This document shows positions 1 to 63,626 of a stretch of 63,626 bases of DNA, one piece after another. A program made the translations under genes and the position numbers. The DNA is from Alicyclobacillus sp. (GTDB taxonomy: Bacteria; Bacillota; Bacilli; Alicyclobacillales; Alicyclobacillaceae). The notes beneath the pieces are model-generated. The model had not been told where the DNA came from, searched no databases, and saw nothing but the letters and a program-made list of their open reading frames with translations. The stretch lies in NCBI GenBank assembly GCA_023511725.1, contig JAIMAY010000012.1, forward strand, positions 1 to 63,626, in the 5' to 3' direction. Numbering within the stretch: the first letter of the stretch is position 1; the number at the start of each line of letters is the position of its first letter.

Positions 1-28
1 GGACAAGCGGATGACCGGGGGTGAGACG

Positions 29-1105
29 ATGAGCGCACCGAAGCCATCCACAATTCGCAGAACCGCTGGCGAGGCGCCCGCTTATCGCGTGCGGGTGCGC
101 GTGGGGGATAGAGAGTGGGTCGCCGGCGAGGAAGCACCGATGGACGGGACACTTCATTCCGTCGCTGGGTCCAAACCATCTGTGAATGCTTGGCACCCGG
201 CGCCTTCCCTGCACCAGGTGAAAGAACAGCCTTCGGAGGCGCCACGCCGGTCCCCGTCGATTCCCAGATGGTCCCGCTGGCTGCTGCCACTGTTGCGGCG
301 GTGCGACGCGAGAATCGCCGCCGCATGCGAGGTTCTGAGGCCACTCATTCATCCCGCGGCCGTACGCACGACCACGGGCTTTCGGCCGCGCGGCCAAGTG
401 CGACGGCTGCGTGACAGTTTTCAGACGGGTCTCATCCTCGGATTGGCCTTGGGGATCCTGAGTCTGTTGTGGTTCCATCAACTGGAACCGTGGCGAGACG
501 GCGATAATTTGAACCAAGCCGTGACACCGTCGGTGGCCACTGCTCCCCAGGGAGAGCTCGAGGTGCCCGGCTTTTCCGTCCAAGCACTGACGGTTCAGCG
601 TTTCCCGTCGGTGGCATCGGTGCCATCGTCCATCCGTCGACGGAACGACCTGTCCATCTGGACGCTCCCGTCGGGCCAGGTCTTGGCCGTGCAGCAGGTG
701 GCCATCACGTCCTCACCCCTGAAATCGCATGCCAGTGGCGGAGCCACGGTGGTCCCTGTGAATCTCCCTGTCACGCGCGTGCCTATCCAGACTGGAACTG
801 CCAGCCATGCGGATGCGGTGTCCGGTTGGCTGTATCAAGAAGCGGCCGCGCTGCGTGTGCTGACAGCGGTCGTGATGCAGGGGACCTCCGCTCAAGACGC
901 GGAGCAGGCGCATGCCAACGCGGCGAAGGCGCGTCCCGCCGATACGGTCCTCGCGTCCACCGGATATGCGGACAAGCTCAACGCTTTCGCCAACGCGGTG
1001 GAGAAGGTGTACGGGGACTGGCAGCAGGGACGTACGAGTGCGGCGCGGACTGACCTGGCGAAGGCGTATCAGGCATGGCTTCAGTTGGCTGCGAACGGAG
1101 CGTGA
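29..1105 (+). CDS. SpoIIB-like single-pass membrane protein (uncertain)
   Basis: Protein of about 358 residues with a long basic, Pro/Ser-rich N-terminal part, one membrane segment near residues 135-152 (GLILGLALGILSLLWF) and an extracytoplasmic C-terminal part. Just after the membrane segment a stretch beginning FSVQALTVQRF resembles the start of a SPOR repeat. In Bacillus the gene at this place, upstream of radC-mreB, is spoIIB, a SPOR-domain septal protein of engulfment; that identity is inferred from position and topology only. Met at 29 is preferred over 11 because a GGGGG run lies 7 nt upstream, but the frame stays open to the left edge, so the true start could lie outside the window. 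Confidence 0.5.
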   Translation: MSAPKPSTIRRTAGEAPAYRVRVRVGDREWVAGEEAPMDGTLHSVAGSKPSVNAWHPAPSLHQVKEQPSEAPRRSPSIPRWSRWLLPLLRRCDARIAAACEVLRPLIHPAAVRTTTGFRPRGQVRRLRDSFQTGLILGLALGILSLLWFHQLEPWRDGDNLNQAVTPSVATAPQGELEVPGFSVQALTVQRFPSVASVPSSIRRRNDLSIWTLPSGQVLAVQQVAITSSPLKSHASGGATVVPVNLPVTRVPIQTGTASHADAVSGWLYQEAAALRVLTAVVMQGTSAQDAEQAHANAAKARPADTVLASTGYADKLNAFANAVEKVYGDWQQGRTSAARTDLAKAYQAWLQLAANGA

Positions 1106-1187
1106 CAGGTGAAAGTTGGGGGAAGGATTTTGTCTCCCCTTGTCGAATGGTAGAGAAGTTGTGCCGTGCGCGCAGAGGAGGATCGTG

Positions 1188-1427
1188 ATGCGGGCATCAG
1201 GATGGAGGACGGCTGGATTCGTGCTGGGCGGGGCCGTGATCGGAACCTTGGCGGGACAACTGCTTGCACAACAGGTCCCCATGCTGTCTCACAGCACGGT
1301 CGTCCAGTGGAATCCCGCAGGAGATCTGGCTGTGCTGCGGTACTCCCTGTCCATCACGCTGCGGGTCAATTGGCTGACGCTGATAGGCGCGGTGGTGGGG
1401 TTCATTGCAGCGCGGCGACTCAAGTAA
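1188..1427 (+). CDS. DUF4321-type small membrane protein
   Basis: 79-residue protein with two hydrophobic segments: residues about 7-24, glycine-rich (FVLGGAVIGTLAGQLLA), and a second close to the C-terminus (LTLIGAVVGFIAARRLK). Size, topology and position just before radC fit the DUF4321 family found beside maf/radC in Bacillota; its function is unknown. The ATG at 1188 is chosen because GAGGAGG ends 7 nt upstream. Frame-compatible starts further upstream would add a hydrophilic leader with no ribosome site. Confidence 0.65.
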   Translation: MRASGWRTAGFVLGGAVIGTLAGQLLAQQVPMLSHSTVVQWNPAGDLAVLRYSLSITLRVNWLTLIGAVVGFIAARRLK

Positions 1428-1538
1428 GGCACAACGGTACAATCGTACGGCCACCTCTCCTTCACGTCATTGCAGGGACGCCATCATGGCGGTATCGTGC
1501 TAAATGACCGGCGATGACTCGAAGGGCGGTGGCTTGGG

Positions 1539-3280
<1,742 letters not shown>

Positions 3281-3313
3281 CGATGACCGCCGCGTCGGCG
3301 GACGGAAAGTGGG

Positions 3314-4174
3314 ATGCGGGTGTCCCGATGGATAACGAGCCGCAGATTGTTCGTCCTGCTGGTGGCCGTGATTGTGGTGATTGCGGCGGCGGGGGTGACG
3401 GCGCGCGCTCGCGGGGCCCGAACGGCGTGGCCCCTGCGCGTCGTGATGGATGTACAAAACACGGTGTCGGGGTGGTTGTATCGCCCGGCGGCCTGGCTGA
3501 GCGGCGTGATGTCGGGGCTGCATGATCTGCGCACGCTGTACCAGGAGAACGCGGCATTGAAGAAGCAGCTCCTCAGTTACAGTGCGCTGCAGGCGCAGTT
3601 GCAATTGGCGCAGGAAGAGAATGTCCAGCTGAGCAAAATGGTCGGGTTCAAGACCAGCAATGCCAACCATTGGACGTTGGCCCCGGCACATGTGGTCGGG
3701 CGCGATCCGTCCTCATGGCGCGCCACCCTGACCATCGACGCGGGTACAGCCGTCGGGGTCCAGGTCAACATGCCGGTGATCAGCCCGGAAGGGGCACTGG
3801 TGGGCAAAGTCATCGCCGCCGGACGCCTGAGCAGCACCGTATCTCTGATCACCGACGCGCAGTCGGGCGATGGCGTGTCTGCGCTGGTGTTGGCGGACAA
3901 CAATTCGCCGGTGTTCGGGATCGTCACGGGCAGTGAGGGCGGTCCGACGCCGCTCAGCATGCAGTTTCTCTCCGCCGTGGCCAACGTGAAGGTTGGTCAA
4001 TCGGTGGTCACGTCGGGTTATAGCGACATCTTCCCGAAGGGGATTCTGATTGGCACGGTGAAGCAGGTGGGCCAGGGCATGCCAGGGTTGACGCGTGATG
4101 CCGCCGTACAGCCGGCTGCTGACCTCGACAATCTCCAGGATGTATTCGTCATCCTGCGGGGGCAGGGTTCATGA
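3314..4174 (+). CDS. mreC: rod-shape determining protein MreC
   Basis: 286 residues. Short cytoplasmic N-terminus, one membrane segment (about residues 11-30), a coiled coil (about 70-105, LYQENAALKKQLLSYSAL) and a two-lobed beta-barrel C-terminal domain outside the membrane. MreC links MreB filaments to the peptidoglycan synthases. Its last codons overlap the mreD start (ATGA), implying translational coupling. Confidence 0.95.
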   Translation: MRVSRWITSRRLFVLLVAVIVVIAAAGVTARARGARTAWPLRVVMDVQNTVSGWLYRPAAWLSGVMSGLHDLRTLYQENAALKKQLLSYSALQAQLQLAQEENVQLSKMVGFKTSNANHWTLAPAHVVGRDPSSWRATLTIDAGTAVGVQVNMPVISPEGALVGKVIAAGRLSSTVSLITDAQSGDGVSALVLADNNSPVFGIVTGSEGGPTPLSMQFLSAVANVKVGQSVVTSGYSDIFPKGILIGTVKQVGQGMPGLTRDAAVQPAADLDNLQDVFVILRGQGS

Positions 4175-4695
4175 GCGCTGTCAAGGCGTTCCTCTGCGTG
4201 TGGCTCGCACTCGTGGTGGACGCCACGTGGTTTCAGTTGCCCGGCATTCAAGGGGCAGCCCCCAACCTGGTTCTGGTCACCTTGGTGATCTTGGCTTCCG
4301 TGCAGGGTGCCCGACGTGCGCTCATCATGGGGGTCCTGGTGGGGCTTATCGAGGACGCGGTGTACGGGCCGTTTCTTGGTCTGGACAGCCTCGCGTATGG
4401 CGCCGTGGGCTACTTTGCGGCCGTGTTGGTGGAACAGTTTCTGCATCGCAACCTGCTGGTGACGTTCTTGGCCACGTGCGTCCTCACGTTTGCCCAGGAA
4501 TGGTTCGACGCGGGGCTCACCTATATGCTGGGGATGGCGGCGTTGGGGCTTCGCTCCGTGTTGGCGGCCAGCTTGTGGCACATGTTGGTGAACGGCCTGG
4601 CTTTGCTCGTGCTGTACCCGCTGTTGCGCGTGTGGCTGACACCTCGCCGGCGATCCCGTTACAGCGACGGCGCCGAACAACCCAACGCGTCTTGA
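4171..4695 (+). CDS. mreD: rod-shape determining protein MreD
   Basis: 174-residue integral membrane protein with about five hydrophobic helices, including LVLVTLVILASVQGARRAL and ALIMGVLVGLIEDAVYGPFL; the G-L-x-x-D-x-x-x-G-x-x-G pattern is typical of MreD. It is the third member of the mreBCD elongasome operon. It starts within the mreC stop codon (4-nt overlap). Confidence 0.93.
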   Translation: MSAVKAFLCVWLALVVDATWFQLPGIQGAAPNLVLVTLVILASVQGARRALIMGVLVGLIEDAVYGPFLGLDSLAYGAVGYFAAVLVEQFLHRNLLVTFLATCVLTFAQEWFDAGLTYMLGMAALGLRSVLAASLWHMLVNGLALLVLYPLLRVWLTPRRRSRYSDGAEQPNAS

Positions 4696-4704
4696 CGCAT
4701 TTGC

Positions 4705-4724
4705 TGCCCGCCGTAAGGCGGGCA
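4705..4724 (+). terminator. hairpin between mreD and minC (weak terminator or attenuator)
   Basis: Perfect 8-bp stem TGCCCGCC/GGCGGGCA with a GTAA loop 10 nt after the mreD stop, followed by TTTGTACGTTT rather than a solid T-run. It may partly separate mreBCD from minCD expression, or protect the upstream mRNA end. Confidence 0.4.
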
Positions 4725-4822
4725 TTTGTACGTTTCACCAGGTTTTTGCATACGGCAGGAGAATCCGGGATGATCGCGAATATGTCAAGCCGGATTCGCC
4801 GTCTCGCGCAGGAGGGAGTCGC

Positions 4823-5512
4823 TTGACCACACCGTTGAAAGAACAGTGGAAGGCCGGTCCAAAGCCGCCGGTGTCCGTGAAGGGCACGCGTGACGGACTG
4901 CTGTTTTTGCTCAATGAGGAGTGCAGCGTGGATGAGATAGAGGCGCGGTTGCGTGAACTCCTGCACGGCGAGTCGGCCGGATGGTTTGACGGTCCCGAGG
5001 TTCACGTGGCGGTGGACTATGGGTCGAGGCAACTGACACCGCACGAGCAGCGCCGGTTGCTCAGCGTCTTTCTCGAAAAGGAGAACTTCGTTCTGCGAGA
5101 ATGGGGAAGCCGTACACAGGCCAGACACTCTCTCTACAGCCACCGGGAAGGCGCTGCGTCTCCCATCATCCACTGGGGGACGGTTCGCAATGGCCAGCAT
5201 GTGGCCGCGGAGGGTGATGTGGTCATCATCGGAGACGTCAATCCCGGCGGTGAAGTCACAGCGACGGGCGACATTTTTGTGTTTGGCCGGCTGGCGGGCA
5301 TGGCGCATGCGGGGAGCGAAGGGAACCGCCGCGCGGTGATTGCAGCGGCGGAATTCATGCCGATGCTGCTGCGCATCGCGGACACGTATGCTCGACCGCC
5401 CGAGATCGACGGCCGACCGCTGTACACGTGGATGGAGTTTGCGTATCTGAGCGAGGAAGGCATGGCGGTGGATAAAATTCAATTTCTGCCGAATCTGCGT
5501 CGACAGGGCTGA
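4823..5512 (+). CDS. minC: septum site-determining protein MinC
   Basis: 229 residues. N-terminal MinC domain (about 18-110) and a C-terminal beta-helix (about 115-215) with the repeating glycine pattern GDVVIIGDVNPGGEVTATGDIFVFGRLAGMAHAG read in short turns, which binds MinD and inhibits FtsZ assembly away from mid-cell. TTG start at 4823, supported by GGAGGG 6 nt upstream; no ATG is available at the right place. minD follows after 17 nt. Confidence 0.93.
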   Translation: MTTPLKEQWKAGPKPPVSVKGTRDGLLFLLNEECSVDEIEARLRELLHGESAGWFDGPEVHVAVDYGSRQLTPHEQRRLLSVFLEKENFVLREWGSRTQARHSLYSHREGAASPIIHWGTVRNGQHVAAEGDVVIIGDVNPGGEVTATGDIFVFGRLAGMAHAGSEGNRRAVIAAAEFMPMLLRIADTYARPPEIDGRPLYTWMEFAYLSEEGMAVDKIQFLPNLRRQG

Positions 5513-5529
5513 TGTGAGGGGAGCATCCG

Positions 5530-6327
5530 ATGGGATCATCGATTGTTATCACGTCTGGCAAGGGCGGGGTGGGCAAAACCACGTCCACGGCCAACATCGG
5601 TACGGCATTGGCGCTGCTGGGGAAGAGCGTATGTCTCGTGGATACCGACATCGGGCTGCGTAACCTGGATGTCATCATGGGGTTGGAGAATCGCGTCATC
5701 TACGACATTGTGGATGTCTCCAATGGCGAGTGCCGATTGGAGCAGGCGCTGATTCGAGACAAGCGGTTCGAGAATCTGGCGCTGCTTCCGGCGTCGCAGA
5801 CCAAAGACAAGACGGCATTGACCGCTGACGCGGTGAAGCGGATTGTCGGCGAGCTGAAGCAGCAGTTCGACTACGTCTTCATCGACTGTCCGGCAGGGAT
5901 TGAACACGGCTTCAAGGTGGCGGTAGCTGGTGCGGACAGGGCCATTGTTGTGACGACGCCAGAGGTTGCCGCCGTACGTGACGCGGACCGAGTGATTGGC
6001 CTGCTGGAGGCCGAGCGCTTGCACAGCCCCAAGCTGATCATCAATCGTATTCGGCCGCGCATGGTCAAACAGGGGGACATGCTCGACATCGACGAGGTGG
6101 TACAGATTCTCGCCATCGACCTGATTGGCATTGTTCCCGACGATGAGGTCATCATCAGCCAGGCGAACAAAGGGGAACCCGCCGTGGTGCGCCCGGACTC
6201 CCGCGCGGCGATGGCCTATCGGGATATTGCGCGGCGGATCCTCGGGGAATCGGTACCGCTCATGTCGCTCGAGGAAAAGACCGGGTTTTGGCAACGGATG
6301 CGCCGCCTGATGGGCGGGCGTGCCTGA
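5530..6327 (+). CDS. minD: septum site-determining ATPase MinD
   Basis: 265 residues, ParA/MinD-type P-loop ATPase. Deviant Walker A KGGVGKTT (residues 11-18), switch I DTDIGLRNLD, switch II FIDCPAGIE, and a C-terminal amphipathic membrane-targeting helix (EEKTGFWQRMRRLMGGRA, the last ~18 residues). It recruits MinC to the membrane. The RBS GAGGGGAG lies 7 nt upstream of the ATG. Confidence 0.97.
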   Translation: MGSSIVITSGKGGVGKTTSTANIGTALALLGKSVCLVDTDIGLRNLDVIMGLENRVIYDIVDVSNGECRLEQALIRDKRFENLALLPASQTKDKTALTADAVKRIVGELKQQFDYVFIDCPAGIEHGFKVAVAGADRAIVVTTPEVAAVRDADRVIGLLEAERLHSPKLIINRIRPRMVKQGDMLDIDEVVQILAIDLIGIVPDDEVIISQANKGEPAVVRPDSRAAMAYRDIARRILGESVPLMSLEEKTGFWQRMRRLMGGRA

Positions 6328-6431
6328 CGACCGTCTTGCGCTGACCGTCACCATGCGGGCAGCATACTTGTCCTGCCATTCGCATACGTATCCTTCGGAG
6401 ACAAGCGGGAGCGTATGCGGAGGGGATGACG

Positions 6432-7391
6432 GTGGCTGTTCGGCGATGGTCGCAGGGACGCTTGGCGCAGTGGAGCGAACGCTGGCGAGGAATATCCACC
6501 AGGAAGCCGACCCAGGCTGCCCAGGCGGATGATCCGTGGTTGAAGCTGAGTGCCGAGGAAGGGACGGGATTCCGCGAGGATCTCTATCGGCGTGACGAGC
6601 AGGCCCGGCGCTGGGAGGAAGCCTGGCGTCAAGGGAAGACGGATACACACCATCCAGCCTCTGCACCGGGCTGGTTGTACGAAAGCTCGCCGTACGGCGT
6701 GGCGGATGAGGATGGGACGCTCCGGGAAGTGGACAGCCGGCATTGGCGGGTGCTTCCGGCTCGTGCGAAACGCATGCGTGTACCCACGCCCAAGACGGCA
6801 TCTGCGCATTCCAGATCGCCGATGTGGCTTACGCAGTCCGCCGTGGCGATCACGCTTCTCGCCGCCGTCGTGTACAGCACGCACGCGTTGAATCCTGTGG
6901 CGGGTTGGATCCGAAGCGCGGCGGCGTATGCCACATCGGCGGACTACACGCAGACGGCGTGGCCAGCGCTGAAACGCGTGTGGTCAGATCTGGAATCCCG
7001 AGCATCGGCCTCGGAGGAAGCGTGGTTGCCACCTCGCGCGCAGGCGCCGGTGAACGGTATCATCTCGTCCGATTACAGTGATGCACATCCGGCCATGGAG
7101 ATCACGGCGGCATCCGGCGCGCCGGTGGTCGCGGTTGCCGCGGGCACGGTCACCGAGGTGAAAGCGTCGGGGCGCTTGAACACCGTGGTGATCAATCACG
7201 GCAGCGGTATCGGGGTGGCCACGTACGAGGGGCTGACAAGCGTTTCGGTGCGCACCGGGGAGTATGTGACCGAGGGTGAGGTGATTGGTCGCCTGCCCAC
7301 GGATCACCCCGTGTTGACCTTTTCACTCGCACAGAATGACCAGCCCGTCAATCCTCACCAGGTCATCCCGTTCCCGAACGGTTCCGCATGA
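6432..7391 (+). CDS. spoIVFA: SpoIVFA-like protein with degenerate M23 domain
   Basis: About 319 residues: a long charged N-terminal cytoplasmic part, one membrane helix (about residues 131-153) and a C-terminal LytM/M23-like beta fold (about 205-310). The peptidase metal ligands are not intact: the usual H-x-G-x-D is HPAME and the second HxH site reads VLTFSL, so catalysis is unlikely. That matches SpoIVFA, which tethers and inhibits the SpoIVFB protease and is itself cut by SpoIVB (encoded at 48.5 kb). GTG at 6432 is preferred, 6 nt after GGAGGGG; the ATG at 6426 abuts that Shine-Dalgarno. The end overlaps spoIVFB. Confidence 0.75.
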   Translation: MAVRRWSQGRLAQWSERWRGISTRKPTQAAQADDPWLKLSAEEGTGFREDLYRRDEQARRWEEAWRQGKTDTHHPASAPGWLYESSPYGVADEDGTLREVDSRHWRVLPARAKRMRVPTPKTASAHSRSPMWLTQSAVAITLLAAVVYSTHALNPVAGWIRSAAAYATSADYTQTAWPALKRVWSDLESRASASEEAWLPPRAQAPVNGIISSDYSDAHPAMEITAASGAPVVAVAAGTVTEVKASGRLNTVVINHGSGIGVATYEGLTSVSVRTGEYVTEGEVIGRLPTDHPVLTFSLAQNDQPVNPHQVIPFPNGSA

Positions 7392-8287
7392 TTCGACGCC
7401 GATTCTGGCGGATGCTGGTGCACCGGCGGCGGGCAGGGCACATTCGTTTGCATCCGCTCTTCGTCGCGCTGATGGTTGTGGCGGTGGCGGCGGGTCTTTG
7501 GCAAACCGCCGTCGTTCTGTTCCTGCTGGTCGTCCTGCATGAGTTGGGACACGCGGCCGTGGCGCATCATCTGGGATACACCGTCGAGGAGGTGTTGCTG
7601 CTTCCCTTTGGCGGTGTGGCGAAGCTGGGTTACGGCAGGATTGGGTTTGCACCAAGGCACGAGGCGCTGATTGCGGTCGCGGGTCCGCTCGTCAACCTGG
7701 TTATGACCGGTTTCGCGCTTGTGCTTCGCGCGGTGCATGTGTGGAGTGCCTCCTTTACGCACCTCGTCAACACCATCAATCTTTGGATTGTGATTTTCAA
7801 TCTTCTGCCGGCTCTGCCGCTGGACGGGGGTCGAATGCTCAGGGCAGCGCGATCACGGCGGATAGGGTATCTCCAGGCCACGCGGGAGGCGACGCGTATG
7901 GCATTTGTACTGGCCACGGTACTCGTGCTGCTGGGCGTGGTGTCGTTTTGGGCGGGGTATCCACACCTGGGTGCTCTCATCTTAGGCGTGTTTCTCCTGC
8001 TCAGTGCATGGGAGCAGCGACGTCAAAGCCGCATGGAAGCGGTTCGCTTTCTGGATGCCAAGCGCCGGCAGCGATGGGCACGGCCGCAGACCGTGCGCGC
8101 CCTGGCGGCTCCCGAGGAGGCCACCATCCGCGATGTGGTGGAACGCTTCGCGCCGGATCGATACCACATGGTGTACGTGCTGGATGAGCAACGTATGGTG
8201 CGGACCGTGCTCGAAGAGGATGAGGTCCTGGACGCTGTGTTCCAGGGGCGCTGGCTCACGCCCCTGCGAGAGTGGTTGGAGAGATAA
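7388..8287 (+). CDS. spoIVFB: M50 site-2 metalloprotease, stage IV sporulation SpoIVFB
   Basis: 299-residue polytopic membrane protease. Zinc motif H51-E-L-G-H55 lies in a membrane helix and the third ligand is in LPLDGGRML (D146), the family hallmark. In Bacillus this enzyme cleaves pro-sigma-K in the mother cell after release from SpoIVFA/BofA inhibition. The C-terminal ~80 residues form a soluble tail (CBS-like in homologues). ATGA overlap with the upstream spoIVFA-like gene supports co-production of enzyme and inhibitor. Confidence 0.9.
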   Translation: MIRRRFWRMLVHRRRAGHIRLHPLFVALMVVAVAAGLWQTAVVLFLLVVLHELGHAAVAHHLGYTVEEVLLLPFGGVAKLGYGRIGFAPRHEALIAVAGPLVNLVMTGFALVLRAVHVWSASFTHLVNTINLWIVIFNLLPALPLDGGRMLRAARSRRIGYLQATREATRMAFVLATVLVLLGVVSFWAGYPHLGALILGVFLLLSAWEQRRQSRMEAVRFLDAKRRQRWARPQTVRALAAPEEATIRDVVERFAPDRYHMVYVLDEQRMVRTVLEEDEVLDAVFQGRWLTPLREWLER

Positions 8288-8307
8288 AGCTCATGGCGTG
8301 ATCACGG

Positions 8308-8337
8308 TTGCCACTGAACTCCCTGCTGTGTTAACAT
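8308..8337 (+). promoter_or_regulatory. sigma-A-type promoter for the rplU-prp-rpmA operon
   Basis: TTGCCA at 8308-8313 and TAACAT at 8332-8337 are separated by 18 nt. They place the transcription start near 8344, leaving a leader of about 85 nt before rplU. Confidence 0.5.
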
Positions 8338-8343
8338 AGATGA

Positions 8344-8423
8344 GCGTGTGTACAACCGCACGAAACACGGCGCTGCAATCTCCGGACGGAGAGCCTGTTT
8401 CGGCGAGTCTGCAGAGAAGGAGA
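8344..8423 (+). ncRNA. putative L21 (rplU) 5' leader
   Basis: About 85 nt of non-coding leader between the predicted promoter and rplU. Bacillota commonly carry the L21 autoregulatory leader here. Local pairing such as TCTCCGGACGGAGA (near 8380-8393) is visible, but I could not match the full consensus, so the assignment rests on position plus hairpin potential. Confidence 0.4.
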
Positions 8424-8430
8424 CGTGACG

Positions 8431-8742
8431 ATGTACGCCATCATCGAGACGGGCGGCAAGCAGTACCGCGTGTCGCAGGGAGACACCATCGTTGTCGAGA
8501 AGCTGCCCGCGGAGGTCGGCAGCACGGTGACCCTGGACAAGGTTCACCTCGTGCATACGGGAGAGAAGCTTCAGGTCGGCGCACCGTATGTGGCGGGTGC
8601 CAAGGTTGTGGCCAAGGTCGTGGAGCACGGGCGTGGCAAGAAGATTGTGGTGTTCAAGTATAAGCCGAAGAAAAACTATCACCGCAAGCAGGGTCATCGC
8701 CAGCCCTACACCAAACTCACCATCGAGGCCATCGAGGTTTGA
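8431..8742 (+). CDS. rplU: 50S ribosomal protein L21
   Basis: 103 residues, exactly the family length, starting [14 protein letters not shown] and ending with the [17 protein letters not shown] signature of L21. The ATG at 8431 sits 7 nt after AAGGAGA; a GTG two codons upstream is less likely. First gene of the conserved rplU-prp-rpmA cluster. Confidence 0.98.
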
Positions 8743-8744
8743 GC

Positions 8745-9095
8745 ATGATCCGCGTTCACGTCTCGCAGCGCGAGGGTCGCATCACGGCGTTCACGGTGTG
8801 CGGCCATGCGGGCTATGCGCACCACGGTGAGGACATTGTGTGCGCGGCCGTCAGCGCCCTGACGCTGAATGCGGTGAACAGCTGTGAACGTCTGCTCGGC
8901 ATCCGGCTGGCCTGTCGGGACGACGGGGAGTGCTTGCACTGCGAGGTGCCGATGACCCGTCAGGATCCAAAGGTCCAGTTGCTTCTGGCGAGCATGGTGT
9001 TCGGCTTAGAACAGACGGCGGAGGCTTATCCCGAGTACGTCCGGGTTCGGGTGACCGGTGAAAAACCGGGCGACGATACGACAGACAGGGAGTGA
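8745..9095 (+). CDS. prp: ribosomal-processing cysteine protease Prp
   Basis: About 116 residues. Catalytic pair H21 ([14 protein letters not shown]) and C33 ([10 protein letters not shown]) match the Prp family, which removes the N-terminal extension of L27 in Bacillota. It lies between rplU and rpmA, and the L27 encoded next carries the matching cleavage motif. ATG at 8745 is taken as start; an in-frame TTG at 8739 overlapping the rplU stop is the alternative. Confidence 0.93.
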
Positions 9096-9100
9096 TCAGG

Positions 9101-9409
9101 ATGTTGCGGTTTGACCTGCAACGGTTCGCCCATAAGAAGGGTGTGTCGAGTACCCGCAACGGCCGCGACAGCGAATCGAAGCGGCTGGGTGTGAAGCGGT
9201 TCGACGGGCAGTTTGTGACCGCCGGTTCCATTCTCGTCCGTCAGCGCGGAACCAAGATCCATCCGGGCAAGAACGTGGGTATCGGTAAGGATGATACGCT
9301 GTTCGCGCTGGTGCCCGGACACGTGAAGTTCGAGCGTTTCGGTCGCAACCGCAAGAAGGTCAGCGTCTATCCCGTGGAGCAGCCCGTGGCAGCCACGGTC
9401 GAGGCGTAA
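9101..9409 (+). CDS. rpmA: 50S ribosomal protein L27 with Prp-cleaved extension
   Basis: 102 residues. It begins [14 protein letters not shown], the Bacillota-type extension (consensus MLxxDLQxFAxKKG) that Prp cleaves after A10 to expose the mature N-terminus needed at the peptidyl-transferase centre. The rest ([30 protein letters not shown]) is standard L27. The ATG at 9101 is preferred over the upstream GTG because it gives the exact processing motif and follows GGGAG by 8 nt. Confidence 0.98.
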
Positions 9410-9443
9410 GACGGATTGAACGCGGATCAGAATTGACTTACAG

Positions 9444-9471
9444 CGGCTTGGCAGATGCCAAGCCGTTTTTT
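9444..9471 (+). terminator. intrinsic terminator after rpmA
   Basis: 9-bp stem CGGCTTGGC/GCCAAGCCG with an AGAT loop, followed directly by six T. It ends the ribosomal-protein operon before spo0B. Confidence 0.92.
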
Positions 9472-9490
9472 CGAATGGAGGCCCACCTCG

Positions 9491-9964
9491 ATGCCGTCCC
9501 TTCCCTCACCACAAGAAGCGTTTCGGCGACACCGACATGATGTTCTGAATGAACTCCAACTCATTCGTGCCTATATTCAGATGGGTCGTACAGGCAGTGC
9601 CCTGCAGGTTGTGGATCGGTTGGCTGCGTGGTTGGGGACGCTGTCCCAGTGGCAGACTGCGTTTCCCACTCAACCTGAGACGATGTGGTGCGCCAGCCAG
9701 TGCCCCCACCTGCGCCTCGTCGCGTGCGAAGGTCCGGTGGGTCAGGGGGACATCGGGCGGTTGTGCGAGGCGTGGCTTTGGCTGGACGAGGCCGCGGCTG
9801 CAGCCGGATGCTACGCGGACGTGGCGCTGGCCTGGCGGCCCGGTGAGGGGTATGAGTTGCTGCTGCATCCTGCTGAGGAAACCCGAGGCGCGTGGGAGAC
9901 GATACTGACGTCAGCGCCCGCGTGGCCGGGGCTGCGTGTCGCGCTCACCATCTGGCGCGACTGA
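9491..9964 (+). CDS. spo0B: Spo0B-like sporulation phosphotransferase
   Basis: 157 residues. Residues 11-40 form the helical-hairpin dimerisation segment with H16-D-V-L-N-E-L-Q-L-I, the phospho-accepting histidine motif of SPOB-type proteins; the remainder is a degenerate ATPase-like fold without N/G boxes, as in Spo0B. In Bacillus it relays phosphate from Spo0F to Spo0A. Position between rpmA and obg is the classical spo0B location. ATG at 9491 has GGAGG 8 nt upstream; an earlier in-frame ATG lies inside the terminator hairpin and is rejected. Confidence 0.8.
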   Translation: MPSLPSPQEAFRRHRHDVLNELQLIRAYIQMGRTGSALQVVDRLAAWLGTLSQWQTAFPTQPETMWCASQCPHLRLVACEGPVGQGDIGRLCEAWLWLDEAAAAAGCYADVALAWRPGEGYELLLHPAEETRGAWETILTSAPAWPGLRVALTIWRD

Positions 9965-11741
<1,777 letters not shown>

Positions 11742-12572
11742 CAATGTCGTGATCGTCCGAAGTGAAATGGGCGAAGAGGAGATCTGGCTCGGGCGCGGTT
11801 TGGGTTTCGGCACACGCCCAGGGGCGTACCTCCACTCGGACGATCCGCGCTTGGAACGGCGGTTTCGCAGCGCGGAAGGTCACCCTTCGGAGCCGCTACC
11901 CCCAGCGTCTCGCCCAACAGCCTGGGACCAGGACGCCGCTGACATGGAGGATTGGCTGCGTCCGCTGCTGCCGCCCGAAGTGACGCACGCCGATTCACTC
12001 CGTGCCTTGGCCACGCATGCGCGGGGTGCGGTGGATAGATTACGGGCCGGGATCCCCATTGACAATCCATTCATGGGTGAAGTGCGGCTTCTCTATCCAG
12101 ATACCTGGCAGGTGGCCGAGCGCATCGCTCGCGCGTTGACGGTCCGTTACCGAGTGGTGCTTCCCGATGAGGAGGTGGCATTCCTCACGCTGCACGTGCA
12201 GGCGCTCCTCAAGCGCGGGGCGCGCAAATCTATGATGGAGTCCATACGAGCGGCCGAGCGGGCCTTGAAGCTGCTCACAGCGCGGGCCCCGCAGTTGCTA
12301 GAGACCGACGGCCTCCATATTCGTCGGTTGCGCACGGAATTGCGGCGCGCCTTTGAGCGCATGCTGAACGGAGAGCGTCTGAGCGGGCTCGCCGTGGATC
12401 GCGTGGAAGCCGAGGCGACGGCGTGGCTCGGTTTGGCGGAGGAGATGCTGCGCGCCGGACTTCCCACTGCTGCGCCAGACCGCATGGAGCGTGCGCACTT
12501 GGCGCTTTGGTTGGCCCGCATGGGTGCGCTTGCAAACGCGCGGCCGCCTACGGTAGAACCTCCGTGAGATCG

Positions 12573-12601
12573 CGTGTTACTGTCCGATGCGGGCAGGCAT
12601 G
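12573..12601 (+). promoter_or_regulatory. GlcT-type RAT antiterminator element
   Basis: The sequence CGTGTTACTG...CAGGCATGAGC has the conserved blocks of the Bacillus ptsG RAT. It folds with an upper stem CTGTCC/GGGCAG (loop GATGC) and a lower stem CGTG/CATG separated by the TTA/G internal loop. Its 3' arm overlaps the 5' arm of the terminator that follows, so the two structures exclude each other. It begins six bases after the glcT stop. Confidence 0.82.
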
Positions 12602-12637
12602 AGCGGTGCGTCGGCTCGTGCCTGCCCGTTTTCGTTT
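12590..12637 (+). terminator. RAT-controlled terminator before ptsH
   Basis: 10-bp stem CGGGCAGGCA/TGCCTGCCCG extended by GAGC/GCTC inside, followed by TTTTCGTTTTGTT. It lies between glcT and ptsH and shares bases with the RAT hairpin, giving a two-state antitermination switch. Confidence 0.85.
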
Positions 12638-12713
12638 TGTTCTCCGCAAGTTACCCGCTCAGGGATGGCGACACGCGCTCGCCGACTCTCATCATCCTCA
12701 AGGAGGTCTGACT

Positions 12714-12983
12714 ATGCGTGAAGCGACGGTGACCATTCGCAATCGCAGCGGGCTCCACGCTCGCCCAGCATCCCTGCTGGTTCAAGAGGCGTCACGGTTT
12801 CAAAGCCAACTCTCCCTGACAAAGGGGGATAAAACCGTGGACCTCAAGAGCATCCTCGGCGTCATGTCGTTAGCCGTTATGGCGGGCGATACCGTCACGC
12901 TGCGCGCCGAAGGTCCGGACGAGCAGGAGGCGCTCACTCGGCTGGTCGAACTCATTGAATCGGGGCTCGGGGAGGGCGCGTGA
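12714..12983 (+). CDS. ptsH: phosphocarrier protein HPr
   Basis: 89 residues. Active-site H15 in GLHARPA and regulatory S46 in LKSILGVMSL, the HprK/CcpA-type site of low-GC Gram-positives. It carries phosphate from enzyme I to sugar-specific EIIA and mediates catabolite repression when Ser46 is phosphorylated. RBS AAGGAGG; the gene sits behind the GlcT-type RAT switch and overlaps ptsI. Confidence 0.98.
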   Translation: MREATVTIRNRSGLHARPASLLVQEASRFQSQLSLTKGDKTVDLKSILGVMSLAVMAGDTVTLRAEGPDEQEALTRLVELIESGLGEGA

Positions 12984-14707
12984 TGGTGGAGCAAGAGCGC
13001 CTGCTGACCGGGCAAGGGGTGAGTCCCGGCGCGGCGTGGGCCACGGCTCGCGTGGTGCGCCGGGCCGTCCAGGCGTATCCCGCTACGGTCGAGCCCGCGC
13101 AGGTGAACGAGGAGCTCGAACGTCTGCAGGCGGCCATCGCGTGGGTGAACGAGCAACTGGAACGCCAGAAGGCATGGATGAGCACGCGGGCGGGGGAAGC
13201 CGATGCTGCAATTCTGGAGGCGCATCAGATGTTCTTGGCCGATCCCGCCTATGTTGGAGAGATGCAGCGTCGGATTCGCGAGGAGAATCTTTCTGCGGCC
13301 GAAGCCTGTGTTGGCGTGACACACGCCACGTCCGAGATGCTCGCCGCTTTGCCGGATGAGTATCTGCGAGCGCGCGCCGATGATGTGCGGGACGTGGGGG
13401 AACGCTTGTTGCGTGCTGTACTCGGCGACGAACAGGACCAGGATCTGACGGGCATGGTGGTGGTCGCCGAGGAGATCACGCCGTCGATGCTCACGGGTCA
13501 CACGGGGCAGCCCGCAGGTCTCGTCGCCGTCCGCGGGAATCGTACGGCGCATGCGGCCATTCTGGCGCGCAGCCTTGGGATTCCGGCTGTGTTCGGCGTG
13601 ACGGACGCCATCGACGCCATTGCCGATGGCGACACTATCCTCGTCGACGGGGATGCGGGCGAGGTCTGGGTATCACCTTCCCAAACCCGTGTGGAGGCAA
13701 CACGCGCACGGCTGGAGGCGCGACACCAACGGCAGCGGCGCGCTCAGCAGCATGCCCACGAGGCAGCCGTGACCCAGGATGGGATCACGATTGAGGTGTT
13801 CGCCAACATCGGCCAATCCGACGAAGCGGAGCGCGCACGGTCGGCGGGCGCCGACGGCATCGGCCTGATGAGGTCCGAATTTCTTTACATCGACCGATCG
13901 CGCTGGCCCGACGAGGAAGAACAATACGCTTGGTATCGGCTCGCCTTGCAGCAGATGGCGCCGCGACCCGTGATCATTCGCACCCTGGATATCGGTGGCG
14001 ACAAGCCATTGCCGTATGCCGCGATGGCGCCGGAGGATAATCCGTTCCTGGGGGTGCGCGGTCTGCGCTATGGCTTGGTTCATCGCGACGTGCTGACCCC
14101 CCAGCTCCGCGCTTTGTTACGGGCAGCGGTTCACGGCAATCTGTGGGTGATGGTGCCGATGGTCACCACAGTGGACGAAGTTCGAACGGTCCGTGCAATC
14201 GTGGAGGAGGAACGTCTGAACCTGCAGGCACATGGTGTGCAGGTGGGCGAGGTCCGTCTCGGCATCATGGTGGAAACGCCGGCTGCGGCCGTGATGGCCG
14301 ATGTTCTGGCTCGGGAAGTGGATTTTTTCAGCATCGGCACCAATGATCTGACGCAGTACGTGATGGCGGCGGACAGAGGCAACGCTGGTGTGGCCCACCT
14401 CTACGCACCTCATCATCCGGCGGTGCTGCGCCTGATCCGGCAGGTGTGCCAGGCGGCGGATCGGCAAGGGATTCCTGTGGGCGTATGCGGCGAACTGGCG
14501 GGGGATCCGCTCTGGGCTCCCATCCTGGTCGGACTCGGTGTGCGCGAATTGTCGATGGTCCCCTCGGCCATCGCGCAGGTGAAAGAGTTGGTGCGCAGTG
14601 TGTCCGTGAGCGCCATGCGAGAGCTGGCAGACGCCATTGTGACATCCCCCGACGCAGCGGCGGCGGAGACTTTGGCCAAAGATGCGCTTGCCCGTTTGCT
14701 TCCCTGA
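12983..14707 (+). CDS. ptsI: PTS enzyme I (PEP-protein phosphotransferase)
   Basis: 574 residues. N-terminal HPr-binding/phosphohistidine part with H190 in GNRTAHAAILARS (most relatives have GGRTSHxAI, so glycine and serine next to the histidine differ). C-terminal PEP-binding barrel: LMRSEFLYIDR, IRTLDIGGDKPLPY, GIMVETPAA, IGTNDLTQY and catalytic C502 in VGVCGELAGDP. It starts the sugar phosphotransfer chain. Start ATG at 12983 (a GTG one codon earlier overlaps ptsH). No EII gene is in the window. Confidence 0.96.
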   Translation: MVEQERLLTGQGVSPGAAWATARVVRRAVQAYPATVEPAQVNEELERLQAAIAWVNEQLERQKAWMSTRAGEADAAILEAHQMFLADPAYVGEMQRRIREENLSAAEACVGVTHATSEMLAALPDEYLRARADDVRDVGERLLRAVLGDEQDQDLTGMVVVAEEITPSMLTGHTGQPAGLVAVRGNRTAHAAILARSLGIPAVFGVTDAIDAIADGDTILVDGDAGEVWVSPSQTRVEATRARLEARHQRQRRAQQHAHEAAVTQDGITIEVFANIGQSDEAERARSAGADGIGLMRSEFLYIDRSRWPDEEEQYAWYRLALQQMAPRPVIIRTLDIGGDKPLPYAAMAPEDNPFLGVRGLRYGLVHRDVLTPQLRALLRAAVHGNLWVMVPMVTTVDEVRTVRAIVEEERLNLQAHGVQVGEVRLGIMVETPAAAVMADVLAREVDFFSIGTNDLTQYVMAADRGNAGVAHLYAPHHPAVLRLIRQVCQAADRQGIPVGVCGELAGDPLWAPILVGLGVRELSMVPSAIAQVKELVRSVSVSAMRELADAIVTSPDAAAAETLAKDALARLLP

Positions 14708-14837
14708 GGCCGCATGAGCCTCATCTGATTCTGCAAAACGATCTGCTTTCATATTTGGGGAAAACAGGAAGCCGACGGTTCATCCCGAATATGTGTCTTC
14801 ACACTCACCGCTGGGCGGTAAAGGAGGAGACAACAGG

Positions 14838-15842
14838 GTGGATGAACAGTCGGCTGTTTCGTTGTTGTCGGATCTTTTGAGGCAGGCACTTCAGCAGCGG
14901 GCGACGGACGTGCATCTGCGAATCGGTGCATCAGATTGGTCTGCCGACTTTCGCGTGGGCGGCGACCTGCGGCAGGTGACGTCCGGGTCGACGGCGGGGC
15001 CCGCGCTGGCACGGCGGGTGAAAGCTTTGGCCCGCATGGACGTCGCTGACAGCCGCCAGCCCCAGGACGGCGGATTCCACTGGGAGGATGGCGACCACTG
15101 TTGCGATGTCCGCGTAGCTGCGCTACCGACGGTCTACGGTGAAGCGGTGGTGCTTCGGCTGCTTCCCAAACTGAGTGGTGCAGTGGACTTTACGGAGTTG
15201 GGTATGACTGTGGAACAGGCGCGAGATATCCGGCAACTTCTCAGTCTTCCATCCGGCCTGGTCCTCGTCGCAGGCCCGACGGGAGCAGGTAAGACGACCA
15301 CGCTCTACACCATGATGCGTCAACTCGCCGCGTGGCGACGGCGCGTGGTGAGCATCGAGGATCCCGTGGAGATGATTCTCCCGGATTGTCATCAGGTTCA
15401 GGTGCGCGAACGAACGGGCTTGACCTTTGATGCGGGTCTGCGGGCCCTGCTGCGTCAAGACCCCGACGTGATCATGGTATCGGAGATTCGCGACGAAGTG
15501 ACCGCCCGCACGGTCCTCCGGGCGGCGCTGTCCGGTCACTTGGTGCTCAGTACGACTCATGCCCGGGATGCGTCGGGGGCTGTGCTGCGTCTCGAAGACT
15601 TTGGCCTGTCCAGATTCGTGGTGCGCGATGTGCTGCGTGCTGTCGTGGTGCAGGTGTTGCATCCAGCGCTCTGCGTGCCGTGCGATGGTCGTGGGTGTGA
15701 AGCCTGCTTTCACACCGGCTGGTCACCGATACGCCGGGCTTCATTCCAGATCATCCGGATGGATGAAGCCCCGCGCCCGGTCCCAGAGGGCCGCGTGGCC
15801 CGGTTAGTGGGCCGTTCCTCTCGCGCCTCGGCCGGCCGGTGA
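14838..15842 (+). CDS. comGA: competence/type IV pilus assembly ATPase ComGA
   Basis: 334 residues, GspE/PilB family without the long N-terminal domain, as in ComGA. Walker A GPTGAGKTTT (from about 146), Asp box and Walker B DPDVIMVSEIRD, His box GHLVLSTTH, and a C-terminal tetracysteine zinc motif CVPCDGRGCEAC (about 278-289). It powers assembly of the competence pseudopilus. GTG start, AAGGAGGAG 8 nt upstream. First of a seven-gene comG-like operon. Confidence 0.92.
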   Translation: MDEQSAVSLLSDLLRQALQQRATDVHLRIGASDWSADFRVGGDLRQVTSGSTAGPALARRVKALARMDVADSRQPQDGGFHWEDGDHCCDVRVAALPTVYGEAVVLRLLPKLSGAVDFTELGMTVEQARDIRQLLSLPSGLVLVAGPTGAGKTTTLYTMMRQLAAWRRRVVSIEDPVEMILPDCHQVQVRERTGLTFDAGLRALLRQDPDVIMVSEIRDEVTARTVLRAALSGHLVLSTTHARDASGAVLRLEDFGLSRFVVRDVLRAVVVQVLHPALCVPCDGRGCEACFHTGWSPIRRASFQIIRMDEAPRPVPEGRVARLVGRSSRASAGR

Positions 15843-15846
15843 TGGC

Positions 15847-16956
15847 ATGGGATTGATGATGAGACAGAGGCTCCGAACGGGCAGCCGGGTGCGCGTGCAT
15901 GGCATGATCAGACGAGGTATGGAACAACGGCGGTGTCGTCGAATGCTTCCGGATGTATGCCGGCACCTTGCACAATTGCTGGAAGCAGGCATACCGCTGG
16001 CGGATGCGGTGAAGGTGTCGGCCTTTCGGGCGGGATCGGGTGCTGACCAGTTGTTGGAACTCGTGGGAGCCGCCGTGAACCAGGGTGCGACGCTGGCGTC
16101 GGCATGGGACAGGTGTGCCCCGAGGCTTCTGTTGCTCCTCCTGAGTGTGGGAGATGAGACAGGCCGGCTGGCTGAGATGCTGGCGAGTTGGGTGCGATAC
16201 GTCGAGCGGCGCGAGGCATGGCGGCGGCAGTGGGGCCAGTCGCTCGCTTATCCTGCAGTCGTGTTCACTGCCTGCGTCGCGATGACGGTGTTCATCCGCA
16301 GCACCGTGCTCCCGGTGTTCGCCCATTTGTACACCTCGCTGGGCGGAGATGGTATGCATCTGCTGGTGCGCTTTCAGATGCTCATCGACGCGTTTCTGGG
16401 GATTGTCAGCGGCATGACCTTGATCAGTGTGGCGGGCATTGTCACTGCCGTGCTCGCGGAGCGGCGGCAGTGGCCTTGGTGGAGCCGCGTCCGGACACGG
16501 CTACCGGGATGGCGGTGGTACAGCATGGACAGATCGCGCACGCTCTGCCACATGTTGCGGATGCTGTTGCAGGCCGGCGTCCCCATCGTACAAGCCTTGA
16601 CCGTGCTGCAGGGCTCCGACGAGCTGTGGGTCACCCGTGCGGTGGCGCCCGTGTACGTCCGTCTGCTCGGCGGTGCTCGTGTGGGCGACGCATTTATCTC
16701 CGGCGTGTGGGCTGAGTTGATCCGGCCCATCTTGGACGTGGCGGATAGGACCGGGGATCTGGCGGGGGCGCTTGAACGCGCCGAACGCGTCCTGGATGCC
16801 ACGTTTGAAAGGGAGTTGCGCGCGTTTCTCAAGATCCTTGAGCCGATGGCCATTTGCGTGCTCGGTGCTGTGGTGGCAGGTACCATGTGGATGTTGTTTG
16901 TGCCGATGTATGAGTCCTTGGCAGGTCTGTCGGCAGGCAGCGCTGCCTTGCCTTGA
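15847..16956 (+). CDS. comGB: pseudopilus platform protein ComGB
   Basis: About 369 residues, GspF/PilC family: two T2SSF repeats (about 35-150 and 225-355), each with a helical cytoplasmic core containing (L/I)EAGIPLADAV or LQAGVPIVQAL and GDETGRLAEML or ADRTGDLAGAL, plus three membrane helices. It is the inner-membrane partner of ComGA. The start is ambiguous among 15847, 15856 and 15859. Confidence 0.9.
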   Translation: MGLMMRQRLRTGSRVRVHGMIRRGMEQRRCRRMLPDVCRHLAQLLEAGIPLADAVKVSAFRAGSGADQLLELVGAAVNQGATLASAWDRCAPRLLLLLLSVGDETGRLAEMLASWVRYVERREAWRRQWGQSLAYPAVVFTACVAMTVFIRSTVLPVFAHLYTSLGGDGMHLLVRFQMLIDAFLGIVSGMTLISVAGIVTAVLAERRQWPWWSRVRTRLPGWRWYSMDRSRTLCHMLRMLLQAGVPIVQALTVLQGSDELWVTRAVAPVYVRLLGGARVGDAFISGVWAELIRPILDVADRTGDLAGALERAERVLDATFERELRAFLKILEPMAICVLGAVVAGTMWMLFVPMYESLAGLSAGSAALP

Positions 16957-16984
16957 CATTCTGGTTGTAGGAGGAGAGATGGCG

Positions 16985-17398
16985 ATGCGGGTGGTATTGG
17001 ATGAAGTTAAGCATCTGAAACGGACGCCGTCACGCGCGGAAACGAAGAGAGCATCCGCCGGCTTTACGCTGCTCGAACTGACGGTCGCGGTGTTTGTGAT
17101 TTCTGTGATGGTAGCGGTCACGGTGCCCCACTTGCTCGGAGCGAGTCAGCGAGCGCAAACCACCGCTTGTGGAGAAAACCAACGGACCATCCGCGCCGCG
17201 CTGACGCAGTACTACTTGCTCTATCATGCCTATCCTTCCGGCAACACAACGCAGCAACTCCAAATCCTCAAGAGTCAGCAACTCCTTCAGTCCATCCCGA
17301 AGGAACCCGCGGGCGGCAACTACGTGATACAGGATTCTGATCCGAACAACGTGACGGTTTCCTGCGATGTTCACGGTACGTTGGGCAATGACGACTGA
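16985..17398 (+). CDS. comGC: major pseudopilin ComGC-like
   Basis: 137 residues. Type IV prepilin with an unusually long basic leader (~30 residues) ending at the ComC/PilD cleavage site SAG|FTLLELTVAVFVISVMVAV; Glu5 after the cut is present. A soluble region with two cysteines follows. ATG at 16985 fits GGAGG 10 nt upstream; the ATG at 16979 is too close. Confidence 0.87.
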   Translation: MRVVLDEVKHLKRTPSRAETKRASAGFTLLELTVAVFVISVMVAVTVPHLLGASQRAQTTACGENQRTIRAALTQYYLLYHAYPSGNTTQQLQILKSQQLLQSIPKEPAGGNYVIQDSDPNNVTVSCDVHGTLGNDD

Positions 17399-17858
17399 GC
17401 GTCCGCCGCGCACTTTCCGCTTGACGGGCGGCTTCACGTTGCTGGAGTTGGTGATCGCGTTGGCCGTGACCAGCGCTTTGACGCTGACCATACTTCCCTG
17501 TGTTCTGCGCTCGTACGGTCATTGGCAACTGGTCGCCACAGCGGAACGACTGGCATGGAAGATGAGGTGGGCCCAGACGCAAGCCCAGGTGACGGACCAA
17601 GGTGCAGTTGTACGGTTGTTTCCCTACACTCCGCAGTACTGGGTCTACGTTGGGGGCGACGTGGTCAGTCAAAGCACCTTTGATCCGGGGGTGATGTATC
17701 GAGGGGGGTATCTTCAAATGTCGTCGGGGTTCATCGCCTATGATGTGCTAGGCACCTCGACCGTGGGCGGGGTGGTGTCACTCGTCGACGGATCGGACCA
17801 GGTGGATGTACATCTGTACATGGGATCGGGGCTGCAGGTGGTGGGGGATGGGCCGTGA
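17388..17858 (+). CDS. comGD: minor pseudopilin ComGD-like
   Basis: 156 residues with prepilin signal RLTGG|FTLLELVIALAVTSALTLTI near residue 15, then a GspH-like soluble domain. It overlaps comGC by 11 nt and the next gene by 4 nt. Confidence 0.82.
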   Translation: MTTERPPRTFRLTGGFTLLELVIALAVTSALTLTILPCVLRSYGHWQLVATAERLAWKMRWAQTQAQVTDQGAVVRLFPYTPQYWVYVGGDVVSQSTFDPGVMYRGGYLQMSSGFIAYDVLGTSTVGGVVSLVDGSDQVDVHLYMGSGLQVVGDGP

Positions 17859-18172
17859 ATCTGGTGGAAGTGGTGGTCTCCATTTGCATGGTGGCATGGG
17901 TGGCGGGCGCCACGTTGTTGAATGTGATGGAAACCGCAGTACTGTGCGAGAGGACGCGGGATATGCAAACGGCCATGGTGGCCGCCGATGCTGCGGCGGA
18001 GATGGTCACGGCGGGAGCCACGGCTCCAGCGAGTTGGACCGATGCAAGCCGGTCTGCGGTCGTGACCTGTACCCCCGCCCCTACCGACCAGGGCACGCTG
18101 CTTCATGTTCATGCGGAAGTTGGCGGCGTCGGGCAGGATGTGTGGCTGGTCGTGTCCACGCCTTCGCAATAA
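17855..18172 (+). CDS. comGE: minor pseudopilin ComGE-like, apparently leaderless
   Basis: 105 residues. It begins MNLVEVVVSICMVAWVAGATLL: this is the hydrophobic pilin helix with the conserved Glu, but without any prepilin leader or Gly cleavage site before it, and no in-frame start exists further upstream. It starts by a 4-nt overlap with the comGD stop. Position between D- and F-like pilins supports a ComGE role. Confidence 0.7.
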   Translation: MNLVEVVVSICMVAWVAGATLLNVMETAVLCERTRDMQTAMVAADAAAEMVTAGATAPASWTDASRSAVVTCTPAPTDQGTLLHVHAEVGGVGQDVWLVVSTPSQ

Positions 18173-18195
18173 GGCAGAGGCACGGGATCAAGGCG

Positions 18196-18633
18196 ATGGC
18201 AGCCAAGGACCATGGTTTTTCACTCGTGGAGGTGTGCGTTGCTGCTGCACTGTCCGCCCTGTTGGTCGTGGCCCTGCTTCCCGTTTGGACGGATGTGTGG
18301 CAGTTCTCTGCCATGATCCTCGGGGACAGCGAAGCCGACGCTGTGCGATTGTCCATCCACCGCGTTCTGCAGCAGGACGCCCACGCGGCGGTGTCAGCTT
18401 CTGCAGCGAACGGTGTGTTGCACCTCACGCTCGTCGACGGCACGGTGTATACCTACCAGGTGAACGCATCGAGGCAGTTGGTGCGGGTCCGTACGGGAGG
18501 CGGAACAGCGGTCATCGGGGTTGACGTGCGGGCGTTTGAGCCGACATGCCAAGGTAACACCGTGACTGTTCGCGTTTCCGTGGCGAACGCCGGCCAAGAT
18601 ACGTACGTGTTCACGTTGTTGCCCAAACGCTGA
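18196..18633 (+). CDS. comGF: minor pseudopilin ComGF-like
   Basis: 145 residues. Short leader MAAKDHG|FSLVEVCVAAALSALLVVAL with a classical cleavage site and Glu5, followed by a beta-rich domain. The start has only a weak AAGG, but the six-residue leader fits minor pilins. Confidence 0.75.
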   Translation: MAAKDHGFSLVEVCVAAALSALLVVALLPVWTDVWQFSAMILGDSEADAVRLSIHRVLQQDAHAAVSASAANGVLHLTLVDGTVYTYQVNASRQLVRVRTGGGTAVIGVDVRAFEPTCQGNTVTVRVSVANAGQDTYVFTLLPKR

Positions 18634-18654
18634 TGCTGCACAGGAGGGAGAAGG

Positions 18655-19101
18655 ATGCAGGCGCGTCGATGGAAGGTGTGGAATTTGCCTGCGTATCGAG
18701 ATGCGGCATCCGTGGAAGGCGGGCATGTCCTCCTGGCGACACTTGGCGTGCTCATGGCCATGACATTGTCGGCCCTGACGGTGTACGATGTGATTCATAA
18801 GGAGAATGAGGTCGTCCTCCTGACCGCCTCCGGTGATACGGCGTACTGGCTTGCTCGGTCCGCGGCCCTGGCTGCGCTTCGTCAACTCCAGTCCGGGCAG
18901 ACACCGGCGGCGAATTCGACCATGCAGGTACCCGACGGCAGTGTTCATATCACCTGTACAGCGCAATCCGCGCCGTCCGGGGTCACGTGGACCATCCGGG
19001 CGAATGCACGAGCGGGCGGCGCCGTCGACACGGTGGTGGTCACCTACAGTGCTCTATCGCACAGCGTGATCGGCTGGCAGGACAATGCCCCGGGTTCCTG
19101 A
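18655..19101 (+). CDS. comGG: minor pilin ComGG/PilX-like
   Basis: 148 residues. N-terminal hydrophobic helix preceded by VEGGHVLLATLGVLMAMTL, a non-canonical pilin-like segment as seen in ComGG/PilX-type proteins; the soluble part is rich in small residues. RBS CAGGAGGGAGAAGG immediately upstream. Last gene of the pilus operon. Confidence 0.65.
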   Translation: MQARRWKVWNLPAYRDAASVEGGHVLLATLGVLMAMTLSALTVYDVIHKENEVVLLTASGDTAYWLARSAALAALRQLQSGQTPAANSTMQVPDGSVHITCTAQSAPSGVTWTIRANARAGGAVDTVVVTYSALSHSVIGWQDNAPGS

Positions 19102-19147
19102 GTCGTCATGTGTCGAATGTGGTAGGATGACTAGAGAGGTGGGCGGA

Positions 19148-19702
19148 ATGCGTCGGGTGGCGCTGGTGGGCCCGATGGGAGCGGGAAAGAGCACCGTTGG
19201 GCCGCGTCTCGCCCGGCATCTGGGCGCGGAGTTTGCAGACCTGGATGACATTGTGGTCGGGGCAAGCCGGCGCAGTATCGCGGACTGGTTTGCCCGCTCG
19301 GGCGAGGCATGTTTCCGTCAATGGGAGAGCCACTGCCTGCAACAGCTCACCCGGACGCGCGGTGCCGGGCTGGTCTTGGCCACGGGGGGCGGGATTGTCC
19401 TGTGTGCCGAGAATCGCCAGTTGCTTCGCCACCAATGGTTCACGGTGTATCTGCGCGTGCGCTGGGATGTCCTGGTTCTGCGGCTGGAGCAGGCGCGCGA
19501 GGGCCGACCTCTGCTGGCGTCCTCCAACTGGCGGGAGGCGCTGCAGCGGCTGCTCAACGAGCGTGATCCGCTGTACCGCGAAGTCTCCCGCGTAACCATC
19601 GACGTGTCCGATCTCGATGTGAACCAGACGGTCCAGCAGGTGGCGGAGGCTGTGGTACACATGGACCTTCCTCACGCCGACCCGACACAGGAAGACGGGT
19701 GA
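19148..19702 (+). CDS. aroK: shikimate kinase
   Basis: 184 residues. Walker A GPMGAGKST (8-16), shikimate-binding DLDD motif (ADLDDIVV), GGG motif LATGGGIVL, and lid arginine in EGRPLL. It phosphorylates shikimate in the aromatic pathway; aroQ of the same pathway lies at 24.0 kb. ATG at 19148 follows GAGGTGGGCGG; an in-frame ATG at 19085 overlaps the pilin gene. Confidence 0.93.
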   Translation: MRRVALVGPMGAGKSTVGPRLARHLGAEFADLDDIVVGASRRSIADWFARSGEACFRQWESHCLQQLTRTRGAGLVLATGGGIVLCAENRQLLRHQWFTVYLRVRWDVLVLRLEQAREGRPLLASSNWREALQRLLNERDPLYREVSRVTIDVSDLDVNQTVQQVAEAVVHMDLPHADPTQEDG

Positions 19703-19708
19703 GAGCCG

Positions 19709-20623
19709 ATGCATCACATACGTACACTGCTGCCGGACGACCGGGGGGCACGCACCATTCACGTGGACACGCTCCGGGAGCGCTTGCCGGAACTCCAGGA
19801 ATGGGCTGTTCCAGATCACGTCATCCTGCGTGAGCGCGCGATGTTGGTTGAGTACTTGCGGCAAAGACGAATCTGCGGCGCCTGCGCGGGTTATGATCAG
19901 TGCGGCAAAGAAGGGGACATGAAGGGATTCACGCAACACCTCCAGTTTGACGGGCGCCAGTTGTCCGTGGCGGTGCGGCGGTGCGCGCCGTACCTCCAGT
20001 GGCTCATGCGCCGGCGGGTCGAACAATACGCTGCGCTATCCGGCGAGATGGCTCAGGACCGGACCTTTACGCTCGCCAACTTTCCAATCGAACAGCGGCA
20101 GAAATATCCCCGCCTGATGCGGTTTGCCGAGGACTTTGCGGAGGGCTTCTCGCCAGGCACCCGGGCGCCTGGGTTGTACCTGTTTGGCCCTCCTGGGGTA
20201 GGGAAGACGCATCTGATGCTGGGTGTCTTCAACCGCTTGCGTGAACGAGGTGTGCCGTGCCTCGTCATTCGGGCGGACTCGTTTTTCGACAGGTTGCGTC
20301 ACCTACTGGCAGAGGGAGCCGACATCGAGCCTCTGCTCGATGCGTGCTGCAGCGTGCCCGTCTTGGGGATCGACGAATTTGCGCAGGAGCGCGCCAATGA
20401 CTTCACGCTTGAGAAGTTGTTCCGGATCGTCAACCATCGTTTTCACGCGGGGCTTCCCACGTGGTTCACCAGCAACTTTGCGCCACCGGACATCTACCGA
20501 AAAAACGGTGCAGACCTGTTGGAGTCTGTGCCTGCACTGCGCAGCCGGGTGATGCAGATGGCGAAACTGGCGAGATTGGACGGTCCGGACGCGAGACAGC
20601 GTAATCTGCAGTCCCTGACCTGA
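19709..20623 (+). CDS. dnaI: DnaI-like primosomal helicase loader
   Basis: 304 residues, close to Bacillus DnaI (311). The N-terminal domain has a zinc-site pattern C56-x2-C59...C65...C92; the C-terminal AAA+ ATPase has Walker A GPPGVGKTH (160-168), Walker B VLGIDEF and sensor I TSNF. It loads the replicative helicase DnaB/C. It is far from dnaB here, unlike in Bacillus. Its TGA abuts the stop of the convergent yqhG gene with no gap. Confidence 0.85.
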   Translation: MHHIRTLLPDDRGARTIHVDTLRERLPELQEWAVPDHVILRERAMLVEYLRQRRICGACAGYDQCGKEGDMKGFTQHLQFDGRQLSVAVRRCAPYLQWLMRRRVEQYAALSGEMAQDRTFTLANFPIEQRQKYPRLMRFAEDFAEGFSPGTRAPGLYLFGPPGVGKTHLMLGVFNRLRERGVPCLVIRADSFFDRLRHLLAEGADIEPLLDACCSVPVLGIDEFAQERANDFTLEKLFRIVNHRFHAGLPTWFTSNFAPPDIYRKNGADLLESVPALRSRVMQMAKLARLDGPDARQRNLQSLT

Positions 20624-21529
20624 TCATTGAACGAGTCCAATGAGACCCAGCTGCACAATGTCACCTTCTATCCGCGGCGAGATGGTCCGCTCCAATTCGG
20701 CCAATTTCCGATCACGCTCCGCCGCGAACACTACGGCATCCTGCTCATCGGTGTCGCGGATCAGGCTGTCGTAATAGAGTCGCACGTGCCGCATCTCTGC
20801 CTGAAGACGAGCGCGCGCCTGGTCCGCCCATGCCCCGGGCTTGTCGGCGGCGCACGCCAGCAGCCGCTGCTGCGCGAGCCTTAAAGCCTCCATCAAGGGA
20901 ACACGGGCACGGCGTAGTAGAGCGTGCGGATCCGCCGGCTTCATGGTTCGGGCTTCGAGCAGCTGCGTGAAACGGACCACGGTCTGGCCGGTCACCAGAC
21001 AGACACCGATGGAAACCCACCGTTGTTCCACCAGGTCACACCGGTAGGAAATAATGCCATTCACCACAAGCCAGGGGATCAGTTGCGCACCCTCCGTGAC
21101 GGGTTCGGCGGCACAAACCCATCGCCCACGGCTGTCCAAGGATTCCAAGATCTTCTGCAATCGAAAGCTGCCCAGCGTCAGCCATTCGGCCGTAGGCGGC
21201 CGAAAGAACATGCGCTCAATCTCGCTCGGATGGGAGGCTTCGAATTTCTGCCATGCCTCGTCCCGTAGCCGCTTGTTCTCTCGTTCCAGCGCCGTCTCGT
21301 TGAAAGCGAGCCGCAGAATGGTGTTGGGGACCTGTTGACCTGTCTGTTCCACCCACAGCCAGTAGTACGGCCGGTCGGTGAGTTCCTTGTCCACGTCCCG
21401 CGGCAGCTCGTATTCTCGGTAGAAGTCGGACTGAAAAACGCAGGGGGCGCCCACCGCACGGAAGTAGGCATCACAAAACTGCAGCCGTTCTTCCGGCGTC
21501 TCGAGGCCCAGATAGCGTTGCTCCACCAT
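20624..21529 (-). CDS. yqhG: YqhG family protein
   Basis: 301-residue soluble protein of unknown function. It starts immediately after the SNF2 gene yqhH, the same pairing as yqhH-yqhG in Bacillus. Visible features: tryptophan-rich region RPYYWLWVEQTGQ, a helical C-terminal half. Probably co-transcribed and functionally linked with YqhH. Confidence 0.83.
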   Translation of the reverse strand: MVEQRYLGLETPEERLQFCDAYFRAVGAPCVFQSDFYREYELPRDVDKELTDRPYYWLWVEQTGQQVPNTILRLAFNETALERENKRLRDEAWQKFEASHPSEIERMFFRPPTAEWLTLGSFRLQKILESLDSRGRWVCAAEPVTEGAQLIPWLVVNGIISYRCDLVEQRWVSIGVCLVTGQTVVRFTQLLEARTMKPADPHALLRRARVPLMEALRLAQQRLLACAADKPGAWADQARARLQAEMRHVRLYYDSLIRDTDEQDAVVFAAERDRKLAELERTISPRIEGDIVQLGLIGLVQ

Positions 21530-23281
21530 TTACGCAGGTCCTCCTTGCGACCGTGAAGGCCGTCGATTCGACTGCGTCAGTCGATCCATAAAGCGCTGTC
21601 CGGCCGCGTCGAGCCGCTGCCGCAGGTCGGTGTCGTTCTCGGCGGTCATCGCGGCCTCGAGAATGTCCGCCTCCAGTTCCCGCAGGAGCGCACCACCGTC
21701 GCCCAAAATGTGATCCAGTTCGCCGATCACGGCCTCGAACATGCGAATCTTCTCTTCGAGCAGCTGGACGATGTGGGATTCTATTGTGTTCCGAATGGCC
21801 AGGTGATAGACATACACCTCGCGCTCCTGGCCCAACCGGTGGATTCGGCCAATGCGCTGTTCCAGCCGCATCGGATTCCATGGGAGATCGAAGTTGATCA
21901 TGTATCGACAGAACTGCAGGTTGATCCCTTCCCCTCCCGATTCCGTGGCAACAAGGACCTGCACGCGCCGTTGAAAGAGGTCCTTCATCCAATCCTTTTT
22001 CCCACGGCCGAAGCCGCCGCGAAATGGCACGGCGCTGATCCCAGACCGCTTCAACATGTACAGCAGAAAATCTTGCGTGGCGCGATACTCGGTGAACACG
22101 ATGCACTTATCGGGAATGTCGCGCAACATGCGAAGAACGGCCTCAACTTTGGTGTAGCGCTGAATCTTCGAGGCAAGATCCAACAGCGCCTCGATGCGCG
22201 CTCGGGTCTCCTCGCGCTTTGTGCGCTTGTGCATCTTTTCCAACGTCACCATCGCCGCGTACGGGGAGCTGCAAATCTCGCGTTGCAGCGTGATGAGCGG
22301 AAGCATGGAGCCGTGCGCGGCCTTGCGCAGTTCATACTCCTCGCGCAGAAAATGTTGCACGGCCTCGTACAGCGCGCGCTCTTCAGGGCTGAGGTCAAGT
22401 CCCACCACCTGCACGTGGCGTGGCGGGAGGGTTGCACCGCCGTCCATGCGGCGGTTTCGAATCATCAGCGTCGAGACGGAGGCGCGCAGTTTTTCGGCAT
22501 CCTTCGCCTCACGGCTGGTCACCATGTGCGTCTCGGCAAACTCGCGGCCACTTCCGAGATGCCCCGGGCGAAGCAACGTCACCAGTGTGTGTAGTTCGCG
22601 CAGGTCGTTTTGCATGGGTGTTGCGGTCAGCAGCAGCATGAATTTGTTCGGGATAGCGTTTACAAACTGCCAGTTTTTCGTCTTGGGGTTTTTGAGCTTG
22701 TGCGCCTCATCGACAATCACAAAGTCCCAATCCGTGGCGAGGACAATGCTTCGGTGCGGCTCGCGTTTCGCCGTGTCCAGCGAGGCCACGACGACATCGT
22801 GCTGGGTCCACGTCCACTCGTTCCGCTGCGCGACGCAGCCGATGCGAAACTTCTCGTTGAGCTCGCGCGTCCACTGCAGCACGAGGGATGCAGGGACCAA
22901 GATCAAAACCTTGCGGGCCAATCCGCGAAGCATGTACTCCTTGAGGATGAGACCGGCTTCAATCGTTTTGCCGAGCCCCACCTCATCGGCGAGAATGGCT
23001 CGACCGCGAAGTTCTCGAACCACACGTTCCGCGGTGCGCACCTGGTGGGGTAGGGGTGTAAACCCCTGAAGGTGTTCAAGCGCCATCAGTTTGTCGATGG
23101 AGCCGGCAAGTCGCGCCCGCCGCCCGATCTCGCAGAGCCGAAACAGATCCCAGTCGGCGTCGGTCGGCGCCGGCCAGCCATCCGGTCCGGCCTGCAGCCA
23201 GCGGATGGCCCAATCGTCGTTCCAGACGACCGGCACGCTGGCGGAAATAGTTTGCAGATCCGCGCCTAGGTCGATGCTCAT
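21530..23281 (-). CDS. yqhH: SNF2-family helicase YqhH
   Basis: 583 residues. Walker A DEVGLGKTIEAG, Walker B/motif II DEAHKLKN, motif III LTATPMQND and C-terminal motifs V-VI (QRIGRIHRLGQ) define a complete SNF2/RapA-like ATPase. Its exact substrate in Bacillota is not established. The ATG at 23281 has GCGGAGGG upstream; a longer in-frame leader lacks support. yqhG follows without a gap. Confidence 0.92.
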   Translation of the reverse strand: MSIDLGADLQTISASVPVVWNDDWAIRWLQAGPDGWPAPTDADWDLFRLCEIGRRARLAGSIDKLMALEHLQGFTPLPHQVRTAERVVRELRGRAILADEVGLGKTIEAGLILKEYMLRGLARKVLILVPASLVLQWTRELNEKFRIGCVAQRNEWTWTQHDVVVASLDTAKREPHRSIVLATDWDFVIVDEAHKLKNPKTKNWQFVNAIPNKFMLLLTATPMQNDLRELHTLVTLLRPGHLGSGREFAETHMVTSREAKDAEKLRASVSTLMIRNRRMDGGATLPPRHVQVVGLDLSPEERALYEAVQHFLREEYELRKAAHGSMLPLITLQREICSSPYAAMVTLEKMHKRTKREETRARIEALLDLASKIQRYTKVEAVLRMLRDIPDKCIVFTEYRATQDFLLYMLKRSGISAVPFRGGFGRGKKDWMKDLFQRRVQVLVATESGGEGINLQFCRYMINFDLPWNPMRLEQRIGRIHRLGQEREVYVYHLAIRNTIESHIVQLLEEKIRMFEAVIGELDHILGDGGALLRELEADILEAAMTAENDTDLRQRLDAAGQRFMDRLTQSNRRPSRSQGGPA

Positions 23282-23334
23282 GACAACCCTCCGCTGTGCG
23301 TCGTCTTTATAGACTGGCCGCACAACAGGGGCAT

Positions 23335-23895
23335 TTATGCGCGCGACGCCAGATGGGGTGTTTCGTTCAGTCCCCCCAGGCGCCATGAGGAGCCATCATG
23401 GATCAATCGAGTGACACTGGTGTTGTCAATCCAATCCACGGCCACACCAGTGGCCAGCCGAATCAAGCGGCGCAGTGCCCCGCCGTGGGTGACGCACAAC
23501 ACCCGCTCGTCCCGCCACGCTCGCGAACCGTCCAGAAACCTCGTCAACCTGCGCGACATCGCCTCTTCGCTTTCCGCTCCTCCCAGGTGCGTATGTGGCA
23601 GCCGTTCAACTTCGTGGCGTAACCTGCCTTCCGCAAGGCCAAAGCACCTCTCCCGCAGGTCCGAGGTGTATTCAATGGGTAGTGCACGGCCCGCGGCCAG
23701 GATCTCTGCCGTTTGTCGCGCGCGCAGCAGGTCGCTGCTGACGATGCGGTGGAACGTCACACTGTGCAACGCCTCGGCCAGGCGGGTGGCCTGATCCACG
23801 CCGGTCGAATTCAGTGGGACGTCCTGCCAGCCTTGGATTCGGCCTGCTCGGTTCCAGTCCGTCTCACCGTGTCGGACCAACCATAGCTCAACCAT
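23335..23895 (-). CDS. histidine phosphatase family protein
   Basis: 186 residues. RHGETDWN (8-15) with the phospho-accepting histidine, the second-half motif CVTHGGALRRL and the proton-donor glutamate region (LRERCFGLAEG). This is the phosphoglycerate mutase-like/CobC superfamily; substrate unknown. RBS AGGAGGTGTCCC before the ATG. Divergent from aroQ. Confidence 0.88.
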   Translation of the reverse strand: MVELWLVRHGETDWNRAGRIQGWQDVPLNSTGVDQATRLAEALHSVTFHRIVSSDLLRARQTAEILAAGRALPIEYTSDLRERCFGLAEGRLRHEVERLPHTHLGGAESEEAMSRRLTRFLDGSRAWRDERVLCVTHGGALRRLIRLATGVAVDWIDNTSVTRLIHDGSSWRLGGLNETPHLASRA

Positions 23896-23957
23896 GGGAC
23901 ACCTCCTTCAAAGCCTCTCTCGGTGGGATAACAGTTTCAGCATATCCACCGATGTGT

Positions 23958-23963
23958 TACAAT
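23958..23963 (+). promoter_or_regulatory. -10 element (TACAAT) upstream of aroQ
   Basis: TACAAT about 40 nt before the aroQ start in the divergent spacer; the -35 region (TTTCAG, 17 nt upstream) is poor. Confidence 0.3.
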
Positions 23964-24002
23964 GACAACGATTTGTGTACCGCAGAGGGAGTGTTTTGTG
24001 CC

Positions 24003-24461
24003 GTGGCGGATGCGTTCCAACCCTATCTGCTGCTGATCAACGGACCGAACCTCAACCGTCTGGGGCAGCGAGACCCGAACACCTACGGCACGGAGACGCT
24101 GGCGGATGTGGAACGGCGGGTCCGGCAGGTGGCGCAGGCCGCCGGCGTGGATGTGCGCGCCTTCCAGTCGAACAGCGAGGGTGAGTTGATTGACATCCTG
24201 CAGCGCGAGGGGCCCGAGGCGATGGGCATCATTATCAACCCTGGGGCGTATGCCCACTATTCCTACGCGTTGCGGGATTGTTTGGCGGATTTGTCCACGC
24301 CCATCGTCGAGGTGCACATCTCCAACGTCCATCGGCGCGAGCCATTTCGCCACCAGTTGGTGCTGTCCTCGGTGGTCACCGGTCAGGTCGTTGGCCTTGG
24401 CACGCTGGGTTACGAACTCGCCGCGCAGTACCTGCTCCAGGTTGGTACACGTTCACGTTGA
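24003..24461 (+). CDS. aroQ: type II 3-dehydroquinate dehydratase
   Basis: 152 residues, normal length. NGPNLNRLGQR with catalytic Arg, the tyrosine of the lid loop (RDPNTYGTETL), IINPGAYAHYS and VEVHISN are family signatures. GTG start at 24003 is chosen because GAGGGAG lies upstream and the N-terminus then matches family length; a GTG at 23991 is possible. Confidence 0.93.
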   Translation: MADAFQPYLLLINGPNLNRLGQRDPNTYGTETLADVERRVRQVAQAAGVDVRAFQSNSEGELIDILQREGPEAMGIIINPGAYAHYSYALRDCLADLSTPIVEVHISNVHRREPFRHQLVLSSVVTGQVVGLGTLGYELAAQYLLQVGTRSR

Positions 24462-24469
24462 GGTGGGAG

Positions 24470-25561
24470 GTGAGCGTCACGTCCGCGCGAGTGACGCGAT
24501 TGAGGGAACGACTGCAGCGTGACGGTCTGGATGCGCTGCTCGTATCGGGCCCGGAGAATCGCAGGTATGTGAGCGGCTTCACGGGAACGGCCGGTTCCGT
24601 TCTGGTGACCGCCGCCGACCGGCAGTGGTTCATCACAGACTTCCGGTACGTGGACCAAGCCAAGGCGCAGTGCCAAGGCTTCGAGATCGTCAATCAGGGC
24701 TCCTCGTATACCGATGCACTTGCCAACCTACTGCGCTCAGCCGGGGTGAAGCGACTCGGATTTGAGCAAGATATTCTTACCTACGGCGAAGTGGAACGTC
24801 TGCGCGTGCTGGAACGAGATGCCGATGTGGAGCTGGTGCCGACATCCGGGATGGTGGAGGCGCTGCGCCAGGTGAAGGACGAAGAAGAGATCCGCTGCAT
24901 CGAGCGGGCTGCTGAGATTGCCGACGCGGCGTTCAAGCACATGCTGGAATGGCTGCGTCCCGGTGTCACCGAGGCGGAGGTCGCGCTGGAGCTGGAGACG
25001 ACCATGCGTCGCCTCGGCGCGTCGGGTGCCGCGTTCACCACCATTATCGCCTCAGGGGTTCGATCATCGCTGCCGCACGGCGTGGCCTCGGATAAAGTCA
25101 TCGAACGGGGCGATCTCGTCACGCTCGACTTCGGCGCGGTCTATGAGGGGTATTGCTCCGACCTGACAAGAACGGTGGTGGTGGGACCGCCGTCCGAACG
25201 TCAGTTGGAGATTTACCAGATTGTATTGGAGGCGGAGCGAGCGGCGCTGGCCGCCGCCCGACCGGGTATGACCGGCAAAGCGCTGGATGCCGTGGCGCGA
25301 GATCTCATCGCGTCTCGCGGGTACGGCGAGGCGTTCGGCCACAGTTTGGGTCACGGCATCGGTCTCGCCATTCATGAGGATCCCAGGGTTTCGCGCTTGG
25401 GCGAAGAGGTCTTGCAGCCCGGCATGGTGGTCACCATAGAGCCGGGGATCTATCTGAGCGGCTGGGGCGGTGTCCGCATCGAGGACGACATCGTCCTGAC
25501 GGAGCAAGGCGCAAGGATTCTTACGCACAGCCCAAAGGACGAACTGATTCAGGTGGGCTGA
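24470..25561 (+). CDS. pepP: Xaa-Pro aminopeptidase/dipeptidase (M24B)
   Basis: About 363 residues. N-terminal creatinase-like domain (1-125) and C-terminal pita-bread domain with dinuclear metal ligands: [17 protein letters not shown] (two Asp), [14 protein letters not shown] (His), VTIEPGIYL and [13 protein letters not shown] (two Glu). Homologue of Bacillus YqhT, between aroQ and efp as there. The GTG start at 24470 is close to its AGGTGGGAG; a few nearby codons are alternatives. Confidence 0.92.
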
Positions 25562-25589
25562 GCAGGGTCACGATCAGGAGGGAACGCAG

Positions 25590-26147
25590 GTGATTTCCAG
25601 CAACGATTTTCGTCCGGGAACGACCATTGAGTACGATGGTCAGGTATACAGGGTCATCGAATTCATGCACGTCAAGCCCGGAAAAGGCGCCGCCTTTGTC
25701 CGGACCAAGCTGAAGAACGTGAAGACGGGCGCCGTCAAGGAGCAAACGTTCCGTGCGGGTGAAAAGGTGCCCCGCGCTCATGTCGAGACGCGAGAGATGC
25801 AGTACCTGTACAACGATGGGGATCTGTACACATTCATGGATACCGAAACGTTTGAGCAAATCCAGATTCCGCGTTCGCAGTTGGAATACGAGACAAATTT
25901 CCTGAAAGAGAACATGAATTGCTACGTGATCATGTATCAGGGGGCCGCCATCGGCGTTGATCTGCCGAACACGGTGGAACTCACCGTGGTTCAGACGGAA
26001 CCTGGGATTCGCGGTGACACGGCCACCGGCGGTAGCAAACCAGCCACGGTCGAGACCGGGTATACCTTGCAGGTGCCGCTCTTCATCAATGAGGGTGACC
26101 GGATCATCATCGACACCCGTTCTGGGAACTACGTGTCCCGCGCGTAA
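25590..26147 (+). CDS. efp: translation elongation factor P
   Basis: 185 residues, three KOW/OB-like domains. K32 at the tip of the loop KPGKGAAFV is the modifiable residue that reaches the peptidyl-transferase centre to relieve polyproline stalling. GTG start after CAGGAGGGAACGCAG. No dedicated modification enzyme is seen in the window. Confidence 0.97.
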
Positions 26148-26164
26148 CGACGACCAAGGATGCG

Positions 26165-26194
26165 ATGCCGCAGGTTTGACCTGCGGCATTTTTT
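26165..26194 (+). terminator. intrinsic terminator after efp
   Basis: 11-bp stem ATGCCGCAGGT/ACCTGCGGCAT with a TTG loop and six T. Confidence 0.92.
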
Positions 26195-26302
26195 GTGCCT
26201 GCTTTGCTGCCTCCCAGCGTGAACGCTCCGCGACATCCGTGTCCCCCACGACGTTCTGTCCCCTCTTCCCATCGCATATAGGACAAGGGGAGGCGGATCT
26301 GC

Positions 26303-26578
26303 ATGTTCCACGTTGCTGATCGAATTGTCTATGCCATGGCCGGTCTTCGCATGATGTCGAGTGCGCTCGAACTCTGCGGTGCCTTGTTGATGCTGTATTT
26401 TGGGACCGCGGAACGCGCCCTTCAGGTCAATGCGATGCTCGCTTTCGTGGGACCGACGGTGCTGGTGCTGGTGACCGCTCTCGGCGTGACCGCGCTGGCA
26501 GGCGAGGTGCAGTGGCACCGGCTCCTGTGGATCGCCCTTGGTGTTTGCTGCATTCTGTACGGCGCCACTGGGGACTGA
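26303..26578 (+). CDS. yqhV: YqhV family membrane protein (DUF2619-type)
   Basis: 91 residues with three hydrophobic helices (about 10-32, 43-62, 70-87). Matches YqhV in size, hydrophobic pattern and position between efp and spoIIIAA. Function unknown; sporulation-linked by location. Confidence 0.78.
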   Translation: MFHVADRIVYAMAGLRMMSSALELCGALLMLYFGTAERALQVNAMLAFVGPTVLVLVTALGVTALAGEVQWHRLLWIALGVCCILYGATGD

Positions 26579-26597
26579 GCACGAGAGCCGGCCTGGG

Positions 26598-26705
26598 TCA
26601 CGCTCGCGCTGCCGGTCGCCGCAGGAAGCTGAACACGAGCGCCATCAGCAGGATGAAGATCACGAGAAACACCACAATCCATCGGATGATCAGACTGAGA
26701 TCCAT
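26598..26705 (-). CDS. 35-residue single-pass membrane micro-protein
   Basis: Reads MDLSLIIRWIVVFLVIFIL followed by LMALVFSFLRRP and a basic tail, on the minus strand between yqhV and spoIIIAA. GGGAGG lies 11 nt before the ATG. One long hydrophobic helix with a positive-inside C-terminus suggests a real small membrane protein; no family recognised. Confidence 0.5.
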   Translation of the reverse strand: MDLSLIIRWIVVFLVIFILLMALVFSFLRRPAARA

Positions 26706-26785
26706 GAGTGCATTCGCCTCCCGTCATAACTCTTCTGCCAGTAGATGCGCGGCGGGCGAAGTCTGAGACGGCCGTTGTCGCAGGC

Positions 26786-26816
26786 GGCATGAATGGAGGG
26801 GCGCGTCCATATACAT
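26786..26816 (+). promoter_or_regulatory. possible sigma-E promoter of the spoIIIA operon
   Basis: GGCATGAAT and CATATACAT, about 13 nt apart, loosely resemble the sigma-E -35/-10 pair and lie upstream of spoIIIAA, an operon known to be sigma-E dependent in Bacillus. Weak match. Confidence 0.25.
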
Positions 26817-26842
26817 GCAGTGACCAAGGAGGTGGACAACGC

Positions 26843-27823
26843 GTGGCCTCGGCGCCCATGTCAATCCGTCCCTGGTCTCAGGCCATTCGCGTACTGCCAG
26901 CGGATGTGCGCCAGCGCATCGAAGCATTGCCTTCGTCTATCCTGGAGCAACTCGAGGAGGTACGCCTGAGAATCGGCCGGCCGGTGCAACTGTACGGGGA
27001 TCGGCTGGATGCGTACCTTGCGCAGGAAGGCGGTGTGACGGAGGATGCGACGCGGGCTCTGAAACTGGATGAGCGCGCCATTCACAGCGTGCTCCAGGCT
27101 GTCACGCAAGCATCGCTGTACGCGGTGGAAGAGGAGCTTCGCAGGGGATTTGTCACCATCGCCGGCGGTCACCGCGTCGGTGTGGCCGGCAGGGCGGTAC
27201 TGGACGGACACGGCCACGTCCGCACGTTGCGCCGCGTGACGTCGCTCAACCTGCGGATCGCCCGGCCGTGTGAGGGTGCCGCGGAGGCTATCCGCCGATT
27301 CGTGGCCGATCCCGCCTCAGGCAGGCCCCTCAGCCTCCTCATCGTTTCGCCTCCGGGCTGCGGCAAGACGACGCTTCTTCGCGACATCGCGCGGCAGTGG
27401 AGTTCAGGCTCATGGGGCCGTCCAGTCAAGGTAGGAATTGTGGACGAACGTTCCGAGATCTCCGGTGCCGTGGACGGGATTCCGCAGTTCGATCTCGGCC
27501 CCCGAACGGACGTGCTGGACGGGTGCCCGAAGGCCGAGGGCATGTTGATGATGATCCGCAGCCTCTCGCCACAGGTGCTGATCACAGACGAGATCGGCCG
27601 TGCGGAGGACTGCGAAGCGTTGTTGGAAGCCACGCATGCAGGGGTCGCGGTGGTGGCCAGCGCGCATGCGTCATCGCTGGACGAATGGTGCACTCGGCCG
27701 CACATGCGGACGCTGTTTGAACACCGCTCCTTTGATCGGTACGTGCTTCTCAGCAGGCGACACGGGCCGGGCACCGTGGAGCGCGTGTACGACGCGGTGG
27801 GCAGGCCGCTCGCCACAGTGTGA
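26843..27823 (+). CDS. spoIIIAA: stage III sporulation ATPase SpoIIIAA
   Basis: 326 residues, secretion-ATPase-like. Walker A SPPGCGKTTLL (about 169-179), Walker B VLITDEIGR and the IVDERSEI motif typical of SpoIIIAA. It is thought to power the mother cell-forespore SpoIIIA-SpoIIQ channel. GTG at 26843 has AAGGAGG 10 nt upstream; the ATG at 26858 is too far. Confidence 0.95.
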   Translation: MASAPMSIRPWSQAIRVLPADVRQRIEALPSSILEQLEEVRLRIGRPVQLYGDRLDAYLAQEGGVTEDATRALKLDERAIHSVLQAVTQASLYAVEEELRRGFVTIAGGHRVGVAGRAVLDGHGHVRTLRRVTSLNLRIARPCEGAAEAIRRFVADPASGRPLSLLIVSPPGCGKTTLLRDIARQWSSGSWGRPVKVGIVDERSEISGAVDGIPQFDLGPRTDVLDGCPKAEGMLMMIRSLSPQVLITDEIGRAEDCEALLEATHAGVAVVASAHASSLDEWCTRPHMRTLFEHRSFDRYVLLSRRHGPGTVERVYDAVGRPLATV

Positions 27824-27835
27824 GGGGGTGGCGCG

Positions 27836-28348
27836 GTGATCAGATTTATCGGCGCCGCCCTGGTGGTCGCCGCGAGCACCGGCATCGGCTTCAGGATTGC
27901 GGCGGATTATCGGCATCGTCCGCGTCAGATCCGCAGCTTGATGCACGCGCTGCGCGTGCTGCGGACCGAGATCGACTTCACCCTCACCCCGCTTCCGCTG
28001 GCCTTGGTGCGGACGGCGGAGCGAGCCGATGCACCCGTGGCCCATTTTTTCACTGTGTGCGCCGAGCACCTGGAGCTAGGCGAGACGCCTGCCGAGGCGG
28101 TGACCGCCGGTGTGGCGGAATTGCGAGGTCGGAGTGCTCTGCGGGGGCCTGAACTCGAAGTACTGAGCGCGCTCGGAGGTACGCTGGGAAACTCGGATCG
28201 GCAGAGCCAGTGCCAGCATATCGATGCGGCACTCATGCATCTGAGCCACGTCGAGGAGGAGGCCAGGGAGGCGCAGCGCCGTAACGAGCGGTTGTGGCAA
28301 TACCTCGGATTTCTCTTCGGACTGTTGCTGGTGGTGCTGTTGTATTAA
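27836..28348 (+). CDS. spoIIIAB: stage III sporulation protein SpoIIIAB
   Basis: 170 residues: N-terminal and C-terminal membrane helices (LWQYLGFLFGLLLVVLLY at the end) around a helical GspF-like cytoplasmic domain. GTG start after GAGGGGGTGGC. Platform-like component of the SpoIIIA complex. Confidence 0.92.
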   Translation: MIRFIGAALVVAASTGIGFRIAADYRHRPRQIRSLMHALRVLRTEIDFTLTPLPLALVRTAERADAPVAHFFTVCAEHLELGETPAEAVTAGVAELRGRSALRGPELEVLSALGGTLGNSDRQSQCQHIDAALMHLSHVEEEAREAQRRNERLWQYLGFLFGLLLVVLLY

Positions 28349-28374
28349 CCGGAGGGCAGAGCGGGGGTGTGGCC

Positions 28375-28578
28375 GTGACACCGGAAATCAGAACCGTCTT
28401 TCAGATTGCGGGCATCGGCTTGCTGGTGGCGATGTTGCACACCATTCTCAAGCAAAGCGGCAAAGAGGAGTTTGCGCACTGGACCACGTTTGTCGGCTTC
28501 GTCGCCGTGTTTTTGATTGTTATAGGTTACGTGGACCATCTGTACACCGAGATTCAGCGCGTCTTTCTCAGCCAGTAA
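28375..28578 (+). CDS. spoIIIAC: stage III sporulation protein SpoIIIAC
   Basis: 67 residues, two membrane helices. FQIAGIGLLVAMLHTILKQ matches the highly conserved SpoIIIAC N-terminus. GTG at 28375; a GTG two codons upstream is equally placed relative to two G-rich runs. Confidence 0.93.
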   Translation: MTPEIRTVFQIAGIGLLVAMLHTILKQSGKEEFAHWTTFVGFVAVFLIVIGYVDHLYTEIQRVFLSQ

Positions 28579-28618
28579 CCGCCGCTCCGTGTGACGGATT
28601 CGGCGCCGAGCGGGGGGA

Positions 28619-29011
28619 ATGCGATTGCACGTCCTGCAATTGGCCGGGATTGGTCTGGTGAGCACCGTGCTGATTGTGCTGATTCGGCCGCATGCACCGC
28701 AGATTGCGATGCTGCTCGGGCTGGTGGCGGGCATTCTGCTGCTCATCCCCGTCATCACGAACATCACCACCGTGATCAGCGCACTGTCCGATCTCGCGAA
28801 CGCCGTGCAACTCGATCACGGTCTGATGGCCACGGTCCTCAAGATCATCGGCCTGGCGTACGTCATCGAGTTTGCCGCGCAGGTCGCTCGAGATGCGCAG
28901 GAGGGGGCGCTCGCGAGCAAGATTGAGCTGGCGGGGAAGGTCGGGATTGTCATCCTCGCCATTCCCATCATCACGGACGTGGTGCAAGCCCTGGCGCATC
29001 TTTTGCCGTGA
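28619..29011 (+). CDS. spoIIIAD: stage III sporulation protein SpoIIIAD
   Basis: 130 residues with four hydrophobic helices. LQLAGIGLVSTVLIVLIR at the N-terminus is clearly related to SpoIIIAC, and the AYVIEFAAQVARDA stretch is characteristic. Confidence 0.93.
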   Translation: MRLHVLQLAGIGLVSTVLIVLIRPHAPQIAMLLGLVAGILLLIPVITNITTVISALSDLANAVQLDHGLMATVLKIIGLAYVIEFAAQVARDAQEGALASKIELAGKVGIVILAIPIITDVVQALAHLLP

Positions 29012-29029
29012 TTGGAAGGGGGGACGAAC

Positions 29030-30250
29030 GTGAAGCTTGGCCGCTGGCGACACTGGCTGATCTGCCTTGCTTGCGCGTGTTTCACCATGGTGATGACACC
29101 GCATGCGCTGGCGGATACGGCCGGGCCCTCCTCCAGCATGCTGGGGCAGGCGGCACAGACGGTTCAGCAGGCGGCACAGCAACAGCTCGACCAGATCCCG
29201 ACCGGCACCATCGACGGCTTTTGGCGCAATCTCGAGGCGCAATACGGTGGATATCTCCCGGACATCCAGGGCGCATCACTGGTGAGTGCCGTGCTGCAGG
29301 GATCGGGTCCGGCGTGGTCGCAAGTGGTGCACGGCACGTTGCGCTACCTGCTGGCGGAACTCGTGGACAACGCTCGGCTGCTCGGCAGCATCTTGATCCT
29401 AACTGTGCTCGCCGCGGTGATGCGTTCGGTGCAGACGGCGTTTGAACGGCAGACCATCAGTCAGGCGGCGTACGCGGTGATTTTCGCCGTCCTGCTGCTG
29501 CTCGCGGTGGGTTCTTTCACATCCGCCGTGGCCTCGGCGCGACACGCCATCGAAGGAATGAATGATTTCATGCTGGCCCTGGTGCCGGTCATGGTGGCGC
29601 TCTTGGCGGCGAGCGGCGCGTTGGCCTCGGCAGCTTTCTTTCAGCCACTTCTCATCTTCTGCGTTCACTTCGTCAGCAATGTCGTCTTTTTGGTGGTGTT
29701 TCCTCTCATTTTCTTCGCCGCTGTACTGGACCTGGCAAGCGTGATCTCATCCAGGTATCCGTTGACACGGCTGGCCAGTCTCTTGCGAACAGGCGGCGGC
29801 GCTCTGCTTGGCCTGTGCATGAGCGGTTTTCTGGGCGTGGCGGCGGTGCAAGGGGCGGGGAAAGGCATTGCGGACGGGGTCATTCTGAGGGCCACCAAGT
29901 TTGCGCTCGGTACGTTCGTGCCCGTGATCGGCAAGGCCGTGGCGGATGCGGCGGAGACGGTTGCCAGCGCCTCCCTCTTGGTCAAGAACGCCGTGGGCAT
30001 CGCCGGGATCATCATCATTGCCTGTATCGCGTTGTTTCCGGCTATCAAAATCCTGGCCCTCTCGCTGGTTTACGGAGGCAGTGCGGCGCTACTGCAACCC
30101 CTCGGCGAAACCCCCATCATTCAGTGCCTTGGTGTGCTGTCCAAGAGCATGGTGATGATTTTTGCCACGGTGGCCGTGATTGGGCTGATGTTCTTTCTGG
30201 CCATCTGCATCCTGTTGGCTTCCGCCAACTTGGCGGTGATGATGGGATGA
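29030..30250 (+). CDS. spoIIIAE: stage III sporulation protein SpoIIIAE
   Basis: 406 residues: N-terminal signal-like helix ending ALADTAG, a soluble segment (about 30-90) and about eight membrane helices. It is the largest SpoIIIA membrane subunit. GTG at 29030 follows AAGGGGGG by 6 nt. ATGA overlap with spoIIIAF. Confidence 0.93.
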   Translation: MKLGRWRHWLICLACACFTMVMTPHALADTAGPSSSMLGQAAQTVQQAAQQQLDQIPTGTIDGFWRNLEAQYGGYLPDIQGASLVSAVLQGSGPAWSQVVHGTLRYLLAELVDNARLLGSILILTVLAAVMRSVQTAFERQTISQAAYAVIFAVLLLLAVGSFTSAVASARHAIEGMNDFMLALVPVMVALLAASGALASAAFFQPLLIFCVHFVSNVVFLVVFPLIFFAAVLDLASVISSRYPLTRLASLLRTGGGALLGLCMSGFLGVAAVQGAGKGIADGVILRATKFALGTFVPVIGKAVADAAETVASASLLVKNAVGIAGIIIIACIALFPAIKILALSLVYGGSAALLQPLGETPIIQCLGVLSKSMVMIFATVAVIGLMFFLAICILLASANLAVMMG

Positions 30251-30747
30251 CGGCGCTGGGACACTGGCTGAAAGAGTTGGTGGTGTTGGTGCTGCTGGCC
30301 GGCCTGACCGACCTTGTGCTGCCATCCGCGTCCCTGCAGCGGTATGTGCGGACGGTGCTGGGCCTTGCCATCATCGCCATGATCCTGCAGCCCATCCTGC
30401 CCCTGTTCGATGCTGCCTGGGCGCAGAAAGCCGCTGTCACCGCCAGTCAAGAATTGGAGAGCTCGGATGACGGAAGCGTCAACGCCACCGACTCTGCGCT
30501 CACTTCGTCGCTGGCGGCGGTGCAGAACGAGCAAACCGACGACCTTGTGGCGGATGCCATCCGGCGGATGGTGACGGAACAGTTCGGGCTAAACGTCACC
30601 GCGGTGCAGGTCACGGGTGCCGCGACAGGCGATGTACGTGTGTCCTTGACGGTACAAGGGGGGCACGACGAGGTCGAGCAACTGCAGCGCGCGATTGCAC
30701 AAACCCTCGGTGTGGACCCTTCCCGTGTACAGATCCATGCGTCCTGA
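30247..30747 (+). CDS. spoIIIAF: stage III sporulation protein SpoIIIAF
   Basis: 166 residues: two N-terminal membrane helices and a C-terminal extracytoplasmic domain with the ring-building fold pattern (AIAQTLGVDPSRVQIH). Coupled by overlap to spoIIIAE. Confidence 0.9.
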   Translation: MTALGHWLKELVVLVLLAGLTDLVLPSASLQRYVRTVLGLAIIAMILQPILPLFDAAWAQKAAVTASQELESSDDGSVNATDSALTSSLAAVQNEQTDDLVADAIRRMVTEQFGLNVTAVQVTGAATGDVRVSLTVQGGHDEVEQLQRAIAQTLGVDPSRVQIHAS

Positions 30748-30765
30748 GAGGGAGGAGGGTCGTAG

Positions 30766-31344
30766 ATGGATTTCAAGCCGTTGTTGCAGAACAAGTGGCT
30801 CCTTCTGTTAGGCCTTCTGGGGCTGGCATGCCTTGTTCTTGGAACATTTTGGAACGGAGGGAGCCATGCGACCGTCGCGACGGGGGCACCGGTTGCGGCC
30901 GGAAGTAATCAAACGCAGACTTCGGTGTCGGGGGGCGTGCCGGACAGTATCGACGCCATCACGCAGTTGGAAAACCAGTATGATCAGCGACTGGCAGCGA
31001 TGTTGAAAAAGATTCAAGGGATCCAGGATGTGTCTGTGATGGTAACCTTGGACGCGAGCCCTCAATTGGAAGTTGCCAACAATGTACACAAGCAAACACA
31101 GACGCAAACCTCGGGCAACCAAACCGTTTCTTCGTCCACCTCGGAAGACGACCAGGTCTTCACGCAACGGACATCGGACGGCAGTAACGAGCCGTTCGTC
31201 GTGCAGACCATTCAGCCGCAGGTGAGAGGCGTCCTGGTGGTCGTCCGAGCGGATGATTTCTTCGCTGCCAAGGCCGAGATCATCGATGCGATTCGGAATG
31301 TCTTGGACGTGCCCGCATATAAGATTAGCGTGGAGCCTCAATAG
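30766..31344 (+). CDS. spoIIIAG: stage III sporulation ring protein SpoIIIAG
   Basis: 192 residues: one membrane helix (about 10-27) and a ring-building domain with the YDQRLAAMLKKIQGIQDVSVMVTLD motif split by a beta-triangle insertion region (about 105-150) and ending RNVLDVPAYKISVE. In Bacillus it forms a large ring in the intermembrane space. Confidence 0.92.
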   Translation: MDFKPLLQNKWLLLLGLLGLACLVLGTFWNGGSHATVATGAPVAAGSNQTQTSVSGGVPDSIDAITQLENQYDQRLAAMLKKIQGIQDVSVMVTLDASPQLEVANNVHKQTQTQTSGNQTVSSSTSEDDQVFTQRTSDGSNEPFVVQTIQPQVRGVLVVVRADDFFAAKAEIIDAIRNVLDVPAYKISVEPQ

Positions 31345-31374
31345 GACAACGAGGATCGATAGGAGGAGACGAGA

Positions 31375-31968
31375 GTGGTCAAACGTCAAACCGTCTGGCT
31401 GTCCACCATGATGGTGCTGTCGCTGATGCTGATTGGCTACTACACCATGAATAACGGCAACGAGGTCACCACCGGAAGGAATCAGGGAACGTCGGTCAGC
31501 ACCTCCACCACCAGCGCCACGGGATCTGGCGGGTCTGAATCGGGATCGGGCACGCAGTCGGGGTCCGGATCCACGGGTCAGACCAACACGTCCAGCACCG
31601 CGTCCGAGTCGAGTGACTTCTTCATCCAGATGCAGACGCAGGTGGAGCAACAGATCTCTCAGCAGGAAGATCAGTTGATGCAGGTGATCAGCAACAACAA
31701 TGCGTCGAGCAGCGACATCAGCAACGCGGAAGCGCAACTGAAGGTGCTCACCGCGCTGGATGGCGGCATCAAGAACGCGACGGACATGATTCTGGCACAG
31801 GGTTACACAGCGTGCGCTATCGTACCAACGCCCGGGCAACTGGACCACGCCACCGTGTACGTGAAGGCAAGCAAGCTATCGGCCAGCGACGCGGTCAAGA
31901 TTATGAATATCGTCAGCCAGCAACTCAATATCCCCATCAGCAATGTCGTTGTGAAGATGCACGCTTGA
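31375..31968 (+). CDS. spoIIIAH: stage III sporulation protein SpoIIIAH
   Basis: 197 residues: membrane helix (about 8-24), a Ser/Thr/Gly-rich linker (about 40-78) and a YscJ/FliF-like ring domain. Forms the mother-cell side of the SpoIIIAH-SpoIIQ zipper; spoIIQ is outside the window. GTG start, AGGAGGAGACGAGA upstream. Confidence 0.92.
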   Translation: MVKRQTVWLSTMMVLSLMLIGYYTMNNGNEVTTGRNQGTSVSTSTTSATGSGGSESGSGTQSGSGSTGQTNTSSTASESSDFFIQMQTQVEQQISQQEDQLMQVISNNNASSSDISNAEAQLKVLTALDGGIKNATDMILAQGYTACAIVPTPGQLDHATVYVKASKLSASDAVKIMNIVSQQLNIPISNVVVKMHA

Positions 31969-31986
31969 GGCAGCCGCCATCAGGTT

Positions 31987-32015
31987 GCCGGGCGGCAGGC
32001 GCCGCCCGGTTGTTT
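31987..32015 (+). terminator. terminator after spoIIIAH
   Basis: 9-bp G+C stem CCGGGCGGC/GCCGCCCGG with loop AGGC, then TTGTTTATTG. The T-run is interrupted. Confidence 0.7.
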
Positions 32016-32065
32016 ATTGTCCCTGGGAGCGCTTGCGCGTGTTCATGGAGGCACGGATTGGCGTG

Positions 32066-32074
32066 TGCTATACT
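32066..32074 (+). promoter_or_regulatory. extended -10 promoter for accBC
   Basis: TG-C-TATACT at 32066-32074, 44 nt before the accB start; no good -35, typical of extended -10 promoters. Confidence 0.5.
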
Positions 32075-32118
32075 AGAACGAGCGACGGATTCATGGACAC
32101 GCCAAGGAGGCTCATTGC

Positions 32119-32637
32119 GTGCTGAAAATCGGTGAAATCCGTGAATTGATCCGATTGCTTGACGAGACGAATCTGAGTGAAATCCGCATCGAGACGGACG
32201 ACATGAAGCTTCACTTGAAAAAACCCGAGCCACGCGTGGCGGAGGTGGCACCGAGCCAGGTAATGATTCCCGTTTCTTCGCCGGCCTCGGTGTCGATGCC
32301 TGCCGTCCCCGCGCCGGCACAGGCGGCGACCGAGGCGCCGACCCCGGCTCAGACGTCCGCGAACGCGCCCACACCCGCTGCGGAGGATGCGGGCAACTAC
32401 CATCTCGTGAAGTCGCCGATGGTGGGGACCTTCTACCGTGCGCCGGCACCGGACGCTCCACCGTATGTGGAGGTCGGGTCGCGGGTGACAGAGAAGACGG
32501 TGGTTTGCATTGTGGAAGCGATGAAGCTGATGAACGAGATCGAAGCTGAGGTGTCCGGGGAAGTTGTCGAGATCCTCGCCGAGAACGGTCAGTTGGTCGA
32601 GTACGGCCAACCGCTGTTCAAGATCAAACTTGCGTGA
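32119..32637 (+). CDS. accB: biotin carboxyl carrier protein of acetyl-CoA carboxylase
   Basis: 172 residues. N-terminal helix, Pro/Ala-rich linker (about 50-95), C-terminal biotinyl domain with K136 in EAMKLMNE. The GTG start has CAAGGAGG upstream. Cotranscribed with accC; accA and accD are not in the window. Confidence 0.96.
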
Positions 32638-32649
32638 GGGGACTCGGAG

Positions 32650-33990
32650 ATGTTCAAGCGGGTGCTCATAGCCAACCGTGGCGAGATCGCTGTGCGCGTC
32701 ATCCGCGCCTGCCGGGAACTCGGCATTGAGACCGTCGCGGTGTATTCCGAAGCGGATCGCGAGTCGCTGCATGTGCAGATGGCGGATGAAGCCTACTGCA
32801 TCGGTCCCACACCCAGCAAGCAGAGCTATTTACATATTCCCAGCATCATGTCCGTCGCAACGTTGACGGGTGTCGACGCGATTCACCCGGGATATGGCTT
32901 TTTGGCGGAGAACAGTGACTTCGCCGAGGTGTGCGAGGCATGCGGCATCACCTTCATCGGTCCACCCGCGTCGGCCATCGAAACGATGGGCGACAAGGCG
33001 ACTGCGAAGGCAGCCATGCGCAAGGCCGGGGTGCCGACAGTGCCGGGCTCCGACGGTCTGGTGGAAGACGTGGAGGAAGCCGTCCGGGTTGCGGATGAGA
33101 TTGGTTATCCCGTAATCATCAAGGCCACTGCAGGGGGTGGCGGCAAGGGCATCCGCATCGTCCGTGATCCGGATACGCTGCGTCAGGCCATCGTCACCGC
33201 ACAGGCGGAGGCGGAAACCGCGTTCGGCAATGCGGGCGTGTACATCGAGAAATACATCGAGCGAATGCGTCACGTGGAGATTCAGGTGTTAGCGGATCGG
33301 CATGGGAACGTCATTCACCTGGGAGAGCGTGACTGTTCGGTGCAGCGCCGGCTACAGAAGCTGGTGGAGGAGTCACCGTGTCCCGTGTTGGATCCGGAGA
33401 CGCGCGAGCGCATGGGCCAGGCGGCTGTGGCCGCAGCGCGGGCCGTCAACTACGTGGGCGCCGGTACCGTGGAATTCATCTATGCGGGCGACGGTGTGTT
33501 CTATTTCATGGAGATGAATACCCGAATTCAGGTGGAACACCCCGTGACCGAATGGGTGACTGGCGTGGACCTTGTGCGTGAGCAGATCCTTGTGGCGGCT
33601 GGGGAGCCGCTCTCCATCCGGCAGGAGGACGTGCAACTCACGGGTCATGCCATCGAGTGTCGCATCAACGCGGAGGATCCGGATAGGAACTTCATGCCCA
33701 GCCCCGGCCGCATCACGGAGTATCTTCCTCCGGGTGGGATTGGCGTGCGTGTGGACAGCGCTGCGTATGCGGGGTATCTGGTACCGCCATACTATGATTC
33801 CATGATTGCGAAGCTGATTGTGTGGGCGCCGACACGAGAGCAGGCGATTGACCGGATGGTCCGTGCTCTGTCCGAATATCGGGTGGAAGGCGTCAAAACC
33901 ACCATCCCATTTCACCTTCGCCTGATGCGTCATCCGAAATTCCGCGCCGGTGATGTAACCACGCGGTTTCTGGAAGAAAACGAGGTGTGA
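32650..33990 (+). CDS. accC: biotin carboxylase subunit of acetyl-CoA carboxylase
   Basis: 446 residues, ATP-grasp family. [19 protein letters not shown] at the start, glycine-rich ATP loop [12 protein letters not shown], and [14 protein letters not shown] in the active site. It carboxylates biotin on AccB for malonyl-CoA synthesis. Confidence 0.97.
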
Positions 33991-34019
33991 GTCGAGCGAG
34001 CAAAGGGGGCGGTCCGACC

Positions 34020-34409
34020 GTGGACGATCTCGATTTTCAATCGACCGAACTCGGCAAAATCCAGATTGCCGACGAGGTCATTCAGGTTATCGCCGGGCTT
34101 GCAGCGACCGAGGTTCCCGGGGTCGCTGGTATGAGCGGTACGTTTGCCGGGGGCATCACCGAGTCGTTGCTGGGCCGCAAAAACCTGGCCAAGGGGGTTC
34201 GCGTCCAATTCACCGAAGACAAGCGGTGCTCGGTGGAACTGTCGGTTTCCCTTCAGTTTGGAGTGAACATCCCGGAGGTCTGCCTTGCCGTTCAGGAGAA
34301 CGTGAAGCAGGCGATTGAAAGCATGACCGGTCTGGCGGTGGACGCGGTTCACGTGCATGTCACGGGTGTGGTCTTCCAGGCCGAGAAGGGCCGCGGCGAC
34401 CTCGCGTAA
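34020..34409 (+). CDS. Asp23/Gls24 family envelope protein
   Basis: 129 residues, the YqhY type found behind accBC. GKIQIADEVIQVIAGLAATEVPGVAG and the C-terminal VDAVHVHVTGVVF are Asp23 signatures. In Bacillus the homologue is tied to control of acetyl-CoA carboxylase activity. GTG at 34020 (AAGGGGGC about 9 nt upstream) is preferred over the GTG overlapping the accC stop. Confidence 0.9.
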   Translation: MDDLDFQSTELGKIQIADEVIQVIAGLAATEVPGVAGMSGTFAGGITESLLGRKNLAKGVRVQFTEDKRCSVELSVSLQFGVNIPEVCLAVQENVKQAIESMTGLAVDAVHVHVTGVVFQAEKGRGDLA

Positions 34410-34474
34410 CTGCCCGCCGCTGACAAGCGAACCCGCGGCTGAGCTCGTGGGCCCGGTTCGAGGGGGTAGCACGG

Positions 34475-35023
34475 ATGACTGTGTTGGACCGCCTGTTGTT
34501 GGTGCTTCTTGCGCTGGCCGGCGTGATCGCGGGGGTGGGAGCCATCCTGCTGGGGGTGGCGGCCACCGGCGGGGCACCGCCGGCCTGGCTCTTATCCGTT
34601 CTCGTCCCCGGCACGGCGGTGTACTGGTGGATCGGTGGCGTCATCAGCGTTCTCCTCGGTCTCCGCTTCCTCGCCTACAGGTTGCGCGCGGCCGAGCCAG
34701 AACACGTCTCGCTTTCGGGCGAGCACGGACAGATCCGCATCTCCTACGAGACGCTGCGGCAGTTGGCCGTCCGGGCGGGTCGGGGTATCAAGGGCGTGCA
34801 TGAATTTGATGCGCGCGTACGGATGGGACAAGCAGGTCTTGTGTTCTACACGCGGGTTCGCGCGCATCCAGACACGGATCTGGCGCAGATGAGCCGCGAT
34901 GTCCAGACGGCCGTCAAGCAGTACGTGGAACGCACGGCCGGGGTGGCGGTGGAGCGCGTGATTGTGCAGGTCGCGGACATCGCCGGAAGTGCTCCCAGAA
35001 GTGCGCGAGCATGGGTGGAATGA
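34475..35023 (+). CDS. amaP: alkaline shock response membrane anchor AmaP
   Basis: 182 residues: two membrane helices (about 6-30 and 42-66) and a C-terminal Asp23-like domain (about 78-170, ISYETLRQLAVRAGRGIKGV). In Staphylococcus AmaP anchors Asp23 at the membrane; the gene order here supports that pairing. Confidence 0.85.
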   Translation: MTVLDRLLLVLLALAGVIAGVGAILLGVAATGGAPPAWLLSVLVPGTAVYWWIGGVISVLLGLRFLAYRLRAAEPEHVSLSGEHGQIRISYETLRQLAVRAGRGIKGVHEFDARVRMGQAGLVFYTRVRAHPDTDLAQMSRDVQTAVKQYVERTAGVAVERVIVQVADIAGSAPRSARAWVE

Positions 35024-35026
35024 ACG

Positions 35027-35257
35027 ATGGAACACCTCGAGGCCGCTTGGCGAGCGTTTCGCCAACTCAAACGGCGGTGGCATGGACTCATCGCCGGTTG
35101 CTTGCTGTGGCTGATCTGGATGGTCTTCGGCTTTTGGGCCACGCTCCTGCTCATCATTCTCGGGGGCGTGGGTTTTGTTGTAGGCCGCATCATGGAAGAG
35201 AACGAGTCATGGAAAGATGTGATCGACAAACTGCTCTCGGAGCGCTTCGACGGATGA
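35027..35257 (+). CDS. DUF2273 small membrane protein
   Basis: 76 residues. Short charged N-terminus, paired hydrophobic segments (about 20-50, glycine-rich ILGGVGFVVGR) and a charged tail. DUF2273 members accompany Asp23/AmaP. It begins 3 nt after amaP. Confidence 0.85.
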   Translation: MEHLEAAWRAFRQLKRRWHGLIAGCLLWLIWMVFGFWATLLLIILGGVGFVVGRIMEENESWKDVIDKLLSERFDG

Positions 35258-35311
35258 CGCATCCTGAAGCGCCATGGCGGCGATGGTTGGTAGCGCGGAG
35301 GAGGGGCTTCT

Positions 35312-35734
35312 GTGCGTCGGCATGAGGCGAGACAATGTGCGCTTCAGGCACTCTTTGCGGTCGATCTCGGCCGTTCTCCGGCCGAAACGGCCGTGGACCA
35401 TGTATTGGCGGAACGCGAGGCGGACGACGACGGCCGGAGGTATGTACGGCGGCTGGTGGATGGCACGTTATCACACCGGCGCGAGATTGACGACCTGCTG
35501 GCGTCACGCATTGAGGGCTGGACGTTGGACAGGCTTGCGGCCGTCGATAGGAACATCCTGAGGTTGGCCGTGTACGAGTTAAAATTCGAGCCTGATTTGG
35601 ATGTGCCGACGGTGATCAATGAGGCCGTGGAATTGGCCAAGGAGTTCGGGACGCAGGAGTCAGGCCGGTTCGTCAACGGTGTGCTATCGCGGGTGGTGCG
35701 CGCCCTTCCCGAGCGAACGGAGGGAGTGACGTGA
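35312..35734 (+). CDS. nusB: transcription antitermination factor NusB
   Basis: 140 residues, all-helical. RHEARQCALQALFAVDL at the N-terminus and the conserved DRNILRLAVYEL and VINEAVELAKEFG motifs. Acts with NusE on rRNA operon antitermination. GTG start behind CGGAGGAGGGG. Overlaps the next gene by 4 nt. Confidence 0.95.
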   Translation: MRRHEARQCALQALFAVDLGRSPAETAVDHVLAEREADDDGRRYVRRLVDGTLSHRREIDDLLASRIEGWTLDRLAAVDRNILRLAVYELKFEPDLDVPTVINEAVELAKEFGTQESGRFVNGVLSRVVRALPERTEGVT

Positions 35735-36714
35735 CCCCGCTGGTCCTCGGTGTGGATACGAGCAATTACACGACATCGGTGTGCGCGGTAAGCGTAACTG
35801 GAGAGCTCGTTGCGGAAGCGCGTCGATTGTTGCCTGTGCCGTCAGGACAGCGTGGCTTGCGACAATCGGATGCGCTGTTTTTGCATGTGCAGCAGTTGCC
35901 GATGGTGATGGCTGAACTGCGCCAGCAGCTCGGCGCGGTGACTGCGGCGCCCACGCCCTGGGTTGCGGCGGGAGTCTCGGTTCGGCCCCGGCCGTGGGCC
36001 AGTTCATACATGCCCGTGTTTCACGCTGGAGAACGGTTTGTGATGACGTGGGCACAGACCCTCGGCCTCCCCGTGGTGCGAACCTCGCACCAGGAGGGGC
36101 ATCTTGCCGCGGCGGAGGCGTTCCTGCCTCACGCGGGGGCAGACCCGTTTCTGGCTGTGCACATCTCCGGCGGCACGTCGGACGTGGTCTTCGCCCGTCC
36201 AGCGCGGTGGGGATATCGGATCGAGATGGTGGGCGAAGGTGCGGACCTGCACGCCGGGCAGTTTGTGGACCGGGTCGGTGTGGCTATGGGCTTGCCGTTT
36301 CCTGCAGGTCCATCGCTGGAAGTGCTGGCCGCGTCCGCGCAGCGCCGTGATCTGCGGCTGCCAGGGGCCGTTCGGGGCGCGGCCATGAGCTTCTCTGGCC
36401 CGTGTACAGCCGCGCTGCGTGCGCTGGAACGAGGAGAGGAGCCGGCGGAGATTGCCTACGCGGTTCAGGCTTGCATCGCCAACAGCCTGGCGAAAGCCAT
36501 CGCCCATGCATCCGCCCTCCATCCGGAGGCGGGGCGTGTGGTGATTGCGGGAGGCGTAGCATCCAACCAGTGGATTGCGGCGCGAGTGCGGCATCGGTTG
36601 CGGCAGGTGTGTCCGCGCTTGGAGGTGGCGTTTGCACCTGCGCGATACGCTTCGGACAATGCGCTGGGGGTGGCTCGCATCGCCGCACGCGGATGGGCTG
36701 CCGAGGTGGTATAA
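35731..36714 (+). CDS. Kae1/TsaD-like paralogue (ASKHA fold)
   Basis: 327 residues related to TsaD: phosphate loop GVDTSNYTTSVCAV (7-20), metal-binding H120-Q-E-G-H124, phosphate 2 AVHISGGTSDVVF and VVIAGGVASNQ near the C-terminus. It lacks other TsaD-specific stretches (for example the NPKSGP-type contexts) and lies beside nusB rather than in the tsaB/E group, so it is probably a paralogue and not the tRNA t6A enzyme. Function unknown. An extended -10 promoter for the next gene lies in its last codons. Confidence 0.75.
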   Translation: MTPLVLGVDTSNYTTSVCAVSVTGELVAEARRLLPVPSGQRGLRQSDALFLHVQQLPMVMAELRQQLGAVTAAPTPWVAAGVSVRPRPWASSYMPVFHAGERFVMTWAQTLGLPVVRTSHQEGHLAAAEAFLPHAGADPFLAVHISGGTSDVVFARPARWGYRIEMVGEGADLHAGQFVDRVGVAMGLPFPAGPSLEVLAASAQRRDLRLPGAVRGAAMSFSGPCTAALRALERGEEPAEIAYAVQACIANSLAKAIAHASALHPEAGRVVIAGGVASNQWIAARVRHRLRQVCPRLEVAFAPARYASDNALGVARIAARGWAAEVV

Positions 36715-36715
36715 T
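36707..36715 (+). promoter_or_regulatory. extended -10 promoter for the ferredoxin reductase gene
   Basis: Perfect TG-G-TATAAT at 36707-36715, overlapping the stop of the TsaD-like gene and 41 nt before the TTG start. Confidence 0.6.
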
Positions 36716-36755
36716 GGCCGCAGGCCAAGGTGTGAGGATGCGAGGAGGGACCGAG

Positions 36756-37757
36756 TTGACGCAGCGCGCCGTGGACGACAGACTGTACGACATCACCATC
36801 ATCGGCGGAGGGCCGACCGGACTGTTCGCAGCATTTTACTGCGGCATGCGGGATGCGTCCTGCAAGATCATCGACAGCTTGCCGGAACTGGGCGGCCAGC
36901 TCGCCACACTCTACCCAGAGAAGAATATCTATGATGTGCCCGGATTCCCGAAGGTGCGCGCCAAGCAATTGGTAGAGTACCTGAAGGAACAGGCGTTCCA
37001 GTACAATCCAACCGTATGTTTGAACGAGCGCGTGGAAGAGTTGATCCGTCATGAGGATGGGCGGATTGAGCTTCGCACTGATCAACGCGTTCACTTTACG
37101 AAGGCGGTCATCATCTGTGCAGGCATCGGCGCCTTTACGCCACGCGAGCTTCCTGCGCCAACAGCGAAGGCATTCGAAGGGCGAGGACTCTACTATTACA
37201 TCGACAACATTGAAGCGTTTCGCAATAAACGTGTGCTGGTGATTGGCGGCGGAGATACGGCCGTGGACTATGCGTTGATGTTGGAAGAAGTGGCGGCGCA
37301 CGTCACCCTGATCCATCGCCGCGACGTATTTCGGGCACATGAGGAGAGCGTGAAAAAGCTCATGAGCTCGTCCGTGGATGTGAAAACATTCGTTGAGCTG
37401 CAGGCGGTGCACGGCTCCGAGTGGGTGAACCGCGTCACGCTGATTCAGAACAAGACGAAAGAAACGTTTGATCTCGAGGTTGACGCTGTGGTCAGCGGGC
37501 TCGGCTTCACCGCAAGCCTAGGTCCGATTGCGCATTGGGGCCTGCAGATTGAGGGCAATGAGATTGTGGTGAACACGCGCATGGAGACCAACATCCCGGG
37601 TGTTTACGCGGCGGGGGACATCGTCACCTACCCGGGGAAGGTGAAGTTGATTGCCACCGGCTTTGGCGAAGCCCCGACGGCGGTCAACAATGCCAAGACC
37701 TTCATTGATCCCAAAGCGCGTCTGTTCCCGGGTCATAGCAGCAATCGCAAGGAGTGA
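36756..37757 (+). CDS. ferredoxin/flavodoxin-NADP+ reductase type 2
   Basis: 333 residues, thioredoxin-reductase-like without the CxxC disulfide. FAD motif GGGPTG (17-22), NADPH motif GGGDTAVDYA (about 160), and GVYAAGDI near the end. Matches YumC-type FNR of Bacillales. TTG start at 36756 with GAGGAGGG 6 nt upstream; the ATG at 36714 would precede the Shine-Dalgarno. Confidence 0.9.
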   Translation: MTQRAVDDRLYDITIIGGGPTGLFAAFYCGMRDASCKIIDSLPELGGQLATLYPEKNIYDVPGFPKVRAKQLVEYLKEQAFQYNPTVCLNERVEELIRHEDGRIELRTDQRVHFTKAVIICAGIGAFTPRELPAPTAKAFEGRGLYYYIDNIEAFRNKRVLVIGGGDTAVDYALMLEEVAAHVTLIHRRDVFRAHEESVKKLMSSSVDVKTFVELQAVHGSEWVNRVTLIQNKTKETFDLEVDAVVSGLGFTASLGPIAHWGLQIEGNEIVVNTRMETNIPGVYAAGDIVTYPGKVKLIATGFGEAPTAVNNAKTFIDPKARLFPGHSSNRKE

Positions 37758-37762
37758 AGCGA

Positions 37763-38626
37763 TTGGCAGTCATTTTGGATGGAAAGCGGATAGCGGATGA
37801 GATCTTGAGCGATGCCCAATCACGTGTCGAGCAGTGTGTACGTCACGGCGTGCGTCCGAAACTGGCTGTGATCCTGGTGGGTGACCACCCCGCCTCGGCC
37901 AGCTATGTACGGAGCAAGGCGCGTGCGGCCGAGCGCGTGGGCATTGCAACGGAGCTTGTTCGTTTGCCTGAGACGGTGTCCCAGGCCACGCTGCTGGCCG
38001 AGGTGGACAGGCTCAACGCTGCACCGGATGTGGATGGCATCTTGGTCCAACTTCCGCTGCCGAGTCACATCTCGGAACACGACGTCATTGAGCGCGTGGA
38101 TCCCGCGAAAGACGTGGATGGGTTTCATCCGTTCAACGTCGGGTTGCAGGCCGCAGGGCGAGCACGGGTATGGCCATGTACACCGCTCGGCATCTTGGAA
38201 ATGTTGCGCCGTTCCAACCTGCCCGTTCATGGGAAACACGCCGTGATTGTCGGCCGTTCGCAGATTGTCGGCCGCCCCATGGCGCGGGTGCTGCTGCAAG
38301 AGCACGCGACCGTGACCGTCTGCCACTCGTATACAAAGGATTTGCGTGCGTACACAGCGAGCGCGGATCTCCTGGTGGTGGCGGCGGGTCGCCCCGGCCT
38401 GGTTCGCGGGGATATGGTCCAACCGGGGGCTGTCGTGATCGACGTCGGCATCCATCGCGTGGACGGCCGGATTGTGGGGGATGTGGATTTTCCGTCCGTC
38501 GAACCCGTGGCTGGCGCCATCACGCCTGTGCCTGGGGGCGTAGGACCGCTGACCGTCGCCGCATTGATGCTGAATACGGTGGCGCTCTGTGAGCAGCGCA
38601 GACGGCCGGAGGGCGTCTCGTCATGA
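37763..38626 (+). CDS. folD: bifunctional methylene-THF dehydrogenase/cyclohydrolase FolD
   Basis: 287 residues. Substrate motif (ASYVRSKARAAE, catalytic Lys), GILVQLPLPSHI, NADP site VGRSQIVGRPMARVLL and C-terminal PVPGGVGPLTVAALM. TTG at 37763 has AAGGAG 8 nt upstream; GTG at 37754 overlaps the previous stop but sits on the Shine-Dalgarno. Confidence 0.95.
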   Translation: MAVILDGKRIADEILSDAQSRVEQCVRHGVRPKLAVILVGDHPASASYVRSKARAAERVGIATELVRLPETVSQATLLAEVDRLNAAPDVDGILVQLPLPSHISEHDVIERVDPAKDVDGFHPFNVGLQAAGRARVWPCTPLGILEMLRRSNLPVHGKHAVIVGRSQIVGRPMARVLLQEHATVTVCHSYTKDLRAYTASADLLVVAAGRPGLVRGDMVQPGAVVIDVGIHRVDGRIVGDVDFPSVEPVAGAITPVPGGVGPLTVAALMLNTVALCEQRRRPEGVSS

Positions 38627-40044
38627 GCGTGATCGCGCCCACGGTTTGGACGGTCACTGAGATCACACAACTGATCAAGACACACCTGGAGCTGGACGAA
38701 CGGTTTCAAAACGTCTGGGTAAGCGGCGAGATATCGAACTTCAAACATCACACGAGCGGTCACATGTATTTCACGCTAAAGGATGAAAATGCGCGCATCC
38801 GAGCGGTGATGTTCGCGGCGCGCAACCGGTCGCTGGGGTTCCGCCCCGAGGATGGCATGCGCGTGATCTGCTGTGGTCGCATCGGTGTGTATGAGCGGGA
38901 TGGCCAGTATCAGCTGTACGTGGAGCAGATGCAACCGGACGGCATCGGGGCGCTCTATGTGGCGTTCACGCAGTTGAAGGAGCGACTGGAACGGGAAGGC
39001 CTGTTCGATCCCGCCCGTAAACGCCCCCTGCCGCCGTTTCCACGCCGGATTGGTGTGGTGACGTCTCCGACGGGCGCGGTGATCCGAGACATCTGCACAA
39101 CGCTCGCGAGGCGGTGGCCCCTGGCGCAGGTCGTGCTGTCTCCGGCACTGGTTCAGGGGCCGGATGCGGCACCCTCGCTCGTTGCCGCGTTAGAGCGGCT
39201 GATCCAGCTTCCGGCGTGGGGGTATCCGCCGGTGGACGTGATCATCATCGGCCGCGGTGGCGGATCGCTGGAGGAACTCTGGCCATTCAACGAAGAGGCG
39301 GTGGCACGGGCGGTGGCCGCTTGTCCCATCCCCGTGATCAGTGCCGTCGGTCATGAGACGGATGTCACCATCTGCGACTTTGTCGCTGACGTGCGTGCGG
39401 CGACGCCGACCGCCGCGGCGGAATTGGCCGCGCCGCACATCCAGGAGATGCGACAGCGGTTGACGGACTGGGGGACACGCGGTAGACAGGCGCTGCAGTA
39501 CCGCGTGCAAGAGGCGAGAAAGCGCCTGGCCGTGTGCGAGAACACGGTGGTGCTTCGCCACCCGGTGCGCCTGCTGGAGGGCCGGCGGCAGACGGTGGAT
39601 GCGCTGGAGTCGGCTCTGTCTCGCGCCATGATTCAACGTATCGACATCGCGCGGCGCCGCTGGTTTGGCCTGTCGCAGCGACTCAGCGCCGTCGACATTC
39701 ACGTGCGGCTGGCTCGTGCACGAGCGCGCGTGGATCAATGGCAGGCTGCGGCACAGGCGCTGGCGGAACGACGCCGGCTTGAAGCCTCTGCCCGATTGGA
39801 TATGCTCATCGGACAACTGGAGAGCCTCAACCCGCTCGCCGTCCTTCGCCGCGGCTACAGCATCGTCTACAGACCTGATGGCGTGCGTGTCGTGAGCAGC
39901 CGCCGCGACGTGCGCCCCGGAGATCCGCTCCTGATCCAGTTTCAGGACGGCCGCGTTCATGCGCGAGTGACCCATGGAGGAGAGGATACCGATGGAAACC
40001 CAGCACGAGATGACGGCGGAGAACAGATCCGACTTGACCTTTGA
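38623..40044 (+). CDS. xseA: exodeoxyribonuclease VII large subunit
   Basis: 473 residues: N-terminal OB fold (about 10-105, VSGEISNFK...GHMYFTLKD), catalytic domain with VVTSPTGAVIRD, IIGRGGGSLEELWPFN and SAVGHETDVTI, then a long coiled coil. Overlaps folD by ATGA and xseB by 53 nt. Confidence 0.95.
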   Translation: MSVIAPTVWTVTEITQLIKTHLELDERFQNVWVSGEISNFKHHTSGHMYFTLKDENARIRAVMFAARNRSLGFRPEDGMRVICCGRIGVYERDGQYQLYVEQMQPDGIGALYVAFTQLKERLEREGLFDPARKRPLPPFPRRIGVVTSPTGAVIRDICTTLARRWPLAQVVLSPALVQGPDAAPSLVAALERLIQLPAWGYPPVDVIIIGRGGGSLEELWPFNEEAVARAVAACPIPVISAVGHETDVTICDFVADVRAATPTAAAELAAPHIQEMRQRLTDWGTRGRQALQYRVQEARKRLAVCENTVVLRHPVRLLEGRRQTVDALESALSRAMIQRIDIARRRWFGLSQRLSAVDIHVRLARARARVDQWQAAAQALAERRRLEASARLDMLIGQLESLNPLAVLRRGYSIVYRPDGVRVVSSRRDVRPGDPLLIQFQDGRVHARVTHGGEDTDGNPARDDGGEQIRLDL

Positions 40045-40249
40045 GATGGCCATGCAGCGGTTGGAAGAGACGGTGCGTCGCTTGGAGTCGGCTGATCTCC
40101 CGCTGGACCAGGCCATCGCCGCGTACCAGGAAGCGATGTACCTGGTGAAGTACTGCAGGGAGCAGCTGGATCGGGCGGAACTCGAGATCGCCAAGCTGGT
40201 TGAACAGCCGGATGGGGTTCGTGTCGAGAGGTTCGGGGAGGGCGCCTGA
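39992..40249 (+). CDS. xseB: exodeoxyribonuclease VII small subunit
   Basis: 85 residues. LTFEMAMQRLEETVRRLES and LDQAIAAYQEAM are the small-subunit signature. Begins inside xseA (53-nt overlap) with GGAGAGGA 7 nt upstream, so tight stoichiometric coupling is likely. Confidence 0.94.
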   Translation: METQHEMTAENRSDLTFEMAMQRLEETVRRLESADLPLDQAIAAYQEAMYLVKYCREQLDRAELEIAKLVEQPDGVRVERFGEGA

Positions 40250-41136
40250 TGTCCATTGACGCCGCGCGTGAGTACCTGCAGACCCAGGGCAAGGCTGTCG
40301 ACGCCTATCTTGCGCAGATGTTTGCGTCGCACACGCGCCCTGCACGGTTGTTCGAAGCGATGAACTACAGTCTTTTGGGCGGAGGCAAGCGCCTTCGCCC
40401 TGTCCTATGTCTCGCGGCGGCGCGCGCTCTCGGCCGTGACGAGGTCGAGGTGCTGCCGGTTGCGGCCGCCATCGAACTGGTCCATTGCTACTCGCTTATC
40501 CACGATGACCTACCCGCGATGGACAACGATGATCTTCGCCGCGGCAAACCAACGAATCATCGCGTATTCGGCGAGGCGCTGGCCATCCTCGCAGGTGACG
40601 CCCTGCTCACCTACGCCTTCGAGCAGTTGTCGCGTCCACTGGCTATACCGGCGGACCGGCAACTGCGGGCGATCCATGTGTTGGCGCATGCCGCCGGATG
40701 CTACGGGATGGTGGCCGGACAGGCGGAAGACATCCTGCAGACCGGGGGAACCGGTGACGCCGCAACCCTGGAGTTTATCCATCTTCACAAAACGGCGAAG
40801 CTACTGGCGGCGTCCGTTGAGATGGGGGCCATTGTTGCCGGAGCAGATGCCCGGCAGGTGGAAGCGCTGCGCGAGTATGGCATCCACCTTGGATTGGCGT
40901 TTCAAATCATGGATGACCTGCTGGATGTGATAGGCACCACAGAAGAGTTGGGAAAGAGCGCGGGCGCGGACCAGCAGTTGGACAAACTGACATATCCGAA
41001 GCTGTTCGGTGTGGAAGCGACGGAGAAGCTGGCGCATGATGCGGTTCTGCGCGCCAAGCAGGCGCTGCAGGCGGGCGGCATTGCATCCGATGTGCTGTTC
41101 GGGATGGCGGATTTCGTGATCCGCCGTCGGAGTTGA
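40249..41136 (+). CDS. ispA: farnesyl diphosphate synthase (polyprenyl synthetase)
   Basis: 295 residues. First Asp-rich motif DDLPAMDNDD, second FQIMDDLLDV, plus GGGKRLRP and the KTAKL/LLAAS stretch. Makes C15 (or longer) prenyl diphosphate. Its stop precedes the OLE RNA locus, the arrangement known from other extremophilic Bacillota. Confidence 0.94.
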   Translation: MSIDAAREYLQTQGKAVDAYLAQMFASHTRPARLFEAMNYSLLGGGKRLRPVLCLAAARALGRDEVEVLPVAAAIELVHCYSLIHDDLPAMDNDDLRRGKPTNHRVFGEALAILAGDALLTYAFEQLSRPLAIPADRQLRAIHVLAHAAGCYGMVAGQAEDILQTGGTGDAATLEFIHLHKTAKLLAASVEMGAIVAGADARQVEALREYGIHLGLAFQIMDDLLDVIGTTEELGKSAGADQQLDKLTYPKLFGVEATEKLAHDAVLRAKQALQAGGIASDVLFGMADFVIRRRS

Positions 41137-41280
41137 GCGCAATTTGCTGTCCAGCGCTGTTCAACCCAGCATACGAGAGCACCGCTGCGATTGGACAAGC
41201 CTGATCCGGCTCGCTCACGATGCACCGCCTGTGGCGGCAGATTTCAGCCGGCGAGCGAATTCGGAGCCGCCATCGGCGTA

Positions 41281-41289
41281 TGCTATAAT
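41281..41289 (+). promoter_or_regulatory. extended -10 promoter of the OLE RNA
   Basis: Perfect TG-C-TATAAT at 41281-41289, placing the RNA start at about 41296. The -35 region (TTCGGA) is weak. Confidence 0.6.
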
Positions 41290-41295
41290 GACGTC

Positions 41296-41905
41296 ACGTA
41301 TCACGGGTGGCGCAGTATTCTAGTCAACCGTCCGTTCCTGAAGGCGGGGCTAAAAATCCGCCAAAGGGCACATCGATGAAGTTCCTGGTGTTGGCTTGAG
41401 GCGCCCAGCCTTGGGTTGATGCTGGGAGTTAAGAAAGTTGGGACGTCCGCAATGGCATGCGGATTCCCCCCAGCTTTCGCGGAGGCCCAAGTGCGTGGTT
41501 CCCTCGCGGAACTACGGCTTGGGGGATGAACCTGCATGCGGAGCCCATCTGTGTGCAGCGTAGCCTGCCTTGAGTGGCACGGAGGGATCATGGGGTTCAG
41601 GTGCCGCACCCTGGCCAAGGTGCGGCAGCCGGTGCCGTGTGAAATCCGTGTTGCAAAAGAGGCTAGGGAACGGGTGCGGTTGTCGCGGAAAACGCCTAGA
41701 CTGTTCGCGGTCAGCGTGGCTCTTTGAGGATTGCAGTGTGGACTCAGTGGTAATCTAGTCTGGCAGACGGCGACGCTGCCAAGGGGTGCTGAAAGGGAAA
41801 CCGCCTTTGCGGCGACGCGGGGTGCGCCCTTGGGAAAACCTACTAGACCTAAGCCACAACGTTTACTCAAAGAGCTGCCACCCGTGTCTGTACTTATCTC
41901 GGGCC
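41296..41905 (+). ncRNA. ole: OLE RNA (ornate, large, extremophilic RNA)
   Basis: About 610 nt without a credible protein frame between ispA and a small polytopic membrane-protein gene followed by dxs, the diagnostic place of OLE RNA. It is rich in local hairpins, for example GCCGCACC/GGTGCGGC (41603-41626) and GTGGTTCC/GGAACTAC with flanking CCCAAG/CTTGGG, and a 3' stem pairing CCAAGGG near 41778 with CCCTTGG near 41828. In Bacillus halodurans OLE RNA forms a membrane-bound particle with OapA linked to stress and Mg2+ tolerance. I identified it by position, size, structure and partner gene; ends are approximate. Confidence 0.85.
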
Positions 41906-41926
41906 GGAGGCCGATACATACATCAT

Positions 41927-42514
41927 ATGAAGAGGAACAGCGTGCGCGGCGCGTTGCCGTTCGTCTTGACCGTGGCCGTGCTGACCCTTCCCATCAGCGG
42001 GATCTTTGATGTTTCGACCATTTTTCTGGACAAAGTGCCCTGGTATGTGGGACTGGCCATCGTGGTGGGCATCGTGTTGATCGGTGCCCTTTTTGACATG
42101 CTCGGCGTGGCTTCTGCTGCAGCCAGAGAAACCCCTTTCCATGCCATGGCATCCAAACGTGTGTTCGGTGCCCGTCGCGCCATCGACATCGTTCGAAACG
42201 CGGAGAAGGTGTCCAGCATCTGCAGCGATGTCATCGGGGATATTGCGGGTGTGCTGAGCGGTGCAGGTTCCCTGGCGGTGTCGGTGCAACTGTCAGACGC
42301 CCTGGGTGCCGAAGGGTGGTACCGTGAACTGAGCGTGATTGGCGTCACGGCGCTGACGACGTCCCTCACGGTGGGTGCCAAGGCGCTGGGCAAGACCATC
42401 GCCATTCATGCCCCAACATCCATCATCTTGTTTGCGGCGCGAATGGTGGATACACTGACTCTAGCCAGATCGCGCGGCAACAGGCCGCGATCGAAACGGA
42501 AAAGAACGAGGTGA
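41927..42514 (+). CDS. oapA: OLE-associated protein OapA
   Basis: 195-residue membrane protein with about four hydrophobic helices (near 10-28, 38-60, 108-125, 140-160). [26 protein letters not shown] and the basic C-terminal tail [14 protein letters not shown] are visible; the tail could contact RNA. Position directly after the OLE RNA and before dxs is that of OapA. ATG at 41927 has GGAGG 16 nt upstream, rather far; GTG at 41942, 6-7 nt after GAGGAA, is an alternative. Overlaps dxs by 4 nt. Confidence 0.85.
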
Positions 42515-44388
42515 TTGTCACGCTGCTCGATACCGTGCAGGATCCGCAGACCCTCAAAAGGCTGAGCGGATCGGAACTGTTACAGTTGGCACAGGAGATT
42601 CGAGCCTTCTTGATTCGTTCCGTCAGCGAGACCGGGGGCCACTTCGGAGCCAACCTCGGTGTGGTGGAACTGACCATCGCGCTGCACAAGGTCTTCGACA
42701 GTCCCCGCGACAAGATCATTTGGGACGTCGGTCACCAGGCCTATGTCCACAAACTCCTCACGGGCAGGCGTGAGCAGTTCGCAACATTGCGCCAATATAA
42801 AGGGCTTGCAGGTTTCCCCAAGCGTTCGGAGAGTCCGCACGACGCGTTTGGCACGGGTCACGCCAGTACCTCCATTTCCGCCGGCCTCGGGATGGCCATT
42901 GCACGAGACCTGCGCGGTGAAAACTACCGGGTGGTATGCGTGATCGGCGACGGCGCGCTGACTGGCGGCATGGCCATGGAGGCGCTGAATCACGCGGGGC
43001 ACGTCGGTACGGACCTGCTGGTGATCCTGAACGACAACGAGATGTCCATCGCGGAGAATGTGGGCGCGCTATCCACATATCTCACCAAACTCCGGACTGA
43101 TCCGGCCTATTCGCGCCTCAAGGCAGAGATGGAGCAGATGCTGAATCGTCTGCCCGCCATCGGGCCGAAATTGACCCGCTCGTTGGAGAAGGTCAAGGAC
43201 GCCATGCGGAACGCGCTGGTGCCGGGACAGTTGTTTGAAGCGTTCGGCTTCAAGTATTTCGGGCCCGTGGACGGGCACGACCTGCCGACGCTCATCAACG
43301 TCCTGGAGGACGTGCGCAGAACGCGCGGACCGGTGCTTGTGCACGTCGTTACCAAGAAGGGAAAAGGGTACGATCCGGCCGAAAGCGCTCCGGATAAGTT
43401 TCACGCCTGGCCAACCCAGAGTAAACCGGGTGCCCCGCCGTCGTACACCAACGTGTTCGCGGACACGCTGATCCAGTTGGCCGAGCGCGATCCCCGCATC
43501 GTCGCCATCACAGCGGCCATGCCCAGCGGCACCGGGCTTTCGAAATTCGCGAAGCGATTCCCGGATCGGTGTTTTGATGTGGGCATCGCCGAACAGCATG
43601 CAACCACCTTCTCTGCAGGGCTGGCTGCCATGGGCATGCGGCCCGTATTCGCGGTGTATTCCACATTTTTGCAAAGGGCATACGATCAGGTCATCCATGA
43701 CGTTTGCATTCAGAACCTGCCGGTCGTGTTCGCGATTGATCGCGCCGGCCTCGTGGGAGCAGACGGAGAGACGCATCAGGGTGTGTTTGATATCGCCTAC
43801 CTGCGCACGGTCCCCAATATCACCATCATGATGCCCAAGGATGAAAATGAACTGCGGCACATGTTGTACACGGCGCTTCAAATCCCGGGACCTGCGGCCG
43901 TCCGCTATCCGCGGGCGGATGGCCTGGGCGTCGCGCTTGACGACACCCTGGAGGCGCTCCCCATCGGTCGTGCCGAAACGGTCCGGGAAGGCGACGATGT
44001 GGCGTTTATCGCGGCGGGGCCGATGGTTGAGGTGTGTCGCCGGGCGGCGGACATCTTGGCTGAACGGGATGGTCTGCAAGCGACCGTGGTGAACATTCGC
44101 TTCATCAAGCCGTTGGACCAGGAACTGCTGGCATCGCTCGCTCAGCGCATGCCGTTGGTCACTGTCGAAGAAGCTTCGCTGGCGGGCGGTCTGGGGTCCG
44201 CGGTCTTGGAGGTACTGGCCGATCACGGCATCCCGGCCCCGCTGCTGCGCCGGGGCATTCCGGACAAATTTGTCGAGCAGGGATCTCGCGGCGAACTTCT
44301 GAGAGACCTGCGGCTGGACGCCGAATCTTTGGCCGTCGACGCGGCCCAGTTTGTCCGCGCGTGCCGGAACAAGGCTTCCGTACTATGA
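42511..44388 (+). CDS. dxs: 1-deoxy-D-xylulose-5-phosphate synthase
   Basis: 625 residues, thiamine-diphosphate enzyme. [16 protein letters not shown], the ThDP motif [18 protein letters not shown], and transketolase-like PYR domain ([15 protein letters not shown]). First step of the MEP isoprenoid pathway, coupled to ispA upstream. GTG start overlaps the oapA stop. Confidence 0.97.
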
Positions 44389-44436
44389 ACAGCGCGGCCA
44401 TGGCGAAACGGTTTGGCGAAGGAGCGAAGACAGTCG

Positions 44437-45303
44437 ATGACGAATAGGCGGAAAGTGCGGCTGGATATGCTGTTGGTAGAGAAGGGAGCGTTTCCAAGCC
44501 GCGAAGCCGCCAAACGAGCCATCATGGCGGGTCAGGTACGGGTCAACGGACAACGCGCGGACAAGCCGGGCCAGTTCGTGGATCCCGAGGTACGGATCGA
44601 CGTGAACCGACCGGCTCACGCCTTCGTCAGCCGCGGAGGATTGAAACTGGAGCGCGCGTTGACGGTATTTCCTGTCCATGTGGAAGGCAGGGTCGTGATC
44701 GACGTCGGTGCATCCACGGGCGGTTTTACCGACTGCGCGCTCAGGCATGGCGCGACGCTCGTGTACGCGGTGGATGTCGGGTACGGTCAGCTGGACTGGC
44801 GCCTACGCAATGACCCGCGTGTGCGAGTGATGGAAAGGACGAATTTTCGTTACGTGGACCCCGGTCAGTTCGGCCCTCCGCCGGACCTCGCTGTGATGGA
44901 TGTATCATTCATTTCGATTCGCCTGTTGTGGCCCAAACTCCTCGAGGTTCTCGCAAGGCCGGCTGACGTGGTGAGCTTGGTCAAGCCGCAGTTCGAGGCC
45001 GGCCGAGAAAGCGTCGGGAAAGGCGGGATTGTGCGGGATCCGGTGATCCACCTCCGGGTGTTACGCGAGATCGCGGAGTTCACACGGGTCGCTGGCGCCA
45101 TCCTCGGCGGGGTTGACTTCTCGCCCATCACAGGCGGGGATGGCAACATCGAGTACCTGATGTGGTGGTCGATTCCGGCGGAAGCGGCTGAAAACGCCCC
45201 ACAATTTCCTGATGAGCGCTTGTGTGATATTGTGCGTGCAGCCTGGCTTGAACACACTGGCCAGGACGTCGGTGGCGTACTTCGGCTCGGCGCTCATGGA
45301 TGA
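44437..45303 (+). CDS. tlyA: TlyA family rRNA methyltransferase (YqxC)
   Basis: 288 residues: N-terminal S4 RNA-binding domain (about 5-65, RLDMLLVEKGAFPSREAAK) and an FtsJ-like SAM domain with DVGASTGGFTDCAL. Old annotations call it hemolysin; TlyA proteins 2'-O-methylate rRNA. AAGGAG 12 nt upstream of ATG 44437. Confidence 0.92.
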   Translation: MTNRRKVRLDMLLVEKGAFPSREAAKRAIMAGQVRVNGQRADKPGQFVDPEVRIDVNRPAHAFVSRGGLKLERALTVFPVHVEGRVVIDVGASTGGFTDCALRHGATLVYAVDVGYGQLDWRLRNDPRVRVMERTNFRYVDPGQFGPPPDLAVMDVSFISIRLLWPKLLEVLARPADVVSLVKPQFEAGRESVGKGGIVRDPVIHLRVLREIAEFTRVAGAILGGVDFSPITGGDGNIEYLMWWSIPAEAAENAPQFPDERLCDIVRAAWLEHTGQDVGGVLRLGAHG

Positions 45304-45835
45304 CGGAAGTGGCGACGGGATGACGGCACATGAGGCTTTTGCCATCGTGCTGGCGTTCGCTTGCCTGTGGTTGACCGGACGGTCCATCGTGTCACATGTC
45401 AAGGCGGCACGCCAATCCGCCCCGCTGGAAGGCCGGCGGACACAGGTTCGTGAATGGTTGATGCGTTCCGGCTATGACGTGTTGCCTGCCGTGGAGCCCG
45501 TGGTGTGGCGCGGTTACGTGGATGGTGAAATGGTGGAGCGCACGTCACGGGTAGATTTTATCGCCCGGCGAGCGGGTCATGAGTATGCGGTGGTGGCGGC
45601 GGATGAGGCCACCGTGGCGCAGCCCGCCGAACAGTTGTGCGCAGAGTGGTTCCCGGTGCGCACCGCCCTCGACGTGGCGGGCGTTCTTTTCGTGTGCCCG
45701 GAAGGCGAAACGGTGCGAGTTGTCGAATTTGAAGTGCAGCACCCGACGCGTGTTCGCCGTCGCCGTTGGGGGCGCCGTGCTGGGCTGGTGTTGGCCGGCG
45801 TTCTGATGGCACTGGCGTGGTTTCACGCGGTATGA
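45296..45835 (+). CDS. hypothetical bitopic membrane protein
   Basis: About 179 residues: N-terminal membrane helix (about 12-30), a soluble middle domain and a C-terminal helix (about 160-178). The middle part contains SRVDFIARRAGHEYAVVAADE, which recalls the beta-strand core of restriction-endonuclease-like folds but lacks the E-x-K pair, so no nuclease claim is made. It occupies the place where argR/ahrC lies in Bacillus. ATG at 45296 overlaps the tlyA stop; ATG at 45320 is an alternative. Confidence 0.65.
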   Translation: MDDGSGDGMTAHEAFAIVLAFACLWLTGRSIVSHVKAARQSAPLEGRRTQVREWLMRSGYDVLPAVEPVVWRGYVDGEMVERTSRVDFIARRAGHEYAVVAADEATVAQPAEQLCAEWFPVRTALDVAGVLFVCPEGETVRVVEFEVQHPTRVRRRRWGRRAGLVLAGVLMALAWFHAV

Positions 45836-45856
45836 CGTCCTGGGAGGGGAGAGCGA

Positions 45857-46714
45857 TTGCGACGGGTTGCGCTCGTGGCGAACCAGGATCGGCCGCGCGC
45901 TTGCGAGGTTCTGCCGTTGCTCCAGGGGTTGCTTCAAGAGCATGACTTTTCAACCGTCCTGTACAGGATTGGACGGGGGTTGCCAGACCTGCAGACACAG
46001 ATGGATGGCCTCACCCTCGAAGGTGTAGAACTCGCATTGGTCCTGGGGGGCGACGGAACGCTGCTTGGCGTGGCGCGCGCCTTGGCGCCGTTGGGCATTC
46101 CGCTCTTGGGCATCAATGTTGGACATCTAGGCTTTCTCACGGAAGCGGATCCCGCCGATCTCGAGGAGACGGTCCGGCGCATCGCGGATCGTGAGTATGA
46201 TCTGGAACGTCGACTGATGTTGGAGGCTGTCCTGGAGCGAGATGGCCACGTGTTGGAGCGCTTCGTGGGTCTGAACGACGCCGGCATTGCAAAGGGCTCG
46301 TTCGCGCGGATGGTGCGGATTGAGGCGTACGTGGATGATGTTTTTGTGGATTCGTACAGCGGCGACGGCATTATCGTCTCCACGCCTACGGGCTCGACGG
46401 GCTACTCCCTGTCGTGCGGAGGCCCGATTGTGATTCCAAGGCTCCAGGTACTTTTACTGACACCGATTTGTCCGCACACCCTGTTTTCCAGACCTTGTGT
46501 AATCGACGCCAACCAAGAGATTCAGCTGGTCGTCGACGCGGCGCATGATGACATCGGCCTTACCGTCGACGGACAGGTGGGCATCCGCTTGCAACCGCGA
46601 GACGTGGTTCGAGTTCGGCGAGCATCCAGCGATGCGGTGTTGGTGAAGTGGCGGGATCGAGAATTCTTCACCGTCTTGCGTCACAAGTTGCGTCACAACA
46701 ACGGCCAAGCTTGA
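45857..46714 (+). CDS. nadK: NAD kinase
   Basis: 285 residues. GGDGTLLG motif (about 64-71), GINVGHLGFLTE, and the substrate motif YSGDGIIVSTPTGSTGYSLSCGGPI. Makes NADP. TTG start with GGGAGGGGAGAGCGA upstream. Confidence 0.95.
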   Translation: MRRVALVANQDRPRACEVLPLLQGLLQEHDFSTVLYRIGRGLPDLQTQMDGLTLEGVELALVLGGDGTLLGVARALAPLGIPLLGINVGHLGFLTEADPADLEETVRRIADREYDLERRLMLEAVLERDGHVLERFVGLNDAGIAKGSFARMVRIEAYVDDVFVDSYSGDGIIVSTPTGSTGYSLSCGGPIVIPRLQVLLLTPICPHTLFSRPCVIDANQEIQLVVDAAHDDIGLTVDGQVGIRLQPRDVVRVRRASSDAVLVKWRDREFFTVLRHKLRHNNGQA

Positions 46715-46738
46715 TGTCACATCACGGGGGTCGTGCGC

Positions 46739-48427
46739 ATGTTGGTCGCATTGAACGTGTCGAACCTCGCGCTGGTAGAACACGCCGAAGTTTCTTTTGC
46801 CGACGGACTCACCGTTTGGACCGGGGAGACGGGAGCCGGAAAGTCCGTGCTTCTCGAGGCCATCGGATTGGTCACTGGGAGCCGCGGTGATACGGATCTT
46901 ATCCGCACAGGTGAACCTCAGGCCCGGGTGGAGGCATTGTTCCAGTTACCGGACGGTCACGCGGCTTTGTCTCTCGCAGCACAATGGGGAATCCCGACAG
47001 ACGACGGAGAACTTGTCATCACACGCGAGCTGCATCGATCCGGCCGCGGGATCTGCCGCGTCAATGGACGCACTGTCACCGTTCAGATGCTTCGGGAATT
47101 GGGTGCGCTGTTGATCCAGCAGCAGGCTCAGCACGAAGACGTCGGTCTGACGAGAGCGGAGGAACAACTCCGCCTCCTGGATTTGTATGGGCATCATGGT
47201 CCTCTTGTCGATGAAGTTCGCGCGCTGTACGAGGCGTGGCGAGAGGCGGTACAGGCGTACGACGAGGTGCGGCGCGAGGCGCAGGAACGTGAGCGCAGAA
47301 TGGACATGCTTAATCATCAAATCGAGGAGATTGAGGCAGCTCGCTTGGCACCAGGTGAAGAGGAGGCGCTGCGCGATGTGCGGCAGCGCTTGCTGCATGC
47401 GGAGCGCATCGTGAGCGGCGTCCAGGGTGCGTTGGAGCACCTGCAGGCAAACAGCGGGATTCTCGCGCGGCTGGCCGATGCCATGGAACGGGTCCGCGGT
47501 GCGGCGCGCCACGACGCCTCGCTCACCGAAACCGTGGGACTTCTGGAGACCGCTGAGGTCCATTGTCAGGAGGCCGCACATGTACTGAGCCGGTATTTGG
47601 CGCATTTCGACGCGGAACCCGAGGAGCTGGAACGCGTTGAGCAACGACTGCAGCTCATTCGTACGTTGGAACGGAAATACGGCTCCACGGTGGAGGACGT
47701 ACTGGCTTACCTGGATAGCGCGCGACAAGAGCGGGAACGCTGGTTGCATCACGAAGATTATCTGGCGGATCTCGAACAGCGTGCGTCGTCCCTCCATATG
47801 CAGTTGCTTCAGGTGACAAAGCAGCTGCATGAGGCGAGAATCCAGGCGGCCCGTGCGATGAGTCGCGACGTTACGGAGATCTTGCGCACGCTGCAGATGC
47901 CTCACGCTGTCTTCGATGTCCGTGTTGAACAGCGCACGGAGGCGGGTGCGCCCGTGCCCGGTCCGGCCGGTGCGGATAGCGTCACGTTCGTGTTCAGTGC
48001 AAACGCTGGCGAGCCGGCTCGCCCGTTGGCGAAAATTGCTTCCGGCGGAGAGTTGTCACGGACGCTGCTCGCGATTCGTGCGGTTCTCGCGGAGTCCGAG
48101 CCCGTACCGACGCTGTTGTTCGACGAAATCGATTCAGGCGTCAGCGGTCATGCCGCCACGGCCATCGCGTCCCAATTGAGAGCCCTCGCAGCACACCGTC
48201 AGGTGTTGTGTGTGACGCACTCTCCACAGGTTGCGGCTGCCGCGGATCATCATTACCTGATCGACAAGGTGGAGGAGGCCGGAAGCGCGCGTACGACAGT
48301 TCGTCCGCTCGACATGGATGGACGGATCCAGGAGCTGGCTCGGCTGATTGGAACAGGGGAGAGCAATGCCGCCACGGCCCTCCGTCATGCGCAGGCGCTG
48401 CTGGAAAGTTACCGCGTCAACGCCTGA
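46739..48427 (+). CDS. recN: DNA repair protein RecN
   Basis: 562 residues, SMC-like. Walker A GETGAGKSVLLEA (about 28-40), long coiled coils in the middle, ABC signature ASGGELSRTLLAI and Walker B LFDEIDSGVSG. ATG at 46739 has GGGGGT about 7 nt upstream; GTG at 46733 is less likely. Confidence 0.96.
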   Translation: MLVALNVSNLALVEHAEVSFADGLTVWTGETGAGKSVLLEAIGLVTGSRGDTDLIRTGEPQARVEALFQLPDGHAALSLAAQWGIPTDDGELVITRELHRSGRGICRVNGRTVTVQMLRELGALLIQQQAQHEDVGLTRAEEQLRLLDLYGHHGPLVDEVRALYEAWREAVQAYDEVRREAQERERRMDMLNHQIEEIEAARLAPGEEEALRDVRQRLLHAERIVSGVQGALEHLQANSGILARLADAMERVRGAARHDASLTETVGLLETAEVHCQEAAHVLSRYLAHFDAEPEELERVEQRLQLIRTLERKYGSTVEDVLAYLDSARQERERWLHHEDYLADLEQRASSLHMQLLQVTKQLHEARIQAARAMSRDVTEILRTLQMPHAVFDVRVEQRTEAGAPVPGPAGADSVTFVFSANAGEPARPLAKIASGGELSRTLLAIRAVLAESEPVPTLLFDEIDSGVSGHAATAIASQLRALAAHRQVLCVTHSPQVAAAADHHYLIDKVEEAGSARTTVRPLDMDGRIQELARLIGTGESNAATALRHAQALLESYRVNA

Positions 48428-48534
48428 AAGCGGCCGCCGCAACTGTAACTCCTCAACATGAAACCGTCCCACCCGGGGCACGTTACAACCACGCACGGCA
48501 GGGAGGTGCTACGGGAAAGGGGGCGGATGCCGGA

Positions 48535-49836
48535 ATGCAGGGTCCACGGCGAGGCTTCCTGCGCAAGTTGGCGGCAGTACTTGTGGCGTGCTTGTGTTTC
48601 ACACCACCGGTCCAGCAGGCGCTGAACAGCCGTTCGGAAGTGGATATCCCGCAGGGGGACCGGGTCGTCCTAGCGTTATCCGGTGTGTGGCCTGAACGTC
48701 TGCAAACGGAGACATCGGACGCCCATGTGGTGGTTCCTGCGGCGTCCACCGACGGCATCGGTGGGATTGTCCTAAAGGCGCAACAACCGGGCCAGGCGAT
48801 GGTATCCGCTCGCCTGTTCGGCGTGATTCCGTGGAAGGCTGTTCACGTGAATGTCGTACCCAAGCACGTGGTCACGCTTGGTGGGCAGGCTGTGGGTATC
48901 CGCCTGTGGTCGCGCGGTCCCATCATTGTCGGGTTTCAGAAGCACGGTGGCGGATGGCCTGTGGCCAACCCGTTGCAGATTGGCGATGTGGTGATGGAGG
49001 TCAATCATCAACGCGTGAGAACTGCAGCGGACCTCAAACGCGTGTTGTCGCAAACTGGCGACGGGCCCGTGGAATTGGTCACGTTGCGGCATGGCCAGCG
49101 GTGCAGGCTGCTCGTGCGGCCCGTGAGAGATGCGGAGGGCCATGCGAGACTGGGCGTGTATGTGCGGGATCGGACGACAGGCGTCGGCACGATGACGTTT
49201 TATGACCCTGTTCAGCACACATTTGGCGCGCTCGGACATGTGATCTCGGATGTCGACACGGGTCAGCCGATTGACGGAGAGGGCGATCTCGTACGAGCCA
49301 CCATCTTGGACGTGGTCCGGGGGCAGGCCGGGCGGCCAGGGGAGAAGCGCGGCCGCTTTGTGCGAGGGGATGACGCCATCGGTCACGTGGAGGAAAATAC
49401 ACCGTTTGGTGTGTTCGGAACGTTGTTGCACGTACCGAGCGGTTTTGACGGTCCTAGCGTGACGGTGGCGACGCCGGGTCAGGTCCATGAGGGGCCGGCA
49501 AAATTGTACACTGTGGTGCATGGGGAACGTGTGGAGGCGTTTGATGTCCGGATCGAAAGCGTATCGCATCAGAAAACTCCGAGCACCAAATCCATGGTCA
49601 TTCGCGTGACAGATCCTCGTCTGTTGCGAGAAACGGGCGGCATTGTTCAGGGCATGTCCGGCAGCCCCATCGTGCAGGATGGACGCCTGGTTGGCGCGGT
49701 GACGCACGTGTTTGTCAGTGACCCGACACGCGGTTACGGCATATACGCGCAATGGATGATTCATCAGGTGGAACACCTGGACACCGCGACGTCCGCCGGT
49801 ACGGTCGCAGCCATGGCCAAGGCGACGGATATGTGA
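48535..49836 (+). CDS. spoIVB: SpoIVB peptidase (S55), sigma-K checkpoint signal
   Basis: 433 residues: N-terminal membrane anchor (about 12-28), PDZ domain (about 105-180) and S55 serine protease with H235 (GALGHVISD) and catalytic S377 in GMSGSPI. It is secreted from the forespore and cleaves SpoIVFA to free SpoIVFB, both encoded in this window at 6.4-8.3 kb. AAAGGGGGCGG 9 nt before ATG. Confidence 0.95.
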   Translation: MQGPRRGFLRKLAAVLVACLCFTPPVQQALNSRSEVDIPQGDRVVLALSGVWPERLQTETSDAHVVVPAASTDGIGGIVLKAQQPGQAMVSARLFGVIPWKAVHVNVVPKHVVTLGGQAVGIRLWSRGPIIVGFQKHGGGWPVANPLQIGDVVMEVNHQRVRTAADLKRVLSQTGDGPVELVTLRHGQRCRLLVRPVRDAEGHARLGVYVRDRTTGVGTMTFYDPVQHTFGALGHVISDVDTGQPIDGEGDLVRATILDVVRGQAGRPGEKRGRFVRGDDAIGHVEENTPFGVFGTLLHVPSGFDGPSVTVATPGQVHEGPAKLYTVVHGERVEAFDVRIESVSHQKTPSTKSMVIRVTDPRLLRETGGIVQGMSGSPIVQDGRLVGAVTHVFVSDPTRGYGIYAQWMIHQVEHLDTATSAGTVAAMAKATDM

Positions 49837-49845
49837 AAGTGTTGC

Positions 49846-49868
49846 GGGCGGCTCCTTCGGGGCCGCCC
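49846..49868 (+). terminator. hairpin after spoIVB
   Basis: 7-bp stem GGGCGGC/GCCGCCC with loop TCCTTCGGG, followed by TGTGGTGTGT; T-run weak. Confidence 0.45.
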
Positions 49869-49874
49869 TGTGGT

Positions 49875-49891
49875 GTGTCGATAGCTGTCGA
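49875..49891 (+). promoter_or_regulatory. 0A boxes upstream of spo0A
   Basis: TGTCGAT at 49875-49881 and a perfect TGTCGAA at 49885-49891, separated by 3 nt. Spo0A binds TGTCGAA; autoregulation of spo0A is known in Bacillus. Confidence 0.65.
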
Positions 49892-49932
49892 AAGCGCGGC
49901 AAGAGCATCGAAAACTCTTTCTTACATTTGGC

Positions 49933-49959
49933 AGGACATCGCTCGATATCGTCGAATAT
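49933..49959 (+). promoter_or_regulatory. sigma-H-type promoter of spo0A
   Basis: AGGACAT at 49933-49939 and GAATAT at 49954-49959, 14 nt apart, fit the sigma-H -35 (AGGA--T) and -10 (GAAT) elements, 34 nt before the spo0A start. Confidence 0.6.
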
Positions 49960-49992
49960 GGTTTAGGCGACATCGAGCGGGGGGGTTGTTTC

Positions 49993-50784
49993 GTGCAGCC
50001 GCTGAAAGTTTTGATCGCTGATGATAATCGGGAATTTGCCGATATACTCGCCGATTTTTTGAACGGCCAACCGGACATGGAGGTCTGTGGAACCGCGGGC
50101 AATGGCACCGAGGTCATGGAACTGATTTCGGTGACTCGCCCAGATGTTCTGATTCTCGATATCATTATGCCGGTACTGGACGGGATTGGCGTGTTGGAGC
50201 GCCTCAATGAGATGGGCGAGAGCATGCCGAAGATCATCATGCTGACAGCGTTTGGTCAGGATGAGATCACCAAGCGTGCGGCGGAACTTGGGGTGTCGTA
50301 CTTCATTCTCAAACCGTTTGATATGCCCGTGCTTGCGGACCGAATCCGCCAGGTGGCGATGGCCGCGCCGGCAGCGCCGAATACGCCGGTTGCGCTTCAG
50401 TCCACCGGACAGCGAGCAACCACGCGCCCCGCTTCCATTGACGCTGCCATCACCAAGATCATTCATGAGATTGGTGTTCCTGCTCACATCAAGGGATATC
50501 AGTATTTGCGTGAAGCCATCGCGATTGTCTTTGAGGACGTGGAGATCTTGGGTTCCGTGACGAAGGTCTTGTATCCTCGCATTGCAGAGCGCTATAAAAC
50601 CACACCGTCACGGGTCGAGCGGGCCATCCGACATTCCATTGAGGTGGCTTGGGGCCGGGGTAACATGGAGGCCATCCGCAATGTGTTTGGCTATACGGTG
50701 AGCGCCGCTAAGACGAAGCCCACCAATTCGGAGTTTATTGCGATGGTCGCAGACCACCTTAGACTCCAGTACCGGGTCGGCTGA
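49993..50784 (+). CDS. spo0A: sporulation master regulator Spo0A
   Basis: 263 residues. Receiver domain (1-120) with acidic pair D10/D11, phospho-accepting D56 in LILDIIMP and K107 in ILKPFD; C-terminal effector domain (about 150-263) with the recognition region [20 protein letters not shown] start after GGGGGGGTTGTTTC. Upstream 0A boxes and a sigma-H-like promoter suggest the known feedback loop. Last conserved-chromosome gene of the window. Confidence 0.98.
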
Positions 50785-50785
50785 T

Positions 50786-50815
50786 CCCTTATCACATAAG
50801 GGCTCTCGGGTTTTT
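50786..50815 (+). terminator. hairpin after spo0A
   Basis: 7-bp stem CCCTTAT/ATAAGGG with loop CAC right after the stop, then CTCTCGGGTTTTT. The T-run is 8 nt away from the stem, so efficiency is uncertain. Confidence 0.5.
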
Positions 50816-51029
50816 CCTCGGGAAACTTTCACCTCCGTGGGATTGAATATGGCCCTGTCATTCCAATAAACAATTTTTTGACATGGCAACAAACTCACCC
50901 ACATCATAGACTTGGTTGTGAGTGATGTCAATGGCACCAAAAGAGGACGAAGCGGCTGATTGGGGATCGCTGCTTCGTCCTGAATATCACGTAGTATTGG
51001 ATTGGTGTTTCACTTCTGCCGAGGCGGGT

Positions 51030-52142
51030 TCAGCTGATGAGGCTCGACAGATGGAGTTCGGCGTCTTCTGCTATGGGTTCTACGATTGACTTACCAGTCC
51101 TGCGTCCCGGTTTTTTGAACAATTCGTGAGCCGGGCTATACAATTCGTTGATTTTCCGCATGTCGTGCTCGAAGCGCCGTAAATACCGCATCGTGGTCGT
51201 GATGTCCGTGTGGTCCAGTAACGCTTGCACTTCATCGATGGATGCCCCGTTCTTGCGATGTTGAACGGCAGAGAAGGTTCTAAGCGCATGAGGGTGTACT
51301 TTCTCGGGTTTGATGCCGGCCATTGCGCCGTATTTTTTCAATTGTTTGGCAAAGGTGCTTGCTGAGAGACGAGTCCCTTGGGCTGTCACCCATAGCCAAG
51401 GTACGCCTGCTTCTGTCACAGGTCGGATGAGGCGAATCATGGTTTTGAGCATATGGGCGGTACCATCTGTGATAACGACATACCGCCCCTTGCCTGTTTT
51501 TGTGATCTCCGGTCGAACCCGCACAAGCCTTTGTTCCACGATGATGTCGGACACTTGTAGCTCAAGACATTGTCCAAGTCGCATCGCCGTATCAATCAAA
51601 AACTGGATGAGGGTCACGTCTCGGAATCCGTGGAACTGGCGGCGGTCGGGTTGTTGCATGAGCCGCAGAATCTCCCGCTTGGTCAGCAATTCGGTGTCAC
51701 CGTCATCGTGTTCAGCAAGCTTCTTTATACGACGCATCGGGTTTTCCTCGATGATTTCCTCGGCAACGAGGTAGTTAAAGAAGGCATTCAGGTACCGGCG
51801 CATGTTGTTGACGGTTGTCGGCGACAACCCGGTCTTCTGGGCACATGCTGCATTGAACGGATGGTCCTCCCACTTGCGCTTGTGGTGATTCACGAACGTG
51901 AAATACTGCTTCATGGTGGTTTCGGTGATATCGGTTATGGGGGTATCCGCTTTCTTGGGAAGGAACCGAATGAACTTGTTTATCTCCTGTTCGTACGCTT
52001 TAGCTGTCCTCTCAGACCGCCTACCGACGTCGATCAAGTCGTCCAGATACCGAGACCGACATTCCGCTATTGTTGGCGTATGCCGGCCCTGGCTTGCTGT
52101 AGCTGTGGGCATGGGAAGAATGACTCCTCGTTGACGTGCCAT
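51030..52142 (-). CDS. tyrosine recombinase/integrase
   Basis: 370 residues. N-terminal SAM-like core-binding domain (about 25-130) and catalytic domain with R188 (DTAMRLGQ), K215/K218 (TKTGKGR), H285-x-x-R288 (HPHALRTF), H311 and nucleophile Y320 (TTTMRYL): all conserved positions present, so likely active. AAAGGAGG 8 nt before the ATG. It stands at the border between conserved chromosome and accessory DNA, pointing away from the region it may have mobilised. Confidence 0.9.
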   Translation of the reverse strand: MARQRGVILPMPTATASQGRHTPTIAECRSRYLDDLIDVGRRSERTAKAYEQEINKFIRFLPKKADTPITDITETTMKQYFTFVNHHKRKWEDHPFNAACAQKTGLSPTTVNNMRRYLNAFFNYLVAEEIIEENPMRRIKKLAEHDDGDTELLTKREILRLMQQPDRRQFHGFRDVTLIQFLIDTAMRLGQCLELQVSDIIVEQRLVRVRPEITKTGKGRYVVITDGTAHMLKTMIRLIRPVTEAGVPWLWVTAQGTRLSASTFAKQLKKYGAMAGIKPEKVHPHALRTFSAVQHRKNGASIDEVQALLDHTDITTTMRYLRRFEHDMRKINELYSPAHELFKKPGRRTGKSIVEPIAEDAELHLSSLIS

Positions 52143-52404
52143 ACATGATACCTCCTTTGATAGTGAAAATCATTCTTTCGAGGTCGAGCGTACGAGTCCA
52201 GAACCATGAAGGTCAAAAATTACAACGCTCAATCGCTGCCATTTGCTATGGCGGCCCATGATCACTTGGGTGGTTGTGCTCTAAGTGTACGGGGCGGTCT
52301 GTAGCATTGTCCAAAATTACAGAGTTCCCAGTAGGATTGTGGATTCATCTTGCGGGATATATGCGTCCAGTGTGACTCCACGACGATCCCAGCGGTATGT
52401 AACA
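52143..52404. other. intergenic, no gene seen
   Basis: Region upstream of the integrase with no supported frame on either strand. It would hold the integrase promoter and perhaps an attachment site, but I see no matching core repeat in the window. Confidence 0.4.
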
Positions 52405-52425
52405 ACGGCCCCCACCGGGGCCTCT
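52405..52425 (-). terminator. hairpin terminator after micro-protein gene
   Basis: On the minus strand GGCCCC-GGTG-GGGGCC followed by GTTGTT, just downstream of the 70-residue helical protein gene. Confidence 0.5.
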
Positions 52426-52430
52426 CTCCG

Positions 52431-52643
52431 TCAATCGCCTTCGTGACGCTGAGCATCCAACAAGGCTGCCACCAGCTCCGTCATATCTACGAGCTTCTCC
52501 CGTACGTCCAGCGCTGGCCCGGCCAGCAGCGAGAGCGGCCCGCACTGTGCGAGCCGTGGCAGTGCCTGATCCACTGCATCGTACGCCGCAGAAGGACTCT
52601 CCAGCACATCGCTGAGTACTTCCGCAGTGACTCGTCTTGCCAT
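52431..52643 (-). CDS. small helical protein (paralogue A)
   Basis: 70 residues, predicted all-helical. It ends LTELVAALLDAQRHEGD-like; the same pattern (x-E-x-x-ALLDA-x) plus VLxxVLE, AY and LL(A/T) positions occur in the gene at 56416-56619, so the two are paralogues. AGGAGGG 7 nt before ATG 52643. Unknown function; small dimeric helical proteins of mobile elements are one possibility. Confidence 0.65.
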   Translation of the reverse strand: MARRVTAEVLSDVLESPSAAYDAVDQALPRLAQCGPLSLLAGPALDVREKLVDMTELVAALLDAQRHEGD

Positions 52644-52807
52644 CCTCAATCCCTCCTACAGTCATGGCCCCTTCGTGCATGTTGGATTGAGCCTAGTATG
52701 CCTTGCACGGGTCGTGCAAGCCTCCAGTTGGGAAGACCGTGGAATTGGCGTGATATACGTGGAATGGGCTCCTTGCACCGGAACATCGACAAGGGGTGGG
52801 TAAGAGC

Positions 52808-53069
52808 ATGGCATGGCTGTATGTCACGCTGGGCAAGATGACGATGTTAACGCTGCTGGTGCTGCAACAGCAAGTTTCAAGGCTGGAACGGCCACCGATG
52901 CTGTACAGCGGATGGTAAAGGGCTTCGGAATCCTGATTCGTCTGACCCGTTTGAGGAAGAACTACGTGAGATGCTGGCGTTGGGCCAGCAAAACCTGGCG
53001 ATACAGCGGGCGAGGGAGAGATTGGGGCCCTCGTTGCGAGAAACCAAGGACTATGTGGACTCGTTGTGA
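52808..53069 (+). pseudogene. frameshifted small membrane protein with L7/L12-tail-like motif
   Basis: The first frame (ATG 52808, AAGGGG upstream) gives MAWLYVTLGKMTMLTLLVLQ and stops at 52916. The next frame (+1) then continues to TGA 53067-53069 and reads DPFEEELREMLALGQQNLAIQ followed by RARERLGPSLRETKDYVDSL. The latter strongly resembles the C-terminal helix-turn of ribosomal L7/L12 (x-AIKxyRExTGxxLkEAkdxV), a motif also used in small membrane proteins of Bacillota. A single-base indel near 52900-52918 would restore one protein; either a decayed gene or a sequencing/frameshift event. Confidence 0.55.
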
Positions 53070-53337
53070 TGACGAAGGTTCGCCTTGTTCCCAGTCCCCT
53101 GTGCATAGAGAGAAACCAAGCCCTGCAGCGCAGGGGTACACTATTCGAAGCTTCCTCGTAAGGGTGATTAGCCTCGCCCCCGGAATTGGTATATCCTTGT
53201 ATTAATGTAATCTCCGATCGTAGATCTCGGTTCCATCGCCACACCTCATATGAGCTTTCCTGACGTGCGCATCGTGCTACTGTCGGTTGTGTGTCGAGTC
53301 CGTGGCGACACATCACGGTTACAGGAGGTTGCGTTGC
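53070..53337. other. intergenic, no gene seen
   Basis: About 270 nt between the broken gene and the next membrane-protein gene. An AT-rich stretch (TTGGTATATCCTTGTATTAA near 53185-53205) could hold a promoter, but spacing is not convincing. Confidence 0.3.
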
Positions 53338-53880
53338 GTGACCATACGTGTGAGCGACTACGGTCACGAAGTATTGCTTCGAAATCGAATAGAAAGTGTG
53401 GCGGTTCCGATTGTGGGCGTTGCAGGCGGCTTTTGTGCGCATCGCTTGCCAGTAGCGCCGACCACAGGTGTCTGTTTGACGCTGATCTGGTTCTTGCTGC
53501 GGGGCTTGCTGGAGCGGGGAGCAACGGTGATTGAAGTCGTGTGGTCGTCGGTATTGGCAAGCAATGCCTTTGTCTGGGCTTGGCTGGGCAGGGCCGTGAC
53601 ACCCCTGCAAGCCGTGTGCGTAACGGCTGCAGCCAGTCTGGCGGGCGTCGTGCTGGGGTGCCTTACTGTGGCATTTCCGGTTCGACAGACTGCGGGAACG
53701 CATGGTGATGTCACAAATACTGACGCCTTGCCGGCTTCGAGGCACGGCGTTCCCGCTGGCCCAGATGGGAATCCGGAGGGATCATCGATACACGTTTCGG
53801 AGGATCAGCCAAGTACCAATGAGCATAAGCAGCACCGAGACAGCCCACAGGACGCCAGCGTACTTGGCCACGAGGTGTGA
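53338..53880 (+). CDS. hypothetical polytopic membrane protein
   Basis: 180 residues: short N-terminus, three to four hydrophobic segments (about 20-40, 43-60, 65-85, 90-115) and a hydrophilic C-terminal tail. AGGAGG 10 nt before GTG 53338. Its last 99 nt overlap the 3' end of the convergent membrane-protein gene. No family recognised. Confidence 0.6.
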   Translation: MTIRVSDYGHEVLLRNRIESVAVPIVGVAGGFCAHRLPVAPTTGVCLTLIWFLLRGLLERGATVIEVVWSSVLASNAFVWAWLGRAVTPLQAVCVTAAASLAGVVLGCLTVAFPVRQTAGTHGDVTNTDALPASRHGVPAGPDGNPEGSSIHVSEDQPSTNEHKQHRDSPQDASVLGHEV

Positions 53881-54045
53881 TGCGTTGACGGCCTGACTCA
53901 AGGCGGACATGAACAAAAGAACCGTCCCTATTTTTCCGAGCAGCGATACATTACGCCATCTGTCCTGCGGAATGAGCCGGATACCAATCACATAGGCGAG
54001 GCTCGTAATGACCGTGTATACCAAAAATTGTGCAAGCGCACTCAC
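53782..54045 (-). CDS. small three-helix membrane protein
   Basis: 87 residues from GTG 54045, with three hydrophobic helices (about 6-24, 35-52, 62-82), holin-like in size and topology but without a lysis gene beside it. Longer in-frame starts exist at 54105 (ATG) and 54144. Its 3' part overlaps the opposite gene. Confidence 0.5.
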   Translation of the reverse strand: MSALAQFLVYTVITSLAYVIGIRLIPQDRWRNVSLLGKIGTVLLFMSALSQAVNASHLVAKYAGVLWAVSVLLMLIGTWLILRNVYR

Positions 54046-54105
54046 GCTCTTACCTGGGTTGCCTTTGCAAGCCCAGTATGCCAGATCTCTACGATTTCGT
54101 GACAT

Positions 54106-54458
54106 CCCATGGTATGGGGGCTGAAAAATGATCCCATCAGGCATAGTAGACGGTGTTGTGGGTGTAAGGGGAATTCAAGTGATGTTGGCGCTTCGATACT
54201 TCTGCAAGCACTAAGGGGAAACCGCATGGACGCCAAGCGCCATAGCACCTTAAGGCTGCGGCGAAAGAGATTCAACCCAATCCATCCTGTGGTCCTGCAG
54301 GGCGTAATCGGCCAATACAGCTCGATTGGTTTCAGAAACCCCGAGATGTAACTTTTTGCGGCGTCGGTTCGTCTATAAATATAAAGCAGAATTCAATCAA
54401 CAGTTGATATCTTCAGTGTTAACGTTAGACGTTGGTCATAGAGAGGACTTGGTAGTAA
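54106..54458. other. intergenic, no gene seen
   Basis: About 350 nt. Short frames here have antisense-like composition and no ribosome site. AT-rich segment near 54360-54440 (TATAAATATAAAGC) may contain the promoter of the next gene. Confidence 0.35.
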
Positions 54459-54932
54459 ATGACCACAGACAAGCCGGAGAAGTTCGGGTGGTATTGCCTC
54501 ACGGCCAGGTTACCATCAGAAGATGGTGAGCCAGACTTCCAGTTTGTCCACTTTGTCCAGGCGACTTCCAGGCGCAGTGCGGCGAGACATTTCGGTGGGC
54601 TGTACACAGTGGTTGACGGAAGTGGCGGACTTCGGACGATTCAGTTCCCCAAGCGCCCCCATGAGGTCCTATGTATGCCTCGCAACTGGGCACCAGAGTC
54701 CATCGTTGTAGGCGCAATCCCAGGTCTGCGTGTCGTGGTGTATGTGACGCCGGCGCACCGATATGAGTGTCCCCGGTGCGGCGAGGTCCGTTTGTCCGAA
54801 CATCCTTATCCCTTTGTATGGTGTCGGTGCGGTCATCGGATACATCTGGTTGCGGATACAGAAGGGGTTACGACCGATGCACTGGATGAGCGGAAGATTG
54901 ACGATAGTCTTCAGAGTCAACCGAAATCATAG
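54459..54932 (+). CDS. hypothetical zinc-ribbon protein
   Basis: 157 residues. The C-terminal third has C-P-R-C-G...W-C-R-C-G-H (about residues 105-128), a zinc ribbon; the N-terminal part is a compact alpha/beta region (WYCLTARLPSEDGEPDFQFV). AGAGGACTTGG is a weak ribosome site. No family recognised. Confidence 0.6.
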   Translation: MTTDKPEKFGWYCLTARLPSEDGEPDFQFVHFVQATSRRSAARHFGGLYTVVDGSGGLRTIQFPKRPHEVLCMPRNWAPESIVVGAIPGLRVVVYVTPAHRYECPRCGEVRLSEHPYPFVWCRCGHRIHLVADTEGVTTDALDERKIDDSLQSQPKS

Positions 54933-54962
54933 AGCTTTCATGTATGGAAATGGAGTGTATGC

Positions 54963-55076
54963 ATGATGGGGGTCGGAGGGATTGTCGTACTGGTCGTCGT
55001 GGCGGTTTCTGTCTTTGCGTTGACGGTGTTGGTGGTACGGGGTGATGACTCGAATCATCGTGACACCGGTGGCTGA
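54963..55076 (+). CDS. 37-residue single-pass membrane micro-protein
   Basis: Reads MMGVGGIVVLVVVAVSVFAL then TVLVVRGDDSNHRDTGG. One long valine-rich helix and a polar tail; GGAG about 8 nt before the ATG. Looks like the signal-anchor micro-proteins of mobile elements; function unknown. Confidence 0.45.
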   Translation: MMGVGGIVVLVVVAVSVFALTVLVVRGDDSNHRDTGG

Positions 55077-55185
55077 GGCTATCGACAGTTTGGTCAGAGG
55101 GGAGGGACTTGATTATCCGACAAGCGTCCGGCACCTGTTCAGGCGTGATTTGAGTCGGATCGGACGTCCCGACGAGGCAAACTGA
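55045..55185 (+). CDS. possible 46-residue overlapping micro-protein
   Basis: Reads MTRIIVTPVAEAIDSLVRGE then GLDYPTSVRHLFRRDLSRIG and RPDEAN. It overlaps the previous micro-ORF by 32 nt in another frame; the ribosome site (GGGG) is weak. Composition is protein-like but evidence is thin. Confidence 0.28.
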   Translation: MTRIIVTPVAEAIDSLVRGEGLDYPTSVRHLFRRDLSRIGRPDEAN

Positions 55186-55535
55186 TATGCGGAGGTCGGA
55201 CCCTATCCGTTGTCAATGTTAGAGACTCGGGCGGATATCGAGCTCATACATGCTAGAGGGGGTTGGGTCTGATCCAGATCCTGCAACGGAAGAAATTCAA
55301 AGAGGTTGCCCGACGGATGAAGGAGACACGATAACCCAGATGGAGGGGACTGCGGTGGCGGTTCCCCGTACAACATGGCTGTTGTCTCTTCATAAACGAA
55401 CGAATAGGGCACGGGCCGGATGACTGGGCCACGAGCGGGAAGACATGACATGAATTGATTTGGCCCATGAGCAAACGGCGAAACGGTCCGTTGGACACAT
55501 GGACCGATGACGCTCAAGCAATGTGACGCCTCGCT
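55186..55535. other. intergenic, no gene seen
   Basis: About 350 nt without a supported gene. A 104-codon minus frame is Pro/Ser-rich with no ribosome site and is not accepted. Confidence 0.35.
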
Positions 55536-55730
55536 TCAGGCGTTCATCGGAACTTTCCAGGAGGCAGTATTTGAGATCAGGGATTGACGATTTTCTTTCG
55601 AAGTGAAAACTTCCATCTCAATGTATTCCAAACGATATCCATCCTCATCTTCTCGCACTAACCTTGTTTTCACCATGGGTTTACGGTTGTTGTATGATGG
55701 GTTGCATGATGGTTTCTTGAACCACCACAT
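55536..55730 (-). CDS. hypothetical 64-residue charged protein
   Basis: Starts MWWFKKPSCNP; the middle is rich in charged residues (KTRLVREDEDGYRLEYIEMEV). GGAGGG 8 nt before the ATG is a strong ribosome site and decides the start over longer frames. Direct repeats lie 80-140 bp upstream. Unknown function. Confidence 0.5.
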   Translation of the reverse strand: MWWFKKPSCNPSYNNRKPMVKTRLVREDEDGYRLEYIEMEVFTSKENRQSLISNTASWKVPMNA

Positions 55731-55810
55731 ATGTTCCACCCTCCGGTTTCTGTGGCCCAACATCGCATATTGGCGCCTAAAATTGAGGCCCGTCAATTCA
55801 ATCGGAAAAC

Positions 55811-55871
55811 CTCGTGGTTGAACTGACGATACCACGTGGTTATACTGACGGACCTCGTGGTCGCTTGTCTG
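55811..55871. repeat. three tandem ~18-bp direct repeats, 21-22 bp period
   Basis: Copies CTCGTGGTTGAACTGACG (55811-55828), CACGTGGTTATACTGACG (55833-55850) and a weaker CTCGTGGTCGCTTGTCTG (55854-55871). Two-turn spacing is what an operator array or iteron set would show. Located upstream of the minus-strand 64-residue gene. Confidence 0.65.
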
Positions 55872-55989
55872 AGTCTGGCCAACCAACGAATTTGACCCTT
55901 ACAATATAAAATTTTACACTACCACCTGAGATTTTAGCCAGGTGTGCAACTGTGTATGATGCTTGCGCATGGCATATGAGCAGCACATT

Positions 55990-56250
55990 TTAGCTCTCAT
56001 CACTGTCGCACCGAGAGCACATGGGCAGCGGCGTCTCGGGTCGGTGAGCGCAATACTGACACGCTGGATCGGTGCACCGCTGTTCAAGCCACCGGTTACA
56101 CGGAATACAACAAAGTGCATCGTAGGTCTCGTGGTAGACGACACACGAGCCGCAAGTAGGGCATTGCTTATCGGAAAACACTTGGCCGGCAAATCGATAG
56201 TCGCCAACCACGATCATGCCATCTTCTTCTCGCAATATACGGTCCACCAC
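55990..56250 (-). CDS. cysteine-rich zinc-ribbon protein
   Basis: 86 residues. Five CxxC-like pairs in the C-terminal two thirds (CPTCGSC, CCIPC, CQYC, CSRC), suggesting two zinc ribbons. GTG 56250 start next to AAAGGTG; ATG 56217 is an alternative. Codes between the repeats and the paralogue B gene; function unknown. Confidence 0.55.
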   Translation of the reverse strand: MVDRILREEDGMIVVGDYRFAGQVFSDKQCPTCGSCVVYHETYDALCCIPCNRWLEQRCTDPACQYCAHRPETPLPMCSRCDSDES

Positions 56251-56357
56251 CTTTCATCGCAGCACCGACACTATATGGCAAGAGGCGCCTTTTCGTCAAC
56301 GGGTCAATGCGTCCGTTCCCGGCTGAGAGCGGTCGGTACCCTCTGTTTTCCGATGTA

Positions 56358-56377
56358 CCCCCGTCCATGGGCGGGGG
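56358..56377 (-). other. perfect G+C hairpin between minus-strand genes
   Basis: CCCCCGTCC-AT-GGGCGGGGG, a near-perfect 9-bp stem downstream of paralogue B. No T-run, so it may be an mRNA-end or processing hairpin rather than a terminator. Confidence 0.35.
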
Positions 56378-56415
56378 AGTCAGACCACCATGATGGAGGC
56401 TGTGATCGGCAAGTT

Positions 56416-56619
56416 TCACACATCCGGCTGCTGCTTGGCATCAAGGAGAGCGGAGGCGATCTCGGTGAGTGCGTCCAACCTGGCGAAGACCTCCCGTACG
56501 GTGTCTGTCAGGAGGGCAAAGCTCCCAGTGTGCGGAAGCAAGGCCGCTGCCTTCGCTACCTCTTGATAGGCTTGGTGGAGGTTCTCTAGGACATTGGTCA
56601 GCGCTTCCTGATCACTCAT
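56416..56619 (-). CDS. small helical protein (paralogue B)
   Basis: 67 residues, all-helical, starting MSDQEALTNVLENLHQAY. Shares the ALLDA C-terminal block and spacing with the protein at 52431-52643. AAAGGGGGAC upstream of ATG 56619. Two divergent copies within 4 kb suggest selected function in the element. Confidence 0.65.
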   Translation of the reverse strand: MSDQEALTNVLENLHQAYQEVAKAAALLPHTGSFALLTDTVREVFARLDALTEIASALLDAKQQPDV

Positions 56620-56945
56620 AGTAGTCAAGTCCCCCTTTCTTTTCTGCAAAGCATGGGGAAGGTTGCTCGAACTTTGCAAGGTCACAAGGGAACTTCAAGC
56701 TGGATTTTCAGCGGCAACTGCCAATGACTGCATGTCGCACGGTTCCAAGGAGGTAGGAGAAAAGCCTCCAGCCATCATGTTCGAAGCCTCCTGCCGGTGC
56801 TGGAGACGCCAACACTTATCCCCTTCATATATGGTCTTCACGCTTACCTGTCTTCCGCAATTGGAGATTTCACATTTTTTCAGGCAGGACGCTATCACTC
56901 TATGCCGAATGCCTAGAACATTCCAGCGAAACGGAGGTCAACGGA
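56620..56945. other. intergenic, no gene seen
   Basis: About 325 nt between divergent genes; it must contain both promoters. No clear -35/-10 pair stood out. Confidence 0.35.
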
Positions 56946-57548
56946 GTGTCAGGAGAAGGCGATTTGTATCTGTACGAGATGCATGTGGAACTCATAGAGG
57001 CGCCTCGTCCGATCTGGCGGCGCCTGCGAGTGCCCAGCGACCTTACATTTGCCGACTTGCACGAAGTCCTTCAGGTGGCGATGGGATGGGAGGATTCGCA
57101 CGTCTACGAGTTTCGCTTTGGCGCTGTGCGGATCGGCATACCAGATGACGAATATCCACAGCGGGAACGCTTGCACCTGGACGCTCGGTATACATCCTTG
57201 GCGTCTTGCCAATTTGAACGAGGGGATGTACTGACGTATCTATACGATTTTGGAGACGAATGGTTGCACCTGATACGGGTGGACGTCGTGTTTCCAGATC
57301 ACCCGCAGGTGAAGAGGTTAGAATGTTTGGATGGAGCCGGTGCGTGTCCACCTGAGGACGTTGGCGGTGTCAGCGGCTACGCAGCTTTCCTTGAGGCGAT
57401 TACAGACCCGACGCATGAAGAGCACTTCGAGTACCTACAGTGGGTCGGCGGGCCATTCGATCCGGCCGATTTCAACGTCCATGAGGTGAATCGTCGGTTA
57501 GCCAGACTGAAGGTCGGGGCCAGCAGCCGATATTCCTCACGGCGATGA
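56946..57548 (+). CDS. plasmid pRiA4b ORF-3-like family protein
   Basis: 200 residues. LYEMHVELIEAPRPIWRRLR at the start, FADLHEVLQVAMGWEDSHVYEF, and YDFGDEWLHLIRV are signatures of the pRiA4b ORF-3 family, common on plasmids, transposons and islands; biochemical role unknown. GTG start with GGAGG 8 nt upstream. Confidence 0.88.
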   Translation: MSGEGDLYLYEMHVELIEAPRPIWRRLRVPSDLTFADLHEVLQVAMGWEDSHVYEFRFGAVRIGIPDDEYPQRERLHLDARYTSLASCQFERGDVLTYLYDFGDEWLHLIRVDVVFPDHPQVKRLECLDGAGACPPEDVGGVSGYAAFLEAITDPTHEEHFEYLQWVGGPFDPADFNVHEVNRRLARLKVGASSRYSSRR

Positions 57549-57552
57549 TGTA

Positions 57553-57576
57553 CCCCGTGGCGACTACGTCACGGGG
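57553..57576. terminator. bidirectional hairpin between convergent genes
   Basis: 7-bp stem CCCCGTG/CACGGGG with a 10-nt loop between the pRiA4b-like gene and the convergent zinc/RHH gene; no T-run. Confidence 0.35.
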
Positions 57577-57582
57577 CGGGAC

Positions 57583-58074
57583 TTACTTGCGCAGCCGGTG
57601 ATCATGCGCATACCGCACGTACTGGATGACTTCCTGGCTTTGGTCGGCGAGGTAGCGCATGATGGCTTCTTCGACCACTGCAGAAGGTGTTGAACCCACG
57701 GACAGCACCGACAGGGCCACTACGCAGTAATCGCTGAGTGACACTGTGATGCGCTTGTTTCGTGCCTTGGTTCGGTGCCCTTGCGTCGTGGCGCCCCTGC
57801 CTGCAGGTGGCGATCCCGTCGCCCTTGCACGTCTTGCAAGGCGCCTCTCACGTGCACAGGTCTTGCACATGGCGGGTTGGCGGGCGTGTGGGTACTGCGC
57901 ATCCGATACGGGGTACTGTCTGCCGCAATGGCGACAGGTGAAGGTTGCCACGGCGTGCGCAACCGTGCCACTGTCCTGTGGGTGCGCCGGCGAAGCGGTT
58001 GCAACAGACACGTCTGTCGCAGTTGCCGAAGTGGCGCTTGGTTTTTGCGGTTCATGTGGTGGTAGAAGATACAT
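57583..58074 (-). CDS. zinc-finger plus ribbon-helix-helix putative regulator
   Basis: 163 residues. A zinc finger C-R-H-C...C-K-T-C (about 47-72), a basic linker (ERRLARRARATG) and a C-terminal ribbon-helix-helix (about 108-145: strand KRITVSLSD, then VALSVLSVG-STPSAVVEEAIMRYL). Likely a DNA-binding regulator of the element. ATG 58074 lies 10 nt after AAAGGAG; ATG 58080 is possible. The stem element copy A lies 50-120 bp upstream of its start. Confidence 0.68.
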   Translation of the reverse strand: MYLLPPHEPQKPSATSATATDVSVATASPAHPQDSGTVAHAVATFTCRHCGRQYPVSDAQYPHARQPAMCKTCARERRLARRARATGSPPAGRGATTQGHRTKARNKRITVSLSDYCVVALSVLSVGSTPSAVVEEAIMRYLADQSQEVIQYVRYAHDHRLRK

Positions 58075-58119
58075 CGACATCACGCTCCTTTGCTGTGCAT
58101 CATTGTCAAGGCCACCCTA

Positions 58120-58545
58120 CATACACTTGACACGACTGCGCAAGTCCCGCCTGCTGCGTGTTGTCACTGTTGCGCAGTCGTGCAGGTGTGCACGTATGGA
58201 CGACTCCGACAGGTCGAAGTGTGCGGCACAAAGCCCTCCTGGCGCATCGGGTCGGTGATGAGGCACTTCAAGTAACCGGCGATCGTAGCAGGGGATTGCA
58301 AATTCCCTTTCGCCTTTACAGGGCTATGCATCGCAGACGGTACAGAAACGCAGTTTGAACGAGCAAATCGCAGCCCTTGCGGTGGTATTGGACTGTCGTT
58401 GTCTGGGAAGGGCAATAAATCCCGCTTGTTGTCGGTGATGCGGATCCAGGTATAAAAGCGTATACTTGCACTAAGGGATCTGGGGATATATGGTCACAGT
58501 CATGCACCACCGCATCAACGACGAGGCAACCAATGGGTACGGAGC
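58120..58545. repeat. duplicated ~0.4 kb intergenic unit, copy A
   Basis: Diverged direct duplicate of 59575-59940. Beyond the stem, matching landmarks include CAGACGGTACAGAAACGCAG versus CAGACGTTTCAGAAACGTAG, GCGGATCCAG versus GCGGTTCCAG, and GTATACTTGCACTAAGGG versus GTATACTGGCACCAAGAG. No convincing gene in either copy. Confidence 0.65.
58122..58190. repeat. stem element, copy A
   Basis: Perfect 13-bp inverted repeat CACGACTGCGCAA (58131-58143)/TTGCGCAGTCGTG (58170-58182), 26-nt loop, extended after a bulged A by about 8 more pairs (two G-T). Equivalent to copy B at 59582-59646. Confidence 0.75.
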
Positions 58546-58649
58546 AGAGGGGTAAGTGGTGAATATCACAGAGGACGTGCCAGCGGCGGTCGGGGGTCTA
58601 TGCCCACTATCTTGATGCTCATTAACGCACAATACGGACTCTGCGAAGG
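58546..58649. other. spacer, possible decayed gene start
   Basis: A short frame from GTG 58560 starts MNITED, faintly like MNVEQL of the gene that follows copy B, but stops after 18 codons. May be the remnant of a second copy of that gene. Confidence 0.2.
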
Positions 58650-59363
58650 TCACCCATTCTTTTGACAAGCTAAATCTCCCTCGAAATCTTGTGGCAGCCC
58701 ACCAATTTCTCCTGGGTAACCCCCCATCAGGATACCAGACATCTCTTGGGCCATTTCACTATCCGCCACAAGCTGGCCCGTGGCAAGGTTCAGTGCGTAT
58801 TTGGGAGTGCCCTGGGCGGCATTCGGGGTAGCAAAAACCATATAGCTGCCGGTGAAATTGATGATCCAGATGTTTTCGTGGAATGTTTTCGAAAAGGTGA
58901 CGTGAGTAGCGTCCGCCAGCCCCATGACATAGCATCCGCCATCATTTCGCTTGTAGATGTCGAGCAGAAATGTCTTGCCACTCACGGAACCGGACCAACT
59001 GTCGATGATGTGGTACTGACTCCGATTGAAGGTGGTACGGTCTTGCGTCCTGTCACGTGTGCCAAAAACCGACGTTGCCTGCTGCGGGTCGATGCGGGCG
59101 ATCCGCTCACCGGCGAAAGGCAAAGGCCCGTGATCCAAGGCGTATTTGGCAAGCTCATCGGGTGACATGTGGAGAATTTCACTGCTGGTGGGTACATGAT
59201 CGTGGATGGGCTGCGCAGAACTCGCCATATTCTGCTCTTGCGTGCCCACGCTGCGGTCTGTGACGTTGTTCGACCTTTCCGCATGGTCCTGTGTGCGGGC
59301 ACAGCCCACGAGAAGTGCACTCCCAGTGACACACAGAACGATGGCCCATCTTAGCCTCACCAT
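58650..59363 (-). CDS. putative lipoprotein
   Basis: 237 residues. Signal peptide with lipobox LLVG|C21, then a Ser/Thr/Gln-rich linker and a globular part (about 65-230: SPDELAKYALDHGPLPF, FLLDIYKRNDGGCYVMG). GGAGGG 9 nt before ATG. Probably membrane-anchored on the outer face; family not recognised. Confidence 0.75.
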   Translation of the reverse strand: MVRLRWAIVLCVTGSALLVGCARTQDHAERSNNVTDRSVGTQEQNMASSAQPIHDHVPTSSEILHMSPDELAKYALDHGPLPFAGERIARIDPQQATSVFGTRDRTQDRTTFNRSQYHIIDSWSGSVSGKTFLLDIYKRNDGGCYVMGLADATHVTFSKTFHENIWIINFTGSYMVFATPNAAQGTPKYALNLATGQLVADSEMAQEMSGILMGGYPGEIGGLPQDFEGDLACQKNG

Positions 59364-59574
59364 ATGTGGGGTCCCTCCGGAGGCGTGGTGCTCGTAGTTG
59401 CCCGGTGCACGATGTTGCAGAATAGTACAACATCATGGAGGTGAAATCCTGCGGCTTTGCAGTCCGATCGTTCCAGAGCACCGAGCGACGATGCGACTCA
59501 TTGTTGTGGTTCTTGTCGTGCGAGATGGTGTATCGGTATCACGTTCCTTTAACGTGACACGGTGTCGATGAGAC

Positions 59575-59940
59575 CGTACAAACACGTGATACGATTGTGC
59601 AAGTTCGCATTCGGTGACTGTCATTGTTGCGCAATTGTGCACATGTGTACGACTCCGCCAGGTTGCAGTCTCCGTCCTTGGCGGCTGAGCGGGACGGAGG
59701 AGCGGTGCTCAAGGCAGTCGGCGACCATGGTACGGATCGCAATTCGCTCCCGCCTTCCTATGCATATGTATCACAGACGTTTCAGAAACGTAGTACGGAC
59801 GAGGAAATCGAAGCTGCTGCGTTGTCGCAGTCTGGCGACAAGACCCGTTGATGCGGTTCCAGCTGCCAAAGTGTATACTGGCACCAAGAGACTTGGGAAT
59901 GTATGGTGGCAGTCACGAACGAATGAATCGACGGGGTATG
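59575..59940. repeat. duplicated ~0.4 kb intergenic unit, copy B
   Basis: Counterpart of copy A, ending at the start of the two-helix membrane-protein gene at 59942. A TATACT (59876-59881) conserved as GTATACT in both copies could be a -10 element for that gene. Confidence 0.65.
59582..59646. repeat. stem element, copy B
   Basis: Arms TACGATTGTGCAA (59590-59602) and TTGCGCAATTGTG (59627-59639) with a 24-nt loop keep all 13 pairs of copy A despite five changed bases in the arms: one C-G becomes T-A, the others become G-T. The bulged A and an outer stem are also kept. Confidence 0.75.
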
Positions 59941-59941
59941 A

Positions 59942-60241
59942 ATGAATGTGGAGCAATTGGTGAAAACGTCACAGGAGGCGACAGGATTGCTGTTCTTGAT
60001 GGTATTCGGCGTTGTTTGGTTGATTGTATTGTTCGTGGCTATCTATCATATTCTGCAGGCCGTTTGGGCGCTACGGGAGGGGGCGAGCAAAGAAGTCTTC
60101 TTGCGGCGAGGAATGCTTGCCGGAGGACTCTTGGTATTAGTGTTTCTCGTTCCGTACTTGACGATGGTCACCCTTGGCATGGTGCGGACGAGTGCAAATG
60201 TCACGCCTGTCCAGCAAACTCAACAGACGGTTCAGAAGTGA
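59942..60241 (+). CDS. small membrane protein with two helices
   Basis: 99 residues: helices about 15-40 (LLFLMVFGVVWLIVLFVAIY) and 58-80 (AGGLLVLVFLVPYLTMVTLG), polar C-terminal tail rich in Gln/Thr. Size and topology recall TrbC/VirB2-like or holin-like proteins, but no partner genes support either. GACGGGGTATGA precedes the ATG. Confidence 0.6.
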   Translation: MNVEQLVKTSQEATGLLFLMVFGVVWLIVLFVAIYHILQAVWALREGASKEVFLRRGMLAGGLLVLVFLVPYLTMVTLGMVRTSANVTPVQQTQQTVQK

Positions 60242-60655
60242 GACGATGGATGGAAGGAATTCCATTGGTACCCCGGCCAATTGGCCCAGCTGCTCCGATG
60301 CAGAGCGAACGACGGTAACGTTTAGCGTCATGCCGGTATTCTGGTAGGTGTTATCAGACCGACGGTGACCAGTACCACACTTGCGGTATAACGTCAACCA
60401 CCATCGTCCCCTGGAATTACCGACCGGTGAAGCGACGGGCTGAAAGGTTGTACGATACTGGCCGATTCACAGAGCAGGTGGTATTAAGGGCACTCTCATT
60501 GAGTGGTACACCAAGCGATGTTATATCTGACCCACAGGCCGAGGCTATTTTGCAACAACCTCGTGTTGTTTCGTGTATATTCCCCGAGGAACCAGTGTAA
60601 CCCGCACATTGATTTTTCCGTCTACAGCCGTGACATGATGAAAGGAGGCATCGAA
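60242..60655. other. intergenic, no gene seen
   Basis: About 410 nt; lower GC than the flanks. No frame with a ribosome site. Contains GCGGTATAACGTCAACCACC-like AT/GC mixed sequence but no clear repeat. Confidence 0.35.
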
Positions 60656-60664
60656 ATGAAATGA
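60641..60664 (+). promoter_or_regulatory. Shine-Dalgarno with two-codon ORF (Met-Lys-stop) overlapping lipoprotein start
   Basis: AAAGGAGG (60641-60648) is 7 nt from ATG 60656, which reads ATG AAA TGA and stops; the lipoprotein ATG (60661) overlaps this TGA and is 12 nt from the Shine-Dalgarno. Confidence 0.5.
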
Positions 60665-61173
60665 AAAAATACGCCGCTGCTCTTGCTTTGGCCATGATCA
60701 GCTCTGGAATTCTGTCTGGATGCGCAGCAAGTTGGCCCCAGTCGCAACCTCTAACAAGGGTTGAGACCAAGACAAGCAGCTCGAAGGCATCTATGCCTTC
60801 AACGCAATGGAAGGCTGTCGGCGATGAGTCATTCTTGCTTCAAGGGAAAATCGTTGGAATTCGTGACGGGTCTGGAGAACACTCCTTGAAACTGCACATT
60901 GACGCCATCATCGTTCCCGGACCTCCTCGGAGTTCGTATCCAAAGTTTCCCTTTAGGGTAGGTACAACAGTCACTGTCCAATTCGATCGACCATTCCCTT
61001 CCGAGGGTCCGATGGAACCTAGAATTCGTGAGGAAGTTGAGCTGGAAGTAAGGCAGTATACCACTGGGTCGCATGAACAACCTTTTTGGGGAAGCACCCT
61101 AAGCCAGTACTACTACGAGAAGAACGGGCAATTCTATGATGAGAATGGAACGGTGGTTGCTGTCGCTGTGTGA
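60661..61173 (+). CDS. putative lipoprotein
   Basis: 170 residues. Signal peptide MKKYAAALALAMISSGILSG|C21 with lipobox ILSGC; mature part beta-rich (FLLQGKIVGIRDGSGEHSLK; GTTVTVQFDRPF), possibly an OB-like fold. Its start may be coupled to a two-codon ORF. Unknown function. Confidence 0.72.
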   Translation: MKKYAAALALAMISSGILSGCAASWPQSQPLTRVETKTSSSKASMPSTQWKAVGDESFLLQGKIVGIRDGSGEHSLKLHIDAIIVPGPPRSSYPKFPFRVGTTVTVQFDRPFPSEGPMEPRIREEVELEVRQYTTGSHEQPFWGSTLSQYYYEKNGQFYDENGTVVAVAV

Positions 61174-61417
61174 CAGGCGCACTTTATCGGTGGGGAGTTG
61201 TTCTGCGCATCCCCTGAAACGCTGGACGTACAGTTCTATGCAGCGGATAAACTGCCTCCTGACATGCTGCCGATGCGTCCGCAGTGGCTGTCTGACGGCT
61301 TGGCCTGTACAGGGGCTCCGTTTATTCGCTGGTGTTTCAGCGCAGCTTACTTGCAGGAACTGCGTTCCAAGTATATCCTGACCACAAGAGCGGAGGCACC
61401 CCCAATTTCAAAAGGGG
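61174..61417 (+). other. possible gene remnant
   Basis: An open frame continues right after the lipoprotein TGA: GGELFCASPETLDVQFYAAD, later MRPQWLSDGLACTGAPFIRW, running on past 61440 without a well-placed start. Composition is protein-like, so this may be the decayed or fused tail of a gene; no family recognised. Confidence 0.3.
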
Positions 61418-61420
61418 ATG

Positions 61421-61786
61421 ATGAATTTGAGAATAAGAAATGTTGCCATTTCTGCGCTTTGGGTCCTGGCGATTTTGATGGTTCTGTTCTCGGTCTTCAG
61501 CTGGGCTGGCGTTGTCGTTCGGGTTCCAGCCCTGGTATGCCTGATTATTGCTGTCTGTCTGACGGCTTTGCGTCGGTACGCCCGTTCCCTGTGGTGGCTC
61601 TGGCAAGCCGCGCATGGCCAGGATCAGGGCGTTCGGGTGACGACGATCCGCGACGACATGAGCGGGCTCGTCCTACGCGTGCTCTTCGCGTACAACCCGA
61701 CGTTCTTGGGCGTGCAGGTCACGCTCGATGTGCTCTACGGTGTGGCTGTCCTGCGGCCTGAGTTCGGCGTCAAGGTGCTGAGCTAG
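61421..61786 (+). CDS. chimeric ORF: membrane-protein N-terminus joined to phage capsid-like C-terminus
   Basis: Residues 1 to about 64 are a host-like small membrane protein (two helices, VAISALWVLAILMVLFSVFS and VVRVPALVCLIIAVCLTAL, then RRYARSLWWLWQA). From about residue 65 the character changes to GVRVTTIRDDMSGLVLRVLF and ends DVLYGVAVLRPEFGVKVLS, which looks like the last ~55 residues of a phage major capsid protein. The next genes are phage head-tail genes. Join near 61610-61625, in frame by chance or by selection. Confidence 0.55.
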   Translation: MNLRIRNVAISALWVLAILMVLFSVFSWAGVVVRVPALVCLIIAVCLTALRRYARSLWWLWQAAHGQDQGVRVTTIRDDMSGLVLRVLFAYNPTFLGVQVTLDVLYGVAVLRPEFGVKVLS

Positions 61787-61799
61787 GTGGAGGCTGGCG

Positions 61800-62324
61800 A
61801 TGCCGGGTCCGGCGATCATTCAGCTGGTGAGGAACCTTGCTGGGGATACCGGCACGCCAGCCGTCTTCTCTGACACAGAACTCGCTGGGGTCTGTGCCCG
61901 GTACCGCCGGCACTGGCGCTACCTCCTCCTGACGCCGCTACCGACGTATCGCCCTGGGCAGCAGGTCGTCTACGAGGAGGGGGTTGCACCCGTCCGTTTT
62001 TGGGATCCCGATTCTGTCCAGGCCTATGGCCCAGACTGGAGCCCGTTCCCCCTCGCACGGATCGAGGCGGAAGAGGGGCGGTTCGTCTATGCCCAGCCGA
62101 CCGTCTTGCCCGTCTTCGTGTCGGGAGACAGCTACGACGTCTACGGGGCAGCCGCAGAAGTCTGCGAGCGGTGGGCGGCACGGCTGGCGACGACGGCGAT
62201 CGACACCAGTGCTGATGGGGTGACGGTGCAGGCATCCGGCGCGGTGCGCCAACTCGCCGAGCGAGCGCGGGTGCTCCGCGCGCAGGCAGACGCGCTCGTG
62301 GTGCCCGTGGTCCTGAGGGGGTAG
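61800..62324 (+). CDS. phage head-tail connector-like protein
   Basis: 174 residues. LVRNLAGDTGTPAVFSDTEL at the N-terminus and the helical AAAEVCERWAARLATTAI with repeat RQLAERARVLRAQADAL fit the small connector/adaptor proteins coded just after the capsid gene. GGTGGAGG upstream of ATG. Confidence 0.6.
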   Translation: MPGPAIIQLVRNLAGDTGTPAVFSDTELAGVCARYRRHWRYLLLTPLPTYRPGQQVVYEEGVAPVRFWDPDSVQAYGPDWSPFPLARIEAEEGRFVYAQPTVLPVFVSGDSYDVYGAAAEVCERWAARLATTAIDTSADGVTVQASGAVRQLAERARVLRAQADALVVPVVLRG

Positions 62325-62327
62325 GCG

Positions 62328-62678
62328 ATGTCTCTCCCACTTCACGCCGACTGGTACCAGCGCTGGCAGCCACCGATGCCAGCGGGCGTCATGGTCAAGC
62401 GGCGCACGGTCCAGCCATCGAGCCGGGGCGATCCGGTGTACCAGGAAACGGCAAGTGGACCATACCCGGCGCTGGTCTCGTTCTACGCGATCCGGTCGGA
62501 GCAGGTCGTCGGCGAGCGGTGGATGGGGAGGAACTTCTACGTCGTCCGACTCGGGCGTGACGTCGACGTTCGCCATGACGACCTGATCGTGGTTGGAGAC
62601 CGGACCTTTCGTGTCGTGAGCGTGAGTGTTCCGGTCGTCTTTGCATCGACGAAGCGGGTGCTTGTCACGGAGACCTGA
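62328..62678 (+). CDS. phage head closure-like protein
   Basis: 116 residues, mostly beta (DLIVVGDRTFRVVSVSVPVV near the end), matching the head-completion proteins that follow connectors in siphophage modules. Begins 4 nt after the previous stop. Confidence 0.5.
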   Translation: MSLPLHADWYQRWQPPMPAGVMVKRRTVQPSSRGDPVYQETASGPYPALVSFYAIRSEQVVGERWMGRNFYVVRLGRDVDVRHDDLIVVGDRTFRVVSVSVPVVFASTKRVLVTET

Positions 62679-62679
62679 T

Positions 62680-63087
62680 ATGGCTGATATCCGGAAAGTG
62701 GTACTCGACACCAGTGGGCTGGACCGGCTGATCGTCTCCCTTCCGGCCAATGCGGCAAAGCTGGCCGGTGATGCCGCACGGGCTGGTGAGCGGTACGCCA
62801 AAGACCTCTTCAGCCAGCCAGCGCACGGGCGCACGTACCGGCGTGGTGGGCGGGTGCACGTGGCGTCAGCGCCCGGCAGCCCGCCGGCGATCGATACGGG
62901 AACGCTCGCGAACAGTACCCGGGCTGAGCCGGTCGACGACCTGACGTGGCGGATCTCCTTCGCGACGGAATACGCCTTCTACCTCGAGTACGGCACTCGT
63001 GATATGGCGGCGCGCCCGTTTGCCAAGCCAACACGGGATGCGGTCACTGACTTCGTCAAGCGCCGGATGGCGGAGATCGTACCGTGA
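62680..63087 (+). CDS. HK97 gp10-like phage tail-completion protein
   Basis: 135 residues. HVASAPGSPPAIDTGTLANS and FYLEYGTRDMAARPFAKP are typical of the HK97 gp10 family (APGEPPxxxTGxLxxS; YxxxxExGTxxMxARPFlxPA). ATG 62680 chosen 2 nt after the previous stop. Confidence 0.85.
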   Translation: MADIRKVVLDTSGLDRLIVSLPANAAKLAGDAARAGERYAKDLFSQPAHGRTYRRGGRVHVASAPGSPPAIDTGTLANSTRAEPVDDLTWRISFATEYAFYLEYGTRDMAARPFAKPTRDAVTDFVKRRMAEIVP

Positions 63088-63476
63088 CGTTCGAGGAGAC
63101 GCTCTACCAGATCCTGGTAACGGACACGACCCTGGCGACGCTCTGCCCAGGTGGTGTCTGGCACCGGGTGATCCCGGAGACGGTCTCCCAGACGGCACTG
63201 GTCTACTGGGGGAACGATGCTGAGCCGATTGTCGTCAAGGGTGGACAGGTCGCTCTCGTGCATACGACCTACATTGTCAAAGCCGTCACGCCGGAGATTG
63301 ACCCGCGGAACGCTGAAGTGGTGATCGCGCGCGTCGAGGCGCTGCTCACCGGCGCAGGCTGGCACCCTGACCTGCTCGCGTGCCTCCCCCAGCGGCGCTT
63401 CTCGTACGACGAGATCCATCAGTCGGGCCGGTACTGGCACGTTGGGGTAGAATTTTTGGTAGAACTACGCGCGTAA
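63084..63476 (+). CDS. phage tail terminator-like protein
   Basis: 130 residues. FEETLYQILVTDTTLATLCP at the start and GWHPDLLACLPQRRFSYDE near the end fit the gp17/DUF3168-like tail-terminator group. GTG start overlaps the upstream stop by 4 nt. Confidence 0.6.
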   Translation: MTFEETLYQILVTDTTLATLCPGGVWHRVIPETVSQTALVYWGNDAEPIVVKGGQVALVHTTYIVKAVTPEIDPRNAEVVIARVEALLTGAGWHPDLLACLPQRRFSYDEIHQSGRYWHVGVEFLVELRA

Positions 63477-63488
63477 GGGAGTGAGCCC

Positions 63489-63626
63489 ATGCCGTTCGTT
63501 CCAGGATATGCGACGCGGCTCTACATCGCGGGGAAAGACGTTTCGTACGCTTTCCGTGACGCGAAGGTGCAGGTCAAGGCGGCGACGTTTGACGTGACCA
63601 GCCTGGGAGCGACTGGGAAGCAGTAC
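63489..63626 (+). CDS. phage major tail protein, N-terminal fragment
   Basis: 46 residues to the right edge: MPFVPGYATRLYIAGKDVSY, then FRDAKVQVKAATFDVTSLGA. Position after the tail terminator and the early VQVKAATFDVTSLG strand pattern fit a major tail (tube) protein. Truncated by the window. GGGAGTGAGCCC upstream. Confidence 0.6.
   Translation, partial: MPFVPGYATRLYIAGKDVSYAFRDAKVQVKAATFDVTSLGATGKQY

Follow-up and report, generated by a model that had tools for sequence, protein, structure and literature searches.

An OLE RNA and its OapA gene between ispA and dxs in an Alicyclobacillus genome

The OLE locus

The window analysed in this study, the whole 63,626-nt stretch of contig JAIMAY010000012.1 from an Alicyclobacillus sp., carries an OLE RNA gene between ispA and dxs, followed directly by the gene of a membrane protein, OapA. 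OLE RNAs rank with the largest structured RNAs of bacteria for which no biochemical function is known. The main features of the locus are the following.

40249-41136, + strand: ispA (farnesyl diphosphate synthase), NF045485, 357.4 bits
41281-41289, + strand: extended -10 promoter TGCTATAAT, read from the sequence
41291-41897, + strand: OLE RNA, full length (RF01071), cmscan 519.7 bits, E 1.5e-149, model positions 1-616
41927-42514, + strand: oapA, 195 aa, ATG start, alternative GTG at 41942, overlapping dxs by 4 nt
42511-44388, + strand: dxs, TIGR00204, 861.8 bits, 4 nt shared with oapA

An initial annotation had seen about 790 nt without a credible gene at this place, with an extended -10 promoter and strong local folding, and had proposed an OLE RNA. 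Each of these points was borne out. The gap between the end of ispA (41136) and the start of oapA (41927) is 790 nt, the promoter element lies at 41281-41289, and the proposed Infernal search with the Rfam OLE model returned a significant match over the whole model, at 519.7 bits against a gathering score of 50. This was the sole Rfam match in the window to reach its gathering score, and one OLE RNA was found in the genome. By the published bit-score bands (390 or more), which were set with another model, the RNA is full-length. Its minimum free energy is -291.1 kcal/mol (z -6.97), and none of 20 shuffles with the same dinucleotides folded as well.

Transcription would be expected to start at about 41296. 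A site of the loose pattern TGNTANNNT was found 6 to 49 nt 5' of the point where the OLE model begins in each of 39 OLE loci inspected, and a promoter scan requiring a -35 box found none where 0.2 were expected. No terminator-like site was detected on the + strand from 41100 to 42000. The missing terminator before oapA agrees with the 3' processing of OLE that has been reported for Halalkalibacterium halodurans (PMC9723947; PMC11332333).

The surrounding gene run reads folD-xseAB-ispA-OLE-oapA-dxs-tlyA-nadK-recN, with nadK and recN identified by visual reading of the translations alone. An uncharacterised ORF of 207 aa (45212-45835), without a confident family match, lies between tlyA and nadK. 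The nadK-recN interval (46714-46733) holds no argR, the argR of this genome being located on another contig (C63). It was also observed that TACATA stands directly 5' of the oapA start (41906-41929), as in many relatives, and that the window and a few relatives carry extra bases between TACATA and the Shine-Dalgarno site.

Structure and conservation of the OLE RNA

The 46 OLE RNAs collected comprised 39 distinct sequences, of which alignment A2 omits one with a long insert (L087). RNAalifold was run on the remaining 38 (window and 37 relatives) without Rfam's structure. The following elements were placed on the window sequence.

41305-41311, + strand: P1, 5' strand GGGTGGC, pairing with 41877-41883 GCCACCC
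41312-41323, + strand: P2, 5' strand, pairing with 41696-41704, 9 predicted pairs
41325-41339, + strand: P3 and P3.1, 5' strand, pairing with 41676-41682 and 41666-41672
41343-41362, + strand: P4 hairpin with A-rich loop, CTAAAAATCCG invariant in 38 sequences
41613-41616, + strand: GGCC palindrome of loop L9.3, read from the sequence
41758-41831, + strand: P12.2-P13 region, two GGCGACG loops present

The consensus helices are kept with compensatory change among the 38 RNAs: for 85 of the 194 RNAalifold pairs, at least one sequence differs at both partners, counts made without a shuffled control. By the same measure such changes affect four of the seven pairs of P1, a helix that joins the two ends of the RNA but is unpaired in the Rfam structure, and 10 of the 14 pairs of P3 and P3.1. 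The pairs of P2, a region reported as one of the OapA sites (PMC12265935), are constant save for one cell and thus too invariant for covariation. The loops of P4 and L9.3 correspond to the published dimer bridges B1 and B3, respectively (PMC12286853), and P12.2-P13 to the published OapB-binding region (PMC9723947). GGCC occurs within positions 281-420 of about 57 of 60 RNAs, a rough count by string search in which six RNAs were cropped at anchors. The candidate kissing-loop bases are invariant in the 38-sequence set and offer no variation to compare.

A membrane-spanning role has been proposed in the OLE literature for the P3/P3.1 helix. Its 5' strand is 15 nt long in 53 of 60 RNAs (14 nt in two, 16 nt in five) while its sequence varies (mean identity to the window 0.65), and this fixed length was considered as a sign of a membrane span. 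The sign was rejected since P6 (47 nt in 51/60, identity 0.72) and P13 (50-52 nt in 60/60, identity 0.66) behave alike, so that the constant length of P3 does not speak specifically for a membrane span.

Most of the 600 nt are conserved, with a mean column identity of 82%. At three columns the window RNA deviates from a consensus shared by at least 97% of the 37 relatives. Two of these departures are neighbours (41733-41734); there A-U becomes G-U and U-G becomes C-G, so that both predicted pairs are preserved. The value of this RNA as a further sequence for covariation, put forward by the initial annotation, is real and modest, as 40 of the 59 genomes of the order already carry OLE; the gain from the changes at 41733-41734 appears small. 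Compared with the OLE RNAs of the H. halodurans and Clostridium types, the window copy has the same full model match, stems, own promoter and ispA-OLE-oapA-dxs order, and its genome has the same OapA, OapB, OapC and bS21 genes; the differences amount to ordinary sequence divergence and the three departures just described.

Partner genes and distribution

Genes for both OapB and OapC, the partners expected of an OLE ribonucleoprotein (RNP), are present in the genome. OapB was recognized by its match to PDB chain 7k9b_A, 'OLE-associated protein B' (E 1.5e-24), and OapC by its match to the YbxF chain 3v7e_A (E 8.3e-21); the adjoining genes (adk, infA, rpoC and rpsL) were likewise identified by visual reading of the translations alone. 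The genome also encodes bS21, and ArgR on another contig. No CNNM match was found in it at E <= 0.001.

OLE was found in 40 of the 41 genomes of the same family and in none of the 18 of the sister family, and OapA in all 41 (a single match per genome) and none of 18, respectively. The single OLE miss (G026) is an assembly gap, the contig ending at 11004, about 100 bases past oapA; in the counterpart record of that locus (L061) the last 89 positions of the OLE model are present. Long CNNM (MpfA-like) proteins, called on the CNNM match alone (a score over 150 bits, the ORFs being 440-502 aa long), occur in five of the 41 genomes of the same family compared with 16 of the 18 of the sister family. 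This opposite distribution fits the published OLE-MpfA anticorrelation, although within a single order it amounts to no more than one contrast. Five genomes (G004, G007, G008, G014 and G030) have both OLE and a long CNNM protein, which indicates that replacement is not strict; two of them, G007 and G030, are 9-10% contaminated.

OLE is present in 48 of the 55 OapA loci scanned. For the seven loci without it, OLE lies elsewhere in the genome in five cases and was found nowhere in the genome searched for L089 and L107. Two members of the Sporolactobacillaceae, Pullulanibacillus camelliae (L085, 4001-4573) and Caenibacillus caldisaponilyticus (L086, 4001-4567), carry a second oapA that has no OLE nearby (within 4 kb), each genome also having a single OLE match followed by oapA and dxs. 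The second copies share 54% and 59% identity with the window OapA and 41-44% with the OLE-linked copies, and they nest in a clade of 19 rows otherwise made up of the window's own family and near relatives (support 100/99), in a tree which omits L121 and in which long branches elsewhere call for care. The simplest reading of these comparisons would be that oapA was transferred without OLE. In three Clostridia (L091, L095 and L096) the single oapA found is on a contig other than that of OLE, and no oapA was seen beside OLE within the fetched stretch, which was short for the genome of L091. These three are an exception to the usual tandem arrangement of OLE and oapA.

Two records of unusual origin were also encountered. 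Plasmid pMM59_01 (504 kb) of Pusillibacter faecalis, typed as conjugative, carries a full-model OLE of 399.8 bits (L121, 5265-8376) accompanied by oapA, dxs, tlyA, nadK, argR and recN. No relatives were found in viral contigs. MT835614.1, an UNVERIFIED and unannotated record named 'Bacteriophage sp.', encodes an OapA (L122, 1022-1429) of 31% identity with DxxxD and both lysines; no OLE was found in the 21 kb of this record, which could be a bacterial contig.

The OapA protein

The initial annotation also took the open reading frame before dxs for OapA, and proposed its alignment with relatives. The window protein is 59-73% identical to the proteins encoded at the same place in 18 relatives, has a CNNM-like fold and carries the DxxxD motif, all of which confirm the assignment, and its gene lies beside OLE. 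Asp57, Asp101 and Asp105 are invariant in all 32 aligned OapA proteins, the last two forming the DxxxD motif. That alignment excludes L078 and L089, whose given range held a stop, five sequences dropped when close relatives were thinned (L012, L019, L029, L060 and L065), and four left out as a precaution (L091, L093, L098 and L102).

An unusual start had been claimed for oapA, and this holds in part. The distance from GGAGG to the ATG is indeed 16 nt, and long spacing is partly shared, being 13 or 14 nt in L008, L012, L014 and L028 (read by eye). The ATG at 41927 aligns with the relatives' start (MKK/MKR). The GTG at codon 6, with AGAGGA 5 nt upstream, is a possible alternative start.

The claim of a four-helix protein likewise held for the structural model, in which four membrane helices (6-34, 39-65, 92-125 and 131-161) are followed by a C-terminal helix (163-185), and did not hold in the hydropathy scan, which gave six overlapping peaks. 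The very basic tail overlapping dxs was found as described, with nine K/R among the last 16 residues. The model was built from 32 sequences (pLDDT 88.1); a first model from 19 close sequences had been discarded as poor (pLDDT 67.9). Four helices with a basic face, DxxxD and the absence of the CNNM proline, as expected of OapA, were all observed. The window protein resembles the known OapA in its four model helices, DxxxD, basic cytoplasmic loop and tail, CNNM-like fold and place next to OLE, and differs from it in the longer Shine-Dalgarno to ATG spacing and in having Ser165 where 18 of 18 aligned relatives have Pro.

The relation to CNNM proteins is seen mainly in the fold. PF01595 (CNNM) matches the window OapA at 18.7 bits, under the gathering score of 28.4, and weak matches (E <= 0.01) occur in 20 of the 32 OapA proteins. 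The model superposes on the transmembrane domain of the archaeal Mg2+ transporter MtCorB (7m1t_A) with Z 13.8 and rmsd 2.6 over 132 residues, and four CNNM entries top the structure list (Z 11.6-13.8), the next unrelated row scoring 8.1, with the caveat that a common arrangement of helices can bring largely helical models to a Z near 14. Foldseek with the OapA model gave no match at E <= 0.001 (best E 6.5e-03), the VIA list being a second look at Foldseek's own matches, and the OapA profile (alignment A3) gave none against PDB sequences at E <= 1. The fold match to MtCorB repeats the result of Fernando and Breaker on H. halodurans OapA, for which a CNNM-like fold was previously reported (PMC11332333).

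The putative former ion site

In MtCorB, the ligands of Mg2+ are Ser21, Ser25, Ser71, Glu111 and two main-chain oxygens, and Glu111, Ile112 and Pro114 are reported as invariant from archaea to humans (PMC8242095). Charge reversal at the human equivalent of Glu111, E357K, is a disease allele (PMC8242095). Transport by TtCorB was lowered by mutation of that Glu, of the Pro or of the Lys, and was raised in three other Mg2+-site mutants (PMC8242095).

In three MAFFT modes, Lys152 of OapA was aligned with the Glu of MpfA (place 113 in L038), Gly155 with its Pro and Lys156 with its Lys; phmmer in turn aligned the MpfA motif with Glu111-Pro114-Lys115 of MtCorB. The mapping of Lys152 onto the Glu rests on MAFFT and on one weak OapA-MpfA HMM alignment that agrees with it; the other HMM alignments are weak and lie mostly over other helices, the profile-profile comparison of OapA with MpfA gave no significant match (E 0.098), and the fold match supports the domain rather than single residues. 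Through two alignments, Asp57 falls at the place of Ser25.

All 12 aligned MpfA-like proteins have E-x-x-P-K. K-x-x-G-K together with Asp at place 57 was read in 85 OapA loci (63 distinct segments), which were selected by the DxxxD pattern, and are hence uninformative on DxxxD, and which include some genomes represented twice. L121 and L122, outside the search pattern and read by eye, retain this Asp and both lysines, the Gly being replaced by Ser or Leu (K-x-x-S-K and K-x-x-L-K). Lys thus stands at the place of Lys152 in 87 of 87 OapA loci read, and Gly at that of the Pro in 85. Compared with MpfA, CorB and CorC (PF01595), OapA shares the transmembrane domain fold, and it differs in an extra N-terminal helix, the lack of CBS and CorC domains, Lys for the Mg2+-binding Glu and Gly for the pi-turn Pro.

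The invariant Lys argues against canonical CNNM Mg2+ transport by OapA, which, if the residue mapping is correct, would naturally possess the type of substitution by which a CNNM transporter is disabled. The absence of the proline and the DxxxD motif of OapA are both pointed out by Fernando and Breaker (PMC11332333). In term searches, no mention of the Glu-Lys change was found in the main text of that paper, in PMC12265935 or in PMC10898510.

Topology of OapA

With loops assigned by hand from the 32-sequence model, loop 66-99 contains more K/R than loops 28-40 and 122-134 combined in 32 of 32 aligned OapA proteins, the smallest difference being 4 and the median 6. In the window OapA the N-terminus and the tail are basic too. 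The one-sided charge predicts one topology with N and C termini inside, and on this model it counts against the antiparallel OapA dimers left open as a possibility in PMC12265935.

Discussion

The observation of the initial annotation was confirmed and its interpretation supported, and the locus appears as an ordinary member of the OLE family. The explanation that we consider best, at a probability of about 0.85, is that of an OLE RNP held at the membrane by OapA. OLE would be transcribed from its own extended -10 promoter and probably also within the gene run from folD to recN, with 3' processing, which is proposed because no terminator was found between OLE and oapA. The RNA, the family fold, the partner genes and the lack of a CNNM match in the genome were all computed here. 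By analogy with the work in Halalkalibacterium halodurans and Clostridium, from which membrane location, dimerisation and a stress role are inferred, the RNA would take the full-length OLE fold and dimerise via its conserved loops, OapA would hold it at the membrane, OapB and OapC (and bS21) would bind it, and the complex would have a role in stress and in Mg2+ homeostasis, for the most part in genomes that lack MpfA-like Mg2+ transporters. OapA binding near P2 and P4a, the dimer, the binding of OapB and OapC and the role in stress and Mg2+ have been reported in those systems (PMC12265935; PMC9723947; PMC12286853). To this we would add that OapA itself may be a membrane anchor of CNNM fold with a single topology (N and C termini in), and that with an invariant lysine in the former Mg2+ site it would move no Mg2+ by the canonical CNNM route.

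It has been proposed that OapA is itself a CNNM-type transporter of Mg2+, or of another divalent ion, regulated by OLE RNA (PMC12265935; PMC11332333). The CNNM-like fold, the weak PF01595 matches in 20 of 32 OapA proteins and the distribution opposite to that of long CNNM proteins would all suit such a role. Asp57, Asp101 and Asp105, invariant in 32 OapA proteins, could form another ion site, and the finding that certain mutations of the Mg2+ site increase transport by TtCorB (PMC8242095) means that an altered site need not stop transport. Against this, the places of the Mg2+-coordinating Glu and the pi-turn Pro are taken in the alignments by an invariant Lys and by Gly, respectively, 195 aa leave no room for CBS and CorC domains, and the window OapA scores under the Pfam gathering threshold, so that we regard a transporter role as unlikely. 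Somewhat short of even odds, and hence offered tentatively, is a more specific form of the anchor explanation: OapA would be a charge-inverted relative of CNNM proteins rather than a transporter of their kind, the invariant Lys serving as a built-in cation, perhaps paired with Asp57 or with the DxxxD aspartates, in a protein of single orientation.

The RNA might instead be merely a 5' leader, a cis-regulatory element of the oapA-dxs mRNA, and its position directly 5' of these genes with no terminator found between would be as expected of one. The oapA copies unlinked to OLE, namely the second copies in the two Sporolactobacillaceae and those on other contigs in the three Clostridia, indicate that oapA does not need an OLE leader; in addition, OLE has been described in the literature as a trans-acting, membrane-bound RNP, and most of its 600 nt are conserved. 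A leader function is on these grounds very improbable. That the OLE gene is a decayed remnant without function can practically be set aside: nothing was found for it, and it is contradicted by the mere three departures at columns of at least 97% agreement (37 sequences), two of which keep predicted pairs, by the open oapA frame and by the presence of the partner genes.

This copy adds a case in which the core partners are present and no CNNM match is found in the genome. The Lys-for-Glu change bears on the published proposal that OapA is a divalent metal transporter, and the one-sided charge on the possibility of antiparallel dimers. If the charge-inverted reading is true, OapA would be a fixed-topology membrane socket for OLE RNA, sensing or handling of Mg2+ would fall to the RNA, and oapA could move between genomes without OLE. 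The interest of the locus lies in the tests it suggests for how OapA works, and the five genomes with both OLE and a long CNNM protein would be useful for testing redundancy.
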